From an uncultured Rhodospirillales bacterium (GTDB taxonomy: Bacteria; Pseudomonadota; Alphaproteobacteria; ATCC43930; CGMCC-115725), in NCBI GenBank assembly GCA_903822185.1, contig CAIJOA010000011.1, positions 682,001 through 746,000 on the forward strand: a stretch of DNA of 64,000 nucleotides, written 5' to 3'. The notes below the pieces were generated by a model, which saw only the letters and a list, made by a program, of their open reading frames with translations, made no database searches and was not told the origin of the DNA. Made by a program: the position numbers and the translations under genes. Shown piece after piece: positions 1 through 64,000 of this stretch (its first letter is position 1; every line of letters begins with the position of its first letter).

Positions 1-51
1 AAACGCTGGGCCGAGTTCATGGACGCACCGAGTTGGGACGCGTTGCGGTAG
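1..51 (+). CDS. Ring-hydroxylating dioxygenase large (alpha) subunit, C-terminal end only
   Basis: The first 17 codons read in frame as KRWAEFMDAPSWDALR followed by TAG. A tail of the type RWAEFM.A..W is what I expect at the end of Rieske dioxygenase alpha subunits, and the next gene, eight bases on, is a beta subunit. The rest of the gene, with the Rieske centre and mononuclear iron site, lies before the window. The assignment rests on the short tail and the context, so confidence is moderate. Confidence 0.6.
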   Translation, partial: KRWAEFMDAPSWDALR

Positions 52-59
52 GACGGATC

Positions 60-602
60 ATGGAACTCAGCAACGAACGCCTCGCCTACCTGAGCCTCAT
101 GCGCGAGATCGAGGATTTCTATTACGCCGAAGCGGATATGCTCGACGAGCGCGACTACGACAAATGGCTCGCACTGTTCGCCGATGATGTTCGTTACTGG
201 ATGCCGATCCGCAAGAACGTCGCCTTCGACAACCTCGCCCGCGAAACCACCGCCGAAGACGACATCGCCTGGATCGACGACGACAAGGCGACGCTGGTCA
301 AACGCGTAAAGCAGTTGATGACCGGATTCCATTGGGCCGAAGAACCGATCTCCCGCGTCTCGCACGTGGTCACCAACATCCGGCTGACCGAAGCCGTCAC
401 CACAATCGCCGAAGGCGCGACGGCGACGGTCAAAAGCCGCTTCCTGATCTATCGCAACCGGCTCGAGACCGAGACGGATATCCTCGTCGGCCGGCGCGAG
501 GATATGTTGCGGCGTAAGGGCGAGACGTTCGAGGTGACGCGGCGGAAGATATTGATCGAGCAGAGCGTGCTTCGGGCGAAGAACCTGACGGTGTTTTTCT
601 AA
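60..602 (+). CDS. Aromatic-ring-hydroxylating dioxygenase beta subunit
   Basis: A protein of 180 residues from the ATG at 60. It has the SnoaL/NTF2-like cone fold expected for the small subunit of Rieske non-haem iron oxygenases, which supports the alpha3beta3 hexamer without carrying metal. Typical family elements are visible: the N-terminal FYYAEADMLDERDYDKWL helix, the FADDVRYWMPIR strand, RVSHVVTNIRL and a C-terminal basic strand VTRRKILIEQSVL. An in-frame start at 33 would overlap the alpha subunit end, so 60 is preferred. The pair forms the terminal oxygenase of an aromatic or heteroaromatic degradation pathway. The substrate cannot be told from this subunit. Confidence 0.9.
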   Translation: MELSNERLAYLSLMREIEDFYYAEADMLDERDYDKWLALFADDVRYWMPIRKNVAFDNLARETTAEDDIAWIDDDKATLVKRVKQLMTGFHWAEEPISRVSHVVTNIRLTEAVTTIAEGATATVKSRFLIYRNRLETETDILVGRREDMLRRKGETFEVTRRKILIEQSVLRAKNLTVFF

Positions 603-625
603 CAGCAGCGGCTACGATCGCCTTG

Positions 626-653
626 CGATAGCTATCGAATTACGATAGTATCG
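626..653. promoter_or_regulatory. Two palindromes, probable HigA operator
   Basis: Two palindromes sit just before the toxin start. CGATAGCTATCG (626-637) is a perfect 12-mer and CGATAGTATCG (643-653) is a perfect palindrome around a central G. Both share the half-site CGATA. Their centres are about 16.5 bases apart and the second ends five bases before the GTG at 658. HigA-type antitoxins autorepress by binding such inverted repeats over their own promoter. The role is inferred from position and symmetry. Confidence 0.55.
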
Positions 654-657
654 AGGG

Positions 658-945
658 GTGATTCGTTCTTTTGAGAATGATTTAGCCTTGGCGGCTTGGG
701 AACGACGCACCTCGAAGGGAATTCCCGTCGATATCCTTCGCACCGCTTATCGCAAGCTCATGCAGCTTCATAGCGCGCAAAGCTTGAACGATCTGCGGTC
801 GCCGCCGGGAAACAGGCTCGAGGCGTTAAAGGGCAAACGAAAAAACCAGCACAGCATCCGCGTGAACGATCAATGGCGCGTTTGTTTCCGCTGGCAAAGT
901 GGAGATGCATGTGAAGTCGAAATCTGCGACTACCACGACGAATAA
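658..945 (+). CDS. higB: HigB-family toxin (RelE/ParE fold mRNA interferase)
   Basis: A 95-residue protein from a GTG start. The sequence fits the HigB branch of the RelE/ParE toxins, which cleave mRNA on the ribosome. It shows LNDLRSPPGNRLEALKG in the middle and the closing strands QHSIRVNDQWRVCFRW and CEVEICDYH. It is followed by an overlapping antitoxin gene (47 shared bases), the toxin-first order typical of higBA. Expression is probably controlled through the palindromes at 626-653. The GTG is the only initiator close to the operator, so the start is reasonably secure. Confidence 0.85.
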   Translation: MIRSFENDLALAAWERRTSKGIPVDILRTAYRKLMQLHSAQSLNDLRSPPGNRLEALKGKRKNQHSIRVNDQWRVCFRWQSGDACEVEICDYHDE

Positions 946-1243
946 AGCGCGTAAGGCATTTGCGCCGGTCCATCCCGGCGAAGTGATCCTTCACGATTAT
1001 CTCGAACCCTTGAGCATGAGCCAATATGCCTTGGCAAAGGCGCTCGGCATTACCCAGGCGCGGGTGGGAGAGATCGTGCGCGGCAAGCGCGCCATCAGCC
1101 CCGACACAGCCTTGCGACTGGCACGTTATTTCGGCACTTCGGCAGAATTCTGGATCGGGATGCAAGGGCAATACGATCTGGAGGTCGCACGCGATGCCAA
1201 CGCGACGATCATCGCCAAGGAAGTCGCGCCGCGCGCTGCCTGA
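899..1243 (+). CDS. higA: HigA-family antitoxin, XRE-type DNA-binding protein
   Basis: A 114-residue protein with one HTH_XRE domain. The HigA family signature HPGEVILHDYLEPLSMSQ is followed by the helix-turn-helix YALAKALGITQARVGEIVRG and by SPDTALRLARYFGTSAEFW. It should bind and neutralise HigB and repress the shared promoter. The start given is GTG 899; ATG 905 in the same frame is an equally possible start and would remove only two residues. Either way the gene overlaps higB, which suggests translational coupling. Confidence 0.9.
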   Translation: MEMHVKSKSATTTTNKARKAFAPVHPGEVILHDYLEPLSMSQYALAKALGITQARVGEIVRGKRAISPDTALRLARYFGTSAEFWIGMQGQYDLEVARDANATIIAKEVAPRAA

Positions 1244-1301
1244 ATAATTTTTCTTAGGGCTGATCTTGTTCCGGTCGTGACAATTGCGGAAAAGCTGATT
1301 G

Positions 1302-1398
1302 CACCACGGAGACACGGAGATCACGGAGATCACGGAGAACGAATAAAGGCGCTTTGCGCCAAAAAAATCTTCTCCCTGACCTCCGTGTCTCCGTGGTG
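1302..1398. repeat. Inverted repeat with 18-bp arms (ACGGAG-type)
   Basis: The arm CACCACGGAGACACGGAG (1302-1319) is matched perfectly by its reverse complement at 1381-1398. Next to the left arm is a 9-base direct repeat ATCACGGAG (1320-1328 and 1329-1337). The interior contains a small GGCGC/GCGCC hairpin. The words resemble dispersed intergenic repeats seen in many bacterial genomes. No coding capacity is seen. Confidence 0.7.
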
Positions 1399-1453
1399 AA
1401 TCTTTTTGAGATACGACGGCACACGATCGCGTCGTTGGACGACACCTCATCCT

Positions 1454-1502
1454 CCCGTTGCTTACGCAACGGGCCTCTCCCCTCAAGCGGAGGGGGGGGG
1501 GG
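1454..1502. repeat. Small hairpin followed by an 11-G tract
   Basis: CCCGTTGC (1454-1461) and GCAACGGG (1466-1473) form an 8-bp stem with a TTAC loop. A run of eleven G lies at 1492-1502. It looks like a fragment of a dispersed repeat. The G run is a likely place for length variation or sequencing error. Confidence 0.4.
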
Positions 1503-1514
1503 AAACCCACCGCC

Positions 1515-1599
1515 GTCATTGCGAGCCTCTTCTTAAAGTGGGAGCGAAGCAATCCAGTTTGCGGCACGATCTGGATTGCTTCGCTCCGCTTGCAATGAC
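1515..1599. repeat. REP-like inverted repeat (GTCATTGCGAG family)
   Basis: The element begins GTCATTGCGAG at 1515 and ends TGCAATGAC at 1599. Its inner arms are 17 bases and perfect: GGAGCGAAGCAATCCAG (1541-1557) against 1571-1587. The words GTCATTGCGAG and GAAGCAATCCAG belong to a repeat family common between genes in many proteobacteria. It ends 32 bases before the hydrolase start, so it would lie in that gene's leader or promoter. Confidence 0.75.
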
Positions 1600-1631
1600 A
1601 GGCTAAGAGAAATAAATCTCGGGAGGGCATC

Positions 1632-2420
1632 ATGGCGCAGCACATCGAAGGACCGCTCTATTACGAACGGTTGGGCCGCAGCGGGCCGGTGATGGCGTTC
1701 ATCCATCCCAATCCGATGGATCAATCCTGCTGGCTGTTCCAGATGGCGCATTTCTCGACCTGGTATCGCTGCATCGCCATCGACATTCCCGGCTATGGCC
1801 GCTCGCCCAAAGCGACTGATGGCCTCACCATGGGCGACATGGCGGCAGCGTGCTGGGAAGCGATCGACGATGCCTTTCCCGGCGAGCGCGCGATCCTCGT
1901 CGGCTGCTCGGTCGGGTCGATCATCATTCCGCATATGGTGCATCAGCATCCCGACCGGACGGCGGCGCTGATCCTGTCCGGCACCGGCTACAATCCAGGC
2001 AAGGAATTCGTCCCAAGCCGGATCGAGAATTACACGGAACGCGGCACCGACTTCCGCTGGGATTATACCTTCGAGGATCTGAGTCCCGCCTTCCGCGCGA
2101 CACCCCTCGCCCATTACTTCGCCGAGATGTTCACCGAACGAAACAGCTCCGCCGACGCAGCGACCATCATCCGTCAGTTCAAGGCGATCCAGCAGCCCGA
2201 ACCCGAAGGCCATTTCGAAAACATCGCGGCGCCGACGATCATCCTGACCGGCAGCGAGGATGGCGCACATAAAAGCTCGTTCGCTTTGCAGAAACGGATT
2301 CCGAACTGCGAGCTGCGCGTTCTGCCCGGCGCGGGTCATGCATGCTACATGGAGCAGCCCTGGCTATTCGACCGCTTCATGGTCGAGTTCTTGAAGAAGA
2401 ACGGGCTTTACGAAACCTAA
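1632..2420 (+). CDS. Alpha/beta-hydrolase fold protein
   Basis: A 262-residue alpha/beta hydrolase without a signal peptide. The catalytic triad can be placed: Ser93 in the nucleophile elbow GCSVGS, Asp210 in ILTGSEDG and His236 in GAGHACYMEQP. The oxyanion region is HPNPMD near residues 25-30. The ATG at 1632 follows a strong ribosome site GGGAGGG. Relatives include ring-fission product hydrolases and esterases. The dioxygenase subunits upstream make a role in aromatic degradation possible, but HigBA and the repeats lie between and no substrate can be named. Confidence 0.85.
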   Translation: MAQHIEGPLYYERLGRSGPVMAFIHPNPMDQSCWLFQMAHFSTWYRCIAIDIPGYGRSPKATDGLTMGDMAAACWEAIDDAFPGERAILVGCSVGSIIIPHMVHQHPDRTAALILSGTGYNPGKEFVPSRIENYTERGTDFRWDYTFEDLSPAFRATPLAHYFAEMFTERNSSADAATIIRQFKAIQQPEPEGHFENIAAPTIILTGSEDGAHKSSFALQKRIPNCELRVLPGAGHACYMEQPWLFDRFMVEFLKKNGLYET

Positions 2421-2506
2421 TTAAACTCTCGGCTATCTGAATAACATTGTACTGGCCTTCGCTAGCACTAGAATTCGATTTTAGATCCAACTCAGAGAGG
2501 GATGTT

Positions 2507-3505
2507 GTGAAAAAGATTGCCCTTTTCAATCACAAAGGAGGCGTGGGCAAAACCACGCTTACCGTCAATATCGCAGATGCTCTTGCCAATGCCGGCAAGC
2601 GCGTTCTTCTCGTGGACGCTGATCCTCAGTGTAATCTTACGTCATTCTATCTAGTGGAAAGTGAGTTGGAGGAAATGCTGGAGGATTCGGACGAAGATGA
2701 TGGCTCTGGCGAGACACTATGGTCGGCCGTAAAGCCAGTCGCGCGCGGTCGCGGCGGCATTGCGAAAATCACACCATTACAACTCAATGGTCAGTCAATT
2801 TTCTTGCTCCCTGGGGACGTATTACTATCTGAATATGAAGAGGTTTTGCCTCTCTCGTGGAATGAGTGCTTCGCGCGACAAACCCGCGGATACGACATAA
2901 CCACGGCTCTCGCAAAAGTCGCAAATCGAGCGGCAGAAGAAATAAACGCAGACGTTTGTATTTACGATGTCGGCCCCAACGTTGGTGCACTCAACCGCGC
3001 CGTTTTGCTTGATTGCGATTTTTTCCTTACGCCAGTAGCCGCCGATTTGTTTTCGCTACGCGCACTTTCAACGGTCGGCCGTTCCATCGCCAAATGGATT
3101 ACCGATTGGGAAGCAATTCGAAAAATCGCATCGCCAAGTGATCGAGCCACCCTATTCCGAGGCAGACCTGGCTATCTCGGATACATAACCTCTGCTTTCA
3201 AAGTGAATTCTGGTCGAAACGCAGCCGACCCTCATGCCGAATGGGAAGCAAAAATTGCGCCCCGTGTAAGAGATCGTATCGCCAAAGATCTTGCTGCCAT
3301 CGACCCCGCCCTACTTCCTCAAAGCGGCAATAAGGTTGGCGGCGTCAAAAATTTTCACAGCTTGGCGCCATCCGCGCAGCAATGGGGCGTCGCTCTTGGC
3401 GCTCTCCGAGGAAAAGTCAACGGCGGGCACTATGCCCAAGTTGACGAAGCGAGAGATGAATTCGCTCAAATTGGTAGGGAAGTCATACGGCGGGCCGGAC
3501 TTTAA
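2507..3505 (+). CDS. ParA/MinD-family P-loop ATPase, orphan
   Basis: A 332-residue SIMIBI-class ATPase. It opens with the deviant Walker A motif NHKGGVGKTT (about residues 8-17 from the GTG at 2507), followed by VLLVDADPQCNLTSF and a Walker B-like CIYDVGPNVGALNRA. GTG 2507 is chosen because AGAGAGGG (2494-2501) sits just upstream and the protein then begins VKKIALFNHKGG; a TTG at 2447 lacks a ribosome site. An acidic stretch EDSDEDDGSGE is inserted near residue 65. There is no ParB gene or visible parS site, so it is not a normal chromosome-partition locus. The gene and its flanks are clearly less GC-rich than their surroundings, which suggests transfer. Confidence 0.85.
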   Translation: MKKIALFNHKGGVGKTTLTVNIADALANAGKRVLLVDADPQCNLTSFYLVESELEEMLEDSDEDDGSGETLWSAVKPVARGRGGIAKITPLQLNGQSIFLLPGDVLLSEYEEVLPLSWNECFARQTRGYDITTALAKVANRAAEEINADVCIYDVGPNVGALNRAVLLDCDFFLTPVAADLFSLRALSTVGRSIAKWITDWEAIRKIASPSDRATLFRGRPGYLGYITSAFKVNSGRNAADPHAEWEAKIAPRVRDRIAKDLAAIDPALLPQSGNKVGGVKNFHSLAPSAQQWGVALGALRGKVNGGHYAQVDEARDEFAQIGREVIRRAGL

Positions 3506-3582
3506 TTCGGATCCCGTCATCGCTCGCCCCTTGAACTGAACGCCAATCGTACTCATCTAGCGTACATTTGGCGGAGGGAGTT

Positions 3583-4254
3583 ATGGCGAGTGAAGCGCAG
3601 ATCGAAGCGAACCGGCGAAATGCCCGGAAAAGCACCGGGCCGAATACCGAAGATGGGAAGGCAGCTGCGGCGCAGAATTCGCTGCAGCACTGGCTGACAG
3701 CGCGGCATCTCATTCCCGGCGACGAGAAAGCGCAGGATTTCATTGCCTTCACGGCGGCGATGCGGGAATCGCTCGCGCCGGGGGACGCTGTCGAGCAAAG
3801 CCTGGTGGAGCGGATCATCCTCGCCACCTGGCGGTTGCGGCGGATCGCGCGGGCGGAGCGCGGCCTGATCGATGGCTGGTTGGGCGCGGGCGGAGCCAAA
3901 GACCTTCTCTATGGCGAGACGGTTCTGTCACGGCTGATCGAGCGGGCGCCCGAGCGGCTGAGCACGCTTTCGCGCTATGAAATCGGGCTCGACCGTATGT
4001 TGGGAAGAGCCCATGTCCAATTGGAGCGGCGTCAGGCGCGACGGCGGGGCGAGGCGGTACCCGTTCCCGCGGCCGTCCTGATCGAAAGCCCGGACAGTAT
4101 CGCTAACTTATTCGATAATAACGATAATCAGGAATTTTTCGAAACGAAGCCAATTTTGCCCGCCGTACCGCAGGGCTCGGTTTCGCGATCGGAGGCCCCG
4201 AATAACGATGCTTCGCCCTCGGAACCTGCCGAGTCGTCAGAAAGGGCTGGATAA
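3583..4254 (+). CDS. Hypothetical protein with NRRNARKSTGP N-terminal motif
   Basis: A 223-residue protein starting at ATG 3583 behind GGAGGGAG (3573-3580). The N-terminus, SEAQIEANRRNARKSTGPNT then EDGKAAAAQNSLQHWL, is a motif I recognise from families of uncharacterised proteins in alphaproteobacteria and planctomycetes. The middle is helical and rich in Arg and Glu, and the tail after about residue 165 looks disordered. No enzymatic motif or membrane segment is present. The function is unknown. The tail includes FETKPILP, encoded by a base string that recurs near the ligA terminator. Confidence 0.7.
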   Translation: MASEAQIEANRRNARKSTGPNTEDGKAAAAQNSLQHWLTARHLIPGDEKAQDFIAFTAAMRESLAPGDAVEQSLVERIILATWRLRRIARAERGLIDGWLGAGGAKDLLYGETVLSRLIERAPERLSTLSRYEIGLDRMLGRAHVQLERRQARRRGEAVPVPAAVLIESPDSIANLFDNNDNQEFFETKPILPAVPQGSVSRSEAPNNDASPSEPAESSERAG

Positions 4255-4361
4255 TGCGGCGAAATGCGCGGTCGCTTCGGCTTGACGGGATGGGTCCATG
4301 CCTTTAAATTTCGCGCGCTTCCCGCAGGGGGATTTTCTTTAGCGTTGCGAGCGGTTCGCCG

Positions 4362-4724
4362 ATGAACGAACGCGAGAAAAATGACCCACTACGGGAGTTG
4401 GGGGAGCGGCTCGATAAAGCACGAGCGTCGAATCAGCCCGCGCCGGTGAAACCCGGCGAGAGCACGAGTTCGGCCTTGGCTTTTGGATGGCGCATCGGCA
4501 TCGAGCTGATCGGCGCTATCATCGTCGCCACCTTCATCGGCTGGGCCTTCGATCGCTGGCTTGGCACTCGGCCCTGGGGAATCGTCATCTTCTTCTTCCT
4601 TGGGATCGCGGCAGGCATGATCAATGTCTTTCGCGCCGTCAAAGGGCTGGGCATGGCGATCGGGTACAGGAAAGACCAGCAGACCAAGGGGTCTGCCGGA
4701 AATTGGGACGACGACGAAGACTAA
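4362..4724 (+). CDS. atpI: ATP synthase protein I (AtpI/AtpZ family)
   Basis: A 120-residue membrane protein that is first in the F0 operon. Two hydrophobic segments are visible (about residues 42-64, IGIELIGAIIVATFIGWAFD, and 73-93, WGIVIFFFLGIAAGMINVFR), preceded by a charged cytoplasmic N-terminus. AtpI assists assembly of the c-ring and has been linked to magnesium supply, but is not part of the finished enzyme. It ends 12 bases before atpB, which supports cotranscription. ATG 4362 is the only good start. Confidence 0.87.
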   Translation: MNEREKNDPLRELGERLDKARASNQPAPVKPGESTSSALAFGWRIGIELIGAIIVATFIGWAFDRWLGTRPWGIVIFFFLGIAAGMINVFRAVKGLGMAIGYRKDQQTKGSAGNWDDDED

Positions 4725-4736
4725 ACGGGGAATAGC

Positions 4737-5468
4737 GTGGCGATAGAGCTTCATCCGCTCGAGCAGTTCAAGATTGAGCCGTGGATTCCCCTCCATATCG
4801 GCGGTATCGACGCGTCTTTTACCAACTCCGCCCTGTTCATGATCGCTTCGGTGATCGTCGCAAGCTGCCTTATCATACTCGGCGCGCGGAAACGCGCGCT
4901 GGTGCCGAGCCGCTGGCAGTCGGTCGCGGAAATTTCCTACGAATTCATTGCCGGGATGATCGACGAGAATGTCGGACATGAAGGCCGCGAGTATTTCTCG
5001 TTCATCTTCACCCTCTTCATCTTTATCCTGCTCGGCAATCTGCTGGGCCTCATCCCGTACGGCTTCACTTTCACCAGCCATATCATCGTGACCTTCGCGA
5101 TGGCGGGCGTGGTCTTCATCGGCGTGACCATCATCGGCCTCGCCCGTCACGGCTTCCACTTCCTCAGCCTGTTCGTGCCGCATGGCGTGCCGCCGGTGCT
5201 GCTGCTGTTGCTGGTGCCGATCGAAGTTCTGTCTTACTTCATCCGTCCTTTCACTCTGTCGATCCGGCTTTTCGCCAATATGATGGCCGGTCACACGATG
5301 TTGGCGATCTTCGCCGGCTTCGTCGTCGGCATGGGAATCTTCGGCTTCATCCCGCTTGGCGTCGATGTGTTGCTGATCTTCCTCGAGCTGCTGGTGGCGG
5401 CACTTCAGGCGTATGTCTTTACGATCCTGACCTGCCTCTATCTGCGCGACGCCATTCACCTTCACTAA
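4737..5468 (+). CDS. atpB: F0F1 ATP synthase subunit a
   Basis: A 243-residue inner-membrane protein, translated from GTG 4737 after ACGGGGA. Subunit a forms the two proton half-channels next to the c-ring. The diagnostic helix contains LSIRLFANMMAGH, whose Arg is the essential residue facing the c-subunit carboxylate, and a further family segment is LLIFLELLVAALQAYVFTIL near the end. Five or more transmembrane helices are evident. The length is normal for alphaproteobacteria. Confidence 0.98.
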   Translation: MAIELHPLEQFKIEPWIPLHIGGIDASFTNSALFMIASVIVASCLIILGARKRALVPSRWQSVAEISYEFIAGMIDENVGHEGREYFSFIFTLFIFILLGNLLGLIPYGFTFTSHIIVTFAMAGVVFIGVTIIGLARHGFHFLSLFVPHGVPPVLLLLLVPIEVLSYFIRPFTLSIRLFANMMAGHTMLAIFAGFVVGMGIFGFIPLGVDVLLIFLELLVAALQAYVFTILTCLYLRDAIHLH

Positions 5469-5498
5469 TCTTCAAACCTAACTCCTAGGGGACTTCTC

Positions 5499-5720
5499 AT
5501 GGATCTCGCTGCAGCAAAAATGATCGGTGCCGGCCTCGCCTGTATCGCTCTCGTCGGCGCCGGTATCGGCATCGGTAACGTCTTCGCCGCGCTCATCAAC
5601 TCGCTGGCGCGCAACCCGGCCGCTCAGGTCACCCCGTTCGCGTTCCTGGGCTTCGCCCTCGCCGAAGCGACCGGCCTGTTCGGTCTCGCCATCGCCTTCC
5701 TGATCCTCTTCGTTTTCTAA
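5499..5720 (+). CDS. atpE: F0F1 ATP synthase subunit c
   Basis: A 73-residue hairpin of two membrane helices. Helix 1 carries the glycine-rich packing motif [12 protein letters not shown], the polar loop is ARNPAAQ, and helix 2 holds the proton-binding carboxylate Glu56 in [10 protein letters not shown]. The protein forms the rotating c-ring. A ribosome site lies in CCTAGGGGAC before ATG 5499. The neighbours are the a and b' subunits, the usual order. Confidence 0.98.
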
Positions 5721-5727
5721 TCGGACG

Positions 5728-6219
5728 ATGCCGCAACTCGATCTCGCCACTTTTCCGCCGCAGCTCATCTGGCTCGCGATCAGCTTTATTCTGCTGTACG
5801 TGCTGATGGCCAAGGTCGGCCTGCCGCGCGTCGGCGAGGCTCTCTTGGCCCGCCGCACGCGGATCAATGGCGACCTCGAGAAAGCGGCTCAGATGAAGAA
5901 CGAGGCCGAGGCGGTCATTGCCGCTTACGAGAAGGCCTTGTCCGAAGCCCGGATGCAGGCCCAGATCACGCTGCGCGAGACGATGGAGCAGTTGAACGCT
6001 CAATCGGCCGAGCGTCAGCGCAAAGTGGTCGAAGAACTGGGCAAGGAAACGGCGGCCGCCGAAAAGCGGATCGCCCAAGCCAAGACCGAAGCCCTGGGCT
6101 CGGTGCGTGAAGTCGCCGTCGAGGTGACACGCGCCGCAGCGCAGAAACTGACCGGGCGCGATATCGATGCCGCCCGCGCCGGTGCGGCGGTCGATGACGT
6201 GATGCGGGAGCGCGTTTGA
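5728..6219 (+). CDS. atpF': F0F1 ATP synthase subunit b'
   Basis: A 163-residue peripheral stalk subunit: a single N-terminal membrane helix (about residues 12-30, LIWLAISFILLYVLMAKVGL) and then a long charged coiled coil to the end. Alphaproteobacteria and phototrophs carry divergent b' and b copies that form a heterodimer, and this is the first of the two (also called atpG or atpX). Its TGA overlaps the ATG of the b gene by one base. Confidence 0.93.
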   Translation: MPQLDLATFPPQLIWLAISFILLYVLMAKVGLPRVGEALLARRTRINGDLEKAAQMKNEAEAVIAAYEKALSEARMQAQITLRETMEQLNAQSAERQRKVVEELGKETAAAEKRIAQAKTEALGSVREVAVEVTRAAAQKLTGRDIDAARAGAAVDDVMRERV

Positions 6220-6710
6220 TGCCCGAATTTATGCATGATGCAGAATTTTGGGTTCTCATCGCCTTCGTCATCGCGATGGCGTTCCTCATCTACAAGACCA
6301 CCGGCATGGTCACCGGCACGCTCGATGCGCGCGCCGCCAAGATCAAAGCCGAACTCGACCAAGCCCAGGCACTGCGTGACGAAGCGCAAGCCAAGCTCGC
6401 CGAGTATCAACTGAAGCAGCGCGACGCGCTGAAAGAAGCCGAAGGCATCGTCGCTCATGCCAAGGCCGAAGCCGAGCGCATCGCCGCGCAAGGTGCCAAG
6501 GACCTCGACGCCGCGATCGAACGCCGCCGCAAGCAAGCGGTCGAAAAGATCGCCCTCGAAGAAGCCAAGGCCGTCGCCGATGTGCGCAACAGCGCCGTCG
6601 ATCTGGCCATCGGCGCCGTCCGCCGCGTCCTGGCCCAGGACCTCGATGAATCGCGCAAGAGCGCGCTGATCGACGACGCCATCGCCAATCTTCCGCCGAC
6701 GCTCCACTAA
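6219..6710 (+). CDS. atpF: F0F1 ATP synthase subunit b
   Basis: A 163-residue protein from ATG 6219 (MPEFMHDAEFW), the second peripheral stalk subunit. A membrane helix WVLIAFVIAMAFLIYKTTG is followed by a long alanine/glutamate-rich coiled coil and the delta-contact region VRRVLAQDLDESRK near the C-terminus. A TTG three bases earlier is in frame but not needed. It is last in the operon: a strong hairpin with flanking T tracts follows. The F1 genes are elsewhere, as is usual in this class. Confidence 0.93.
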   Translation: MPEFMHDAEFWVLIAFVIAMAFLIYKTTGMVTGTLDARAAKIKAELDQAQALRDEAQAKLAEYQLKQRDALKEAEGIVAHAKAEAERIAAQGAKDLDAAIERRRKQAVEKIALEEAKAVADVRNSAVDLAIGAVRRVLAQDLDESRKSALIDDAIANLPPTLH

Positions 6711-6731
6711 AAAATTCGTTGGCCCTTTTTC

Positions 6732-6761
6732 AAAAGGCGACGCCTCACCGCGTCGCCTTTT
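6732..6761 (+). terminator. Intrinsic terminator of the atp operon
   Basis: A perfect 12-bp stem, AAAAGGCGACGC (6732-6743) with GCGTCGCCTTTT (6750-6761), loop CTCACC. The descending arm ends in four T. It lies 22 bases after the atpF stop and could also act for transcripts coming from the right. Confidence 0.75.
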
Positions 6762-6791
6762 GCGTTTCTGCCGGTCTTGCATCGGCAGCGC

Positions 6792-6892
6792 GCGCCCCTC
6801 GACTACGCTCGGGGTGAGGATGGAAGGTGCGTTGCATAGACGGTGGATGCCCCACGCCACATCTCCTCACCCCGAGCGTCGTCGAGGGGCGC
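6792..6892. repeat. Inverted repeat with 29-base arms (CCTCGACTACGCTCGGGG family)
   Basis: The left arm at 6792-6820 starts GCGCCCCTCGACTACGCTCG and its reverse complement lies at 6864-6892 with a single mismatch, leaving a 43-base spacer. The words belong to a dispersed intergenic repeat type common in alphaproteobacteria. It sits in the 200-base gap between the convergent atpF and ald genes, where nothing else is seen. Confidence 0.7.
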
Positions 6893-6911
6893 TGGATCGC
6901 CTTGCAACGAT

Positions 6912-8030
6912 CTATCCTTTGATCGCCTCATCCGCCGTCAGCAACGGCACCCCGAACACCTGCGCAACAGCCGGATGAGTAATGCGTCCACCCGCAACGT
7001 TGAGCCCCGCGCGCAGATGCGCGTCGTCGGCCAACGCCTTGCGCCAGCCCTTGTCCGCCAGCGCCAAAGCGAAGGGCAGCGTCGCGTTGTTGAGCGCGAA
7101 GGTCGAAGTCCGCGCCACCGCGCCCGGGATGTTGGTGACGCAGTAATGGATGACGCCTTCCTCGACATAGGTCGGGTTGGCATGGGTCGTCGGCCGGCTG
7201 GTTTCGAAGCAGCCGCCTTGGTCGATCGAGATATCGACTAGCACCGAGCCCGGCCGCATCGTCTTGACCATCGCCCGCGTCACCAGCTTGGGCGCGGCCG
7301 CGCCCGGCACCAGCGCCGCGCCGATGACCAGATCGGCGTTCAGTACCTCGCGCTCGATGTTCTCGACCGTCGCGAAGAGGGTATGAAGCTGCGAGGCGAA
7401 CTGCATATCGAGCTCGTAAAGCCGCGACAGCGACTTATCGATCACCGTGACATAAGCCTCCATGCCCATCGCCACGCGCGCCGCATTCGTGCCGGCGACA
7501 CCACCGCCGAGGATCACGACCTTGGCCGCCGCAACGCCCGGCACACCGCCCAGCAGGATGCCCGCGCCGCCCTGTTCCTTCTCGAGACAATGCGCCCCGA
7601 CCTGGATCGACATACGGCCCGCGACTTCGCTCATCGGCGCCAACAGCGGCAAGCCGCCCCGCTGATCGGTCACCGTCTCATAAGCGATGCAGACGGCACC
7701 CGACGTCATCAACCCTTCGGTCTGCGCCTTGTCGGCGGCCAGATGCAGATAGGTGAAAAGGACCTGCCCGGGCCGCAACAGCACGATCTCCGACGGCTGC
7801 GGCTCCTTCACCTTCACCACCATCTCGGCGGCGGCAAAGACATCGGCCGCCGTCGAGACAATGCGCGCACCGGCTTTCTCGTAAACCGCATCGTCGAAAC
7901 CGATGCCCAGCCCCGCGCCCTTCTCGACCACGACCTGATGACCATGATGGGTCAGTTCGCGGACGCTGCCGGGGATAAGGCCGACGCGGTATTCGTGAGT
8001 TTTGATCTCTTTCGGAACGCCGATTAGCAT
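6912..8030 (-). CDS. ald: Alanine dehydrogenase
   Basis: A 372-residue enzyme that interconverts L-alanine and pyruvate plus ammonia with NAD. The family N-terminus MLIGVPKEIKTHEYRVGL is present. Catalytic residues can be placed at Lys75 (VVKVKEP) and His96 (LFTYLHLA). The dinucleotide-binding fold is at VVILGGGVAGTNAARVAMGM (about 171-190). The start overlaps the end of the upstream aminotransferase gene by seven bases, so the two are translated together. It probably removes the alanine produced by that aminotransferase and returns pyruvate. Confidence 0.97.
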   Translation of the reverse strand: MLIGVPKEIKTHEYRVGLIPGSVRELTHHGHQVVVEKGAGLGIGFDDAVYEKAGARIVSTAADVFAAAEMVVKVKEPQPSEIVLLRPGQVLFTYLHLAADKAQTEGLMTSGAVCIAYETVTDQRGGLPLLAPMSEVAGRMSIQVGAHCLEKEQGGAGILLGGVPGVAAAKVVILGGGVAGTNAARVAMGMEAYVTVIDKSLSRLYELDMQFASQLHTLFATVENIEREVLNADLVIGAALVPGAAAPKLVTRAMVKTMRPGSVLVDISIDQGGCFETSRPTTHANPTYVEEGVIHYCVTNIPGAVARTSTFALNNATLPFALALADKGWRKALADDAHLRAGLNVAGGRITHPAVAQVFGVPLLTADEAIKG

Positions 8031-9340
8031 GACTTCAACACCTCACCCAGAAGACCGAACATCGCATCGATCTGTGACTTTTCGACGATCAAAGGTGGCG
8101 ACAGCGCAAGAATGTCGCCGGTCTGACGGATCAGCAGACCGCGCTCGAAACATTTGAGATAGACGTCGAACGCGCGCTGCGCCGGCTTTCCCGGCAGCGG
8201 CGCCAGCTCGATGCCGGCGACGAGACCGATCGTGCGAATGTCGATGACGTTCGGCAGTCCCTTAAGGCTATGCGCCGCATCGGCCCAATAATCGGACAGC
8301 CCCTTCGCACGATTGAACAGATCCTCGCGCGCATAGATATCGAGCGTCGCCAGCGCCGCCGCCGTCGCGACCGGATGGCCCGAATAGGTATAGCCATGTG
8401 CGAACTCGACCGCGATCTCGGGGCCTTGCATGAAGGCGTCGTAGATATGTTTGCGCGCTACGACTCCGCCCATCGGCACGACGCCATTGGTGACGCCCTT
8501 CGCAAAACAAATCATGTCGGGCTGGACGCCGAAGAGATCGGTTGCGAAGCCCGCGCCGAGGCGGCCGAAGCCGGTAATGACCTCGTCGAAGATGAGCAGG
8601 AAGCCGTGCTTGTCGCAGATCGCCCGCAGCCGTTCGAGGTAGCCCTTCGGCGGCACCAGTACGCCGGTCGAGCCAGCCATTGGTTCGACGATGACGGCCG
8701 CGATAGTCGAGGGATCGTGCAGCGCCGCGATCCGTTCCAGCTCGTCGGCCAGATGCGCGCCCCAGGCCGGCTGACCGCGCGAGAAGGCTTGTTCCGCCAG
8801 ATTGAACGTGTGCGGCAAGTGATCGACACCGGAGATGCCGGCATAGAGCTTCCGATTGCCGGCGATACCGCCGACCGAGATGCCCCCGAAACCGACACCG
8901 TGATAGCCGCGCTCGCGCCCGATCAGCCGCACCCGCGCCGCATCGCCCTTGGCCCGGTGATAGGCCAGCGCGATCTTAAGGGCGGTTTCGACCGCTTCGG
9001 AGCCCGAATTGCAAAAGAAGACATGATCGAGATCGCCCGGCATCAGGGCAGCCAAACGCGACGCCAGTTCGAATACCGCCGGGTGTCCCATCTGGAAGGC
9101 GGGCGCGTAATCGAGCGTCAGGATCTGTTTATGGACCGCCTCAGCGATCTCGGGACGGGCGTGGCCGGCATTGACGCACCACAACCCTGCCGTGCCGTCG
9201 AGGACCTTTCGACCATCCGTGGTGTAATAATACATGCCCTCGGCCGAGGCCATCAGGCGCGGATCGGCCTTGAACTGCCGATTTGCCGTGAAGGGCATCC
9301 AATAGGTTTCGAGATCGTTCGGCAGTGCTGCCTGATCCAT
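8024..9340 (-). CDS. Class III aminotransferase, omega-amino acid:pyruvate type
   Basis: A 438-residue PLP enzyme from ATG 9340, preceded by GAGG. Features of fold type I class III are visible: the phosphate-binding SGSEA at 112-116, the YHG of GRERGYHGVG near 146-148, Asp252 in LLIFDEVITGFGR, and the Schiff-base Lys281 in CFAKGVTNG. The N-terminus YWMPFTANRQFKADPR is typical of beta-alanine/omega-amino acid:pyruvate aminotransferases. An earlier in-frame start at 9460 would add 40 low-complexity residues and is rejected. It is paired with alanine dehydrogenase, which fits alanine as co-product. The donor amine is unknown. Confidence 0.92.
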   Translation of the reverse strand: MDQAALPNDLETYWMPFTANRQFKADPRLMASAEGMYYYTTDGRKVLDGTAGLWCVNAGHARPEIAEAVHKQILTLDYAPAFQMGHPAVFELASRLAALMPGDLDHVFFCNSGSEAVETALKIALAYHRAKGDAARVRLIGRERGYHGVGFGGISVGGIAGNRKLYAGISGVDHLPHTFNLAEQAFSRGQPAWGAHLADELERIAALHDPSTIAAVIVEPMAGSTGVLVPPKGYLERLRAICDKHGFLLIFDEVITGFGRLGAGFATDLFGVQPDMICFAKGVTNGVVPMGGVVARKHIYDAFMQGPEIAVEFAHGYTYSGHPVATAAALATLDIYAREDLFNRAKGLSDYWADAAHSLKGLPNVIDIRTIGLVAGIELAPLPGKPAQRAFDVYLKCFERGLLIRQTGDILALSPPLIVEKSQIDAMFGLLGEVLKSC

Positions 9341-9448
9341 CTGTGCCTCGCTGCGGCTCCTAGGGACGGCTGAACCTAGCAGGTTCGCGACCGGTTGGGC
9401 ACGCAGCTTCGGATTGCCGCGCGGGGCTGGTTCTGGCAAGATCGCAGG

Positions 9449-9859
9449 ATGAACGGGCAAACGTCGCTTTCCAGCCGTATCGTCGGATTCGCCAAAACCG
9501 GGCTCGGTGTGGGCGTCTGCGTCACGATCGGCCTCATCCTCGAATCGATGAATGTCAGCGCGCCGTATCTGGTCTTCCTGCCGGCCATCGCGGGCAGCTG
9601 CGCCATCGCCGGCTTCCGTGCCGGGCTGTGGGCGATCTTCCTCAGCACCATCGGGCTGTGGCTATTCTTCCTGCCGCCGGACGGCTTTGAACTCCCAAGC
9701 TATGCCGAACTGGGACATCTCGCCGTCTTCGTCATCGTGACGGTGTTCCTGTGCTGGATCATCGACGGACAGCGCCGCTCGAACGATGCGCTGTCGCGCG
9801 ACAATGTCATGCTGGGCTTCAAGATCTCCACCTTGATGAACCGCAACAAAGCGCACTGA
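9449..9859 (+). CDS. Small membrane protein with DUF4118/KdpD-like region
   Basis: A 136-residue protein from ATG 9449. About four hydrophobic segments occur between residues 12 and 105, with the order VGVCVTIGLILES, APYLVFLPAIAGSCAIAGF, GLWAIFLSTIGLWLFFLPP and HLAVFVIVTVFLCWII. This resembles the membrane unit DUF4118 found in KdpD-type histidine kinases, but it stops after a short charged tail with no kinase domain. It is transcribed away from the aminotransferase gene, so the 108-base gap should hold two promoters. The function is unknown. Confidence 0.75.
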   Translation: MNGQTSLSSRIVGFAKTGLGVGVCVTIGLILESMNVSAPYLVFLPAIAGSCAIAGFRAGLWAIFLSTIGLWLFFLPPDGFELPSYAELGHLAVFVIVTVFLCWIIDGQRRSNDALSRDNVMLGFKISTLMNRNKAH

Positions 9860-9912
9860 CAGACCGACCGGTCTGGCTGCGCCATCGCTTTCACACAGTA
9901 TCCCGCGCGTCG

Positions 9913-10362
9913 ATGCGCCTTCCCCTGAACCGCCGTCAATTGCTTCTTGCGCCCTTGTCGCTGGCGTTCGTGCGCGCCGCGTCGGCCAAGAGCTTCACGA
10001 TCGGTCCCATCACCATCGGCCATCCGTGGGCAGCGCCTTCCGTTACCGAGGCAGCGGCCTTGTTCATGGTGATGACCAACAATGGCGACCGCGCGGATCG
10101 GCTGGTCGCCGCGGCAACGCCGATCGCCGAGACGGTGATCTTTCGCACGCATGACGGCTCGCCGCTCGAATATTACGAATTGCAGCCGCGCCGACCGGTC
10201 AACCTGCGACCCGGACGGCGTTACATCGCACTGCGCGATTTGAAAGCGCCGCTCGCTCTCGACGATACGTTCGCGCTGACGCTGCGTTTCGCCGAAGCGG
10301 GTACGATCACGGTGTCCGTCGTCGTCGAGGCCGGTGCCGAAGAAGACACGCCGCCCGGCTAA
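9913..10362 (+). CDS. PCu(A)C-family copper-chaperone-like protein lacking the usual ligands
   Basis: A 149-residue exported protein from ATG 9913. The N-terminus LNRRQLLLAPLSLAFVRAAS has a twin-arginine pair before a hydrophobic core, so Tat export is possible, with cleavage after AASA. The body matches the PCu(A)C cupredoxin-like fold (family order IGHPWA, ALFMVMTNNGDRADRLV, PIAETV, LRDLKAPL). In ordinary members a His-x-Met pair follows the AETV region and a second Met-containing segment precedes the LK.PL turn; here these read IFRTHDG and GRRYIALRD, so the Cu(I) site looks lost. It overlaps no neighbour. Confidence 0.72.
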   Translation: MRLPLNRRQLLLAPLSLAFVRAASAKSFTIGPITIGHPWAAPSVTEAAALFMVMTNNGDRADRLVAAATPIAETVIFRTHDGSPLEYYELQPRRPVNLRPGRRYIALRDLKAPLALDDTFALTLRFAEAGTITVSVVVEAGAEEDTPPG

Positions 10363-10372
10363 GCGCCCTCTA

Positions 10373-11482
10373 CTAAGCGGAGGCGAGCTTCTCCGCCACA
10401 ATATCAGCCAGCGCCAATGACGAAGTGATGCCGGGCGATTCAATGCCGAAGAGATTGACCAATCCCGGCACGCCATGCGTTTCCGGCCCGGCGATCATGA
10501 AGTCAGCGCCCGGTTCTTTGGGACTGCTGATCTTTGGACGAATGCCGGCATAGCCGGGCATCAGCGCGTTATCGGGCAGCGCCGGCCAATAGGTCCGGAT
10601 CGCCGCATAGAACTTATCGCCGCGGCGCGGATCGACGGTGTAATCGATGCCGTCGATCCATTCCGTATCGGGGCCGAAGCGAGCCGCGCCGGCCATATCG
10701 AGCGTCAGATGAACGCCGAGACCGGCATGTTCCGGCACCGGATAGACCAGCCGCTTGAACGGCGCTTTGCCGGCCAACGTGAAATAGACGCCGCGGCAAT
10801 AATAATCCTGCGGGATCGTCGCTGCGGGAACACCGGCGATCGTCCGCGCAACCGATGGCGCATAGAGCCCGGCGCAATTGACCACGAGCTTCGCTTCGAG
10901 CGTCATCGCTTCGGCGCCACCGATATCGAGCGTGAAGCCTTGCGGCGTAACCTTGCCGCCCATCACCGGCGAACGCAGTACGACCGAAGCGCCTGCATTT
11001 TCGGCATCGGTCTGATAGGCCACCATCAGCGCGTGCGTATCGACGATACCGGTCGAGGGGGAATGAAACGCGCCGACGCAAGCCAAGTCCGGCTCCATCG
11101 CCTTCGCGGCTTGTTCGTCGAGCCATTCGAGATCGGTAACGCCCGCCGCCTCGGCATGTTTGATGACACGGCGCAGCAGCTCGATCTCGTCGTCATTGAC
11201 GGCGACGACCAGCTTTCCGACGCGCTTGTGCGGCACGTCGCGTTCGGCGCAATAAGCATAAAGCTTGTTGCGTCCTTCGACGCAGAGCTTCGCCTTCAGA
11301 CTGCCTTGCGGATAATAGAGACCGGCATGGATTACCTCGCTATTGCGCGAGGACGTATCCTGACCGATCCAGCGTTCTTTCTCGAGAAGAAGCACCTCGC
11401 GGCCGGCGCGGGCCAAAGCCCGCGCCACCGCCAGTCCGATGATACCGCCGCCGATGACGACGCATTCGACGGCGTCGCTCAT
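10373..11482 (-). CDS. FAD-dependent oxidoreductase, L-2-hydroxyglutarate oxidase (LhgO)-like
   Basis: A 369-residue DAO-family flavoprotein. The N-terminal dinucleotide fold [20 protein letters not shown] and VLLLEKE is followed by [20 protein letters not shown], a strong LhgO/L2HGDH signature, and a C-terminal FAD contact [17 protein letters not shown]. LhgO oxidises L-2-hydroxyglutarate to 2-oxoglutarate and passes electrons to the quinone pool. The gene starts one base inside the stop of the LVIVD-repeat gene, so the two are coupled. The exact substrate in this branch is not certain. Confidence 0.88.
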
Positions 11483-12612
11483 CAGGTCCGTTCCAAGATC
11501 TCCAGGCCGCGGATACGGTCGATCAGATAGATCAAACCGCGATCGTCCTGATAGACGTCGTTGCTCTGCGCGCGTTTCGCACCGGGGGCCGGATCAGGCA
11601 CATAATGCGCGACTTCCTTGGGGGTATGCGGCTTCGAGATATCGACGATGCGAAGCCCCTGCGCGAACCAGGCAAAGGGAATGTCGGTACCGCGGATCTG
11701 CTCGACTGGCTGGTGGCAACCCGTGTTGGTCGGATGATTGCCGCTTTCGAGGCCTTCGACCTGGAAAGTGCCGACCGGCACCGGCTTGGTCTCATCGGTG
11801 ATATCGACCATCCACATGAAGGCCGGCAGCGCATCCGCCGACCGCAGCACGTCCTCGTCGGAGACGATGGCGAACTGCCGGCCCTGGATGGCGAACGGCA
11901 CCTTGACGCAGGAGTGGGTCGGGCAGGCGAACGGCGGGGTCCAGTCGAGACCCGACACCCATTTCGGCTTCGACATATCGTCGATGTTGAGGATGTGAAA
12001 ACCGCCCTGCCAGTAGCTGGTATAAAGACGGTTGCCCTGGCGCAGCGGATGATGACAGCGATGCTCCGCACCTTGCCAGGTCGGCGTTTCGCCGCCGGCG
12101 ATATGCTGACCCGGCGTCCACCAGCGCCCCACCTCTTCCGGCTTTTCCGGATTCTTCAGGTCGAGGATCATGACGATATTGCCGAGATAGCCATCGACCG
12201 TCGGCGAGCAATAGACATAGCGGCCATCGAAGTCATAGCGATGAACGCCATGGCCACCCGTTACCCAGTCGGTGATCTTGCGCGGCTTCAGCGGGTTGCT
12301 GACGTCGTAAATGCCGAGCCCGCCCTTGAAGCCCGACGTGTCGGCCTTGTCGCCGCCGCCCGGAGCCGGATCGACTTCGTGGTTGGTGACGAGGATGCCG
12401 TTGACGGTACGCGCCTTGTGGGAATGGGTTCCCGGCGGCATTTCGAAATAAGCGACTTCCTTAGGATTCGCAGGATCGCGAACATCGACGATGCTGGTGC
12501 CCGACGGCGCATGGATATGGCCGATATAGGCAAACCCGTTATCGACATAGACCTGGCCGCCGCCATAACAATCATGGAAGCCGACCCGCTTAATGCCCTT
12601 CGCTGAAACCAT
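11482..12612 (-). CDS. LVIVD-repeat beta-propeller protein
   Basis: A 376-residue protein from ATG 12612, which has a strong ribosome site GGGAGGGA; an upstream in-frame start would add 36 unlikely residues. Repeats of the LVIVD type can be followed: [87 protein letters not shown] and [18 protein letters not shown]. Such propellers are usually exported, but no signal peptide is seen. Many His residues ([24 protein letters not shown]) could bind metal. The function is unknown; coupling to the LhgO-like enzyme suggests a shared pathway. Confidence 0.8.
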
Positions 12613-12745
12613 CTTTTTCTCCCTCCCGAATAGTCTGATCCTATCGGAAATTCCCGTTTCGCCAAGCCTTCCCGGGCCTAAATCGTCACGGGTGGGACGA
12701 AGCGCGCAATTGACTTTCATCGCTGCATGGTGAGGCTACCGGGCC

Positions 12746-14491
12746 ATGACCGATGCTTCGATGACCGCCGATTTAGAGTCCCGCCTTTGGAACGAAAGTG
12801 CCCCCGGGCCCGTGCGCCCTGGCAGCGACCGGCACAAGAGCATGTTCTGCCGGATGCTGCTCGACACCTTCAATCCCTATAAGCCCGCCATCATCGACTG
12901 GCCGAAGCTTGACGAGGAATCGCGCCAGCGCCTGATCAACCTGCCGATCTGGGACATTGCCGTCCAGACCGAGGGCAAGGCGAAGATGCGCGTCCTGACC
13001 TATGGCGAAGAAATCACCGACCCGCTGCTGCGTCAGGCGATCGACCTCAACGGCTTCGAGGAAGGCCGTCACAAGACCGTCCTCGCCAACATGGTCGAAG
13101 CCTATGGCATCAAGCTGCAGCCCGAGCCGGCCTATCTGAAGCCCAAGGATTCGGAATGGGCCTTCATGGTCACGGGCTATAGCGAGTGCATCGACAGCTT
13201 CTTCGCCTTCGGCTTGTTCGAGGTTGCCAAGCGGTCGGGATTCTTCCCGCCCGAACTGGTCGATACTTTCGAGCCGGTGATGCAGGAAGAAGGCCGGCAT
13301 ATCCTTTTCTACGTGAACTGGGTTGCCTGGCATCGCCGCAACATGCCGTGGTGGCGCCGCCCGTGGTTCGCGATGAAGATCGCCGCCGTCTGGGCGTTCC
13401 TGATCTGGGAGCGGATCGGCATCGCCCGCGGCTTGGGTGACGGCGCCGACAACAACAATTTCACCATGACAGGCGCCAAAGAGGTCGGGGTCGATATCAA
13501 CCCCGCCGAATTGATGGACATCTGTCTCGAAGAGAACGACAAGCGTCTGGGCGGCTATGATAAGCGCCTGCTGCGGCCTAATCTGGTGCCGCGCGCGATT
13601 CGTTTTGCAAGGTTCTTTATGGGCAAGAAAAAACCAGCCGTCGAAATCGGCTCCGAAGCGCACAAGGAAATCTTCTGCAAGCATTTCCACGACACCTATC
13701 AGGATTACGATCCCCATACGCTGCCCTGGCCCGAGCTGGACGAAGCGGCGGCGCAGCGGCTGCGGTCGGTTCCGTTCTGGCAGGAAGTGCTGCACACCGA
13801 ACGCCGTGCGGGGCTGATCGTCCAGAAATTCACCGAGACGATCCAAGACCCGACGCTGAAAGCTGCCGTCGCGCTGCAGGGTTTTGAAGAAGCGCGTCAC
13901 GCGGAGCTGATCCGGGTGATGATCCAACGCTACAATATCGACGCGTACGAGACGGCGCTCGACCCCTTGCCGGCCGATATCGAAACCGCCTTCAAGGATT
14001 TCGGTTACGGCGAATGTGTCGATTCATTCCTTGGCTTCGGCGTCTTCAAGATCGCCCGGCAGTCCGGCTTCCTGCCGGAATCGATGTTCGAGATTTTCGA
14101 TCGGCTGATGTACGAGGAGACGCGCCACATCGTCTTCTTCATCAACTGGATGGCCTATCGCCAGAAGCAGAAGAATCGCGGCCAGATCTGGTGGCGCGCC
14201 AGTGCATCGATGCGATTCTATTTCCGCGCCCTCAAACGCCTTGTCGGTACCGCCAAGCGTGGCGCCGATCTCAACGACGGCAAGGAGTTCTCGGCGACCC
14301 AGGCCAGCGTCTTCCTCGACGGCTTCACCTTCAAACGTTTTCTCGAAGACTGCTACAACGAGAATGCGCGCCGGATGAAGGAGTTCGATCCCGAGTTGCT
14401 GCGCCCGAGCTTCCTGCCCTCGCTCGCCGAAACCGCGCTGGCTAGCCTGCGGCTGTGGAACTTCCGCCGCCGTCCGAAGGATGCCGCTTAA
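12746..14491 (+). CDS. Tandem-duplicated ferritin-like di-iron protein
   Basis: A 581-residue protein made of two homologous units of 276 residues. Each has the carboxylate/His pattern of a ferritin-like four-helix di-iron site: Glu76, Glu105-Glu106-x-x-His109, Glu147 and Glu181-Glu182-x-x-His185 in unit one; Glu352, Glu381-Glu382-x-x-His385, Glu423 and Glu457-Glu458-x-x-His461 in unit two. Every ligand pair is exactly 276 residues apart, as are HK at 30/306 and LLRP at 275/551. A Trp-rich hydrophobic stretch (NMPWWRRPWFAMKIAAVWAF, 199-218) follows the first unit and may touch the membrane. No signal peptide is seen. It is probably an oxidase, oxygenase or metal-handling protein; the reaction is unknown. 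Confidence 0.8.
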   Translation: MTDASMTADLESRLWNESAPGPVRPGSDRHKSMFCRMLLDTFNPYKPAIIDWPKLDEESRQRLINLPIWDIAVQTEGKAKMRVLTYGEEITDPLLRQAIDLNGFEEGRHKTVLANMVEAYGIKLQPEPAYLKPKDSEWAFMVTGYSECIDSFFAFGLFEVAKRSGFFPPELVDTFEPVMQEEGRHILFYVNWVAWHRRNMPWWRRPWFAMKIAAVWAFLIWERIGIARGLGDGADNNNFTMTGAKEVGVDINPAELMDICLEENDKRLGGYDKRLLRPNLVPRAIRFARFFMGKKKPAVEIGSEAHKEIFCKHFHDTYQDYDPHTLPWPELDEAAAQRLRSVPFWQEVLHTERRAGLIVQKFTETIQDPTLKAAVALQGFEEARHAELIRVMIQRYNIDAYETALDPLPADIETAFKDFGYGECVDSFLGFGVFKIARQSGFLPESMFEIFDRLMYEETRHIVFFINWMAYRQKQKNRGQIWWRASASMRFYFRALKRLVGTAKRGADLNDGKEFSATQASVFLDGFTFKRFLEDCYNENARRMKEFDPELLRPSFLPSLAETALASLRLWNFRRRPKDAA

Positions 14492-14530
14492 TCCGCCGAC
14501 GCGTCACCGCGCGGCTTTAAGCGTCTCATC

Positions 14531-15508
14531 ATGAAAATCGCCACGATCCTCGCGGCCATCGCGGGGCTGCTGCTCGGCACCGCGATCGTCGCCTATTACG
14601 GCTTCGGCGCGGTGATCGACGCGCTCAGCACGATCGGCTGGATCGGGTTCGGCGTTCTCATCGTCTATAAATTCTTCCTCTATCTGCTGCTGGGGTTGAG
14701 CTGGTGGGTGATCGCGCCCGCACCACGCCAGTCGCCGCTGAGTTACATCTGGGGCCGGATCATTCGTGATTCGAGTTCGGAAATCCTGCCGTTCTCGCAA
14801 ATCGGCGGCTTCATCATGGGCGCGCGGGCAGCAACGCTGCTGAACGGCCCATCGAGCACGATGGCCTTTGCGACGACCGTGGTCGATGTCACGGTCGAGG
14901 TCATCGCGCAGCTCGGCTACACCATGATCGGCCTTGTGTTGCTCATGAAGTTTCGGCCTGATGCCGATCTCGTCTATCCGGTCGCGATGGGCATCGCCAT
15001 CGGCCTCGTCGTCATCCTCGGATTCATCCTGTTGCAGCGCCGCGGCGCGGCGGGGATGGAGAAATTTAGCAAGCGATTGGCCGCAAGCTGGCTGCCGGGC
15101 GCGGCTGCGAAAGCCAAGCCGCTGCAGGAAGCGCTCGATGCCATCTATGCGCAACGAAGCGGTCTTGCCGGCGGCCTTGGCCTGCATTTCGTCGCCTGGA
15201 TCGCGAGCGCGATCGAAGCCTGGATCGCGTTGCGCTTCATGGGCGTCGAAATCAGCATCGCCGCCGTCCTGACGATCGAAAGTCTGCTCTACGCCATCCG
15301 CAGTGTCGCCTTCGCCGTGCCGAACGCGGTCGGCGTGCAGGAAGGCGCTTATGTCATGCTGGGCGGGCTGTTCGGGCTGCCGCCGGAAATGGCCCTCGCT
15401 TTATCGCTGCTGAAGCGTGGCCGCGATCTCGTCATCGGCATCCCGGCGTTGATCGCATGGCAGGCCCTTGAGGGCGGCAAGCTGTTTCGCCGGCGCAAGC
15501 CGGACTAA
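14531..15508 (+). CDS. HpnL-like/UPF0104 integral membrane protein
   Basis: A 325-residue polytopic membrane protein of the lysylphosphatidylglycerol synthase transmembrane superfamily. Typical segments are SWWVIAPAPRQSPLSYIWGR, EILPFSQIGGFIMGARA, AIRSVAFAVPNAVGVQEGAY and LSLLKRGRDLVIGIPALI. These match the group called HpnL near hopanoid genes, although no other hopanoid gene lies here. No aminoacyl-transferase domain is attached. The likely role is lipid flipping or transport, inferred only from the family. It runs ten bases ahead of the next transporter gene. Confidence 0.82.
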   Translation: MKIATILAAIAGLLLGTAIVAYYGFGAVIDALSTIGWIGFGVLIVYKFFLYLLLGLSWWVIAPAPRQSPLSYIWGRIIRDSSSEILPFSQIGGFIMGARAATLLNGPSSTMAFATTVVDVTVEVIAQLGYTMIGLVLLMKFRPDADLVYPVAMGIAIGLVVILGFILLQRRGAAGMEKFSKRLAASWLPGAAAKAKPLQEALDAIYAQRSGLAGGLGLHFVAWIASAIEAWIALRFMGVEISIAAVLTIESLLYAIRSVAFAVPNAVGVQEGAYVMLGGLFGLPPEMALALSLLKRGRDLVIGIPALIAWQALEGGKLFRRRKPD

Positions 15509-15517
15509 ACTCCGGCT

Positions 15518-16465
15518 ATGAGCGCCGACCCGATCGCCGATGCGCCTACCACCAGCCGGTTCGCGCTGATCTATCCCTATCTGCTGCTCTCGTTATGCAT
15601 GCTGCTCTGGTCCGGCAACTGGATCGTCGGCCGCGCTTTGCGCGATACGATGCCGCCGGTATCGCTGGCGTTTTGGCGCTGGACGGTGGCGGGGCTGATC
15701 CTCGCTCCGATCGCCTTGCCGCGGCTGCGCGGTAAGGGGGCACTGCTGCGGAGATCCTGGCCGCTGATGCTGGGCCTCGCCGCGACGGGCGGTGCGTTCT
15801 ATCACGTCGCGGCTTATTTCGGCCTGCGCCATACCGAGACGATCAATGCCGCGCTGCTGAATTCAGCGACCCCGCTGTTCATTCTGCTGGCGAGTTGGTT
15901 CTTCGACGGACGCCGTGCGACGGTGCGGCAACTGGTCGGTATGGTCATCTCGATCGTGGGCGTGTTGGTGATTCTCAATCGTGGCGACCTGTCTCGGATG
16001 GCAGCGCTTCAATTCAGCATCGGGGATCTCGCCATCCTTGGTGTCATGCCGTCCTGGGCTTTCTATACCGTGATGGCGAAGCGGCGGCCGATCGAGATCG
16101 ATAATATGACGCTGATTTTCATCCTCGCGGTCTTCGGCGTCACGGCGTTGGCGCCGTTCTACTGGCTCGAAAGCGTTTATGTGCAGCCAACGCCGTTCAA
16201 TGGGACGACAATCATGGCAGCCCTCTACATGGGTGGTTGCGCCTCGGTCGGCGGCTATTGGTGCTGGAACAAGGGCGCGGAATTGATCGGCGCCAATCGT
16301 GCCGGCTTCACGACCTATCTCATGCCGGCTTTCACCACCATCCTGGCAATGTTCATCCTCGACGAGGAAGTGCATTTGTTCCATGCCGTCGGCATCGTCA
16401 CGATTCTGTTCGGCATCTGGCTGGCGACCAGTAATTATAATTTCGGTCGCGTACGGCGTATCTAA
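15518..16465 (+). CDS. EamA/DMT-family metabolite exporter
   Basis: A 315-residue protein with ten predicted membrane helices arranged as two EamA repeats. The first opens with YLLLSLCMLLWSGNWIVGRA and has the HTETINAALLNSATPLFILL segment; the second runs from LAILGVMPSWAFYTVMAKRR to AGFTTYLMPAFTTILAMFIL and EEVHLFHAVGIVTILFGIWL. The family exports amino acids and other small metabolites. ATG 15518 is close behind the HpnL-like gene, suggesting cotranscription. Its 3' end overlaps the convergent ATP-grasp gene by four bases. Confidence 0.9.
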   Translation: MSADPIADAPTTSRFALIYPYLLLSLCMLLWSGNWIVGRALRDTMPPVSLAFWRWTVAGLILAPIALPRLRGKGALLRRSWPLMLGLAATGGAFYHVAAYFGLRHTETINAALLNSATPLFILLASWFFDGRRATVRQLVGMVISIVGVLVILNRGDLSRMAALQFSIGDLAILGVMPSWAFYTVMAKRRPIEIDNMTLIFILAVFGVTALAPFYWLESVYVQPTPFNGTTIMAALYMGGCASVGGYWCWNKGAELIGANRAGFTTYLMPAFTTILAMFILDEEVHLFHAVGIVTILFGIWLATSNYNFGRVRRI

Positions 16466-17823
16466 GCTTTCGCGCGCGACAGCAACATTTGCTTTGCTGC
16501 GTCGATCGCCCGGCCGATAGGCGCGCGGCGGTAGTCCCACATCGGATCGGGTTCGGGCGGATTGATCACCATCGTCGCATTCGCCTCGAACAGCAGCACG
16601 CGTCCCTCGGCATCGAGACCGAAATCGAACCCACCATAATCAAGGCCCAACGTCATGCCGATCTGCGCCAGTGCCGCCATGCCGCGCGTACCGACGACCG
16701 CCGTCATATCGTCGAGATAGCGCCGTTCCTCGTCGCGATAAGCTGCATCCATCGCCATGTCGGCGGTGAAATAATGCACCTTCCAATCGTGCGAGATCGC
16801 GAGATGCAGCGGATAGATTCGGCCATCGATGATCATGGCGCGGTATTTGCGCGCCTGCCCGTCCGGCCCGCGCGCGTCGAGATAGCCGATGACCAGCAGA
16901 TCACCGCCCGGCAAAGTCGCGATCGCCGTATCAAGGTCTTCTGTCTGCTCGACCCGCACGAAATGCCGACCGGTATGAAAGCCCGGCGCGCGTAATAGGA
17001 GAGGAAAGGTTAGACCCGGCGCCGAGGCAATCGCATCGCGCGGCAGCAAAGCCACCTTGGGCGCGACCACGTCCTGCAGTCCGGCGAGACGGCACGCATT
17101 GTCCGCCCGTCCTGTCGGCAGAATCTTCGCAGGGGGATTGATGACAGGCGCATCTGTTCGCGCGATTACCTCAGCCGCGCGCTGTAATGCCTCACCGCAA
17201 AGATCGGCATCACCGATCGCATTCAGCACCAGCCGATACGGCGGCAAAGGCTGCGACGGCTCATGGAATTCGGCATAAAGCGCGGAAATCTCGAAAATGC
17301 GATCGTCGAGAAAAGGATGGGTCGGGATATTGCCGCCACGCGCCGAGACGAGCAACAGAACCGGCACCGAAGGTTGTTGACCGCGATAGCGCCGTTTAAC
17401 GATCGCCTGGCCGGCATAACCTTTCCGGAAATGTGCTTCTGCCGCAATGGTTTCTCCCATTTCCGCGAGAACCCGGGCCAGCCCTTGATGGGCCGCCAGC
17501 ATGTCCGGATCGAACTGTAGCGCCGTCTCGAAATGTTCCTGTGCGGTTTCGTAATCATCGTCTTCGCAAAGCAGATTACCGAGATTGACGTGTCCCACCG
17601 GATTGTTCGGATGGCATCGCACCGCCTGGACATAAGATGTCCGCGCGGCAGAACGATGGCCGCTCGCATAGGCCAACGCACCGAGTTCGTTCAGCGCATC
17701 GAAATGCGTCGCATCGCGGCGGAGCACATCGATATAGGCCGCCTTCGCCGCCTCGTCCTCGCCACGCGAGACCAGACTACGCGCGCGGGCGAGTGCTTCG
17801 GCGATGGCCGGATCGTCGCTCAT
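16462..17823 (-). CDS. TPR / ATP-grasp fusion protein
   Basis: A 453-residue cytoplasmic protein. Residues 1 to about 140 are tetratricopeptide repeats (DALNELGALAYASGHRSAAR, GHVNLGNLLCEDDDYETAQE, AAHQGLARVLAEMGETIAA). From about 240 the protein looks like an ATP-grasp ligase: INPPAKILPTGRADNACRLA, the lysine-less nucleotide strand FPLLLRAPGFHTGRHFVRV, the switch region LLVIGYLDARGPDGQARKYR, and the metal-binding end GFDFGLDAEGRVLLFEANAT. ATP-grasp enzymes join a carboxylate to an amine or thiol through an acyl phosphate; the substrate is unknown. Its ATG overlaps the stop of the cyclase gene (ATGA), so it belongs with that gene and the oxoprolinase. Confidence 0.8.
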   Translation of the reverse strand: MSDDPAIAEALARARSLVSRGEDEAAKAAYIDVLRRDATHFDALNELGALAYASGHRSAARTSYVQAVRCHPNNPVGHVNLGNLLCEDDDYETAQEHFETALQFDPDMLAAHQGLARVLAEMGETIAAEAHFRKGYAGQAIVKRRYRGQQPSVPVLLLVSARGGNIPTHPFLDDRIFEISALYAEFHEPSQPLPPYRLVLNAIGDADLCGEALQRAAEVIARTDAPVINPPAKILPTGRADNACRLAGLQDVVAPKVALLPRDAIASAPGLTFPLLLRAPGFHTGRHFVRVEQTEDLDTAIATLPGGDLLVIGYLDARGPDGQARKYRAMIIDGRIYPLHLAISHDWKVHYFTADMAMDAAYRDEERRYLDDMTAVVGTRGMAALAQIGMTLGLDYGGFDFGLDAEGRVLLFEANATMVINPPEPDPMWDYRRAPIGRAIDAAKQMLLSRAKA

Positions 17824-18617
17824 GGCAGAATGGCGAAGACGCGCGCCGGAAATCCCGTCCCGTCTTTGATGTTCGGCCAGGTCACCGAGACGAGCGCGCC
17901 GGTTGCCGGCACCTTGTCGAGATTAGCCAGCAGTTCGATCTGATAATGATCGATGCCGAGGATGTAGCTTTCGAGCGAATAATCATCCTTGCTGGTGGCA
18001 ATGCCTGGATCTGTGTCGGTCGTCTCATGGCCGGACGCGGTGATGTGCCGGACCTCGTAAAGATATTTGAGCGCTTCCATCGTCCAGCCGGGATAATGCG
18101 CGACGCCCTGGGCATCGACATTCTCCATCGCGTCCTGGCTGGGCCAGCGCTTCGCCCAATCGGTGCGCATCGCGACGAACGCCCCCTTCGGCACGCGGCC
18201 ATGCTTTGCTTCCCAAGCTTTCACATCCTTGAGGGTCAGAACAAAATCGGCATTCTTTGCGGCCTGGCGATGCACGTCGATCACGACCAGCGGCAGCAGC
18301 ATCTGCTTCAGCGGAATTTTGTCGGCGGTTCGGGCACCCTTGTGGAAATGCACCGGCGGATCGAGATGCGTCCCCCATTGCCCGACATGGCAGAACAACT
18401 CTGCACGAAAGCCATCCTTGTCGTAGTCATAGAGCACCTTGCGCGTCATCGGATCGAATCCTTTCCAATGCGGAATCGATTGATCGAATGGATGGGTGAG
18501 ATCGACCCAAGTCTTCGTCTGTAACGTCGCATAGAGATTCCACAGCCCTTCGGCCCGCGCGATGCTCGGCGCCAGCGCCATCAACACGGCAACCGTTGCC
18601 GCAAAAGTTCTACGCAT
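17820..18617 (-). CDS. Secreted cyclase-family metal hydrolase (kynurenine formamidase-like)
   Basis: A 265-residue protein from ATG 18617, which follows GAGGGA; ATG 18632 is in frame but overlaps the oxoprolinase stop and lacks a ribosome site. It has a classical signal peptide, MRRTFAATVAVLMALAPSIA, so it acts in the periplasm. The cyclase family metal motif HxGTHxDxPxHF appears as GQWGTHLDPPVHF, with the first His replaced by the Gln of the GQW triplet, and a later HITASGHETTDTD and DHYQIELLANLDKVP complete the fold. Members hydrolyse amides or esters such as N-formylkynurenine. The substrate is unknown here; the operon context suggests a cyclic or acylated amine. Confidence 0.85.
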   Translation of the reverse strand: MRRTFAATVAVLMALAPSIARAEGLWNLYATLQTKTWVDLTHPFDQSIPHWKGFDPMTRKVLYDYDKDGFRAELFCHVGQWGTHLDPPVHFHKGARTADKIPLKQMLLPLVVIDVHRQAAKNADFVLTLKDVKAWEAKHGRVPKGAFVAMRTDWAKRWPSQDAMENVDAQGVAHYPGWTMEALKYLYEVRHITASGHETTDTDPGIATSKDDYSLESYILGIDHYQIELLANLDKVPATGALVSVTWPNIKDGTGFPARVFAILP

Positions 18618-18628
18618 CGTTTCCCTCG

Positions 18629-21600
18629 TCATTTCTTGCCGAAGCCGCCACCACCGGGGGTCTCGATCACGAAGACGTCGCCCGGACTCATCTCAACGAC
18701 TTCGGTCGCGCCGAATTCCAAACGGCTTCCGTCCGTACGCTCGACCCAATTGCGTCCGACCGCGCCGTCACCGCCGCCCGCCATGCCATAGGGCGGCACG
18801 CGGCGATGATTGGAAAGAATTCCGGCCGTCATCGCTGCACGGAAGCGCAAACGCCGCACGGCGCCATCGCCGCCACGCCATTGCCCCGTTCCGCCCGAGC
18901 CATGCCGGATCGAAAAGCTTTCAAGCAGGACCGGAAACCGCCATTCCAGCACTTCGGGATCGGTCAGCCGCGTGTTGGTCATATGCGTGTGAACCGCCGC
19001 CGTGCCGTTAAAGCCCGGTCCCGCCCCCGAGCCGCCGCACAGCGTCTCGTAATATTGATGGCGCGCATTGCCGAAGGTGAAATTGTTCATCGTCCCCTGC
19101 GCTGCGCCCATCACGCCCAGCGCACCATAGAGCGCATCGGTGATGGCCTGCGAGGTTTCCACATTGCCGGCGACGACAGCCGCCGGATAATGCGGATTGA
19201 GCATCGAACCAGGCGGGATGATGATCTCAAGCGGTTTGAGGCAGCCGCCGTTCAGCGGAATATCGTCGTCGATCAGCGTGCGGAAGACATAGAGTACCGC
19301 CGCCTTGCAGATCGATGAGGGTGCGTTAAAATTGGTTTCTCGCTGAGCACTCGTGCCGGTGAAATCCACCACCGCGCGTCGCGCCACCTGATCGACATCG
19401 ATCCGCACGCAAATCTGTGCGCCGTCGTCCATCTCGTAAGTGAAGCTGCCGCTGTCGAGCGTTGCCAGCACGCGCCGCACCGCTTCTTCGGCATTGTCCT
19501 GGACATGGCGCATATAGGCTTCGACCACATCGTCGCCGAAATGCCGGACCATGCGATGCAGTTCTTGTACGCCCTTCTCGCTGGCCGCGATCTGGGCTTT
19601 GAAATCCGCGATGTTCTGCGACGGGTTCCGCGCTGGATATTTTGCATCGGCCAAGAGTGCCCGCGTCTCGCCCTCGCGAAAGCGCCCTTCCTCGACCAAC
19701 AGGAAATCGTCGATCAGCACGCCTTCTTCTTCGACTGTCTTGCTCCAGGGCGGCATCGAGCCGGGCGTGATGCCGCCGATATCGGCGTGATGGCCGCGCG
19801 AGGCCACAAAGAAGATCGGCGTATCGTCGCTGCCGTCCTCGGCATAGACCGGGGTGATCACGGTAACGTCGGGCAGATGCGTACCGCCGTTATAAGGTGC
19901 GTTGAGGACATAAACATCGCCGCGCGTCATCCGCCGTCCCGAACCGCCCGGTCCATGCGCGCGCAGAATCGTCTGAACGCTCTCGCCCATCGAACCGAGA
20001 TGAACCGGGATATGCGGCGCATTGGCGACGAGCGATCCGGTACGGTCGAACAAGGCGCAGGAAAAATCCAGCCGTTCCTTGATATTGACCGAATAGGCCG
20101 TGTTCTGCAGCGCGACGCCCATCTGCTCGGCGATGGCCATGAACAGATTGTTGAACACTTCCAGCATCACCGGATCGACCGCGGTGCCGATCGCGACGCG
20201 CGGCGGCAAAGGTGCGACGCGAGTCATCACCAGATAACGCCGCGCATCGAGTTCGCCGCGCCAGCCGGGTTCGATCATCGTCGTGCCGTTGGCCTCGGTG
20301 ATCAGGGCGGGGCCATCGATTGCTTCACCCGGCTGTAGTCGTTCGCGGTCATAGACAGGCGCTTGATACGATTTGCCGCCGGTCGAAATCTCAACAAGCC
20401 TCAGCGGCTCAGCCGTGCCGGAACCGGCAGGATGAACCGGATCATCATGCGCACCCGATGCGCCGATGATTTCCGCCGAGACCGCTTCGACGATAAGCGG
20501 CTTGTCTCGCATGAGAAAGCCGAAGCGCTGCCGGTGCGCCGTCTCGAAGCAGGTGCGGATCGTTGCCGCATCGCCGTACGGCACGGTAAGCGGTGCGTCG
20601 GTGCCTTCGTATTTCACCTGGGCTTTGTGAACGACCGTCACGTCTTCGGCATCGACACCCTGTACTATCATTGCCGCAATGCCGTCGGACCCAAGTTGTT
20701 CCAGGGTTTGATCGAGCGCAAGCATCGCGTCGGGATCAAGGCGCGCTTCGACGGCACGTTCTTTGATGGCGCGCAAATCGGCGATGCCGATGCCGTAGGC
20801 CGACAAAACACCCGCGAGCGGGTGGATATAGACGCGCTTCATCCCGAGCGCGTCGGCGACGAGACACGCATGCTGCCCGCCCGCGCCGCCGAAACAGCAC
20901 AGCGTGTATTCGGTGACGTCGTAGCCGCGTTCGATCGAAATCTGCTTGATCGCATTGGCCATGTTTTCGACCGCGATCTTGAGGAAACCTTCCGCGGCTT
21001 CTTCGGCAGTCGGACGTTTCCCGGTTGCGGCTGCAATATCGTCGGTCAGCGCCTTGAACTGCCGCGCGACCGCTTCGGCGTCGAGCAGTTCATTGCCAGC
21101 GAGGCCGAATAGCGCCGGAAAGAATTGCGGCTGCAACTTGCCGAGCATCACGTTGCAATCGGTGACCGTCAGCGGGCCGCCGCGGCGGTAGCAGGCGGGA
21201 CCGGGATTGGCACCGGCGGATTCGGGGCCGACACGATACCGCGCACCATCGAAGCGGCAGATCGAGCCTCCGCCTGCAGCGACCGTATTGATCTGCATCA
21301 TCGGCGCACGCATCCGCACGCCGGCGACCAATGTCTCGACGCTGCGCTCGAACTCGCCGGCGTAATGCGACACGTCGGTCGAGGTGCCGCCCATATCGAA
21401 GGCGATGATCTTGTCGAAGCCGCCGCGCTCGGCGCTGCGCGCCGCCCCGACGATTCCGCCGGCCGGGCCTGACAGGATCGCATCCTTGCCGGCAAAGCCG
21501 CGCGCATTGGCGAGCCCGCCATTCGATTGCATGAACAACAGCCGCACGCCGTCCAGTTCGCCGGCAACCTGATCGACATAGCGCCGCAAGATCGGCGACA

Positions 21601-22252
21601 GGTAAGCATCGACCACCGTGGTGTCGCCGCGCCCGACCAGCTTCATCAGCGGACTGACTTCGTGGCTGACCGAAACTTGCGTGAAACCGATGTCGCGCGC
21701 CAGCGCGGCAACCTGCTGCTCGTGGGCTGGAAAGCGATAGCCATGCATGAAGACGATCGCCGCCGCACGAATGCCCGCCGCGAAAGCATCGGCCAGGGAC
21801 TCACGGACATGATCCAGATCGAGCGGTGTCAGAATTTCGCCGGAGGCAGAAACACGTTCTTTGACCTCGACCACACGTTCGTACAGTTGTTCCGGCAGGA
21901 CGATGTGGCGCGCGAAAAGCTTGGGCCGGTTCTGATAGCCGATACGCAGGGCGTCGCCGAACCCTTCGGTGATCACCAGCACCGTCCGATCGCCCTTGCG
22001 CTCAAGCAGCGCGTTGGTCGCGACGGTCGTGCCCATCTTTACCGCTTCGATCGCACCGGCGCGCAACGGAGCGCCGGGTGCAAGATCGAGAATCTGACGA
22101 ATGCCCGCGATGGCCGCGTCGCGATACTGTTCAGGATTTTCCGACAACAGCTTGCGCGCGATCAGCGCGCCATTAGGCGCTCGCGCAACGATGTCGGTGA
22201 AAGTCCCGCCGCGATCAATCCAGAATTGCCAGCCATTCATCGCCTCACTCAT
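18629..22252 (-). CDS. 5-oxoprolinase / hydantoinase (HyuA-HyuB fusion)
   Basis: A 1207-residue protein that joins the HyuA and HyuB halves in one chain, as in eukaryotic-type and many bacterial 5-oxoprolinases. The HyuA part has the actin-like ATP-binding elements [29 protein letters not shown] and [12 protein letters not shown]. The HyuB part begins near residue 690 ([20 protein letters not shown]) and contains [29 protein letters not shown] and a glycine-rich end [15 protein letters not shown]. The reaction is ATP-driven opening of a lactam or hydantoin ring, e.g. 5-oxoproline to glutamate. ATG 22252 is used; ATG 22236 is possible and a longer frame to 22528 runs over another gene. The cyclase gene follows after 11 bases. 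Confidence 0.92.
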
Positions 22253-22308
22253 TTCAGGCGAACAGCGTGGCGTCAAGGCGCTGGCCAACAAGACTTTATG
22301 ACCTAGGA

Positions 22309-22336
22309 GACGAGGCGACCTCACGGCCGCCTCGTC
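22309..22336 (-). terminator. Hairpin between the MFS pair and the oxoprolinase
   Basis: GACGAGGCG (22309-22317) pairs perfectly with CGCCTCGTC (22328-22336), with a 10-base loop. On the minus strand it lies just after the 42-residue gene but is not followed by a T tract; the T-rich side is on the plus strand. It could be a weak terminator, an attenuator or an mRNA-stabilising structure. Confidence 0.4.
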
Positions 22337-22341
22337 GTCTT

Positions 22342-22470
22342 TTATTTGAAGAGCTGCAACGCGTTGATGCAGGTCTGGATGACGCCCCAGGTCAGCGGAA
22401 TGCCGACGAAGGCCCAAGCCAGCGTCAGTTTCAAGCCGTTGCCCGATGCCGCTTGTGCTGCTTGTTCCAT
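22342..22470 (-). CDS. MFS transporter small subunit
   Basis: A 42-residue protein, [20 protein letters not shown] then [20 protein letters not shown] and FK. It has one membrane helix. A strong ribosome site AAGGAG stands six bases before ATG 22470, and the gene starts 11 bases after the stop of the OFA-family MFS gene. Small single-helix partners of this kind accompany oxalate/formate-type MFS carriers in many bacteria and are annotated as an MFS small subunit; their exact role is not established. The assignment rests on position, ribosome site and composition. Confidence 0.75.
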
Positions 22471-22481
22471 CGATTGCTCCT

Positions 22482-23843
22482 TTACGCTGCGAGATCGAGG
22501 TTGCGCGCCGCCATGTGATGACGCGCATCCACGGCCTTGACCGCCAGATTGCAGAAAAATCCGACCACCAGCAGGCCCGCCATCACATACATGCTGACGT
22601 TATAAGCCTGGGCACTCGCCACGCCGTGATCGAGCTGATACTGGCGGATGTAATTCACCAGCACTGGCCCGAATATCCCGGCCATCGACCAGGCCGTGAT
22701 CAGCATGCCGTGAATCGCCCCGACATAGCGCGTGCCAAACATATCGCGCAGATAGGCCGGCACGGTCGCGAAGCCACCGCCATACATACTGAAGATCACG
22801 GCATAGGCACAGACGAAGGCGACGACGCTGCCGATCGAGCCGGTGTAAGGCACGATGGCATAGAGAATCGCACCGAGCACGAAGAAGCAGAAATAGGTGT
22901 TTTTCCGCCCGATATAATCGGAGGTCGAAGCCCAGAAGAAGCGCCCGGCCATATTGAAAAGCGCCATCAGACCGACGAAGCCCGCCGCCGCCAAGGGCGT
23001 GACCTTGCCGGGAAACATTTCCTGGCTCATCGCGGACGCCTGGCCGAGCACACCGATGCCGGCCGTGACGTTGAGGCAAAGAACGCACCAGATCAGCCAG
23101 AACTGCGGCGTCTTCAGCGCCTCATAGACATAGACGTTGCTGGTCGTGATGAGCTTTTGCGCCTGTACCGGGGCGACAAATCCCTCGGGCTTCCAACCAT
23201 CGGCGGGCACGCGAACGAGCCAAGCCCCCACCATCATGAAGCAGAAATAGACGACGCCGAGGGTCACGAAGGTTTCGGCGACGCCGATATGCGAGGGCGT
23301 GTTGAAATAGGACATCAGCCAAACCGAGGCCGGCGAAGCGACCAACGCCGCGCCGCCAAATCCCATGATCGCCATGCCCGTCGCCATGCCGGGCTTGTCG
23401 GGGAACCATTTGATCAGGGTCGAGACCGGCGAGATATAACCGATGCCGAGACCGATGCCGCCGATCACGCCATAGCCGAGATACACAAGCCACAAGGCAT
23501 GCATCGAGATACCGACGGCCGAGACCATAAAGCCGCTGCCGAAACAGATCGCCGCGGTGAACATCGCCCGGCGCGGTCCGCCTTCTTCGACCCAGCGCCC
23601 GAGCACGGCCGCCGAAGCGCCGAGGAAGAAGATCGCGATCGAGAATATCCAGCCGAGATCGGTGAGCTTCCAATCATCCGGCGCCGACTGGGTGATCCCC
23701 AACAGCTTGGTCATCGGCAGATTGAAGACGCTGAAGGCGTAGGCCTCGCCGATGCATAGATGAACGCACAGGGCGGCAGGCGGAATAAGCCAGCGGCTAT
23801 AGCCGGCCGGCGCAATGGTAGGGTCCCTACTCAGAAATGACAT
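22482..23843 (-). CDS. OFA-family MFS transporter (oxalate/formate antiporter-like)
   Basis: A 453-residue carrier from ATG 23843, preceded by AGGGGGA. Twelve membrane helices are apparent. The OFA family order is present: [20 protein letters not shown] and FSVF in helix 1, the loop [60 protein letters not shown] and the central [19 protein letters not shown]. The family moves small carboxylates such as oxalate and formate. With the small partner and the oxoprolinase, cyclase and ATP-grasp genes downstream, uptake of the pathway substrate is a reasonable inference. Confidence 0.9.
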
Positions 23844-23863
23844 GACGTTTCCCCCTTTATCGC

Positions 23864-23889
23864 GAACGGCTCCCTTTGGGAGTCCGTTC
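23864..23889 (-). promoter_or_regulatory. Hairpin in the MFS gene leader
   Basis: GAACGGCTCCC (23864-23874) pairs with 23878-23889 (GGGAG, bulged T, CCGTTC) around a TTT loop. It begins 21 bases upstream of the MFS start codon on the minus strand, so it would lie in the mRNA leader or over the promoter. The function is unknown; no riboswitch class is recognised. Confidence 0.35.
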
Positions 23890-23991
23890 AAGATGTTAGG
23901 CAGCGGTTTGTCGTGCTGGCAACGGTCGCGTGACCGCCTGCCTCACACCAAAATGTGAAGCTTAGGAAGCATATCGAAAGGCAGTCGTGGC

Positions 23992-24786
23992 CTACTTTCC
24001 CTGGAAGGCCGGTTTGCGCTTCTCGGCGAAAGCTTTGCGGCCTTCGGCGAAGTCCTCGCTATCCATGCACATCTTGGCCAGCGCCTCGCACCGCGCGCGG
24101 TCGGCAACGCCGCTTGGCTTCATCAGTTCGGCGATGATGCCTTTCGACGCCTGGATCGACAGCGGCGCGTTTTCGGCCATCATCGTGCAATAGGAGCGGG
24201 TGAAGGATTCGAGCTCGCCGTCGGGCACGACGCGATTGAGCAACCCCATCGCCTGCGCCTCGGCGCCGTTGAACTGGCGGGCGGTAAAGAGGATTTCCCG
24301 CGCGACGGCCGGGCCGACCAGATCCAGCACCTTCTGGATGCCGCCCAGCGTATAAGAGATGCCCAGTTTTGCCGCCGGGATGCCGAGCCGTGAGGCCTCG
24401 GTCGCAATCCGCATGTCGCAATGCAGTGCCACCAACATGCCGCCGCCGAGGGCATAGCCCCGGATCATCGCGATCGTCGGCTTCTTGCAATGTTCCAGCC
24501 GCTCAAGCGCGTTGCGCATGTTGTCGCTGTCGCTGGCCGCCGTCTCGGTCGAGGATTTGCGTTCCTCGAACCGGTTGATATCCGCGCCGGAAATAAAAGC
24601 CTTCTCACCCGCACCTTTCAGCACAACGACGCGGACCGTCGGGTCGTTCTCGTAATGATCGAGGATGACCGGGATCGCCGCCCACATATCCGCCGACATC
24701 GCGTTGAGCTTGGTCGGGTTGTTGAAGGTGATCCAGCCGATCGGGCCATCGATCTCGGCAAGCATCCGTTCCGTCGGCGAAATCAT
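23992..24786 (-). CDS. Enoyl-CoA hydratase/isomerase family protein
   Basis: A 264-residue crotonase-fold enzyme from ATG 24786, which has GGGAG upstream; a start at 24843 would add 19 residues without a ribosome site. The oxyanion-hole signatures are KAFISGADINRF and RGYALGGGMLVALHCDMRIA. The second glutamate of the hydratase pair appears in the segment RLGIPAAKLGISYTLGGIQK only as other residues, so hydratase activity is not assured. The C-terminus SEDFAEGRKAFAEKRKPAFQ is typical. The CoA substrate is unknown. It is transcribed alone and divergently from the amidase gene. Confidence 0.88.
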   Translation of the reverse strand: MISPTERMLAEIDGPIGWITFNNPTKLNAMSADMWAAIPVILDHYENDPTVRVVVLKGAGEKAFISGADINRFEERKSSTETAASDSDNMRNALERLEHCKKPTIAMIRGYALGGGMLVALHCDMRIATEASRLGIPAAKLGISYTLGGIQKVLDLVGPAVAREILFTARQFNGAEAQAMGLLNRVVPDGELESFTRSYCTMMAENAPLSIQASKGIIAELMKPSGVADRARCEALAKMCMDSEDFAEGRKAFAEKRKPAFQGK

Positions 24787-24883
24787 CGAGCGTCTCCCTG
24801 TGTAGCGCGCGGAAAATAGACCGCCCCCCGCATTGAAGTCCATGAAGCCATCGTATCGGCGATCATGCTAAGCATGGGCGGTC

Positions 24884-25579
24884 ATGGGATTGATCCAGCG
24901 GCCCTCCCCCAATTTCGACGCCCGCAGCGTGCCGGTCGATATTCTGTTGCTCCATTACACCGGCATGACCTCGGCCAAAGCCGCGCTCGACCGGTTGTGC
25001 GATCCGGCGGCGAAGGTCAGCGCGCATTATCTGATCGACGAGGACGGCACGGTCTGGCAGATGGTCGATGAGGCGAACCGCGCCTGGCACGCCGGGGTTT
25101 CGTCCTGGCGCGGATGCCGCGACATCAACGGCGCCTCAATCGGCATCGAATTGGTCAATCCCGGCCATGAATTCGGCTATCGCGCCTTTCCCGAAGCGCA
25201 AATGACAGCGCTCGAAGCCCTGGCGACCGGAATTTTGGCGCGTCACGCGATCATCGCGCGCAACGTGATCGGCCATTCCGACGTCGCGCCGATGCGAAAA
25301 CAGGACCCTGGCGAACTGTTCGATTGGGCTCGTCTTGCCCGCGCCGGCGTCGGCTTCTGGACCAATTTTACCGACTTGCCGCCCGCACCGAAGACGAAAG
25401 CCGAGTTGCAAACGGCACTCGCGGCGATCGGCTATGGCCTTTCGGTTTCGGGCATCCTCGATGAGGAAACAAAAGCCACGATCACCGCGTTTCAGCGCCA
25501 TTTCCGCCCGTTATTGTGTGACGGCGTGCCCGACGACGAAACCGGCCAACGCATTGCGCATCTCGCCAACCAAGTTTGA
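24884..25579 (+). CDS. N-acetylmuramoyl-L-alanine amidase, AmiD/AmpD-like
   Basis: A 231-residue amidase_2 protein. Zinc ligands fit His24 (LLLHYTGM), His131 (VIGHSDVAP) and Asp141 (KQDPGELF). The region AHYLIDEDGTVWQMVDEANR followed by AWHAGVSSWRG is typical. A C-terminal peptidoglycan-binding domain runs from about 170 (ELQTALAAIGYGLSVSGILD to DETGQRIAHL). There is no signal peptide or lipobox, which favours a cytoplasmic role in anhydro-muropeptide recycling over an envelope role. It lies directly upstream of rnpB and the division cluster. Confidence 0.9.
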   Translation: MGLIQRPSPNFDARSVPVDILLLHYTGMTSAKAALDRLCDPAAKVSAHYLIDEDGTVWQMVDEANRAWHAGVSSWRGCRDINGASIGIELVNPGHEFGYRAFPEAQMTALEALATGILARHAIIARNVIGHSDVAPMRKQDPGELFDWARLARAGVGFWTNFTDLPPAPKTKAELQTALAAIGYGLSVSGILDEETKATITAFQRHFRPLLCDGVPDDETGQRIAHLANQV

Positions 25580-25610
25580 CTTCGGCCCGTCCTCTCGCCA
25601 TTGAGCCGCC

Positions 25611-26008
25611 GTGTCAGACGGTCGGATGGCCGCCTTTTGCCGCAAGGCAGGGGGAGGAAAGTCCGGGCTCCACGGAAATACGGTGCCGGATAACGTCCGG
25701 CGAGGGCGACCTTAGGGAAAGTGCCACAGAAACATACCGCCAACCCTTTCAAGGACTTAGGTCCTTGCCGGGCGGCAAGGGTGAAATGGTGCGGTAAGAG
25801 CGCACCGCGCTTCCAGTAATGGCGGCGGCAGGGCAAACCCCACCGGGAGCAAGACCAAGTAGGGATGGCAGGGCCGCAAGGCTCGGGCGCGTTTCCGCGT
25901 CGTCATCCGGGTCGGTCGCGCGAGGCGTCCGGTAACGGACGTCCCAGATGAATGGCCATCTCCCGCTTTCGGGCGGGGACAGAACCCGGCTTACAGGCCG
26001 TCTGACAC
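25611..26008 (+). ncRNA. rnpB: RNase P RNA (M1 RNA), type A
   Basis: The catalytic RNA that trims tRNA 5' leaders. The ends pair as helix P1: GTGTCAGACGG (25611-25621) with CCGTCTGACAC (25998-26008). Conserved bacterial cores are present: GGAGGAAAGTCCGGGCTCC near 25660, AGGGTGAAATGGTGCGGTAA around 25779-25798, and the 3' region GACAGAACCCGGCTTACAGG around 25978-25997. The length, about 398 bases, is normal. Placement just before mraZ is usual in alphaproteobacteria. A small hairpin ATGCTGC/GCAGCAT at 26036-26052 may mark the end of the transcript. Confidence 0.96.
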
Positions 26009-26178
26009 TGCTTTCTCGCTGCCGATCCAACCTCAATGCTGCACTGCAGCATAAATGAACGCTTGCTGCGTATAGAGGGAACATTTATAGAACAAGAATT
26101 GATCTGAATCATTACTCGGCGATTAGCCGTGAAGGCCCGTTTTTTCAGGGAAATCCTGGATTTTTACTGCCCAAAAGT

Positions 26179-26220
26179 TTGACATCCCATAAGTTCCCAT
26201 GGTATCCCATACAGTCCCAT
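26179..26220 (+). promoter_or_regulatory. mraZ promoter with four MraZ-box repeats
   Basis: Four CCCAT words occur with an exact 10-base pitch at 26186, 26196, 26206 and 26216. On the other strand they read ATGGG, matching the TGGG-N-repeats bound by MraZ in other bacteria. A perfect -35 hexamer TTGACA lies at 26179-26184 and a weak -10 candidate around 26202-26208 falls among the boxes. The arrangement supports autoregulation of the division cluster by MraZ. The -10 position is uncertain. Confidence 0.75.
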
Positions 26221-26300
26221 CAAAGAGGGGCTGTGTAACGGCGACGACTACACAGTTTCGGGGCATCGGTGGTTGTCGCGGGAATGTCGGGGAACCTGCG

Positions 26301-26756
26301 GTGGCGTTGTTTTCGTCAACCTTCGTGAACAAGGTCGATCGTAAGGGACGGGTTTCCGTTCCGGCGACCTTCCGCGCGGAGTTGGCGAGCCAAGTGGTCG
26401 CCGGTGTGGTGGCCTTCCGATCGATGAAATATCCGGCGCTCGATGCCAGCGGTTACGACCGGCTGGAAGACATCACCCAGCGCCTCGACGAACTGCCCGA
26501 ATTTTCCGATGAGCGTGACGCCTTGGCCTCCGTGTTGGCCGACGCGCAGCAGATGACGTTCGACAGCGAGGGCCGCATCACCCTGCCTCAGGCGCTGGCC
26601 GAACATGCCGGGATTACCGAGAACGTGGCCTTCGTCGGCGTCGGTCGCACGTTCCAGCTTTGGGAACCGCAACGCTACCAGACGCATCGCGACGAGATGC
26701 GCGAGATGGCGCGGCTTCGGAATCTGACTCTCCCACCTCGCGGCAACAGCAAGTGA
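26301..26756 (+). CDS. mraZ: MraZ, transcriptional regulator of the dcw cluster
   Basis: A 151-residue protein with two SpoVT/AbrB-like halves, each holding the family DxxxR motif: DRKGR in [18 protein letters not shown] and DSEGR in [20 protein letters not shown]. MraZ forms a ring that binds direct repeats upstream of its own gene. GTG 26301 is chosen: it follows GGGGAA, gives the normal length and begins VALFSSTF. Longer frames would run into the box region. The last four bases overlap the rsmH start. Confidence 0.95.
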
Positions 26757-27697
26757 GTGTGCCCCATGTTCATATCCCGGTTCTGCTGGCGGAAACGATC
26801 GCGGCGCTCAAACCGCGTGAGAACGCTCTCTACCTTGACGGCACATTCGGCGCCGGCGGTTACAGTGAAGCCCTGCTCCGAGCCGCAGATTGTCGAGTCG
26901 TTGCCCTGGACCGCGATCCCGCCGCGGTGCGCCGGGGCGAAGCGCTGGAACAGCTTTATGCCGGTCGTCTTACCCTGATCGAAGGCCGCTTCTCCGACAT
27001 GGAACGGCTGCTGCAGCCTTTGGGGGTTTCGCAGCTCGACGGCGTCGCGTTTGATTTCGGCGTTTCCTCGCCGCAGATCGACGAAGCCGAGCGCGGTTTC
27101 TCCTTCCGCATGGACGGCCCGCTCGATATGCGCATGGGCCGTGACGGCATGACTGCAGCCGATCTCGTCAATACCGCCGAAGAAACCGAACTTGCGACAA
27201 TCATCCGCGAGTATGGCGAGGAACGTTTCGCCCGCCGCATCGCCCGCGCCATCGTCGCCGCCCGCCCCCTCAGCCGTACTGGCGAACTCGCCGCCGTCAT
27301 CCGTAGCGTCGTCCCGAAAGACAAAAGCGGCATCGATCCAGCGACCCGCACCTTCCAGGCGCTGCGCATCGCCGTGAATGAAGAACTCGACGAGATCGAT
27401 GCCGGCCTTGCAGCCGCCGAGCGCCTGCTCGTTCCCGGCGGTCGTCTTGCGGTTGTGTCGTTTCACTCGCTCGAAGATCGCCTCGTGAAGGATTTCCTGC
27501 GCACCCGTGGCGGCGATGCGCCGAAGGCGAGCCGCCACATGCCCGAGACAAACGAAATCGCGCCGAGCTTCCAGGTTCTGACCCGCAAGCCGACCACGCC
27601 GGGCGACGCCGAGCTCGCCAACAATCCGCGCGCCCGCTCCGGCCGGTTGCGCGCCGCCGAACGCACCGCTGCATCCGCCTGGGGAGAAGCCGCTTGA
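26753..27697 (+). CDS. rsmH: 16S rRNA (cytosine-1402-N4)-methyltransferase
   Basis: A 314-residue SAM-dependent methyltransferase (formerly MraW) that methylates C1402 of 16S rRNA. Motifs are [13 protein letters not shown] near the start, the SAM site [15 protein letters not shown], the family strand [33 protein letters not shown] and [15 protein letters not shown]. Start GTG 26753 overlaps the mraZ stop (GTGA), so it depends on coupling; GTG 26759 is an alternative. Second gene of the dcw operon. Confidence 0.95.
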
Positions 27698-28089
27698 TCC
27701 GCCCCAGCACCGTCATCTGGCTCTGCGCCGTCGTCGCCGTCGGTTATGCGATGTTCCAGGTGAAGTACGAAGTGATGCAGCAGGAAGAGACGCTGGCGAA
27801 GCTGAACAAGCAGATCGCCGGCGGCCGCGAACAGATTCGCGTCCTCGACGCCGAATGGAGCTACCTGACGCAGCCTTCGCGCCTCGAAAAGCTGTCCGAC
27901 AAATATCTGGGCCTCACCGGCATTAATTCCTCTCAGATCCGCTCGATGGCGGCTTTGCCCGAACGTCCCGACGCGCCGACCGCGTTGGTCTCGAATCGTA
28001 GCTTCACCCCGGCTGCTGACGATTTCGCTGCGCAGATCATGGCGCCGCGTATCGCCGCCGTTGCCGTCACGTCGAGGGCCGATCGATGA
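27694..28089 (+). CDS. ftsL: Cell division protein FtsL
   Basis: A 131-residue bitopic membrane protein. One helix, [20 protein letters not shown] (residues 5-24), is followed by a leucine-zipper-type coiled coil, [20 protein letters not shown], and the conserved [20 protein letters not shown]. FtsL joins FtsB and FtsQ at the divisome. The start is TTG 27694 within the rsmH stop (TTGA), a four-base overlap. Sequence conservation of FtsL is low, so position is a large part of the evidence. Confidence 0.88.
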
Positions 28090-29834
28090 AGCAGACGCCG
28101 CAACGTGATCCGAATCCCTGCCGCCCGCGCCACTTCCGGCCAGCGCCCTGCGGACCCGCACCGCAAGAAGGCCCGGTCAAACATTCGCTCGAGACAAGCC
28201 ATACCCGCCTCATCATCACTGGCGCGCTGATCGGCCTCGCTTTCACGGTCATCGCCGGACGTTTGGTCGATGTCGCCGCATTCAAGTCGGGCGACGGCCG
28301 CGTCGCGCGCAATGTCGCTACGACCCGAGTCGAAACCAGCCGCGCCGACATCATCGATCGCAACGGCGTCTTGGTTGCGACCACGCTCGGCACGCCGTCG
28401 CTCTATGCCAATCCGAAGGAACTGCTCAACCCGCGCGATGCCGCGCATAAGATTGTGCAGGTTCTGCCCGACCTCAACGAGCAAGAGGTCTATGCCAAGC
28501 TGACGGCGGAGAAGAGCTTCGTCTGGCTGAAGCGCCAACTGACACCGCGTCAGGTCGCCGCCGTCAATCGTCTCGGCATCCCGGGTCTCGAGTTCCAAGA
28601 CGAAGACAAGCGCATCTATCCACAAGGCAACGCTCTCGCCCATGTCGTCGGCTATGCCGGCGTCGATAACAAAGGCCTTGCCGGCATCGAGCGCGGTTTC
28701 GACGAAATCCTGCGCAGCCGCCATAAGCCGCTGGAACTGTCGATCGATCTGCGCGTCCAGGCGATCCTGCGCGACGAGATCTCCAAGCAGATGAAGCAGT
28801 TTAATGCCGTTGGCGGCAGTGGCATCATCATGAACGTCAATACCGGTGAAGTGGTCTCACTGGTCTCGCTGCCCGATTTCGACCCGAACGATCCGGGCGC
28901 GACCCCGACCGAAAATCTCTTCAACCGCGTCACCCTCGGCACCTACGAAATCGGCTCGGTCTTCAAGATTTTCACCACCGCCATGGCGATCGACAATCAC
29001 GTCACGTCGATGACCGGCGGTTACGACGCAACGCGGCCGATCGAAATTGGCCGCTTCACGATTCATGACGATCACGCCCAGCGCCGCTGGCTCTCGGTGC
29101 CCGAGATCTTCATGTATTCGTCGAATATCGGCGCGGCCAAGATGGCCGTTGATGTCGGCGGCGACCGCCAGCGCGAATTCCTCGGCAAGCTCGGTCTCTT
29201 GAAGGCCCCGAGCTTCGAGATTCCTGAGATCGCCGCGCCGTTGTTGCCGAATCCCTGGCGGCCGATCAACACCATGACCATCGGCTTCGGCCACGGCATT
29301 TCCGTCAGCCCGCTACAGATCGCCTCGGCGGTCAGCGCCGTCATCAATGGCGGCGTCCTGCATCGCGCCACCTTGTTGAAGCAGCCGGCCGATCAGCCCG
29401 TGTCGGGAACGCAGGTCATGTCGGCTTCGACCTCGCTCGACATGCGCCGCTTGTTCCGTCTCGTTGTCGATAAGGGCACCGGCAAATTCGCCGAAGCGCC
29501 CGGCTATCTCGTCGGCGGCAAGACCGGTACCGCCGAGAAGGTGTCGGGCAAGAGCTACAACACCCATTCGCTGATGTCGTCATTCGCCGGCGTCTTCCCG
29601 ATGAATGACCCGCGCTACTTCGTCATGATCTCGATCGACGAGCCGCACGGCAATTCAACCTCGCATGGTTATGCGACAGCCGGATGGGTCGCTGCGCCGG
29701 GCGTATCGCGCACCGTCGAGCGTATGGCCTCGCTGGTCGGCATCGCGCCGATCGATGAAGATTCGCCCGATGTGCGCCGTGCCCTGGCAATCACGCTGCC
29801 GCCTGCTCCGGGGCGGAAATTTGCGTCTAACTGA
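28086..29834 (+). CDS. ftsI: Peptidoglycan transpeptidase FtsI (PBP3)
   Basis: A 582-residue class B penicillin-binding protein that crosslinks septal peptidoglycan. It has a Pro-rich cytoplasmic tail, a membrane helix (about 41-60), a dimerisation domain starting RADIIDRNGVLVATTL, and the transpeptidase motifs Ser291-x-x-Lys294 (YEIGSVFKIFT), Ser345-x-Asn347 (YSSN) and Lys479-Thr-Gly (GGKTGTAEK). The start overlaps ftsL by four bases. The unusual N-terminus (PCRPRHFRPAPCGPAPQEGP) is longer than in many relatives. Confidence 0.96.
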   Translation: MKQTPQRDPNPCRPRHFRPAPCGPAPQEGPVKHSLETSHTRLIITGALIGLAFTVIAGRLVDVAAFKSGDGRVARNVATTRVETSRADIIDRNGVLVATTLGTPSLYANPKELLNPRDAAHKIVQVLPDLNEQEVYAKLTAEKSFVWLKRQLTPRQVAAVNRLGIPGLEFQDEDKRIYPQGNALAHVVGYAGVDNKGLAGIERGFDEILRSRHKPLELSIDLRVQAILRDEISKQMKQFNAVGGSGIIMNVNTGEVVSLVSLPDFDPNDPGATPTENLFNRVTLGTYEIGSVFKIFTTAMAIDNHVTSMTGGYDATRPIEIGRFTIHDDHAQRRWLSVPEIFMYSSNIGAAKMAVDVGGDRQREFLGKLGLLKAPSFEIPEIAAPLLPNPWRPINTMTIGFGHGISVSPLQIASAVSAVINGGVLHRATLLKQPADQPVSGTQVMSASTSLDMRRLFRLVVDKGTGKFAEAPGYLVGGKTGTAEKVSGKSYNTHSLMSSFAGVFPMNDPRYFVMISIDEPHGNSTSHGYATAGWVAAPGVSRTVERMASLVGIAPIDEDSPDVRRALAITLPPAPGRKFASN

Positions 29835-31251
29835 GCTAATGGACGGCGGCAACGCCCTTACCCTCCCGTCAGCAGACATCAACATCACCGGTCTGACCGC
29901 GGATTCGCGCGCCGTCCAACCGGGCTTCCTGTTCGCCGCCTTGCCCGGCAGCAAAACCGATGGCCGCCGCTTCATCGACGACGCTGTCGCCAAGGGCGCC
30001 GCCGCGATCCTGACCGATGAAGCGACCGACGCATCGGTGCCGGTCATCACCGAGAAGAATCCCCGCCGCGCGTTCGCCCTGGCCGCCGCGCGCTTTTACG
30101 CCCCGCAGCCCGAGACGGTCGCTGCTGTCACCGGCACCAATGGCAAGACCTCGACGACGGTCTTCCTCCGTCAGATTTGGGAAAAGCTGAACACGCGTGG
30201 CGTCAGCATGGGGACGATCGGCATTCACGGCAGCGGCATCGACAAGCCGGGCAGCCTGACGACGCCCGATCCGGTCACGCTGCATCGCGACCTGCACGAT
30301 CTCGCCAAAGCCGGCATCGATCATGTTGCATTGGAAGCATCGAGCCACGGCCTCGATCAGTTCCGTCTCGACGGCGTGACGATCAAATCCGCCGCTTTCA
30401 CCAACCTGACGCGCGACCATCTCGATTATCACGGCGACATGGAAGCTTACTTCGCGGCGAAGGTGCGGTTGTTCGAAGAGCTGCTGCCGCGCGGTGGCAC
30501 CGCCGTCTATAACATCGACGTCGTCGAGACCTCGCGCCTGTCGCGCATCAGCGCGTCGCGCAATCACAACATCATCACCTATGGCCGCAACCCGGCCGCC
30601 GACATCTGGATGTCGGAAGCGATCCCGCAAGGGTTGGGCCAGCGTCTCGTCCTCTCCGGTTTCGGCGAGAAGCGCGATCTCTGGACGCCTCTGATGGGCC
30701 TGTTCCAGGCCTACAACATTCTCGCCGCCGCCGGTTTGGCGATCGGTTGCGGCGCACCCGCCGGGGCCGTGTTCGATACGATCCCGACGCTGACGGGTGT
30801 CCCGGGCCGCATGCAGCGCATCGGCGATGCACCGGTCATCGTCGATTACGCCCACACGCCCGACGCGCTCGAACTCGCGCTCAACGCATTGCGTCCCTTC
30901 TGCACCGGCCGATTGATCGTCGTCTTCGGTTGCGGCGGCGATCGTGATACCGGCAAGCGGCCGCAGATGGGTTGGGTTGCCGAGCGATTTGCCGATATCG
31001 TCATCGTCACCGACGATAATCCGCGCAGCGAAAATCCGGCGCTGATCCGCGAAGCCATTCTCGCCGGTTGCCCCAAGGGCGAAGAGATCGGCGATCGCGC
31101 GAAAGCGATCCGTGCGGCCATCGATTGCATCCAAGACGGCGATATCGTTCTCCTCGCCGGCAAGGGTCACGAACAAGGTCAGATCGTCGGCAACAAGACG
31201 CTGCCGTTCGACGATGCCGACATCGCGCGCGCCGCGCTGGGGGCAAAGTGA
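29821..31251 (+). CDS. murE: UDP-N-acetylmuramoyl-tripeptide synthetase MurE
   Basis: A 476-residue Mur ligase that adds meso-diaminopimelate to UDP-MurNAc-L-Ala-D-Glu. ATP site: TGTNGKTSTT. The motif DNPRSENP is the marker for diaminopimelate-specific MurE. TTG 29821 is favoured because it gives the common N-terminus LRLTELM and follows GGGGCGGAAA; ATG 29839 is an alternative. The preferred start lies 14 bases inside ftsI. The stop overlaps the murF start by one base. Confidence 0.95.
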   Translation: MRLTELMDGGNALTLPSADINITGLTADSRAVQPGFLFAALPGSKTDGRRFIDDAVAKGAAAILTDEATDASVPVITEKNPRRAFALAAARFYAPQPETVAAVTGTNGKTSTTVFLRQIWEKLNTRGVSMGTIGIHGSGIDKPGSLTTPDPVTLHRDLHDLAKAGIDHVALEASSHGLDQFRLDGVTIKSAAFTNLTRDHLDYHGDMEAYFAAKVRLFEELLPRGGTAVYNIDVVETSRLSRISASRNHNIITYGRNPAADIWMSEAIPQGLGQRLVLSGFGEKRDLWTPLMGLFQAYNILAAAGLAIGCGAPAGAVFDTIPTLTGVPGRMQRIGDAPVIVDYAHTPDALELALNALRPFCTGRLIVVFGCGGDRDTGKRPQMGWVAERFADIVIVTDDNPRSENPALIREAILAGCPKGEEIGDRAKAIRAAIDCIQDGDIVLLAGKGHEQGQIVGNKTLPFDDADIARAALGAK

Positions 31252-32666
31252 TGAGCCCGCTTTGGAGCGCGCAGGAAGCAGCCGCCGCAACCGGCGGACA
31301 GGCGATCGGCGATTGGCAGGCCGGTGGAGTCTCGATCGACAGCCGCACCGTCGGCTCGCTCGATCTGTTCGTCGCTTTGGTCGGCCCGAAATTCGATGGC
31401 CATCGCTTTGTGGCCGACGCGCTGAAAAAAGATGCCGCCGCAGCGGTCGTTTCCGAGCGCCCTGCGATGCTCGACGACGATGCGCCGTTGCTGATCGTTG
31501 CCGACACGCAACGTGCGCTTGAAGATTTGGGCCGCGCCGCGCGCGCCCGCAGCGAAGCCCGCGTCATCGCCGTCACCGGCAGCGTCGGCAAGACCGGCAC
31601 GAAGGAAGCCTTGCTGCGCGCGCTTGACGCACAGGGTCGCGCTTTTGCTTCCGCCGGAAGCCTCAACAATCAATGGGGCGTGCCGTTGTCATTGTCGCGC
31701 CTGCCGCGCGATGCCGATTACGGCGTCTTCGAACTGGGCATGAATCATCCCGGCGAAATCGATGTCCTGACCCGCATGGTTCGTCCCCATGTTGCGATCA
31801 TCACGACGATCGAGCCGGCGCATCTCGGCTTCTTCGCTTCGGTCGAAGCGATTGCCGATGCCAAAGCCGAAATCTTCGCCGGGCTCGAGCCGCATGGCGC
31901 GGCCGTGCTCAATCGCGACAATGCTTATTTCGATCATCTCGCCAAGGCCGCGGCCGCGCGCGGCGTCAAACACATCGTCGGCTTCGGCACGCATGACAAG
32001 GCCGATGTCCGCCTGATCGATTACACCCTCTCCGCAACCGGCAGCAAAGTCGAAGCGTCGGTGATGGGCCGCACGATCCATTATTCGATCGCTCTGCCCG
32101 GTCGCCATTGGGTGATGAACAGCCTTGCCGTCATCGCAGCGGTCGATGCCGCGGGCGGCGACGCCGGCGCTGCAGCCGCGTCTCTGGAAAATCTGCCGCA
32201 ACTCGCCGGTCGCGGCGCGCGTCATCGCATCATCATTGGCGGCGGCACCGCCGAGCTGATCGACGAAAGCTATAACGCCAGCCCCGCTTCGATGCGCGCG
32301 GCCTTCGCCGTCCTTGCCGGCATCAACCCCGGCCCCAACGGAAAGCGCATCGCTGTTCTCGGCGAAATGCTCGAACTGGGTGACGAGTCAGCGCGGCTTC
32401 ATGCCGAGTTGGCGCAACCGCTGATCGCCGCCGATGTCGCGCAAGTGTTCACGCTGGGCGATGCGATGCGCGCGCTCGACGACGCGCTGCCGCCGCAGCG
32501 TCGCGGCGGCCATGCCGCCTCGATCACCGAATTGACGGAAATGCTGCGCCGAAACCTTCAACCGGGCGACGTCGTCACGGCCAAGGGTTCGCATGGCAGC
32601 CGTATTTACGAATTGGTCGCGCAACTGATCGCGCCGAAAGCCGCTGATGCGGCGGTGAAGGCCTAG
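31251..32666 (+). CDS. murF: UDP-N-acetylmuramoyl-tripeptide:D-Ala-D-Ala ligase MurF
   Basis: A 471-residue Mur ligase that completes the UDP-MurNAc-pentapeptide by adding D-Ala-D-Ala. The ATP site is [11 protein letters not shown]; other family segments are [29 protein letters not shown] and [12 protein letters not shown]. The cytoplasmic precursor goes next to MraY, whose gene starts three bases later. ATG 31251 overlaps the murE TGA. Confidence 0.96.
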
Positions 32667-32668
32667 TC

Positions 32669-33754
32669 ATGTTGTCGTACCTTGTCCTCTTCTCCGACAA
32701 ATTCGAGCCGCTCAATCTCTTTCGCTATCTGACATTTCGGTCGGCGGGCGCGGTCATCACCTCGCTGCTGATCAGCTTCATCTTCGGGCCGATGATTATC
32801 GCTTGGCTGCGTTCGGTGCAGCGCGAAGGTCAGCCGATCCGCGCCGACGGTCCCGAGAGCCATCTTTTGACCAAGAAGGGCACGCCGACGATGGGCGGCG
32901 CGCTGATCCTCCTTGCCTTGACGACCTCGACCCTGCTCTGGGCCGATCTCTCCAATCCCTATGTATGGATCACGCTGTTCGTCACGATCGGTTTCGGCGC
33001 GATCGGCTTCCTCGACGATTACCGCAAGCTCGCCAATCGCTCGCACAAAGGCGTTTCCGGCCGTGTGCGGCTTATCGCCGAACTGACCATCGCCGCCGCT
33101 GCCGCGATCGCCGTCGTGATGATCATGCGCGCGCCGCTCTCAACGACCTTCGCCTTGCCGTTCTTCAAGACCGCACTGGTACAGCTCGGCTGGTTCTTCG
33201 TCCCGGTCGCGGCGTTCGTCGTCGCCGGCTCGTCGAACGCGGTGAACCTGACCGACGGCCTCGACGGCCTCGCCATCGTGCCGACGATGATCGTCGCCGC
33301 CTGCTTCATGCTGATCGCCTATCTCAGCGGCAATATCGTCTTCGCCAACTACCTGCAGATTCAGCATGTGCCGGGCAGCGGTGAGCTTGCCGTCTTCTGC
33401 GCCGCCCTCATCGGCGCGGCGCTGGGCTTCCTTTGGTACAACGCGCCACCGGCGATGGTCTTCATGGGCGACACGGGTTCGCTCTCGCTCGGCGCAGCGC
33501 TCGGCATCATCTCGGTCATCACCAAGCACGAAGTCGTCCTCGCTATCACCGGCGGGCTGTTCGTTCTCGAAACCGTTTCGGTGATCGTTCAGGTCGCCAG
33601 CTTCAAAATGACCGGCAAGCGCGTCTTCCGCATGGCGCCGCTGCATCATCATTTCGAGAAGAAGGGTTGGCACGAACCGACCATCGTCATCCGCTTCTGG
33701 ATCATCGCCTCGATCCTCGCGATCGTCGGCCTCACCACCTTGAAGCTGCGGTGA
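32669..33754 (+). CDS. mraY: Phospho-N-acetylmuramoyl-pentapeptide transferase MraY
   Basis: A 361-residue inner-membrane enzyme with about ten helices that transfers phospho-MurNAc-pentapeptide to undecaprenyl phosphate, giving lipid I. Conserved sites are [43 protein letters not shown] and [13 protein letters not shown], which include the catalytic Asp residues. Lies four bases before murD. The length is the family standard. Confidence 0.97.
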
Positions 33755-33758
33755 ACCG

Positions 33759-35123
33759 ATGATCAACGTCACCGCCTTCCGCAACGAGAGCGTCGCCGTC
33801 ATGGGATTGGCGCGCTCGGGCCTTGTCGCCGCGGAAGCCTTGATGAAAGGCGGCGCGAAGGTGCTTGCCTGGGACGACAACGAATCACGCCGCACCGCCG
33901 CGATGTCGCGCGGAGTCACCGTGGCCGATCTGGCGACCGTTGATCTTACCGGTGTTAAAGCCCTGGTGTTGTCACCCGGCATTCCTTCGACCTTCCCGAA
34001 GCCGCACAAGATAGCCGCGCGCGCGCAAGAAGCCGGCATCGACATTATCGGCGACATCGAACTGCTCGCCTTGAGCCAACGCGCGGCGCGTTATGCCGGC
34101 ATCACCGGCACCAACGGCAAATCGACTACCACGGCGCTGCTGGGTCATATCCTCGATCAGGCCGGTGTCTCGGTCGCGATCGGCGGCAATCTCGGCATTC
34201 CGGCCTTGTCGCTCGAAAGCCTCGACGCCGACGGCATCTATGTTCTCGAGATGAGCTCTTATCAGCTCGAGTTGACCAAAAGCCTCGCCTTCAACGTCGC
34301 GATCCTTCTCAACATCACGCCCGATCATCTCGATCGCCACGGCGGAATGGATGGCTACATCGCAGCGAAAGAACGCATCTTCGCCGGCGGCAAGGCTGCC
34401 ATTGTCGGCATCGACGATGACATTTGCCAAGGTATCGCGAAGAAGCTTGCCGATGCGGGCCGCAAGGTCGTTCCGGTATCGGTCCTGCGCGGCGTGACCG
34501 GCGGCGTTTACGTCGAGGGCGGCAAGTTGATCGACGCGATCGACGGAACGCCAAAGGAAATCATCGACCTCGCCACGGTCGCGCGCCTGCCCGGCACGCA
34601 CAACTGGCAGAATGCCGCCGCCGCCTTTGCCGCCGCACGCTGCCTCGGCATCGACACGGCCAAGATCGTCGAAGGCATCAAGAGCTTCCCCGGTCTGGCG
34701 CATCGCCAAGAGCTGATCGCGACCATCGCCGGGGTTCGCTACATCAACGACAGCAAGGCGACTAACGCCGACGCCACCGAAAAAGCGCTCGCCTGTTACG
34801 ACGATATCTATTGGATCGCCGGCGGCGTCGCCAAGGAAGGCGGCATCGCATCGCTGGCGCCGTACTTCGCACGCATCCGCCACGCCTTCTTGATCGGCGA
34901 GGCCGCGCCGGCTTTTGCCGAGACGCTGTTCGGCAAAGTCACCTTCACGCGCTCGGGCGATCTCGCCACCGCGCTGCAGCAAGCACGCGCGATGGCAAGC
35001 AACGGCGGCACCGTATTGTTGTCGCCGGCCTGCGCCTCGTTCGATCAATTCACCGATTTCGAAGCACGCGGCGAAGCCTTCCGGGGGCTTGTCGAAGCCA
35101 TCGGCACCGGAGAGCGCCCATGA
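33759..35123 (+). CDS. murD: UDP-N-acetylmuramoylalanine:D-glutamate ligase MurD
   Basis: A 454-residue Mur ligase adding D-glutamate to UDP-MurNAc-L-Ala. The N-terminal Rossmann domain reads VAVMGLARSGLVAAEALMKG, the ATP site is GITGTNGKSTTTAL, and the family sites VLEMSSYQLE and NDSKATNADATEKAL follow. The gene ends in an ATGA overlap with ftsW, the start of a chain of identical four-base overlaps through murB and ddl. Confidence 0.96.
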   Translation: MINVTAFRNESVAVMGLARSGLVAAEALMKGGAKVLAWDDNESRRTAAMSRGVTVADLATVDLTGVKALVLSPGIPSTFPKPHKIAARAQEAGIDIIGDIELLALSQRAARYAGITGTNGKSTTTALLGHILDQAGVSVAIGGNLGIPALSLESLDADGIYVLEMSSYQLELTKSLAFNVAILLNITPDHLDRHGGMDGYIAAKERIFAGGKAAIVGIDDDICQGIAKKLADAGRKVVPVSVLRGVTGGVYVEGGKLIDAIDGTPKEIIDLATVARLPGTHNWQNAAAAFAAARCLGIDTAKIVEGIKSFPGLAHRQELIATIAGVRYINDSKATNADATEKALACYDDIYWIAGGVAKEGGIASLAPYFARIRHAFLIGEAAPAFAETLFGKVTFTRSGDLATALQQARAMASNGGTVLLSPACASFDQFTDFEARGEAFRGLVEAIGTGERP

Positions 35124-36244
35124 GCAGCACTTTTGCCCGTACCGATCGCAGCGCGGTTGCCCAATGGTGGTGGACCGTCGATCGCTGGACGATTCTCGCG
35201 GTGATGATGCTGATCGGCTTCGGCGCGGTCTTGGTGATGGCGGCGAGCCCCGCCGTTGCCGAGCGTATCGGGTCCGACGGTCTGCATTTCGTTCGCCGCT
35301 ATTTCGCCGTGTTGCCCGCCGCTGTCTTGCTGATGTTCGCCGTCTCGATGATGACGCCGCGCGGCATTCGTCTTCTGGCGATGGCCGGCGTCACCGTCGG
35401 CGTCGTAATGCTGGTCTATGTGCTTTTCGCTGGCATCGAGATTAAAGGCGCGCGGCGCTGGATTGATCTGCCCGGTATGTCGATTCAGCCATCGGAATTC
35501 ATCAAACCCTGCTTCGCCGTCGTGTCGGCCTGGTTATTCGCCCAGGCGAAACAACGCCCCGGCTTTCCCGGCAACACCGTCGCGATCTGCCTTTACGGCG
35601 TGATCGTCGCCCTGCTGATCAAACAACCAGACCTCGGCATGGTCGCGGTCGTCTCGACCGTATGGTTCGTGCAGTTCTTCCTCGCCGGCTTGTCGATCAT
35701 CTGGGTTGTCATGTTGATCTGCGGTGGCGTCGCAGGTCTCGCCAGCGCCTACATGCTGTTGCCGCATGTCGCGAGCCGCATCGACCGCTTCATCGATCCG
35801 GCCAGCGGCGATTCCTATCAGGTCGATCGCTCGATGGACGCCTTCATGAATGGCGGCTGGTGGGGACGCGGTCCGGGCGAAGGCACCGTCAAACTGTCGC
35901 TGCCCGACGCCCATGCCGACTTCGTCTTCGCCGTCGCCGGTGAGGAACTGGGCATCATCTTCTGCCTCATCATCATCGGCCTCTTTGCCTTCATCGTGCT
36001 GCGCGGTTTCTCGCGCCTTTTGCAAGAAGGCAATCTCTATATCGTCCTCGCCGCGACCGGGCTGCTGGTTCAGTTCGGCATGCAGGCGATCGTCAACATG
36101 GCCTCGTCGCTGCATCTGATGCCAACCAAGGGCATGACGCTGCCTTTCATCTCGTATGGCGGTTCATCGCTGCTCGCGCTCGGTATGGGCATGGGTATGG
36201 TGCTCGCCCTGACGCGCCGCCGTTTCGGAGACCGGGATACATGA
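35120..36244 (+). CDS. ftsW: Lipid II polymerase FtsW (SEDS family)
   Basis: A 374-residue SEDS glycosyltransferase that works with FtsI to build septal peptidoglycan. Ten membrane helices are apparent. Family segments are GARRWIDLPGMSIQPSEFIK, IKQPDLGMVAVV, GGWWGRGPGEGTVKLSLPDA, HADFVFAVAGEELG and LPFISYGGSSLLA. ATG 35120 overlaps the murD stop, and the 3' end overlaps murG by four bases. Confidence 0.96.
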   Translation: MSSTFARTDRSAVAQWWWTVDRWTILAVMMLIGFGAVLVMAASPAVAERIGSDGLHFVRRYFAVLPAAVLLMFAVSMMTPRGIRLLAMAGVTVGVVMLVYVLFAGIEIKGARRWIDLPGMSIQPSEFIKPCFAVVSAWLFAQAKQRPGFPGNTVAICLYGVIVALLIKQPDLGMVAVVSTVWFVQFFLAGLSIIWVVMLICGGVAGLASAYMLLPHVASRIDRFIDPASGDSYQVDRSMDAFMNGGWWGRGPGEGTVKLSLPDAHADFVFAVAGEELGIIFCLIIIGLFAFIVLRGFSRLLQEGNLYIVLAATGLLVQFGMQAIVNMASSLHLMPTKGMTLPFISYGGSSLLALGMGMGMVLALTRRRFGDRDT

Positions 36245-37338
36245 GCGGTCAGCTCGTCGTCCTTGCCGCCGGCGGTACCGGCGGTCACTTGTTCCCGGCG
36301 GAAGCGCTTGCCGCCGTGTTGCTGCGCCGTGAGTTCCGCGTCGCCCTCATCACCGATCGCCGTGGCCAGGCCTTCACCGAGCGTCTGCCGGGCGTCGCGC
36401 TCCATCGCATTCCCGCCGGCCGCAACGGCGCCGGCATCGTGCAGAAGATCGCCGGCGTTGCCGAGATGATCCTCGGCACCCTAGCCGCCGCCCGCCTGCT
36501 GCGCCGCTTACGTCCCGTCGTCACTGTCGGCTTCGGCGGCTATCCATCGGTGCCGACGATGCTGGCCGCATCGCGCCGCCGCGCGACGACGATCATCCAC
36601 GAACAAAACGCGCTGGTCGGCCGCGCCAATCGTTTCCTCGCGCCGCGCGCCTCGCGCATCGCCACGTCATTCCCGGTCGTGCATGGCCTGAAACAAGACG
36701 ACACCACGCGCGTCGCGATGACCGGCAACCCGGTGCGGCCCGAGATCGCCAAGCATCGTGCCGGCAGCTATGCCGCACCGAACGACAAGATCAATCTTCT
36801 CGTGACCGGCGGTAGCCAAGGTGCGCGCATTCTTAGCACCGTCATTCCCGAGGCGCTCGCGCTGCTTCCCGCTGAGATCAAGGCGCGGCTGACGCTGGTG
36901 CAGCAGGCGCGGCCCGAAGACGTCGAGCGTGTTCGCGACAGCCATCGCCGCAATGGCATCGAGGCCGAGATCGCGTCATTCTTTAACGACATTCCCGCGC
37001 GCCTCGACCGTGCGCATCTCGTCATTGCCCGCTCCGGCGCTTCGACCGTCGCCGAATTGTGCGTCGTCGGCCGCCCGGCGATCCTGGTGCCTTACGCGCA
37101 TGCCGCGGACGATCATCAAAGCTTCAACGCCCGCGCACTCAGCGAAGCCGGCGCGGCCTGGGTCGTGCCGGAACATGAATTCACGCCGGAACGCCTCGCC
37201 GCGCTCCTCATCGATGTGTTGTCGTCGCCGCAGAAGCTGACCGACGCGGCCAACGCCGCGCATAGCCTTGGCATTCCCGACGCCGCCGAGCGCCTTGCCG
37301 ATCTCGTCGGCAGCTATGCAGAGGAGCGCGCGGCATGA
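36241..37338 (+). CDS. murG: UDP-GlcNAc:lipid I N-acetylglucosaminyltransferase MurG
   Basis: A 365-residue GT28 glycosyltransferase on the inner face of the membrane that turns lipid I into lipid II. Glycine-rich loops: [16 protein letters not shown] near the start and [12 protein letters not shown] in the middle; the UDP-GlcNAc site is [20 protein letters not shown] with [11 protein letters not shown]. It overlaps ftsW and murC by four bases each. Confidence 0.96.
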
Positions 37339-38759
37339 GAGCCCTGCCCCTCGATATCGGCACGCTGCATTTCATCGGCATCGGCGGCATCGGCATGAGC
37401 GGCATCGCCGAGATTCTGCATAACCTCGGCTACAAGGTGCAGGGCAGCGACGTTGCCGACGGCGCGAACGTGCGCCGGCTGCAGGAACTCGGGATGAAAA
37501 TCTCGATCGGCCATCGCGCGGAAAATCTGGGCGATGCGCGCGTCATCGTTATTTCCTCGGCGGTCAAAGCCGACAACCCGGAAGTCCAGGCCGCGCGCGA
37601 GCGCTTGCTTCCCGTCGTGCGCCGCGCCGAGATGCTGGGCGAGTTGATGCGCCTCAAATGGGCCATCGCCGTCGCCGGCACGCACGGCAAGACGACGACG
37701 ACCTCGATGATCGGCGCGTTGCTCGAAGCCGCGGGACGCGATCCGACGATCATCAATGGCGGCATCATCAATTCGCACAACACCAACGCTCGTCTCGGCA
37801 CCGGCGACTGGATGGTTGTCGAAGCCGACGAAAGCGACGGCACGTTCCTGAAGCTGCCGGCGACGATCGCAGTCATCACCAATATCGACCCGGAACATCT
37901 CGACCATTACGGCAGCTTCGAAGCCTTGCAGCAGGGCTTTGAAGATTATGCCAGCGGCGTACCGTTTTATGGCCTCGACATTCTCTGCATCGATCATCCC
38001 GTCGTGCAGGGCTTGATTCCGCGCCTCTCCGAACGCCGCGTCGTCACTTATGGCTTCAGCCCGCAAGCCGATATTCGCGCGGTCGATGTCCGGTTGGGCC
38101 GCGATGGCGCGCAATACGATGTCGTCATCAGCGACCGCCGCAACAACACCACGCATACGATCAGCGGCTTGAAACTGCCGATGTTCGGCCGTCACAACGT
38201 GCAGAATTCATTGGCCGCCGTCGCCGTCGCGCGCGAGCTGCGTCTCGGTGACGAGGTTCTGCGCACCGCGCTTGGTGAGTTCAAAGGCGTGAAACGCCGC
38301 TTCACCAAAGTCGGCGAAGCGCGCGGCATCACCGTCATCGACGATTACGCGCATCACCCTGTCGAAATCGCCGCCGTGTTGAGCGCCGCGCGCGATGCGA
38401 CATCGGGAAACGTCATCGCCGTCGTGCAGCCGCACCGCTACACGCGCCTCTACAGCCTCTTCGCCGACTTCTGCACCTGCTTCAACGATGCGGACGCGGT
38501 CATCGTCGCCGACGTTTATCCGGCCGGTGAAATGCCGATTGAAGGCGCGTCGCGCGATGCGCTGGTCGGCGGTCTGCGCGCGCGCGGTCATCGCAAGGTG
38601 TTGCCACTCGCATCGCCCGCCGATCTCGCCAAGACCATTCAGATCCTCGCGCAGCCGGGCGATCTCGTCGTCTGCCTTGGCGCCGGCTCGATCACCAACT
38701 GGGCGGCGGCGCTGCCCGGCGAGATCGACAAAACCCCGCCATCGGGAGCGACCCCATGA
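37335..38759 (+). CDS. murC: UDP-N-acetylmuramate:L-alanine ligase MurC
   Basis: A 474-residue Mur ligase adding the first L-alanine to UDP-MurNAc. N-terminal segment [23 protein letters not shown] site [15 protein letters not shown], further sites [15 protein letters not shown] and [14 protein letters not shown] with QPHRYTRLY. It overlaps murG and murB by four bases. The order murG-murC-murB-ddl is usual in alphaproteobacteria. Confidence 0.97.
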
Positions 38760-39676
38760 TGGCGGCGACAACGCGCACGCCGCATCTGATCGACCGTCTG
38801 CCGCCGGTGCGCGGCCGGCTGACCGCCGATGCGCCCCTGGCGCAGGTCACCTGGTTCCAGGTCGGCGGCCCGGCCGAAGTCTTGTTCCGCCCCGCCGATA
38901 TCGACGACCTGAGCGCGTTCCTCGCGGCAAAGCCCGCCGATGTACCGGTGACGGTGATCGGCGTCGCGTCCAACCTACTCATCCGCGACGGCGGCGTTCG
39001 CGGTGTCGTCATTCGATTGGGTCGCGGCTTCGTCGAAACCACCGCGCAAGACGAGACGATCGAAACTGGCGCCGGCGCACTCGACCTCACCGTCGCGCTC
39101 GCCGCGCGTGAAGCCGGCATCGCCGGTCTCGAATTTCTCAGCGGCATCCCGGGCACGATCGGCGGGGGGCTGCGCATGAACGCCGGTGCTTATGGCAGCG
39201 AGTTCAAGAACGTTCTGCACAGCACGACCGCGCTCGATGCGCAGGGCGTGAAGCATTCCCTGTCGGTCGATGAACTCGGTCTTTCCTATCGCCATAGCGA
39301 TGTGGCCGAAGATTGGATTTTCGTCTCGGCGCGTTTCGCCGGCACCAAGGGCGATCCGCTGACGATCGCGCGGCGCATGGCCGAGATTCAAAAGTCGCGG
39401 GAAGACAGCCAACCGATCCGCGCCCGCACCGGCGGCTCGACCTTCGCCAACCCGCCCGGTCACAAGGCCTGGGAACTGGTCGATCAAGCCGGCTGCCGTG
39501 GCCTTACGCGCGGCGGCGCGATGATTTCGGAAAAGCACGCGAACTTCCTCATCAATACCGGCGACGCGACCGCCGCCGATATCGAAGCGCTGGGCGAAGA
39601 GGTCCGCGCGCGGGTCCTCGCCAAGAGCGGCATCGAATTGCGCTGGGAAATCCGGCGCATCGGCGGTGCCGCATGA
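38756..39676 (+). CDS. murB: UDP-N-acetylenolpyruvoylglucosamine reductase MurB
   Basis: A 306-residue FAD enzyme that reduces the enolpyruvyl group to give UDP-MurNAc. The FAD_binding_4 region reads [40 protein letters not shown] and the catalytic Ser segment [18 protein letters not shown] follow; a C-terminal Glu lies near [11 protein letters not shown]. It is the short (type II-like) form. ATG 38756 overlaps murC; ATG 38759 is also in frame. Confidence 0.96.
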
Positions 39677-40599
39677 GCCAGCGCGTGGCAGTCCTGATGG
39701 GCGGTTGGTCCGCCGAACGCGAAGTATCGCTGGTCAGCGGGCGCGAATGCGCCAACGCGCTGGAGCATCTCGGCTATCAAGTCGCGCGCATCGATGTCAC
39801 GCGGGATCTGACGGAATTGGTCACCGCGCTGACGCCGAAGCCCGACATCATTTTCAACGCGCTGCACGGCCGCGGCGGTGAAGACGGCACGATTCAGGGC
39901 GTGCTCGAAACGCTGGGCGTGCCCTACACCCATTCCGGCGTCGTCGCGTCCTCGATCGCGATGCACAAGCCGCTGGCCAAGAGCATCTTCGCCGCCGCCG
40001 GCCTGCCGCTCGCCGAAAGCAAAGTCGTTTCCTACGCGGCCCTGACGCAAGGCGACGTGATGCCGCGGCCTTTCGTCGTTAAGCCGATCAACGAAGGATC
40101 GAGCGTCGGCGTTCGCGTCGTCCGCGATGGCGACAACGACTGGACCGACGCCTTCGCCCAATGGAACGACGACGGCGACGCGCTGATGGTCGAAAGCTAC
40201 GTCCCGGGCCGCGAGATCACCGTCGCGGTCATGGGCGACCGTGCGCTCGGTGCGCTGGAGATTCGTCCGACCTCGGCAGCGATGTACGATTACGACGCCA
40301 AATACGCGCCGGGCGGTTCGGATCACCTCATGCCCGCGCCGATTCATCCCGACGCTTATGCCGCCGCGCTCGATATCGGCCTCAAGGCGCATCGCGCGCT
40401 GGGCTGCCGCGGCGTCACCCGCTCCGATCTGCGTTACGACGATACCGCCGGTGAGCCCGGCCGCTTGGTGCTGCTGGAAATCAACACGCAGCCCGGCATG
40501 ACGCCGACGTCGCTGGTTCCCGATATCGCGAAGTACAACGGAATCAGCTTTGCCGAGCTGGTCCGTTGGATGGTGGAGAACGCCGCATGCGATTCGTGA
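39673..40599 (+). CDS. ddl: D-alanine:D-alanine ligase
   Basis: A 308-residue ATP-grasp ligase making D-Ala-D-Ala for MurF. Family segments are VAVLMGGWSAEREVSLVSG, ALHGRGGEDGTIQGVLE, KPINEGSSVGV, the ATP-grasp middle ALMVESYVPGREITVAVMGD and the C-terminal EINTQPGMTPTSLVPD. This is the DdlB type found inside dcw clusters. ATG 39673 overlaps murB by four bases; its end overlaps the ftsQ start by 13 bases. Confidence 0.96.
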   Translation: MSQRVAVLMGGWSAEREVSLVSGRECANALEHLGYQVARIDVTRDLTELVTALTPKPDIIFNALHGRGGEDGTIQGVLETLGVPYTHSGVVASSIAMHKPLAKSIFAAAGLPLAESKVVSYAALTQGDVMPRPFVVKPINEGSSVGVRVVRDGDNDWTDAFAQWNDDGDALMVESYVPGREITVAVMGDRALGALEIRPTSAAMYDYDAKYAPGGSDHLMPAPIHPDAYAAALDIGLKAHRALGCRGVTRSDLRYDDTAGEPGRLVLLEINTQPGMTPTSLVPDIAKYNGISFAELVRWMVENAACDS

Positions 40600-41444
40600 A
40601 GCGCGGCAAGAATGACCCGATGCCGGTGCGCGTCCGTCGCCGCCGCCGGATGCAACGCCGCGTCATGTACGCCGGCGCCGTCCTCGGCGTCTTCGCGATG
40701 ACACTGGCCGGCGTGACCCTTCTGATCCGTAGTGGCGAGCTGGACGGTGTTTTGAATGCGGTGCAGATGCGCGTCGCCAATCTGGGCGCCGATCTCAATC
40801 TGACCGTTCAAAGCGTCGAGGTCGAAGGCCGCGAGCGCGCCGATAAGCAGACCATCCTTTCTGCGCTGGGCGTGCGCCGCGGCTCGCCGATCCTCGCGGT
40901 CGATCTCGATGCAGCCAAGATGCGCCTCGAATCGGTTGCGTGGGTTCGTTCCGCCGCGATCGAACGCTTGCTGCCCGACACCATTCATATCCGCCTGGTC
41001 GAAGATACGCCGCTCGCCATCTGGCAGCATGACGGCAAGTTCAGCGTCATCAATCAGGAAGGCGCCATTATCCCCGGCGCCAATGCCGGCGAGTTCCCGG
41101 CGTTGCTGCAGGTCGTCGGCGCCGAAGCGCCGCATGCAACGCCGGACCTTCTCGAGATGATGGCCGGCGAGCAGGACCTGGCGCACCACGTCACCGCCGC
41201 CGTGCGCGTCGGCGACCGCCGCTGGAACATCGAATTCGACAATGGCGTCGAGCTGATCCTGCCCGAGGATGGCGCCGACGCGGCGTGGCGCCGTCTCGCC
41301 AGCCTCGATCGCAGCGACCGCTTGCTCGAGAAGTCGATCACGGCCGTCGATATGCGTCTTCCCGATCGCCTGGTACTGCGCGTCCCGCCCGATGTTTCGA
41401 AATCGGTGATCAAGAAAGTTCGTCCCACAGGTCCCAACACATGA
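40587..41444 (+). CDS. ftsQ: Cell division protein FtsQ
   Basis: A 285-residue bitopic protein. ATG 40587 with GGTGGAGAA upstream is chosen over TTG 40566. A strongly basic cytoplasmic stretch PVRVRRRRRMQRR precedes one membrane helix (about 26-48), then a POTRA domain LTVQSVEVEGRERADKQTIL and the beta domain. FtsQ links the early divisome to FtsL/FtsB. It overlaps ddl and ftsA. Confidence 0.93.
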   Translation: MRFVKRGKNDPMPVRVRRRRRMQRRVMYAGAVLGVFAMTLAGVTLLIRSGELDGVLNAVQMRVANLGADLNLTVQSVEVEGRERADKQTILSALGVRRGSPILAVDLDAAKMRLESVAWVRSAAIERLLPDTIHIRLVEDTPLAIWQHDGKFSVINQEGAIIPGANAGEFPALLQVVGAEAPHATPDLLEMMAGEQDLAHHVTAAVRVGDRRWNIEFDNGVELILPEDGADAAWRRLASLDRSDRLLEKSITAVDMRLPDRLVLRVPPDVSKSVIKKVRPTGPNT

Positions 41445-42694
41445 CGAAACTTGCCATTCGCCCGCGCGGCGGCATTGTCGCCGCCATCGATATCGGAACC
41501 ACCAAGGTTTCCTGCTTCATCGCCAAGATCGATAACGGCGAGCCGCGCGTCATCGGCATCGGCCATCAGGTATCGAAGGGCGTCCGCAACGGCGTGATCG
41601 TCGATATCGAAGCCGCCAGCCAGTCCATTCTCAACTGTGCCCATGCCGCCGAAGAAATGGCCGGCACGACGTTGGAAGAAGTCGTCATCAACGTTTCGGG
41701 CGGTTTCAGCGGCTCGCGCCTCGTCAAAGCCGAGCTGGCGTTGAATGGCCGCGAGGTCAGCGACGTGCTGATGCACCGCGTCCTGGATCAAGGCTACCGC
41801 CTGAAAGATCTGCCCGACCGCACCGTCATCCATTCGATCCCCGTCGGTTTCTCGATCGATGGCGGCCGCAGCGTGCGCGATCCGCGCGGTCTCTTCGGCC
41901 AGAAGCTGGCCGTGAACATGAATATCGTGACGGCGCAGTTCGCCGCCGTCCGCAATGTCTCGAACTGCATCGGCCGCTGTCATCTCGAAACCGCTGCAGT
42001 CGTCGTCAGCCCCTATGCCTCGGGTCTTTCCTGCCTCGTTGAGGACGAAGCTGAACTGGGCGTTACCGTCATCGATATGGGTGGTGGCACCACCACAATC
42101 GGCGTGTTCTTCGACGGCAATCTGGTTTTCGCCGACGGCGTTCCGGTCGGCGGCACCCACGTCACCAACGACATCGCACGCGGCCTCTCGACGCCGATCG
42201 CCCATGCTGAACGCATGAAGACGCTTTACGGCAGCGCCATCGCTTCCGCCAACGACGAACGCGAGATGATCACCGTCCCGCTCGTCGGCGAGGAAGAGGA
42301 CGGCCATGCCAACCACGTTCCGAAATCATTGCTCGTCGGCATCATCGCGCCACGCCTCGAAGAAACCTTCGAGCTGGTCCGCGAACGCCTTGAAGCATCC
42401 GGTTTCGACAAGATCGCCGGCCGCCGTGTCGTTCTGACCGGTGGCGCCTCGCAACTGCCCGGTACCCGCGAACTGGCCGGACTCATTCTCGACAAACAGG
42501 TTCGCATCGGCCGTCCTTCGCGGATCGAGGGCTTGGCCGAAGCTACGCAGGGACCAGCGTTCTCGACGACCGCCGGCCTCATCCACTTCGCTCTTTCAGA
42601 ACGTGCAGAGACCCCGCGGCGGGGCCGAGCGCTAACGGAAGAACCGAACGGTTTTATCGGCCGCATCGGAAACTGGGTCCGTGAGTACCTTTAA
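41441..42694 (+). CDS. ftsA: Cell division protein FtsA
   Basis: A 417-residue actin-like ATPase that tethers FtsZ to the membrane. Phosphate-binding loops: VAAIDIGTTKVSCFIAKI and VTVIDMGGGTTTIGVF; the 1C domain lies between about residues 85 and 170; adenosine segment VVLTGGASQLPGTRELA. The C-terminal amphipathic helix is GFIGRIGNWVREYL, the expected membrane anchor. ATG 41441 overlaps ftsQ by four bases. A 60-base gap with a weak GCCCC/GGGGC hairpin separates it from ftsZ. Confidence 0.97.
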   Translation: MTKLAIRPRGGIVAAIDIGTTKVSCFIAKIDNGEPRVIGIGHQVSKGVRNGVIVDIEAASQSILNCAHAAEEMAGTTLEEVVINVSGGFSGSRLVKAELALNGREVSDVLMHRVLDQGYRLKDLPDRTVIHSIPVGFSIDGGRSVRDPRGLFGQKLAVNMNIVTAQFAAVRNVSNCIGRCHLETAAVVVSPYASGLSCLVEDEAELGVTVIDMGGGTTTIGVFFDGNLVFADGVPVGGTHVTNDIARGLSTPIAHAERMKTLYGSAIASANDEREMITVPLVGEEEDGHANHVPKSLLVGIIAPRLEETFELVRERLEASGFDKIAGRRVVLTGGASQLPGTRELAGLILDKQVRIGRPSRIEGLAEATQGPAFSTTAGLIHFALSERAETPRRGRALTEEPNGFIGRIGNWVREYL

Positions 42695-42754
42695 CGACAA
42701 AAAATCAGCCCCCGCCGCAGGGGCAATAACGCCAAGCATCCTCGGAGAAAAAGC

Positions 42755-44299
42755 ATGACACTCAATCTCACTCTTCCCGAAGTCGATCAAGAACTGAAGC
42801 CCCGCATCACCGTCGTCGGTGTTGGCGGCGCAGGCGGCAACGCGGTCAACAACATGATCCGCGCCAATCTTGCCGGCGTCGAATTCGTCCTGTGCAACAC
42901 CGACGCCCAGGCGATGGCGCAAAACCTGTGCGAGACCCGCATTCAGATGGGCATCGGCGTGACCCGCGGCCTCGGCGCCGGTTCGCGTCCCGAGGTTGGC
43001 CGTGCGGCGGCCGAAGAAGGCTTGGCTGAGATCATGGCCGCGCTGGAAGGCTCGAACATGGCCTTCATCACCGCCGGCATGGGCGGCGGCACCGGCACCG
43101 GTGCAGCTCCGGTCATCGCCCGCGCGGCGCGCGAAAGCGGCATCCTGACCATCGGCGTCGTGACCAAGCCCTTCCAGTTCGAAGGCACGCACCGCATGCG
43201 CCTCGCCGAAGCCGGCATCCAAGAACTTCAGAAATACGTCGATACCCTCATCATCATTCCGAACCAGAATCTGTTCCGGGTTGCGAATGAGCGCACCACC
43301 TTCGCCGACGCCTTCAACATGGCCGACGATGTGCTGCATGCCGGCGTCGCCGGGGTCACCGACCTGATGGTCCGTCCCGGCCTGATCAATCTCGACTTCG
43401 CCGACATCCGCGCGGTGATGAGCGAAATGGGCAAGGCGATGATGGGCACGGGCGAAGCCGAGGGCGACCGCCGCGCTATCGACGCGGCCGAAGCCGCGAT
43501 CTCGAACCCGCTGCTGGAAGATGTCTCGATGAAGGGCGCGCGCGGCGTTCTCATCAACATCACCGGCGGACCGGACATGACCTTGTTCGAGGTCGATGAA
43601 GCTGCCAACCGCATCCGCGAGGAAGTCGATCCCGAAGCCAACATCATCTTCGGTTCGACCTTCGACGAGCGTCTCGAAGGCCGGATGCGTATCTCGGTCG
43701 TCGCGACCGGCATCGAAGTCGATAAGGCCGTCCAGCCCCGCCCGCTGATCTCGCTGGTCAGCGATCGCAGCAAGACGCCCGAAACCTTGAAGCCGACCGG
43801 GTCGCTGCCGGGCCTCACCCCGATCACCGCCGAACGGGCCGCGGAGCCCGTCGCCGAAGCCCGGTCGGAGTTCGTGCCGCCGCTGGTCCAGAACATCGAA
43901 GCGCAGGCGGTGGGCCGTAGCCCCTTCATCGCCCCGCGTCCGCTCGAAACGGCAGCCCGGCCTGCCCCGGCCCCGACGCCCGTTCCGGCGCCTGCCCCGG
44001 CCCCCGTCGCTGTGCCGGTTGCTGAGATCGCTGCCGCCCCGCTCGCCGCTGAACCCCGCGCCCCGCAAAAGCCGGTCACCCGGGTTCCGAGCCTCTTCGA
44101 GCGCGTGACCAAAGCAGGCCGTCTGCTTCATCGCGAAGAACCGGAAGCCCCGGCCCGCGCCGTGACCCAGCCGGTTGCCGCCCCGGCCCCGGTTGCCGTT
44201 CAGCCCAAGCTGGCCCCTCTCGACCCGACCGAACGTCCGGGCGCGAAGGAAGAAGACTTGCTGGATATCCCGGCGTTCCTGCGTCGTCAGGCCAACTGA
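42755..44299 (+). CDS. ftsZ: Cell division GTPase FtsZ
   Basis: A 514-residue tubulin homologue that forms the Z ring. The GTP-binding signature [10 protein letters not shown] is at 108-117, the N-terminal loop is [16 protein letters not shown], and the T7 catalytic loop is [13 protein letters not shown]. After about residue 330 there is a long Pro/Ala-rich linker ([20 protein letters not shown] near 405-425), and the C-terminal peptide [12 protein letters not shown] binds FtsA. The ribosome site is CGGAGAAAAA. The linker is of the length usual in alphaproteobacteria. Confidence 0.98.
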
Positions 44300-44330
44300 T
44301 CGCCCGACATCCTTTCTGACTCGACGGCAC

Positions 44331-44362
44331 GCGGCCGGGTTCCTTGACGGGAACCCGGCCGC
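44331..44362 (+). terminator. Strong GC hairpin after ftsZ
   Basis: GCGGCCGGGTTCC (44331-44343) pairs perfectly with 44350-44362 around a six-base loop, 32 bases after the ftsZ stop. No T tract follows, so termination may be partial or Rho-assisted. A separate promoter for lpxC lies downstream, which fits an operon boundary here. Confidence 0.6.
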
Positions 44363-44378
44363 AGTCGCATTCGGAAAC

Positions 44379-44407
44379 CCGTCTTAAGCCTTTGAAGAAA
44401 CTATAAT
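44379..44407 (+). promoter_or_regulatory. Probable lpxC promoter
   Basis: A perfect -10 hexamer TATAAT lies at 44402-44407, about 119 bases upstream of the lpxC ATG. The -35 region (44379-44386, around CCGTCTTA) is weak, so an activator or an alternative sigma contact may be needed. The position just after the ftsZ hairpin supports an independent transcription unit. Confidence 0.5.
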
Positions 44408-44422
44408 TTTTCTGTCACAATC

Positions 44423-44465
44423 GGTAACAAAGAGTGATTTGTTCCGGTAACCGCCTGTTGGTAAC
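44423..44465. promoter_or_regulatory. Three GGTAAC repeats in the lpxC leader
   Basis: GGTAAC occurs at 44423-44428, 44446-44451 and 44460-44465, all in the same orientation, between the TATAAT and the lpxC start. It may be a binding site for a regulator or part of an RNA structure. No known factor is matched. Confidence 0.35.
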
Positions 44466-44525
44466 TCTTGCACCATCGTTGCGCTGCAACATCAGTGGTG
44501 AGCCTTGTCCCTCTTGTCGAACACG

Positions 44526-45431
44526 ATGCGCCAAAAGACCATCAAGGCACCGATTCATTGCAGCGGCATCGCCCTTCATAGCGGCAGCCGCATCAATATG
44601 GTTCTGCTGCCGGCCGCTCCCGGGACCGGCATCATCTTCCGCCGCACCGACCAGAACAACGCCGAGATCATCGCCAACTGGCGCAACGTCGTCGATTCCT
44701 CGCTCTGCACCACCATCGGCAACGCGAACGGCCTCAAGATCGCGACGATCGAGCATCTGATGGCTGCTTTTGCCGGCCTGGAACTCGACAACGTGATCGT
44801 CGAACTGGATGGCCCCGAAGTCCCGGTGATGGACGGCAGTTCCGCCCCCTTCGTTTCCCTGATCGAGCGTGTCGGCATCGCCGACCAGCGCGTCACGCGC
44901 CGCGCGATCAAAATTCTGAAGCCGGTCAGCGTTACCGACGGCAATGCCTCCGCCTCGTTCACGCCGGATGACGGCTTCCATCTCACTTTCGCGATCGATT
45001 TCGCCAGCAGCGCGATCCAGCGCCAGGAATTGACCTTCGATCTCGACGCCGAGAGCTTCAAGCACGAGATCAGCAGCGCCCGTACCTTCGGCTTCCTTCA
45101 CGAGGTCGATCAGCTCCGCGCCGCCGGTTTGGCTCGTGGCGGTTCGCTCGAGAATGCCGTGGTCATCAGCGGCGATCGCGTGCTGAACCAGGAAGGCCTG
45201 CGCTACAGCGACGAGTTCGTGCGCCATAAAGTGTTGGACGCGCTGGGCGATCTCTACCTGGCCGGCGCGCCGATCATCGGCCATTTCCATGGCGTCCGTT
45301 CCGGCCACGCCATGAATCGCCGTCTTCTCGAAGCGCTTTTCGCGGATTCGAGTGCCTGGCGCCCGATCCCGTTTCCGGCCCCGGTTCCGGCCATGGTCTG
45401 CTACGAAGAGCCGCAGCGGGTCCGGGCCTAG
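44526..45431 (+). CDS. lpxC: UDP-3-O-acyl-N-acetylglucosamine deacetylase LpxC
   Basis: A 301-residue zinc enzyme, the committed step of lipid A synthesis. Zinc ligands fit His77 (ATIEHLMAAFAG), His234 and Asp238 (VRHKVLDALGD); the general base region is HFHGVRSGHAMN with His261. ATG 44526 gives the usual N-terminus MRQKTIK...GIALHSG; TTG 44505 in frame is an alternative with a GGTGAG upstream. Lipid A makes this a normal Gram-negative outer membrane. Its regulation may involve the GGTAAC repeats. Confidence 0.96.
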   Translation: MRQKTIKAPIHCSGIALHSGSRINMVLLPAAPGTGIIFRRTDQNNAEIIANWRNVVDSSLCTTIGNANGLKIATIEHLMAAFAGLELDNVIVELDGPEVPVMDGSSAPFVSLIERVGIADQRVTRRAIKILKPVSVTDGNASASFTPDDGFHLTFAIDFASSAIQRQELTFDLDAESFKHEISSARTFGFLHEVDQLRAAGLARGGSLENAVVISGDRVLNQEGLRYSDEFVRHKVLDALGDLYLAGAPIIGHFHGVRSGHAMNRRLLEALFADSSAWRPIPFPAPVPAMVCYEEPQRVRA

Positions 45432-45503
45432 CTTCCCACGGCCATTGCCTTCTATGCTATAAGCTGCGGAGCCGGATTTGTGGGCTCAGGCTCGGGTATA
45501 GGC

Positions 45504-46316
45504 ATGATCAAAATCAAATTTCCTCTCGTCGCGCTTCTGGGCGTTCTGGCCCTCGCCGCCTGCTCTTCTCCGAAGGAGAGCTATACCGAGCGGCCGGTCG
45601 AGACGATCTACAACAACGCGATGGATCAGCTTTTCGCGTCCGACTACAAGAACGCGGCCAAGACCTTCGACGAAGTCGAGGCACAGCATCCCTATTCCGT
45701 CTGGGCGACCAAGGCGCAGTTGATGGAGGCCTATGTCCTCTACGAGGACAAGCGCTATGACGAATCCATCATCGCTGCCGACCGTTTCATCCAGCTGCAT
45801 CCCGGTCATCGCGACGTCGCTTATGCCTATTATCTGAAGGCGCTGGATTACTACATCCAGATCACCGACGTCGAACGCGACCAGAAGATCACGCAGCAAG
45901 CTTACGACTCGCTGGCTGAAATCGTTCGCCGCTTCCCCGATTCGCCGTACGCGCGCGATGCCAAATTCAAAATGGATCTGGCGCGCGACCATCTCGCCGG
46001 CAAAGAGATGGAGATCGGGCGCTGGTACGAAAATCAGGGCGAATATCTCGCCGCGATCAATCGATTCCAGACCGTCATCAATACCTATCAGACGACCACC
46101 CACGTTCCCGAAGCGCTGCATCGCTTGGTCGAATGCTATTACGCGCTGGGCCTGAAGGATCAGGCCGACCGTACCGCCTCGGTGCTCGGCTATAACTACG
46201 GCAACACGCCCTGGTACCAATCGACCTATTCGCTGGTAACAACCGGCAAGCAGCCGTCGAAAGTCGCCGAGCGAAGCTGGATCTCCAAAGTCGTCGATCC
46301 GTTCGGGCTGTTCTAG
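45504..46316 (+). CDS. bamD: Outer-membrane assembly lipoprotein BamD
   Basis: A 270-residue lipoprotein of the BAM complex. ATG 45504 is followed by a signal peptide and lipobox LALAAC with Cys20 as the acylation site. The mature part is built of TPR units: ETIYNNAMDQLFASDYKNAA, AEIVRRFPDSPYARDAKFKM and NRFQTVINTYQTTTHVPEAL, as in BamD/ComL. An extended -10-like TGCTATAAG is at 45455-45463. BamD is essential for inserting beta-barrel proteins and contacts BamA. Confidence 0.95.
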   Translation: MIKIKFPLVALLGVLALAACSSPKESYTERPVETIYNNAMDQLFASDYKNAAKTFDEVEAQHPYSVWATKAQLMEAYVLYEDKRYDESIIAADRFIQLHPGHRDVAYAYYLKALDYYIQITDVERDQKITQQAYDSLAEIVRRFPDSPYARDAKFKMDLARDHLAGKEMEIGRWYENQGEYLAAINRFQTVINTYQTTTHVPEALHRLVECYYALGLKDQADRTASVLGYNYGNTPWYQSTYSLVTTGKQPSKVAERSWISKVVDPFGLF

Positions 46317-46378
46317 AAAATCCGAACGGCTGCCGCGGCGCTGGCCTCGCTTTTGCCGCGCCGCTATCATCGGACCTA

Positions 46379-48052
46379 ATGCTTCTCGGTCTTTCCATCC
46401 GCGACGTCGTCCTGATCGACCGGCTCGATCTCGCCTTTCGACCGGGCCTTTGCGTGCTCACCTGCGAAACCGGCGCGGGCAAATCCATCCTGCTTGATTC
46501 CTTGGGTCTCGCCCTCGGCATGCGCGCCGAAAGCGGACTCGTGCGCCATGGCGCGGAACAGGCCATCGTCAGCGCCGAGTTCGACATTCCCGTCGATCAT
46601 CCCGTCCGCAAACTGTTGGACGAAGCCGGCATCATCGCCGAGAGCGACATCATCGTCTTCCGCCGCGTTCTCAATGCCGATGGCCGCAGTCGCGCCTATA
46701 TCGACGATCAGCCGGCGAGCATCGGCCTGTTGCGCCAACTGGGCGAGTTGCTGGTCGAGATCGAAGGTCAGTTCGCGACGCAAGGCTTGCTCGACCCGAC
46801 CTCGCATCGCGAAACGCTCGACGAGTATGGCGTCCCCGTCGCGGCGCTCACACGGCTGAAACAATCCTGGGACGGCTGGCACGCGGCGCGCCGCGAGCGC
46901 GAAGCGGCCGAAGCGGCCTTCGCCAAAGCGCGTACCGACGAAGATTTCCTGCGTCACGCCATGGCCGAGATCGAGGCGCTGGAACCGAAGCCCGGCGAGG
47001 AATCGACGCTCGCCGAAGAGCGCAGCCTCTTGATGAACCGGGAACGCCTGACCGAAGCCTTGTCCGCCGCGATCGGCGAATTGACCGGCGACAAAGGCGG
47101 CGAGCACGCGCTCAACACCGCGGCGCGCGGGCTTGAACGCTTGAAGGACAAAGTCGGCGGCCGTCTCGATGCAGCCATGGGTGCGTTGGAACGCGCCATC
47201 GCCGAAACCGGCGACGCCATCGCCGAATTGGAAAATGCGGCGCGCGTGCTGGGCCATGCACCGACCAGCCTTGAAGAGATCGAGGAACGGCTGTTCGCCC
47301 TGCGCGCGCTCGCCCGCAAGCACAACATGACCGTCGAAGACTTGCCGCGTTTTCGCGACGACATTGCGGCGAAGATCGGCGCGCTCGACGATGGCGGCGC
47401 GGCCATTGCCGGGCTGCAGCGCCGCGAAGAAGAAGCACGTAAAGACTATCTCGCCGCCGCCGATGCCGTCAGTAAGGTGCGCGCCACCGCCGTGAAGAAA
47501 CTCGATGCGGCCGTGATGAAAGAACTGCCGCCGCTGAAGCTCGAAAAAGCGAAGTTCCAAACCGCGCTGACGCCGTTGCCCGAGGCCGAGTGGAATGAGA
47601 ACGGGCGCGAGCGCATTCATTTCGAGATCGCGACCCTGCCCGGCTCGCCGTTCGGGCCTTTGACCAAAGTCGCATCCGGCGGCGAGTTGGCGCGCTTCAT
47701 GCTGGCCTTGAAGGTCGTTTTGGCAAAGACATCGTCCGTCGCAACGCTGGTCTTCGACGAGGTCGATAGCGGTGTCGGCGGTGCGACCGCGGCAGCGGTC
47801 GGCGAACGGCTTTATCGCCTGTCGCAAGAGCGGCAAGTTCTCGTCGTCACCCATTCGCCCCAAGTCGCCGCACGCGGCTTGCATCATTGGCGCGTCGCTA
47901 AAGCCGCCAGCAAGAGCAAAACCCTCACCCATGTCGAGGTGTTGGACGAACCCGCGCGCTGCGAAGAAATCGCGCGCATGTTGTCCGGCACCGCCATCAC
48001 CGCCGAAGCCCGCGCCGCCGCCGCGAGCTTGATGGCAGGGATGAAAGCATAA
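46379..48052 (+). CDS. recN: DNA repair protein RecN
   Basis: A 557-residue SMC-like ATPase for double-strand break repair. Head domains flank a central coiled coil (about 150-370). Walker A is CETGAGKSILLD (29-40), the ABC signature VASGGELARFMLAL and Walker B TLVFDEVDSGVGG. The first P-loop residue is Cys29 where RecN proteins normally have Gly (TGC instead of GGC), which could alter nucleotide binding or be a sequencing error. It sits between bamD and ligA as in many alphaproteobacteria. Confidence 0.95.
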   Translation: MLLGLSIRDVVLIDRLDLAFRPGLCVLTCETGAGKSILLDSLGLALGMRAESGLVRHGAEQAIVSAEFDIPVDHPVRKLLDEAGIIAESDIIVFRRVLNADGRSRAYIDDQPASIGLLRQLGELLVEIEGQFATQGLLDPTSHRETLDEYGVPVAALTRLKQSWDGWHAARREREAAEAAFAKARTDEDFLRHAMAEIEALEPKPGEESTLAEERSLLMNRERLTEALSAAIGELTGDKGGEHALNTAARGLERLKDKVGGRLDAAMGALERAIAETGDAIAELENAARVLGHAPTSLEEIEERLFALRALARKHNMTVEDLPRFRDDIAAKIGALDDGGAAIAGLQRREEEARKDYLAAADAVSKVRATAVKKLDAAVMKELPPLKLEKAKFQTALTPLPEAEWNENGRERIHFEIATLPGSPFGPLTKVASGGELARFMLALKVVLAKTSSVATLVFDEVDSGVGGATAAAVGERLYRLSQERQVLVVTHSPQVAARGLHHWRVAKAASKSKTLTHVEVLDEPARCEEIARMLSGTAITAEARAAAASLMAGMKA

Positions 48053-50176
<2,124 letters not shown>

Positions 50177-50177
50177 A

Positions 50178-50209
50178 CGAAACGAAATTGGGTTCGTTTC
50201 GTAATTTTT
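50178..50209 (+). terminator. Intrinsic terminator after ligA
   Basis: CGAAACGAA (50178-50186) pairs perfectly with TTCGTTTCG (50193-50201), loop ATTGGG, followed by a T tract at 50205-50209 and more T-rich sequence. It starts two bases after the ligA stop and closes the cell-wall/division/repair cluster. Confidence 0.75.
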
Positions 50210-50240
50210 CGTTTTATTGAACAATTTCAAAGAGCTGAAA

Positions 50241-50326
50241 ACATCGTCATTCCCGCGAAAGCGGGAATCCAGTTACAGCGAGCACTTGGCAGGCATGGAT
50301 TCCCGCTTTCGCGGGAATGACGATGT
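50241..50326. repeat. Perfect 30-base inverted repeat (CGTCATTCCCGCGAAAGC family)
   Basis: The arm at 50241-50270 is matched base for base by its reverse complement at 50297-50326, with a 26-base spacer. Each arm contains its own palindrome TTCCCGCGAAAGCGGGAA. The words CGTCATTCCCGCGAAAGCGG are those of a repeat common between genes in proteobacteria. It sits between the convergent ligA and aminopeptidase genes. Confidence 0.8.
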
Positions 50327-50355
50327 GGGTTGGGTCGTGCGTTCAATCAAGAACG

Positions 50356-52176
50356 CTAACAACGAATCTCAGCTTTTGAGGGCATCGTCGCCGTTGCCAG
50401 CCACGCTTTCGTTTCCGCATCGACTAACGGCGTCAGCGACGCTCGCACGCGTGCGTGATAGGCGTCGAGCCAGGCAATTTCGTCCGGTGACAGTAACGAC
50501 GCGTCGATCGCGTTGCGGTCGATCGGTGCGAGGGTGATCGTTTCAAAGCCGTAGAATTCGCGGCCCGCTTCGCCGACACCGTCGAGCTTTTCGACGACGA
50601 CCAGATTTTCGATGCGGATGCCGTAGGCGTCGGTTTTGTAATAGCCGGGTTCGTTCGAGACGATCATCCCCGGCAACAGGGCCTGAGCACTGGGCATCTT
50701 CGAGATGCGCTGCGGGCCTTCATGGACGCCGAGATAGGCGCCGACGCCGTGGCCGGTGCCGTGATCGTAATCGAGACCTGCCTGCCACAACGATGCGCGC
50801 GCCAATGCGTCGAGTTGCGAGCCGCTGGTGCCTTTCGGGAAGTGGCACAAAGCCAGGGCGATATGGCCTTTCAGTACGCGGGTGAAACGGTCTTTCATCT
50901 CCGCCGTCGGTGTGCCGATGGCGACGGTGCGCGTCACGTCGGTGGTGCCGTCGAGATATTGCGCGCCGGAATCGACCAGATAGAGGCTGCCCCGTTCGAG
51001 TACGCGTTCGGTCGCGGGGCTGGCGCGGTAATGGACGATGGCGCCGTTGGCGCCCGCGCCGGAAATCGTCGGGAAGCTGAGATCGCGAAAATTCGCGCCC
51101 TCGCGTCGGAAGGCTTCCAATCGGTCGGAGACTTCGATCTCGCGCAGTTTGCCGCCGGCCGATTCACGCGCCAGCCAGGCGAGGAACCGCGTCAGCGCCG
51201 CGCCGTCGCGGCGATGCGCGTCGCGGGTGCCTTGCAGCTCGACCGCGTTCTTGCAGGCCTTGGGCAACTGGCACGGATCTGTGCCGCGCAACACGGCCTT
51301 GCCCAACCGGTCGAACACCCAGGCCGCCGCGCTGGCTGGATCGGCCAGCACGCGCTTGCCGTCGGCGGCAAGCTTTTCGAGGAACGGACCAAAGCCGGCC
51401 TGATCGGCGATCCGTACCGCCGCGCCAAGATACGCGTCGAGTCCGGGCGTCAGCTTGCGCGCATCGATGAACAGATCAACCGAGGCATCCCGATGCAGCA
51501 CCGCGAAGCTGAGCGGCAGCGGTGTGTGCGGCACGTCGCCGCCGCGAATGTTCAAAAGCCAGGCGATCGAATCGACCGACGTCAGCACCGCCGCATCCGC
51601 CCCCGCCTCGACGACGGCAGCCGCGATCCGGCGGCGCTTGGATTCGGCGGACTCACCGGCGAATTCCATCGGCTGCGCCACGACCGGCGCCAAAGGCGGA
51701 GCGGGCCGGTCGGTCCAGACCGCATCGACCGCATTGCCATCGAACGCCGCCAGCTTGCCACCCGCCTTTTCCGCCGCCGCGCGATACCGCTCCAGTTCGC
51801 CCAGGGTATGCAGTCGGGCGTCGTAGGCGAGCGTCTGGCCGGGCTTCAGCTCGGCCGCGATCCAGGCGGACGGCGGCTGCTCAGTGATGTGGCGGCGCTG
51901 GAACAGCGTGCCATCGACCTCTGTCGCGGCCTGGAGGGTGTAGCGGCCGTCGGTGAACATGGCCGCCGTCTCGGGCAGGACGATGGCCAGCCCGGCCGAC
52001 CCGGTAAACCCGGTCAGCCAGGTGAGGCGCTGGGCCGATTCCGGGACATATTCGCCCTGATATTCGTCAGTCCGGGGAACCAGAAAGCCGTCCACACCCC
52101 GGCGTTTCAGTTCGGCCCGAAGGCTGGCGAGCCGTTCCGCCGTGTCGCCGCGATAGATCGCCCGGCCTTCATCCAT
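50356..52176 (-). CDS. pepP: Xaa-Pro aminopeptidase (M24B, aminopeptidase P2 type)
   Basis: A 606-residue cytoplasmic metallopeptidase that removes N-terminal residues before proline. Two creatinase-N-like domains (about 1-310) precede the pita-bread catalytic domain. Metal ligands are visible in VDSGAQYLDGTTDVTRT (two Asp), HGTGHGVGAYLGVHEGP (His), IVSNEPGYY (Glu) and RIENLVVVEK (Glu). The long, three-domain form resembles eukaryotic XPNPEP1 and is frequent in alphaproteobacteria. It is transcribed alone. Confidence 0.93.
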   Translation of the reverse strand: MDEGRAIYRGDTAERLASLRAELKRRGVDGFLVPRTDEYQGEYVPESAQRLTWLTGFTGSAGLAIVLPETAAMFTDGRYTLQAATEVDGTLFQRRHITEQPPSAWIAAELKPGQTLAYDARLHTLGELERYRAAAEKAGGKLAAFDGNAVDAVWTDRPAPPLAPVVAQPMEFAGESAESKRRRIAAAVVEAGADAAVLTSVDSIAWLLNIRGGDVPHTPLPLSFAVLHRDASVDLFIDARKLTPGLDAYLGAAVRIADQAGFGPFLEKLAADGKRVLADPASAAAWVFDRLGKAVLRGTDPCQLPKACKNAVELQGTRDAHRRDGAALTRFLAWLARESAGGKLREIEVSDRLEAFRREGANFRDLSFPTISGAGANGAIVHYRASPATERVLERGSLYLVDSGAQYLDGTTDVTRTVAIGTPTAEMKDRFTRVLKGHIALALCHFPKGTSGSQLDALARASLWQAGLDYDHGTGHGVGAYLGVHEGPQRISKMPSAQALLPGMIVSNEPGYYKTDAYGIRIENLVVVEKLDGVGEAGREFYGFETITLAPIDRNAIDASLLSPDEIAWLDAYHARVRASLTPLVDAETKAWLATATMPSKAEIRC

Positions 52177-52400
52177 GAACCCGCTCTCCTAAATCCCTCC
52201 ATGAAAGCTAGGTCTTCCGCCATTTTTCGGCAAGGGCGGGTCTTGGCCGAGCCTCGATGGTTAACGAACCCTGAATCGCCGCCATGCACGAACCGAATAA
52301 CTGACCCTTGGTAATTAAAATCGACAAACTGGACAACAAGGCTTACCTATTGTGCAACGCAATAGACACCAATTCGACGCTCGATCAAGGAGTTGACCAA

Positions 52401-52628
52401 ATGTTGAACATCATTCTTTCCGGCCTGCAGCATACTAAAGCCCTTTACGCCAACTGGCGCCGCCGCCAGGCCGCCTACGAAGAGCTGAGCTCGCTCGACG
52501 ACCGTTCGCTGGCCGATATCGGCATCACCCGTTCGGACATCCCCTATCTGTTCTCGCGGGACGTCCACGAAGCGGCGAAGGCCCAGGCCACCAGCCTGGC
52601 GCGCAACGACAACCGTCGCGCCGCCTAA
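52401..52628 (+). CDS. DUF1127 small protein
   Basis: A 75-residue protein from ATG 52401 with AAGGAG eight bases upstream. The DUF1127 core is YANWRRRQAAYEELSSLDDR followed by SLADIGITRSDIPYLF, a short Arg-rich helix and turn. Family members in alphaproteobacteria take part in RNA turnover and in phosphate or stress responses. The upstream leader contains CTATTG/CAATAG (52347-52352 and 52360-52365) as a small hairpin. Longer frames start in the leader and are rejected. Confidence 0.9.
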   Translation: MLNIILSGLQHTKALYANWRRRQAAYEELSSLDDRSLADIGITRSDIPYLFSRDVHEAAKAQATSLARNDNRRAA

Positions 52629-52713
52629 CGACCTACCTCTGCCACGCGGCTAAGCGAGCCGCCTCTCAAGGCGACACTCGCTTTTGCCCGCGGCAAGGCG
52701 CAGATTCAGGACT

Positions 52714-53709
52714 ATGCACGACCATGGCGCTCACGATCATCACGACCACTCGCACGGCGGCCATGGCCATCATGGGCATAGCCACCAAGCGCATTCCGGC
52801 CATGCTCATCATGGCCACGCTCACGGCTACAGCGGCGATCTAACCGCCGTCTTCGCGATCTCGATCGCGCTCAATATCGGCTTCGTCCTGATCGAAGCCT
52901 TCTACGGCTTCCTCTCCAATTCTATCGCTCTTCTGGCCGATGCAGGTCACAATCTTGGTGACGTGCTCGGCCTCGTCGCGGCCTGGGCGGCAACCGCCCT
53001 CGCCCGCCGCCGCCCGACGGCGCGCTTCACCTACGGCCTGCGCAGCTCGTCGATCCTCGCGGCCCTGTTCAACGCCATCATCCTGCTGATCGCCGTCGGC
53101 GGCATCGCGGTCGAAGCGGTGCAGCGTTTCATCACCCCCGGCCCCGTCGCCGGCATGACGATCATCGTCGTCGCCCTGGCCGGCGTCGCGGTCAACGGCG
53201 TTTCGGCCTGGCTGCTGGCCCGCAGCCATCACGGCGACCTCAATATCAAAAGCGCCTTCGCCCATATGCTGAGCGATGCGGTGGTCAGCGTCGCCGTCGC
53301 CGCCTCGGGCGCGCTGATCCTCGTCACAGGCTGGCTGTGGCTCGATCCGGCGATGAGCCTTATCGTTTCGGTGCTAATCGTCTTCGGCACCTGGGGCCTC
53401 CTACGCGATTCGCTCGACATGGCGCTCCAGGCCGTGCCGCCCGGCATCGACGCCGTCAAAGTCCGCGATCATCTGGGCCATACGCCTGGCGTCACCGCCG
53501 TCCATGACCTTCATATCTGGCCGATGAGCACGACGACGACCGCCCTTACCTGCCACCTCGTCATCCCCGGCGGCCATCCCGGTGATGCCTGCCTGACCGA
53601 TATCGCCGGCGTACTGCAAGAGAAATTCGGCATCGAGCACGCCACCATCCAGGTCGAAACCGGCGACCCCGCGCATCCCTGCGTGTTGGTGCCGGATCAC
53701 GTCGTCTAG
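52714..53709 (+). CDS. Cation diffusion facilitator (zinc/cobalt exporter)
   Basis: A 331-residue CDF transporter from ATG 52714. The first 37 residues contain 18 His, a likely metal-gathering tail. Six membrane helices follow. Metal-site pairs characteristic of zinc CDFs are the HxxxD of LADAGHNLGDVLG and the HxxxD of AHMLSDAVVSVA. The cytoplasmic C-terminal domain (about 240-331) has VTAVHDLHIWPMSTTTTALT. It moves zinc or a similar ion out of the cytoplasm in exchange for protons. A TTG ten codons earlier is not needed. Confidence 0.93.
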   Translation: MHDHGAHDHHDHSHGGHGHHGHSHQAHSGHAHHGHAHGYSGDLTAVFAISIALNIGFVLIEAFYGFLSNSIALLADAGHNLGDVLGLVAAWAATALARRRPTARFTYGLRSSSILAALFNAIILLIAVGGIAVEAVQRFITPGPVAGMTIIVVALAGVAVNGVSAWLLARSHHGDLNIKSAFAHMLSDAVVSVAVAASGALILVTGWLWLDPAMSLIVSVLIVFGTWGLLRDSLDMALQAVPPGIDAVKVRDHLGHTPGVTAVHDLHIWPMSTTTTALTCHLVIPGGHPGDACLTDIAGVLQEKFGIEHATIQVETGDPAHPCVLVPDHVV

Positions 53710-53761
53710 AATTCCCGTCTAGCGACTTCGACGCCCTTCTCCTCCATCCACGGAAAACACC

Positions 53762-54307
53762 ATGACCGTTCGACCGATCGTTCAATATCCCGACCCGCGC
53801 CTGCGCCAGCCCACGGCCGTCGTGACCGCCTTCGACGACTCACTGCGCGAACTCGCCGCCGATCTGCTCGACAGCATGAAAGCCGCACAGGGTATCGGCA
53901 TCACCGCACCGCATATCGGCGTGCTTCAACGCGTGATGGTCATTCAACTGACCGAAGACGAAAGCCCGCGCACCTACGTCAATCCGAAGGTCGTTTGGAG
54001 TTCGGCCGAGAAGAGCCGTAACGACGAGGGCAGCATCTCGATGTCCGATGCCGGCGCGGAAGTCGAACGCCCCGCCAAGGTCCGTATCACCTATCAGGAT
54101 CTCGACGGCAAGGAACACGAAGAGGAAGCCGATGGCCTCCTCGCCGTCTGCCATCAGCATGAGATCGATCAACTCGACGGGATTTTCTGGGTTCAGAAAT
54201 TGTCGCCGCTACGCCGCGAGCGCGTCGTCAAACGGCACGAGAAGATTCAGAAGCTGCGGCGCACGGCGGCAGCGGCGCAAGCGGCGGCGGCTCAAGACGA
54301 GAAGTAA
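53762..54307 (+). CDS. Peptide deformylase-like protein with degenerate metal site
   Basis: A 181-residue protein with the peptide deformylase fold. Motif 1 is GIGITAPHIG (family GxGLAAxQxG). Motif 2 reads EGSIS at 89-93, so Ser91 takes the place of the metal-binding Cys of EGCLS. Motif 3 reads HEIDQ at 133-137, keeping His133 and Glu134 but replacing the second zinc/iron ligand His by Gln137. Two of the three metal ligands are therefore missing and deformylase activity is doubtful. The C-terminus is extended and Ala/Arg-rich. A true def gene is expected elsewhere. Confidence 0.85.
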   Translation: MTVRPIVQYPDPRLRQPTAVVTAFDDSLRELAADLLDSMKAAQGIGITAPHIGVLQRVMVIQLTEDESPRTYVNPKVVWSSAEKSRNDEGSISMSDAGAEVERPAKVRITYQDLDGKEHEEEADGLLAVCHQHEIDQLDGIFWVQKLSPLRRERVVKRHEKIQKLRRTAAAAQAAAAQDEK

Positions 54308-54381
54308 ATTTCACTTGTCATGGCCGGACTTTTTCCAGCCATTCACGTGTTCGATGCAAAAAGTCTTAGTGGCGATGCGAG

Positions 54382-55752
54382 TCAGCAAGACGAATCTAAG
54401 GGGTATTGTTTGATAGGCCATTTTTCGGCACCATAATCTGTGAACGGCCCGTCATAACCAATCAAATAATAAGTAAGCTGCCGAAGCAGAACTTCCACGC
54501 GAAGTATGTAGTCTATTAGCTTCTGATTATCGCCCGGATCGCGCTTCTTTAAATCTCCGAGATTGGGATGAACGTGTGCGTTTCGTAAACGAGACCATGC
54601 CGCAATATAGGCTTTTTCGACATGCCCGGTTATTGCAAGCGCATGCAGAGCATCGATTGCCCGCCTATTACTCATCGCTTCTATCGAACCCTTCATCCTA
54701 GGGATAAAGTCTTCGAAGTCCTTTTGCTGAAGAAGATATTCACACATTCGCTTTTGAAAGATAGCCAGTCTTTCGTTGCCGTCACCGATCGGCTGCACCG
54801 CAATTAGACCTGCAATTGCTTCAACAGCTAAAGAAACGCCAACCGCCCAGGCATCTATAGAATTGGCGGTAGCCTCGCATGCATTGTAGAGATGATATGC
54901 GACGGGGTTCCAATACGTGCCCTCAGTGTTAGTCACCACACAATCAAGATATTTGACGAATAGCCGCCAACCTTGATTTGAAAATTCAATCGATGCGGAT
55001 GAAATAGGAGCGGGCAACTTCGCTCCAATGGACCTTCGCCAAGGAGCCTCCAATTCCAAACGCAACCGAGCCGTATCACCTTCTAGCTTCGCGCGCCACC
55101 TAGCGGATTTTCCAGTTATGTATTGCAACGCCTCTTGAACTCTTAGGTGAAATTCCGCCGAGAATGCCGTATCCGATGTGGCCTCAACTACCGTATCACC
55201 TGATCCTTGACGGCTTTTAACCTCAAATTTTGCTCCACACGCTTCAAACTCGGCGCGGTCGCGCACTAAGTGCCGATTACCAAGTCTTTCTGTCTCACTT
55301 AGCAAATCTAATGGCAAATCATATTCTTCGAAGAAATGAAGTCTTAGATAATGGCGCTTCTGAGAGCCCTCTTCCTGTGTAGCCATAGACTGAATTTGAC
55401 CGTCTATTAGCACACTATCTGCGGACGCATCCCAATGGACAGATGGAATAATACGAGCCGCCGTCCAGTTGGTTCCGCCCCACTCGACAACGGAGAGATC
55501 GTAATACATTTCTTCGTGGTGGATTTTGCCCACGGCAGCGCTTAGCTGGGCATTTATCGCTGCAAGAGGTGACGCATTCTCACGCTCGGCAACATAAATT
55601 TTGAACACAAGTCCATCACTCTGGGATTGCCGGATGTAACCGTATCCCTCGTACCGCTCTCCTCCTTCCTTGCGCTGACTTAACACCATGCGGGTGCAAT
55701 CCAGATCAAGGGCACCACGACGAAAAGCATCAATTGTTTCGTCAAAATTCAT
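54382..55752 (-). CDS. AT-rich protein with C-terminal HEPN-type RNase motif; candidate abortive-infection gene
   Basis: A 456-residue protein, convergent with the deformylase-like gene. Residues 1-230 look like a mixed beta region without known motifs. From about 290 it is helical and contains RLRNAHVHP, which satisfies RxxxxH twice (Arg388-His393 and Arg390-His395). That is the active-site pattern of HEPN ribonucleases, and the layout of a beta N-terminal region plus C-terminal HEPN resembles ApeA-type phage-exclusion proteins. It has no signal peptide or membrane segment. The gene and its 218-base upstream gap are much less GC-rich than their neighbours, so it was probably acquired. The family call is by motif only. 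Confidence 0.65.
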   Translation of the reverse strand: MNFDETIDAFRRGALDLDCTRMVLSQRKEGGERYEGYGYIRQSQSDGLVFKIYVAERENASPLAAINAQLSAAVGKIHHEEMYYDLSVVEWGGTNWTAARIIPSVHWDASADSVLIDGQIQSMATQEEGSQKRHYLRLHFFEEYDLPLDLLSETERLGNRHLVRDRAEFEACGAKFEVKSRQGSGDTVVEATSDTAFSAEFHLRVQEALQYITGKSARWRAKLEGDTARLRLELEAPWRRSIGAKLPAPISSASIEFSNQGWRLFVKYLDCVVTNTEGTYWNPVAYHLYNACEATANSIDAWAVGVSLAVEAIAGLIAVQPIGDGNERLAIFQKRMCEYLLQQKDFEDFIPRMKGSIEAMSNRRAIDALHALAITGHVEKAYIAAWSRLRNAHVHPNLGDLKKRDPGDNQKLIDYILRVEVLLRQLTYYLIGYDGPFTDYGAEKWPIKQYPLDSSC

Positions 55753-55970
55753 ACGCCGCGTGCTCCCGACAAAAGGTTGTCACACAAGCTCAACCGGCAA
55801 GGAAAAAGTTGTTTGCGCTAGCGACGCCCAAAAGGGGCTAGGTTTGAAAAACTATCGCCAGGAAATCCAACTCCTAAGCGATCATATTATCCCAACTACC
55901 TCGCGCGCGATTCGCTGGGACCAGAAAGCATATATTGCTATTCCATTATCGACTTACAGCGGCTGATCGC

Positions 55971-56813
55971 TCAGCCGAGGAACAGCAATATCCCCAGCGA
56001 CGACGCGCCGAACGCGACGCAGTAGTACGCGAACGGGTCGAGTGCCTGGAAGTCGTGGCGGCCGAAGTAGCGCATCAGGAAGGTTGTGCTGATATAGGCC
56101 GTGATGCCGGCGATGACGCCCGCGATCCAGGCGGCGGTGCTAAAGGCAGCGGCCGCGCCGCCATGCAGCAGGTGCGGCACTTCGAGGACAGTCGCGCCGA
56201 TGATGATCGGGGTCGCGATCAGGAACGAGAAATGCGCCGACTCCTTATGGTGCAATCCCATCAGCAGGCCACCGACCATCGTCGTGCCCGAGCGCGAGAT
56301 GCCGGGAATAAGCGCGAGCGATTGCGCGAAGCCGATGAGCAAAGCGCCGAGCCAAGTCATCTCGGACAGCTTGCGGTCGCCGGTGCTGCGTTGGCGCAGC
56401 CGTTCGCCGAAGAACAGGAGGCCGCCATTGACGATGAGAAAGAACGCCGCCGCGGTCGGTACACCAAAGAGGCTCTTGAGCAGTTTTTCGAGCGCGAAGC
56501 CGAGGACAACCGCCGGCAAGGTCGCGACGATGATCAGCCACAGCAGATGCCATTGTTGGCGGCGTTCTTCGCCCGGTCCCATGCCGACGAACGCCTTGAG
56601 GATGCCCATCCAGTCGCGCCAGAAGTAAGCCAGCAGCGCCACCGCCGTGCCGAGATGCAGCACGACCAGGAACGGCAGGAAGCCGTTCGAGGATTGATCG
56701 ATGTCCCAGCCGAGAAGGCGCGGCAGCACGACGGCATGGCCGAGGCTCGAAACCGGAAACAGCTCGGTCACGCCCTGAAGGAGCGCGATGATGATGGCTT
56801 GGATCAGGGTCAT
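55971..56813 (-). CDS. uppP: Undecaprenyl-diphosphatase UppP (BacA)
   Basis: A 280-residue inner-membrane enzyme that recycles the lipid carrier of peptidoglycan synthesis. Signature motifs: ALLQGVTELFPVSSLGHAVV at the start and ALIPGISRSGTTMVGGLLMG in the middle, which supply the Glu, His, Ser and Arg of the active site. About eight membrane helices. Loss of this enzyme gives bacitracin sensitivity. Its ATG overlaps the prmA stop by four bases. Confidence 0.96.
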   Translation of the reverse strand: MTLIQAIIIALLQGVTELFPVSSLGHAVVLPRLLGWDIDQSSNGFLPFLVVLHLGTAVALLAYFWRDWMGILKAFVGMGPGEERRQQWHLLWLIIVATLPAVVLGFALEKLLKSLFGVPTAAAFFLIVNGGLLFFGERLRQRSTGDRKLSEMTWLGALLIGFAQSLALIPGISRSGTTMVGGLLMGLHHKESAHFSFLIATPIIIGATVLEVPHLLHGGAAAAFSTAAWIAGVIAGITAYISTTFLMRYFGRHDFQALDPFAYYCVAFGASSLGILLFLG

Positions 56814-57737
56814 GAAGTTGCGCGCTTTCTGATGGAACGGAAATGAGCGGGCCGGGCACGGGCGATGACGAGGGTCGCCCAGCCGTCGATGATGATCTTC
56901 TGTAAAAGTCTTACATGCTGCTGGCGATGGGCGGCAAGGACGCCGTTGGCCTGCCGCGCCAAGAGACCCGACAGCACCGCGATTCCCCCCGACGCGAGAT
57001 GATGGCCGAGATCGGCCGCCATGCGTTCGAGAGGCCCGGCCAGGATGTTCGCGAAAATCAGATCGTAAGGGCCGTGCGCCGCGACGCCGCGTTCGCGATA
57101 GCCATTGCTCTTATAGACTTCGAGCAGCGGCGCGACGCCATTGGCGCGCGCGTTGTGGCGGGTGACGCGCACCGATTCGGGATCGATGTCGCGGGCGATG
57201 ACACGGCGGCGCCAGCTTTTCGCCGCCGCCATGCCGAGAACGCCGGTGCCGGTGCCCATATCGAGGATGCGCGCGGGACGGCCGCTTTGGACGATCGCGT
57301 CGAGCGCCAGAAGACAGCCGCGCGTCGTCGCATGTTCGCCGGTGCCGAAGGCCGTCGCCGCGTCGATCAGCAGACCAATCCGCCCCGGCGGCACCATGTC
57401 TTCGAAATGCGAACCGTGAATGAAATAGCGCCCGACTTCGAGTGGTTGAAAGCTTTCCTGATTATCGCGCAGCCAGTCGGTCGGCGGCAGTTTTTCCCAG
57501 ACCGGTTCCGGCGGCGTAATCCCAAGCGGCGCGAACGTCAGCGCCAGACGCATTTCCAGCGCGGCGCGATCCGGCTCGTCGGTCGCGAAGCCCTCGACGC
57601 GCCAGGCGCCGTCGGGCGATTCCTCGAAGGCGCTGACGGCGGTCAAATCGCCGAAAGCGTCGCTTGCCGCCGCGCCGGTATCGAGGTCGGGCAGGATCAC
57701 GGTCGCGCGCCAGAGCCCGGTCGCGGGCCGTTGCCAG

Positions 57738-57754
<17 letters not shown>
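56810..57754 (-). CDS. prmA: Ribosomal protein L11 methyltransferase PrmA
   Basis: A 314-residue SAM-dependent enzyme that trimethylates ribosomal protein L11. An N-terminal substrate domain (about 1-110) precedes the Rossmann methyltransferase: SAM motif RILDMGTGTGVLGMAAAKSW, acidic residue RDIDPESVRVTRHNARANG and the product-side loop YDLIFANILAGPL. The start lies 17 bases inside the uvrD end, and its end overlaps uppP, so the three form one minus-strand unit. Confidence 0.93.
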
Positions 57755-59939
<2,185 letters not shown>

Positions 59940-60030
59940 TCTTCGCTATATAGCAACGCGGGCCTCGAAATCACAGGAAACTTGCCGTACGGAGCGGCTA
60001 TGATCATCGCCGTCCACCCGTAAAGCTGCC

Positions 60031-61296
60031 ATGCACGCCGCCGTCATCATCCTGGTTTTTCTCTCTACCTATGTCGGGATGGCGGCAGGACGATTGCCGC
60101 ACCTTCAGATCGACCGTACCGGTATCGCGCTTTTGGGCGTGATCGTGCTGTTGGCCAGTTCGACCGTGACGCTCGACGAGCTCGGCACCAATATCGATGT
60201 CTCGACGCTGATCCTGCTGTTCGCGCTGATGATCATTTCGGCGCAGTTCGTGTCCGCCGGTTTCTTCGAACAATCGGCCGACTGGATCATGCAGAAGGCC
60301 GACAGCCCGACCATGCTGCTGGCGACGACGGTTGCGGTCGCGGGCGCGCTGTCCGCTCTCCTCGCCAACGAGCTTGTGGTGCTGACCATGGCGCCGTTGC
60401 TGATCACCGGGGCGATGGCGCGGGCGCTCGATCCAAAACCGTTCCTCATCGCCCTCGCCGGCGCGGCCAATGCCGGATCGGCGGCGACCCTCATCGGCAA
60501 TCCGTCCAACATCGTCATCGGCCAGGTCGGCGAGTTGAGCTTTCACCTCTATCTGCTTGCCGGCGTAGTGCCCGCCCTCCTGGGCCTCGCCACCGTCTTT
60601 GCCGTCACCTGGTTCCTCTGGCACGACCGGATGGAAGCGCCCGTCCCCGAAGGCGGCGTCCCCGAAGTGCCGCGCCATCCGCACGACCGGCAACAGACCT
60701 GGAAGGGTCTGGCCGGCATGGCGCTACTGCTGATGCTGTTCGCGACGCCGCTGCCGCGCGAGGTCGGCGGGTTGCTGATCGCCGCGGCACTGCTGACCAA
60801 CCGCCGCTTCACCAACCGGATCATGATCGCGGCGCTCGACTGGCCGTTGCTGTTGCTGCTGGTCTGCATGTTCGCGATCACCGGCGCGCTGGCCGATACC
60901 GGCGTGCCCTTCGCGATGATCTCTTGGTTGGGTGATCACGGCATGTTGCCGACGAATCTCTTCGTGCTGACGCCCTTCACGCTGCTGACCAGCAACACGT
61001 TCGGCAACACGCCGACGGCGATCCTACTGCTGCAGATCTGGCCCAACCCGCCGAAGGGGCCGCTTTACGCCTATGCGGTCTTATCGTCGCTCGCGGCGAA
61101 CCTGACGCTGCTGGGGTCGCTGTCGAGCCTCATCGCCGTCGAGCGCGCCGAGGCGCTGGGCGTACGCGTGACTTTCTCGGAATATGCCCGCGCCGGCATC
61201 CCCTTCACGCTGATCTCATTGTTCTTCGCGGTGATCTGGCTCGCCATGACCGGCTGGGTCCCGATGTTCCCTGGCGGCGCGGCGCCTGGTCCCTAA
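60031..61296 (+). CDS. ArsB/SLC13-type anion permease
   Basis: A 421-residue carrier of the ion transporter superfamily with about eleven membrane helices. The family marker GSAATLIGNPSNIVIGQVGE and the second re-entrant region LTSNTFGNTPTAIL match CitMHS/ArsB-like proteins; ALSALLANELVVLTMAPLLI is the typical hairpin. The substrate may be a di- or tricarboxylate, sulfate or arsenite; the sequence does not decide. It runs divergently from uvrD and its end overlaps the convergent diguanylate cyclase by four bases. Confidence 0.88.
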   Translation: MHAAVIILVFLSTYVGMAAGRLPHLQIDRTGIALLGVIVLLASSTVTLDELGTNIDVSTLILLFALMIISAQFVSAGFFEQSADWIMQKADSPTMLLATTVAVAGALSALLANELVVLTMAPLLITGAMARALDPKPFLIALAGAANAGSAATLIGNPSNIVIGQVGELSFHLYLLAGVVPALLGLATVFAVTWFLWHDRMEAPVPEGGVPEVPRHPHDRQQTWKGLAGMALLLMLFATPLPREVGGLLIAAALLTNRRFTNRIMIAALDWPLLLLLVCMFAITGALADTGVPFAMISWLGDHGMLPTNLFVLTPFTLLTSNTFGNTPTAILLLQIWPNPPKGPLYAYAVLSSLAANLTLLGSLSSLIAVERAEALGVRVTFSEYARAGIPFTLISLFFAVIWLAMTGWVPMFPGGAAPGP

Positions 61297-62348
61297 GACG
61301 CGCGCGCGGCCAAGCCTGCGGCGTTGAGTTCGGTCGAGACGCGGTTGCGGCCTTCGCGTTTGGCGTGATAGAGCGCCGCATCGGCGCGGGCTATCAAGTC
61401 TTCCAGCGATTCATGGGCCCGATATTGCGCCGTACCGAAAGACAGCGTGATGCCGCCGTAATCTTCGCGCGTGTCCTTGCCGACGAATTTCCGTTTCATC
61501 ATCGCGTTGCGAATCTGATCGGCAACGATGGCCGATTGGGCGAGCGTCGTGCGCGGCAGGATGACCGCAAATTCCTCACCGCCATAGCGCGCCGGCGTAT
61601 CGCGGCCCTTGACCGAATCCGATAAGGTCCGCGCCACCAGCTTCAAGACCTGATCGCCGATCAGATGCCCGAAACTATCGTTGAAGCGCTTGAAGAAATC
61701 GATGTCGCAGAGGACGAGGCTCATCGGCTCCTTGTCGTGCAATGAATCGCGCGCGGCGTCATTGAGGCGCGTATCGAAAAATTTGCGGTTGGGCAGGCCG
61801 GTCAGCGCGTCGGTCAAAGCCTCGCGCGTCACCACTTCGAGCGTCCCGCGCAACTCCGTGACTTCGTCGGCAATTTTGCCGAGGCGGCTCTCCAGCGTGA
61901 AATTGCGCTGCGCCATGCCCTGGGTTTCCTGCACCAGGTCGGAGATCAGCGCGCGAACCTTGTCCATCGGCTGCTGCTTGCCGATCGCGCTGGAAAAATC
62001 CGTCAGATGCGTGCCGAACGTGCCCATGTCTTCGACGTGATCATCGAGGAAATGGCGGACCTGATCGATCACCGTCTGAAGACGGCTTCCGGTCTCGAGC
62101 ACATCGACCTGATCCTGGGCCGTGCCGAAATAATGTTTATAGAGTTCGGCGTTGACCGCCTCGGCAAAGGGTGTCTGCGTCGCCATGATCGCGTCGATGC
62201 TGCGCTTCAGCGCCGGCATCGTGCCCGCGGCGTAATTGTACCAGACCGTATAATTGTGGGGCGTCGGCGCGATGCCGTGGATGGCCATCATGCGGCACGC
62301 ATCCTCGGCCAATTTGGCGGCTTCGTTCTTCGTCGGCGCAATCGTCAT
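61293..62348 (-). CDS. GGDEF diguanylate cyclase
   Basis: A 351-residue soluble protein. Residues 1-170 are helical (a four-helix or coiled region with HGIAPTPHNYTVWYNYAAG near 24-42), and the GGDEF domain starts at TREALTDALTGLPNRKFFD. The active loop is GGEEF at 256-260, which is catalytically competent, so it should make c-di-GMP. The inhibitory I-site, normally RxxD just before, is Lys247-GlyArg-Asp250 here, so product inhibition may be weak. A perfect CtrA-type site lies about 90 bases upstream. No membrane segment is seen. Confidence 0.92.
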   Translation of the reverse strand: MTIAPTKNEAAKLAEDACRMMAIHGIAPTPHNYTVWYNYAAGTMPALKRSIDAIMATQTPFAEAVNAELYKHYFGTAQDQVDVLETGSRLQTVIDQVRHFLDDHVEDMGTFGTHLTDFSSAIGKQQPMDKVRALISDLVQETQGMAQRNFTLESRLGKIADEVTELRGTLEVVTREALTDALTGLPNRKFFDTRLNDAARDSLHDKEPMSLVLCDIDFFKRFNDSFGHLIGDQVLKLVARTLSDSVKGRDTPARYGGEEFAVILPRTTLAQSAIVADQIRNAMMKRKFVGKDTREDYGGITLSFGTAQYRAHESLEDLIARADAALYHAKREGRNRVSTELNAAGLAARAS

Positions 62349-62438
62349 GCGTGCACGTCTGCTCCACCGACCGAATTGAGAACCGGGTCGATGAGGTGGT
62401 ACCGCAATACCCGGTTTACGGGTTCTATCCGGCGATCG

Positions 62439-62453
62439 TTAAGGAAGTCTTAA
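62439..62453. promoter_or_regulatory. CtrA-type binding site TTAA-N7-TTAA
   Basis: TTAA at 62439-62442 and TTAA at 62450-62453 are separated by exactly seven bases and form part of the palindrome GTTAAG...CTTAAC. This is the consensus of the cell-cycle regulator CtrA in alphaproteobacteria. It lies 91 bases upstream of the diguanylate cyclase start, a plausible promoter position. Binding is inferred. Confidence 0.55.
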
Positions 62454-62528
62454 CAAAGCCAAGCATCCGCTGCGAAGTCTGTGGATGGATCGGTGCGTTA
62501 ACAAGGATCTTCGGGATAACTAGGGGTT

Positions 62529-62563
62529 CCGTACAGCAGCGGACCGGGTCCGCCGCTGTACGG
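62529..62563 (-). terminator. Hairpin after the hydrolase gene
   Basis: Arms 62529-62545 (CCGTACAGCAGCGGACC) and 62547-62563 pair with one mismatch around a single central base. On the minus strand it begins ten bases after the hydrolase stop. There is no T tract, so termination strength is unclear. Confidence 0.5.
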
Positions 62564-62572
62564 TATCCACAG

Positions 62573-63718
62573 TTAGAGAACCTTGCGGTTCGTCCAATCG
62601 ACGAGCTTGTCGGCAAGGGTGTTGACGATCTTCTCGCCGTCCTTCTGCTTGAAGGGGAAGTGACGCGCGCCTTCGAGCGTATAGGACTCGCCCCGCGCGC
62701 CGACGACCTGGTCGTAGATCGCCGTTTCGGTCGGGAACGTGCCTTCATCGGCGGAGAAGCGCACGTTCAGCACCGGCACGGAAGTTTCGGCGATGCGCTT
62801 CGGCCCGTCGGCGATGGTCAGCGGGCTCCACTGGCTGAGATAGGATTTCAGCGTCGTGAAACGGCCATACATCGCCGCCGAGAAATTCGTCTGCTGCGCG
62901 TTGCCGAAGATGGTGCCGTTGGCCGGACGATCGTTCGGGTCGATCGAACCATCGAGCGTCGCCGGGTTCGCATAAGTGCGATAGATGACGAAGCCCATGT
63001 CGCGCGCCGGCATATTGCCCTTGGGGTTGCGCAGTTCGCGCAACCGCGAAACCGCCCAATCGGTGATACGTTCGTGCCGCGCCTTTTGCGCCGCGCGATA
63101 ATGGGCAAGCCATTGTTTATCGTAAGGCGGGCCGTTCTCGGGATTGAACATATCCATCGCCGGATCGGTACCGAACGGATCGGTTTCCGAGAGGATCGCC
63201 GGATCGAGCGTGACGCGGAATTTCTGCGCCCGGCCCAGATGCCCGCCGACGATCGCGATGCCGTCGGCCTTCGGCAGATCGTCCTGAATAATGTCGAAGG
63301 GATCGCCGTCGGGCGTCGAGGTAATAGTGAGCTTTTCGGCCTGCGACTGATAGAGCGACATGACCGGACCGCCCGCCGAATTGGCGATCAGCACGACTTT
63401 CTTATAGCCCTGGTCGCGTAGGAATTTGACGCCGGCGCCGACGTCTTGAATCACGCGTTCCATCAACAGCGTGCTGTCGTTATTCGCGGCGCGGCTGTTG
63501 AGGCCGAGGATCGCGCTTTTGCGCGCGACCAGCGGCTCGATCAGATAATGATTCCAGAAGCTGACCGCCGGATGGAGAACGATATAGGCGACATCCTTGC
63601 TGCAGCCTTCATCCGCGAAGTTGCCATAGACCTTGGGGTTGGTCAGTTCCTGAACGCCCTGGCCCATTTCGACATTCTTGCTGGGCCGGCAACTGATCGC
63701 GACGATACGACCTACCAT
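62573..63718 (-). CDS. Alpha/beta-hydrolase fold protein
   Basis: A 381-residue protein without a signal peptide. The nucleophile elbow is VVLIANSAGGPVMSLYQ, with the Ser of NSAGG; the acid is probably in VRFSADEGTFPTE and the His in TLEGARHFPFKQKDG, giving a complete triad. A long insert (about 150-290) forms a lid and includes several Asn/Pro-rich loops. ATG 63718 follows AGGAG at a good distance. The upstream gene, 16 bases away, encodes a periplasmic binding protein, so the hydrolase may act on the imported compound. The substrate is unknown. Confidence 0.8.
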   Translation of the reverse strand: MVGRIVAISCRPSKNVEMGQGVQELTNPKVYGNFADEGCSKDVAYIVLHPAVSFWNHYLIEPLVARKSAILGLNSRAANNDSTLLMERVIQDVGAGVKFLRDQGYKKVVLIANSAGGPVMSLYQSQAEKLTITSTPDGDPFDIIQDDLPKADGIAIVGGHLGRAQKFRVTLDPAILSETDPFGTDPAMDMFNPENGPPYDKQWLAHYRAAQKARHERITDWAVSRLRELRNPKGNMPARDMGFVIYRTYANPATLDGSIDPNDRPANGTIFGNAQQTNFSAAMYGRFTTLKSYLSQWSPLTIADGPKRIAETSVPVLNVRFSADEGTFPTETAIYDQVVGARGESYTLEGARHFPFKQKDGEKIVNTLADKLVDWTNRKVL

Positions 63719-63734
63719 CGGTAAAACTCCTAAA

Positions 63735-64000
63735 TTACTGAGCGAGAAATTCGTTTGTCATGAGTTCGGCCACGGCCGGCTTGCGGCTCATGTTCTGGTC
63801 GTACTGCATCAGCAGATCGACCATGCCCGACCATTCTTCGGGGCTCGACCAGCCGACCGGCTTGCCGGCGGATTCCTTCGACACCATCTTTTCCGGCACC
63901 ATCTCATAGGCATATTCGGCCAGGATTTCCGGCGCCGGGGTTTCGTCATACTGCTTGTGGACGATCACTGAGGCTTCGGGCACGGCCTTCTTCGGATCGG
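63735..64000 (-). CDS. ABC transporter substrate-binding protein, C-terminal part
   Basis: The last 88 codons of a gene that continues beyond the window. The visible part reads DPKKAVPEASVIVHKQYDET then PAPEILAEYAYEMVPEKMVS and ends with VAELMTNEFLAQ. Segments such as VPEKMVS...GWSSPEEWSGMVDLL are typical of the C-terminus of SsuA/ThiY/NrtA-type solute-binding proteins (SBP_bac_11/NMT1 family), which bring nitrogen- or sulfur-containing organic molecules to an ABC importer. The signal peptide and ligand site lie outside the window. Confidence 0.7.
   Translation of the reverse strand, partial: DPKKAVPEASVIVHKQYDETPAPEILAEYAYEMVPEKMVSKESAGKPVGWSSPEEWSGMVDLLMQYDQNMSRKPAVAELMTNEFLAQ

Follow-up and report, generated by a model that had tools for sequence, protein, structure and literature searches.

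The window analysed here, a stretch of 64,000 nucleotides from an uncultured Rhodospirillales bacterium, carries on its forward strand an open reading frame (positions 12746 to 14491, ATG start) for a protein of 581 residues. Self-homology and the fused or split orthologues define it as a fusion of two di-iron domains, which we call N-type and C-type. The N-type domain (residues 1-289, positions 12746-13612) is predicted from an AlphaFold2 model and its fold matches to form an R2-like helical bundle. It is followed by a lysine-rich linker of about residues 290-299 (13613-13642), delimited in the alignment of fused relatives, and by the C-type domain (residues 300-581, 13643-14488), which shares 52-84% identity with other C-type genes or domains. 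In split relatives the end of the N-type frame and the start of the C-type gene both fall at the position of the linker. Each domain contains a candidate metal site whose putative ligands are invariant in all 128 rows of the family alignment. The first (12971-13300) comprises the codons for E76 (12971-12973), E106 (13061-13063), H109 (13070-13072), E147 (13184-13186), E182 (13289-13291) and H185 (13298-13300); the second (13799-14128) comprises those for E352 (13799-13801), E382 (13889-13891), H385 (13898-13900), E423 (14012-14014), E458 (14117-14119) and H461 (14126-14128). All these features lie on the forward strand, as does hpnL (14531-15508), which starts 39 bases 3' of the di-iron gene and codes for a hopanoid-associated, flippase-like membrane protein (NCBIfam TIGR03476, 291.8 bits against a cut-off of 195.65).

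A preliminary description of this gene had proposed two di-iron units fused in an exact register of 276 residues. Two homologous halves in one chain are indeed present: at an offset of 276 the ungapped BLOSUM62 score was +420, with 95 of 305 residues identical, compared with -21 for the next-best offset and a mean of -328 (SD 166) over the offsets tried. The gapped local score between the halves was 460, against 33 ± 5 (maximum 54) in 300 shuffles, and the alignment contains two 4-residue gaps, near residues 197-209, that compensate each other. The identity between the halves is about 36%. The register itself is not constant. It amounts to 275, 276, 276, 277, 276, 275 and 275 residues in seven fused relatives, whereas two fused frames from Acetobacteraceae have 289/290 and 317, so that the exact value of 276 is incidental and the proposal that no net insertion or deletion has occurred since a duplication is not supported.

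In di-iron proteins an ExxH rule fixes the pairs of glutamate and histidine ligands. Both ligand motifs in each half of the protein read E-E-x-R-H, and the rule therefore designates E106/H109, E182/H185, E382/H385 and E458/H461 as the ligand pairs. E105, E181, E381 and E457 are then probably neighbouring, equally invariant glutamates rather than ligands. The residues named in the preliminary description all occur at their given positions, and its view that both halves keep a complete ligand set was supported; E76, E147, H109, H185 and their second-half partners stand as proposed, whereas the glutamates of the ExxH pairs had probably been placed one residue off. Conserved in all 128 rows (window numbering) are E76, E105, E106, R108, H109, E147, E181, E182, R184, H185 and N191. 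The distances E76-E106 (30 residues) and E147-E182 (35 residues) are the same in 128 of 128 rows, and E106-E147 (41 residues) in 123 of 128. Since these spacings are nearly rigid across the family, the matches between the two halves are not independent, one of them implying most of the others. N-type and C-type rows are told apart by type-specific residues, namely A72 versus V, K110 versus A, F167 versus L and G243 versus Q.

Searches of family databases gave scores below the thresholds: AurF in Pfam (PF11583) reached 17.2 bits with the whole protein and 14.0 with the first half (gathering threshold 29.6), and the Mg-protoporphyrin monomethyl ester cyclase of NCBIfam (NF010172) 18.9 bits (cut-off 391). 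The protein sequence matched nothing useful in the PDB, and the best match of the family profile to PDB sequences was weak (MiaE-like 5ux1, E 0.019). Residues 1-290 were modelled with AlphaFold2 from a 51-row family alignment; full-length alignments mixing fused and single-domain rows were left out of the modelling because in them single-domain rows were divided or aligned with the wrong half. The resulting model (mean pLDDT 91.5, pTM 0.90) is a predicted R2-like di-iron bundle, in agreement with the preliminary description. A model of the fused chain (8 rows) was only moderate (mean pLDDT 74, pTM 0.54), and its domain arrangement is not interpreted here. The top PDB matches of the N-type model in Foldseek were RNR R2 proteins and R2-like ligand-binding oxidases, the best of them weak (E 1.1e-3), and VIA-align gave Z 14.4 for R2lox 6qrz (3.7 Å over 210 residues, 15% identity), 14.1 for the azoxy synthase VlmB (8wvr) and 13.3 for the methane monooxygenase hydroxylase (1fyz). 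Helical models without clear relatives can reach a Z near 14, and the argument therefore rests on the ligand pattern, which together with the model places the family, as a predicted member, in the di-iron carboxylate (ferritin-like/R2-like) superfamily. Helix 202-228 resembles a membrane anchor, but its hydrophobicity is modest (the best 19-residue mean has a median of 1.15 in N-type and 0.44 in C-type rows), and we do not assign it this role.

With R2lox and RNR R2 the family has in common the predicted fold (Z up to 14.4) and the ligand order E / ExxH / E / ExxH. It differs from them in sequence (7-16% identity in the fold lists), in having no Pfam match, in its hopanoid gene context and in consisting of two paralogues that are sometimes fused. 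R2lox binds a fatty acid and has a Tyr-Val cross-link and a Mn/Fe site. The AurF/VlmB N-oxygenases of PF11583 are likewise similar in fold and show the weak Pfam match below the cut-off; enzymes of the AurF family act on amines. MiaE, a tRNA di-iron hydroxylase that hydroxylates a prenyl side chain, is linked to the family only by the profile match given above, which is not significant, and differs in substrate and context.

To follow the history of the two halves we compared them with their relatives. The family matched in 31 of 61 genomes surrounding that of the window; a match in G043 (E 1.1e-4, 26% identity) was left out as unsafe. In the taxonomic family to which the window's genome belongs, 28 of 37 genomes were carriers. 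Both halves are in one frame in the window's genome and in seven others (cut by the contig end in G026), and the remaining carriers have either adjacent gene pairs, N-type then C-type, or an N-type gene only. Most stand-alone N-type genes of this taxonomic family share 60-72% identity with the first half (48-52% for a few divergent or second copies, 74% for one partial row). For its stand-alone C-type genes, compared with the second half, the identity is 52-66%, or 70% in a row truncated at a contig end. Anywhere in the data, complete stand-alone genes reached 72% (N-type) and 68% (C-type) identity to the halves of the window protein.

In maximum-likelihood trees of 89 and then 128 rows a single branch with an SH-aLRT of 100 separated C-type from N-type rows, and in both trees the fused halves nested within their own side. 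The eight C-type halves of the window's kind formed one clade (support 94, then 91). Their N-type halves were less tidy, with the unfused gene of G014 among them and, in the 128-row tree, also that of G021. In this larger tree the fused state must change twice across strongly supported branches, so that within this taxonomic family fusion may have been lost once or have occurred a second time. G014, classed as N-type without C-type, has a TGA within its match to the linker region and stands beside fused N-type rows, and may thus be a broken fused gene. Two fused frames were found in Acetobacteraceae, in G803 (an ORF of 636 residues) and in G845 (a long basic linker without a stop). Their C-type halves nest among unfused Acetobacteraceae genes, where strongly supported branches again force two changes, and from this placement fusion has most simply occurred at least three times. 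Each half resembles its stand-alone counterparts more than it resembles the other half, which, with the tree, argues for duplication into two genes first and fusion later. On sequence comparison, then, the halves are most simply ancient paralogues that were fused later in at least three lineages. A single tandem duplication within the gene without net insertion or deletion since, which the preliminary description had derived from the exact register of 276 within the window protein, is hardly credible, being contradicted by the closer stand-alone genes, by the tree and by offsets of 275-277 in close relatives.

Hopanoids are sterol-like bacterial lipids. The relation of the family to their biosynthetic genes is most evident in genome G179, where the gene order (locus L092) is HpnI-J-K-[N-type]-[C-type]-HpnL-A-B-C-D-E-SHC-HpnG, with HpnH behind on the opposite strand; the genes were named by NCBIfam scans, except SHC (TIGR01507) and HpnC (tblastn with an NCBIfam-named query). 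The order at L093 is identical. An N-type gene alone lies between HpnK and HpnL at L094 and at three loci (L185, L186 and L188) of f14, a family of 199 genomes that is only probably Sphingomonadaceae, a name taken from a single partial match of DNA from G527, which is 86% identical to a Sphingomonas plasmid over 14% of the query. In the last of the four f14 clusters that were fully fetched (L187), the N-type gene is beside HpnK, and HpnL was absent from the stretch fetched. At 13 loci taken from named records by protein search, a C-type gene adjoins HpnN in 11, HpnN being recognized by NCBIfam at one of these and by tblastn at the others. At L014 an N-type gene is near HpnC, HpnB and HpnJ, and in Cupriavidus metallidurans CH34 it is beside HpnB, HpnA, HpnH and HpnN. 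No hpn gene was found at the Pandoraea locus L012, or within 12 kb of the N-type gene in Burkholderia cenocepacia.

In the stretches fetched, an hpn gene was present no more than 8 kb away in 23 of the 28 carriers of the window's taxonomic family (in each case HpnL), in 5/5 of f14, in 3/15 of the Acetobacteraceae and in 5/18 of a class-wide sample. The positional link to hpn genes thus depends on the lineage, being strong in some and missing from others; the 13 class-wide and 12 Acetobacteraceae carriers that had no hpn gene within this distance count against the hydroxylase function proposed below. In the window's own genome, SHC, HpnC, HpnD, HpnE and HpnH are on another contig. The proteins HpnG, H, I, J, K, O, P and R belong to the same pathway as the family and in some genomes to the same cluster. 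None of them is known to be a di-iron protein.

Co-occurrence was examined in 289 genomes drawn evenly from the class, with an SHC threshold of E up to 1e-60. The family was found in 18 of them and SHC in 76. Carriers had SHC in 17 of 18 cases against 59 of 271 for the other genomes (p 4.6e-10), and in f14, with 5 family and 19 SHC genomes, in 5 of 5 against 14 of 194 (p 4.7e-6), in Fisher tests that treat genomes as independent and ignore relatedness. The sole carrier without SHC in the class-wide sample (G166) is a genome 74% complete. In the other direction, 17 of the 76 SHC genomes carry the family, so that most (59/76) are without it, a point against the hydroxylase function. Four genomes represented the order of G263, a genome that RpoC identity did not place; the family was found in 0/4 and SHC in 3/4. 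In Acetobacteraceae, 107 of 200 genomes carry the family; the name of this group comes from small contigs of G197 and G294, which are 100% identical to plasmids of Commensalibacter melissae and Formicincola oecophyllae, respectively. By SHC co-occurrence and hpn clusters the family is, in its context, part of hopanoid metabolism. It is a hopanoid-associated di-iron family with two ancient paralogues that has not previously been classified.

The two types are unequally distributed. N-type alone occurs in many genomes, among them all five f14 carriers. Fifteen Acetobacteraceae carriers, chosen from the 107 and not random, comprised nine with adjacent N-type and C-type genes, one with the two on separate contigs (G829) and five with N-type only. 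Both types were present at L007, another Rhodospirillales locus, and at two of five Reyranella loci (L009 and L010), the other three, which count against the pathway proposed below, having C-type only within the stretch fetched. Where whole genomes were searched and the genes typed, the only C-type gene lacking an N-type partner was that of G013, which is a fragment at the end of a contig. This dependence, N-type first and C-type second, is the order that formation of a pentol and then a hexol would need.

A 2025 survey of 54 alphaproteobacterial strains by Sinninghe Damsté and co-workers (PMC12583986) provides phenotypes for comparison. In the sections of that survey cited here, the genes for bacteriohopanepentol (BHpentol) and bacteriohopanehexol (BHhexol) are called unknown, no candidates are reported near hpn clusters, and none of HpnG, H, I, J, K, O, P and R is assigned to these products. 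Pentol is reported from Rhodospirillales and Sphingomonadales, and hexol from Rhodospirillales only; among BHP-producing Sphingomonadales cultures 6 of 8 make pentol (its Table 3) and none hexol. Asaia and Nitrospirillum are among the hexol makers. Enhydrobacter, which is grouped with Reyranella, has 77% pentol plus hexol, and Enterovirga, one Hyphomicrobiales species, 1% (Table 3), the latter value speaking against our proposal. The same sections give 0% pentol plus hexol for Methylobacterium (3/3 species), for Rhodopseudomonas parapalustris and for Azospirillum brasilense Sp7, which makes few BHPs at all. Our comparison of genotype and phenotype was mostly by taxon, A. brasilense Sp7 being the only one of the 54 that was, in part, compared in the same strain. 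No family gene was present in its SHC region (this region only), in the hpn cluster of Methylobacterium bullatum, which has hpnI, J, K and L, or in Azospirillum plasmid records. The distribution of the genes, N-type only in f14 and N-type often with C-type in Rhodospirillales, fits the pentol and hexol phenotypes. Five of 19 SHC genomes in f14 have the gene, while pentol is made by 6 of 8 BHP-producing Sphingomonadales cultures, under a different sampling, so that a second route may exist.

Outside the survey, Burkholderia cenocepacia is reported to make a pentol cyclitol ether (PMC8560942, in the part cited here); the B. cenocepacia record examined by us carries an N-type gene, and the strains of that study are others. 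Rhodopila sp. LVNP also has a pentol cyclitol ether, in what is, in the cited part, a study of anaerobically grown cells (PMC8590665). Pentol formed under anoxia would not suit an O2-dependent enzyme, although the growth condition of the LC-MS sample is not stated in that part of the study.

The gene product is very probably a hopanoid-tailoring di-iron oxidase of some kind. Its two domains would be O2-activating di-iron (or Mn/Fe) carboxylate oxygenases. As to the reaction, we lean towards O2-dependent hydroxylation of the bacteriohopanetetrol (BHT) side chain, each domain acting on one CH2. The N-type domain would add the first extra hydroxyl next to the tetrol, at C-31, giving bacteriohopanepentol, and the C-type domain the second, at C-30, giving bacteriohopanehexol. 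Fusion would hold the consecutive enzymes together, so that the intermediate could pass from site to site, and the neighbouring HpnL would probably handle or move the product. That the whole of this applies, namely a single chain with two di-iron sites that hydroxylates C-31 and then C-30 to the hexol, has been fused independently at least three times and constitutes the missing pentol/hexol pathway of Alpha- and Betaproteobacteria, we propose more tentatively. We infer that the protein contains iron and works as an oxygenase, and likewise which substrate and electron donor it uses and where and in which order it hydroxylates. The idea favoured in the cited part of the survey is that a 32-oxo compound forms by oxidation and is then hydrated (PMC12583986); insertion of oxygen from O2 into a CH2 by a di-iron enzyme would be simpler. 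Among the titles and abstracts listed by literature searches of open-licence PubMed Central papers, none connects hopanoid tailoring with a di-iron or ferritin-like protein.

The main rival to a side-chain hydroxylase is a desaturase. The domains could be the missing hopanoid desaturases, two paralogues accounting for the two double bonds at Delta6 and Delta11, whose genes are likewise described as unknown in the cited sections of PMC12583986. Desaturases do occur among R2-like di-iron proteins (stearoyl-ACP desaturase 1oq4, Foldseek rank 47). Unsaturated hopanoids, which partly share the distribution of the family and to that extent speak against the hydroxylase, are reported in the parts cited here from Acetobacteraceae (PMC12583986) and Burkholderia (PMC8560942), groups that include carriers. 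We nevertheless consider this function unlikely, as six pentol-making Sphingomonadales and Enhydrobacter, with 15-90% pentol/hexol, have an unsaturation of 0-1% (1% in Enhydrobacter), and probable Sphingomonadaceae and Reyranella genomes carry the gene in hpn clusters. Afipia broomeae has 43% unsaturated hopanoids in an order without pentol according to the same sections (PMC12583986).

Alternatively, the pair might tailor the cyclitol or glucosamine head group, or serve another step related to HpnK and HpnL, rather than act at C-30/C-31 of the side chain. The position between hpnK and hpnL in several clusters and the presence of HpnL within 8 kb in 23 of the 28 carriers from the taxonomic family of the window's genome would suit such a role. 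It appears improbable to us in view of M. bullatum, whose cluster has hpnI, J, K and L without a family gene, of the C-type genes that adjoin hpnN, away from hpnI-J-K, and, by phenotype alone, of Novosphingobium rosa and Rhizomicrobium, in which BHT cyclitol ether is the sole BHP in the cited sections of PMC12583986. A third possibility, which we rate as quite doubtful, is that one domain is catalytic and the other a structural or regulatory partner, on the pattern of heterodimeric di-iron oxidases, the fusion being one enzyme for one reaction. The strong divergence of the halves (about 36% identity) with their type-specific residues would agree with this, and so would fusion on several occasions, if the two formed a stable heterodimer; the candidate ligands are, on the other side, invariant in both types (128/128), and N-type stands alone in many genomes.

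In sediments, bacteriohopanepolyols serve widely as bacterial biomarkers, and pentols and hexols can make up a substantial share of them. The chief interest of the family is as a concrete candidate for filling a gap in hopanoid biosynthesis that the survey itself acknowledges; the fusion is secondary to this. If the domains are side-chain hydroxylases, N-type alone should go with pentol and N-type plus C-type with hexol, and in metagenomes the family could be a gene marker for organisms that make pentol and hexol. Two di-iron paralogues joined on several occasions would, in addition, offer a model of how consecutive oxygenase steps are coupled. The occurrence of the family extends beyond the class: in a phylum-wide sample it was found in 9 of 299 genomes, three of them outside the class. 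Among plasmid records, tblastn gave 13 matches, all in Burkholderia, Cupriavidus, Caballeronia or Paraburkholderia, and in 11 of these 13 records SHC is on the same replicon.

The fused di-iron gene is adjoined by a divergent gene for an LVIVD-repeat protein (window 11482-12720, minus strand), a neighbourhood that was otherwise seen, among the loci compared, only in the same-genus genome G001. The gene run further upstream (window 6912-11482, minus strand) encodes alanine dehydrogenase, the omega-aminotransferase AptA (740.9 bits) and a FAD oxidoreductase similar to L-2-hydroxyglutarate oxidase, and is apparently unrelated to the di-iron gene.

The copy number of the family has expanded further in some relatives, since genomes G024 and G035 carry a second N-type gene 5' of the adjacent N-type and C-type pair (locus L052, 7482-10910, and locus L053, 2149-5523, respectively). 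The N-type gene of genome G014 (locus L059, 4157-5083) may be a broken fusion, because its row adjoins the fused N-type rows in the maximum-likelihood tree. The part of the gene that matches the linker contains a TGA, and a search downstream found no C-type gene.

At the Reyranella locus L009 (394-3253), two hpnM-like genes are separated by a 514-aa ORF of unknown function.

Hopanoid genes were also observed on plasmids. At locus L198 (10711-27472), where no di-iron gene was found, Roseomonas marmotae plasmid p1318-3 bears an hpn cluster followed by the phosphonate genes aepX, aepY and an aminotransferase gene, as well as by a phosphocholine cytidylyltransferase family gene and a gene for an HpnL-like membrane protein. 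A route to phosphonate-headgroup lipids possibly adjoins the hopanoid genes on p1318-3. The conjugative plasmid pCMU01 of Methylorubrum extorquens CM4 carries a solitary squalene-hopene cyclase gene (locus L199, 15914-17851), close to efflux genes.
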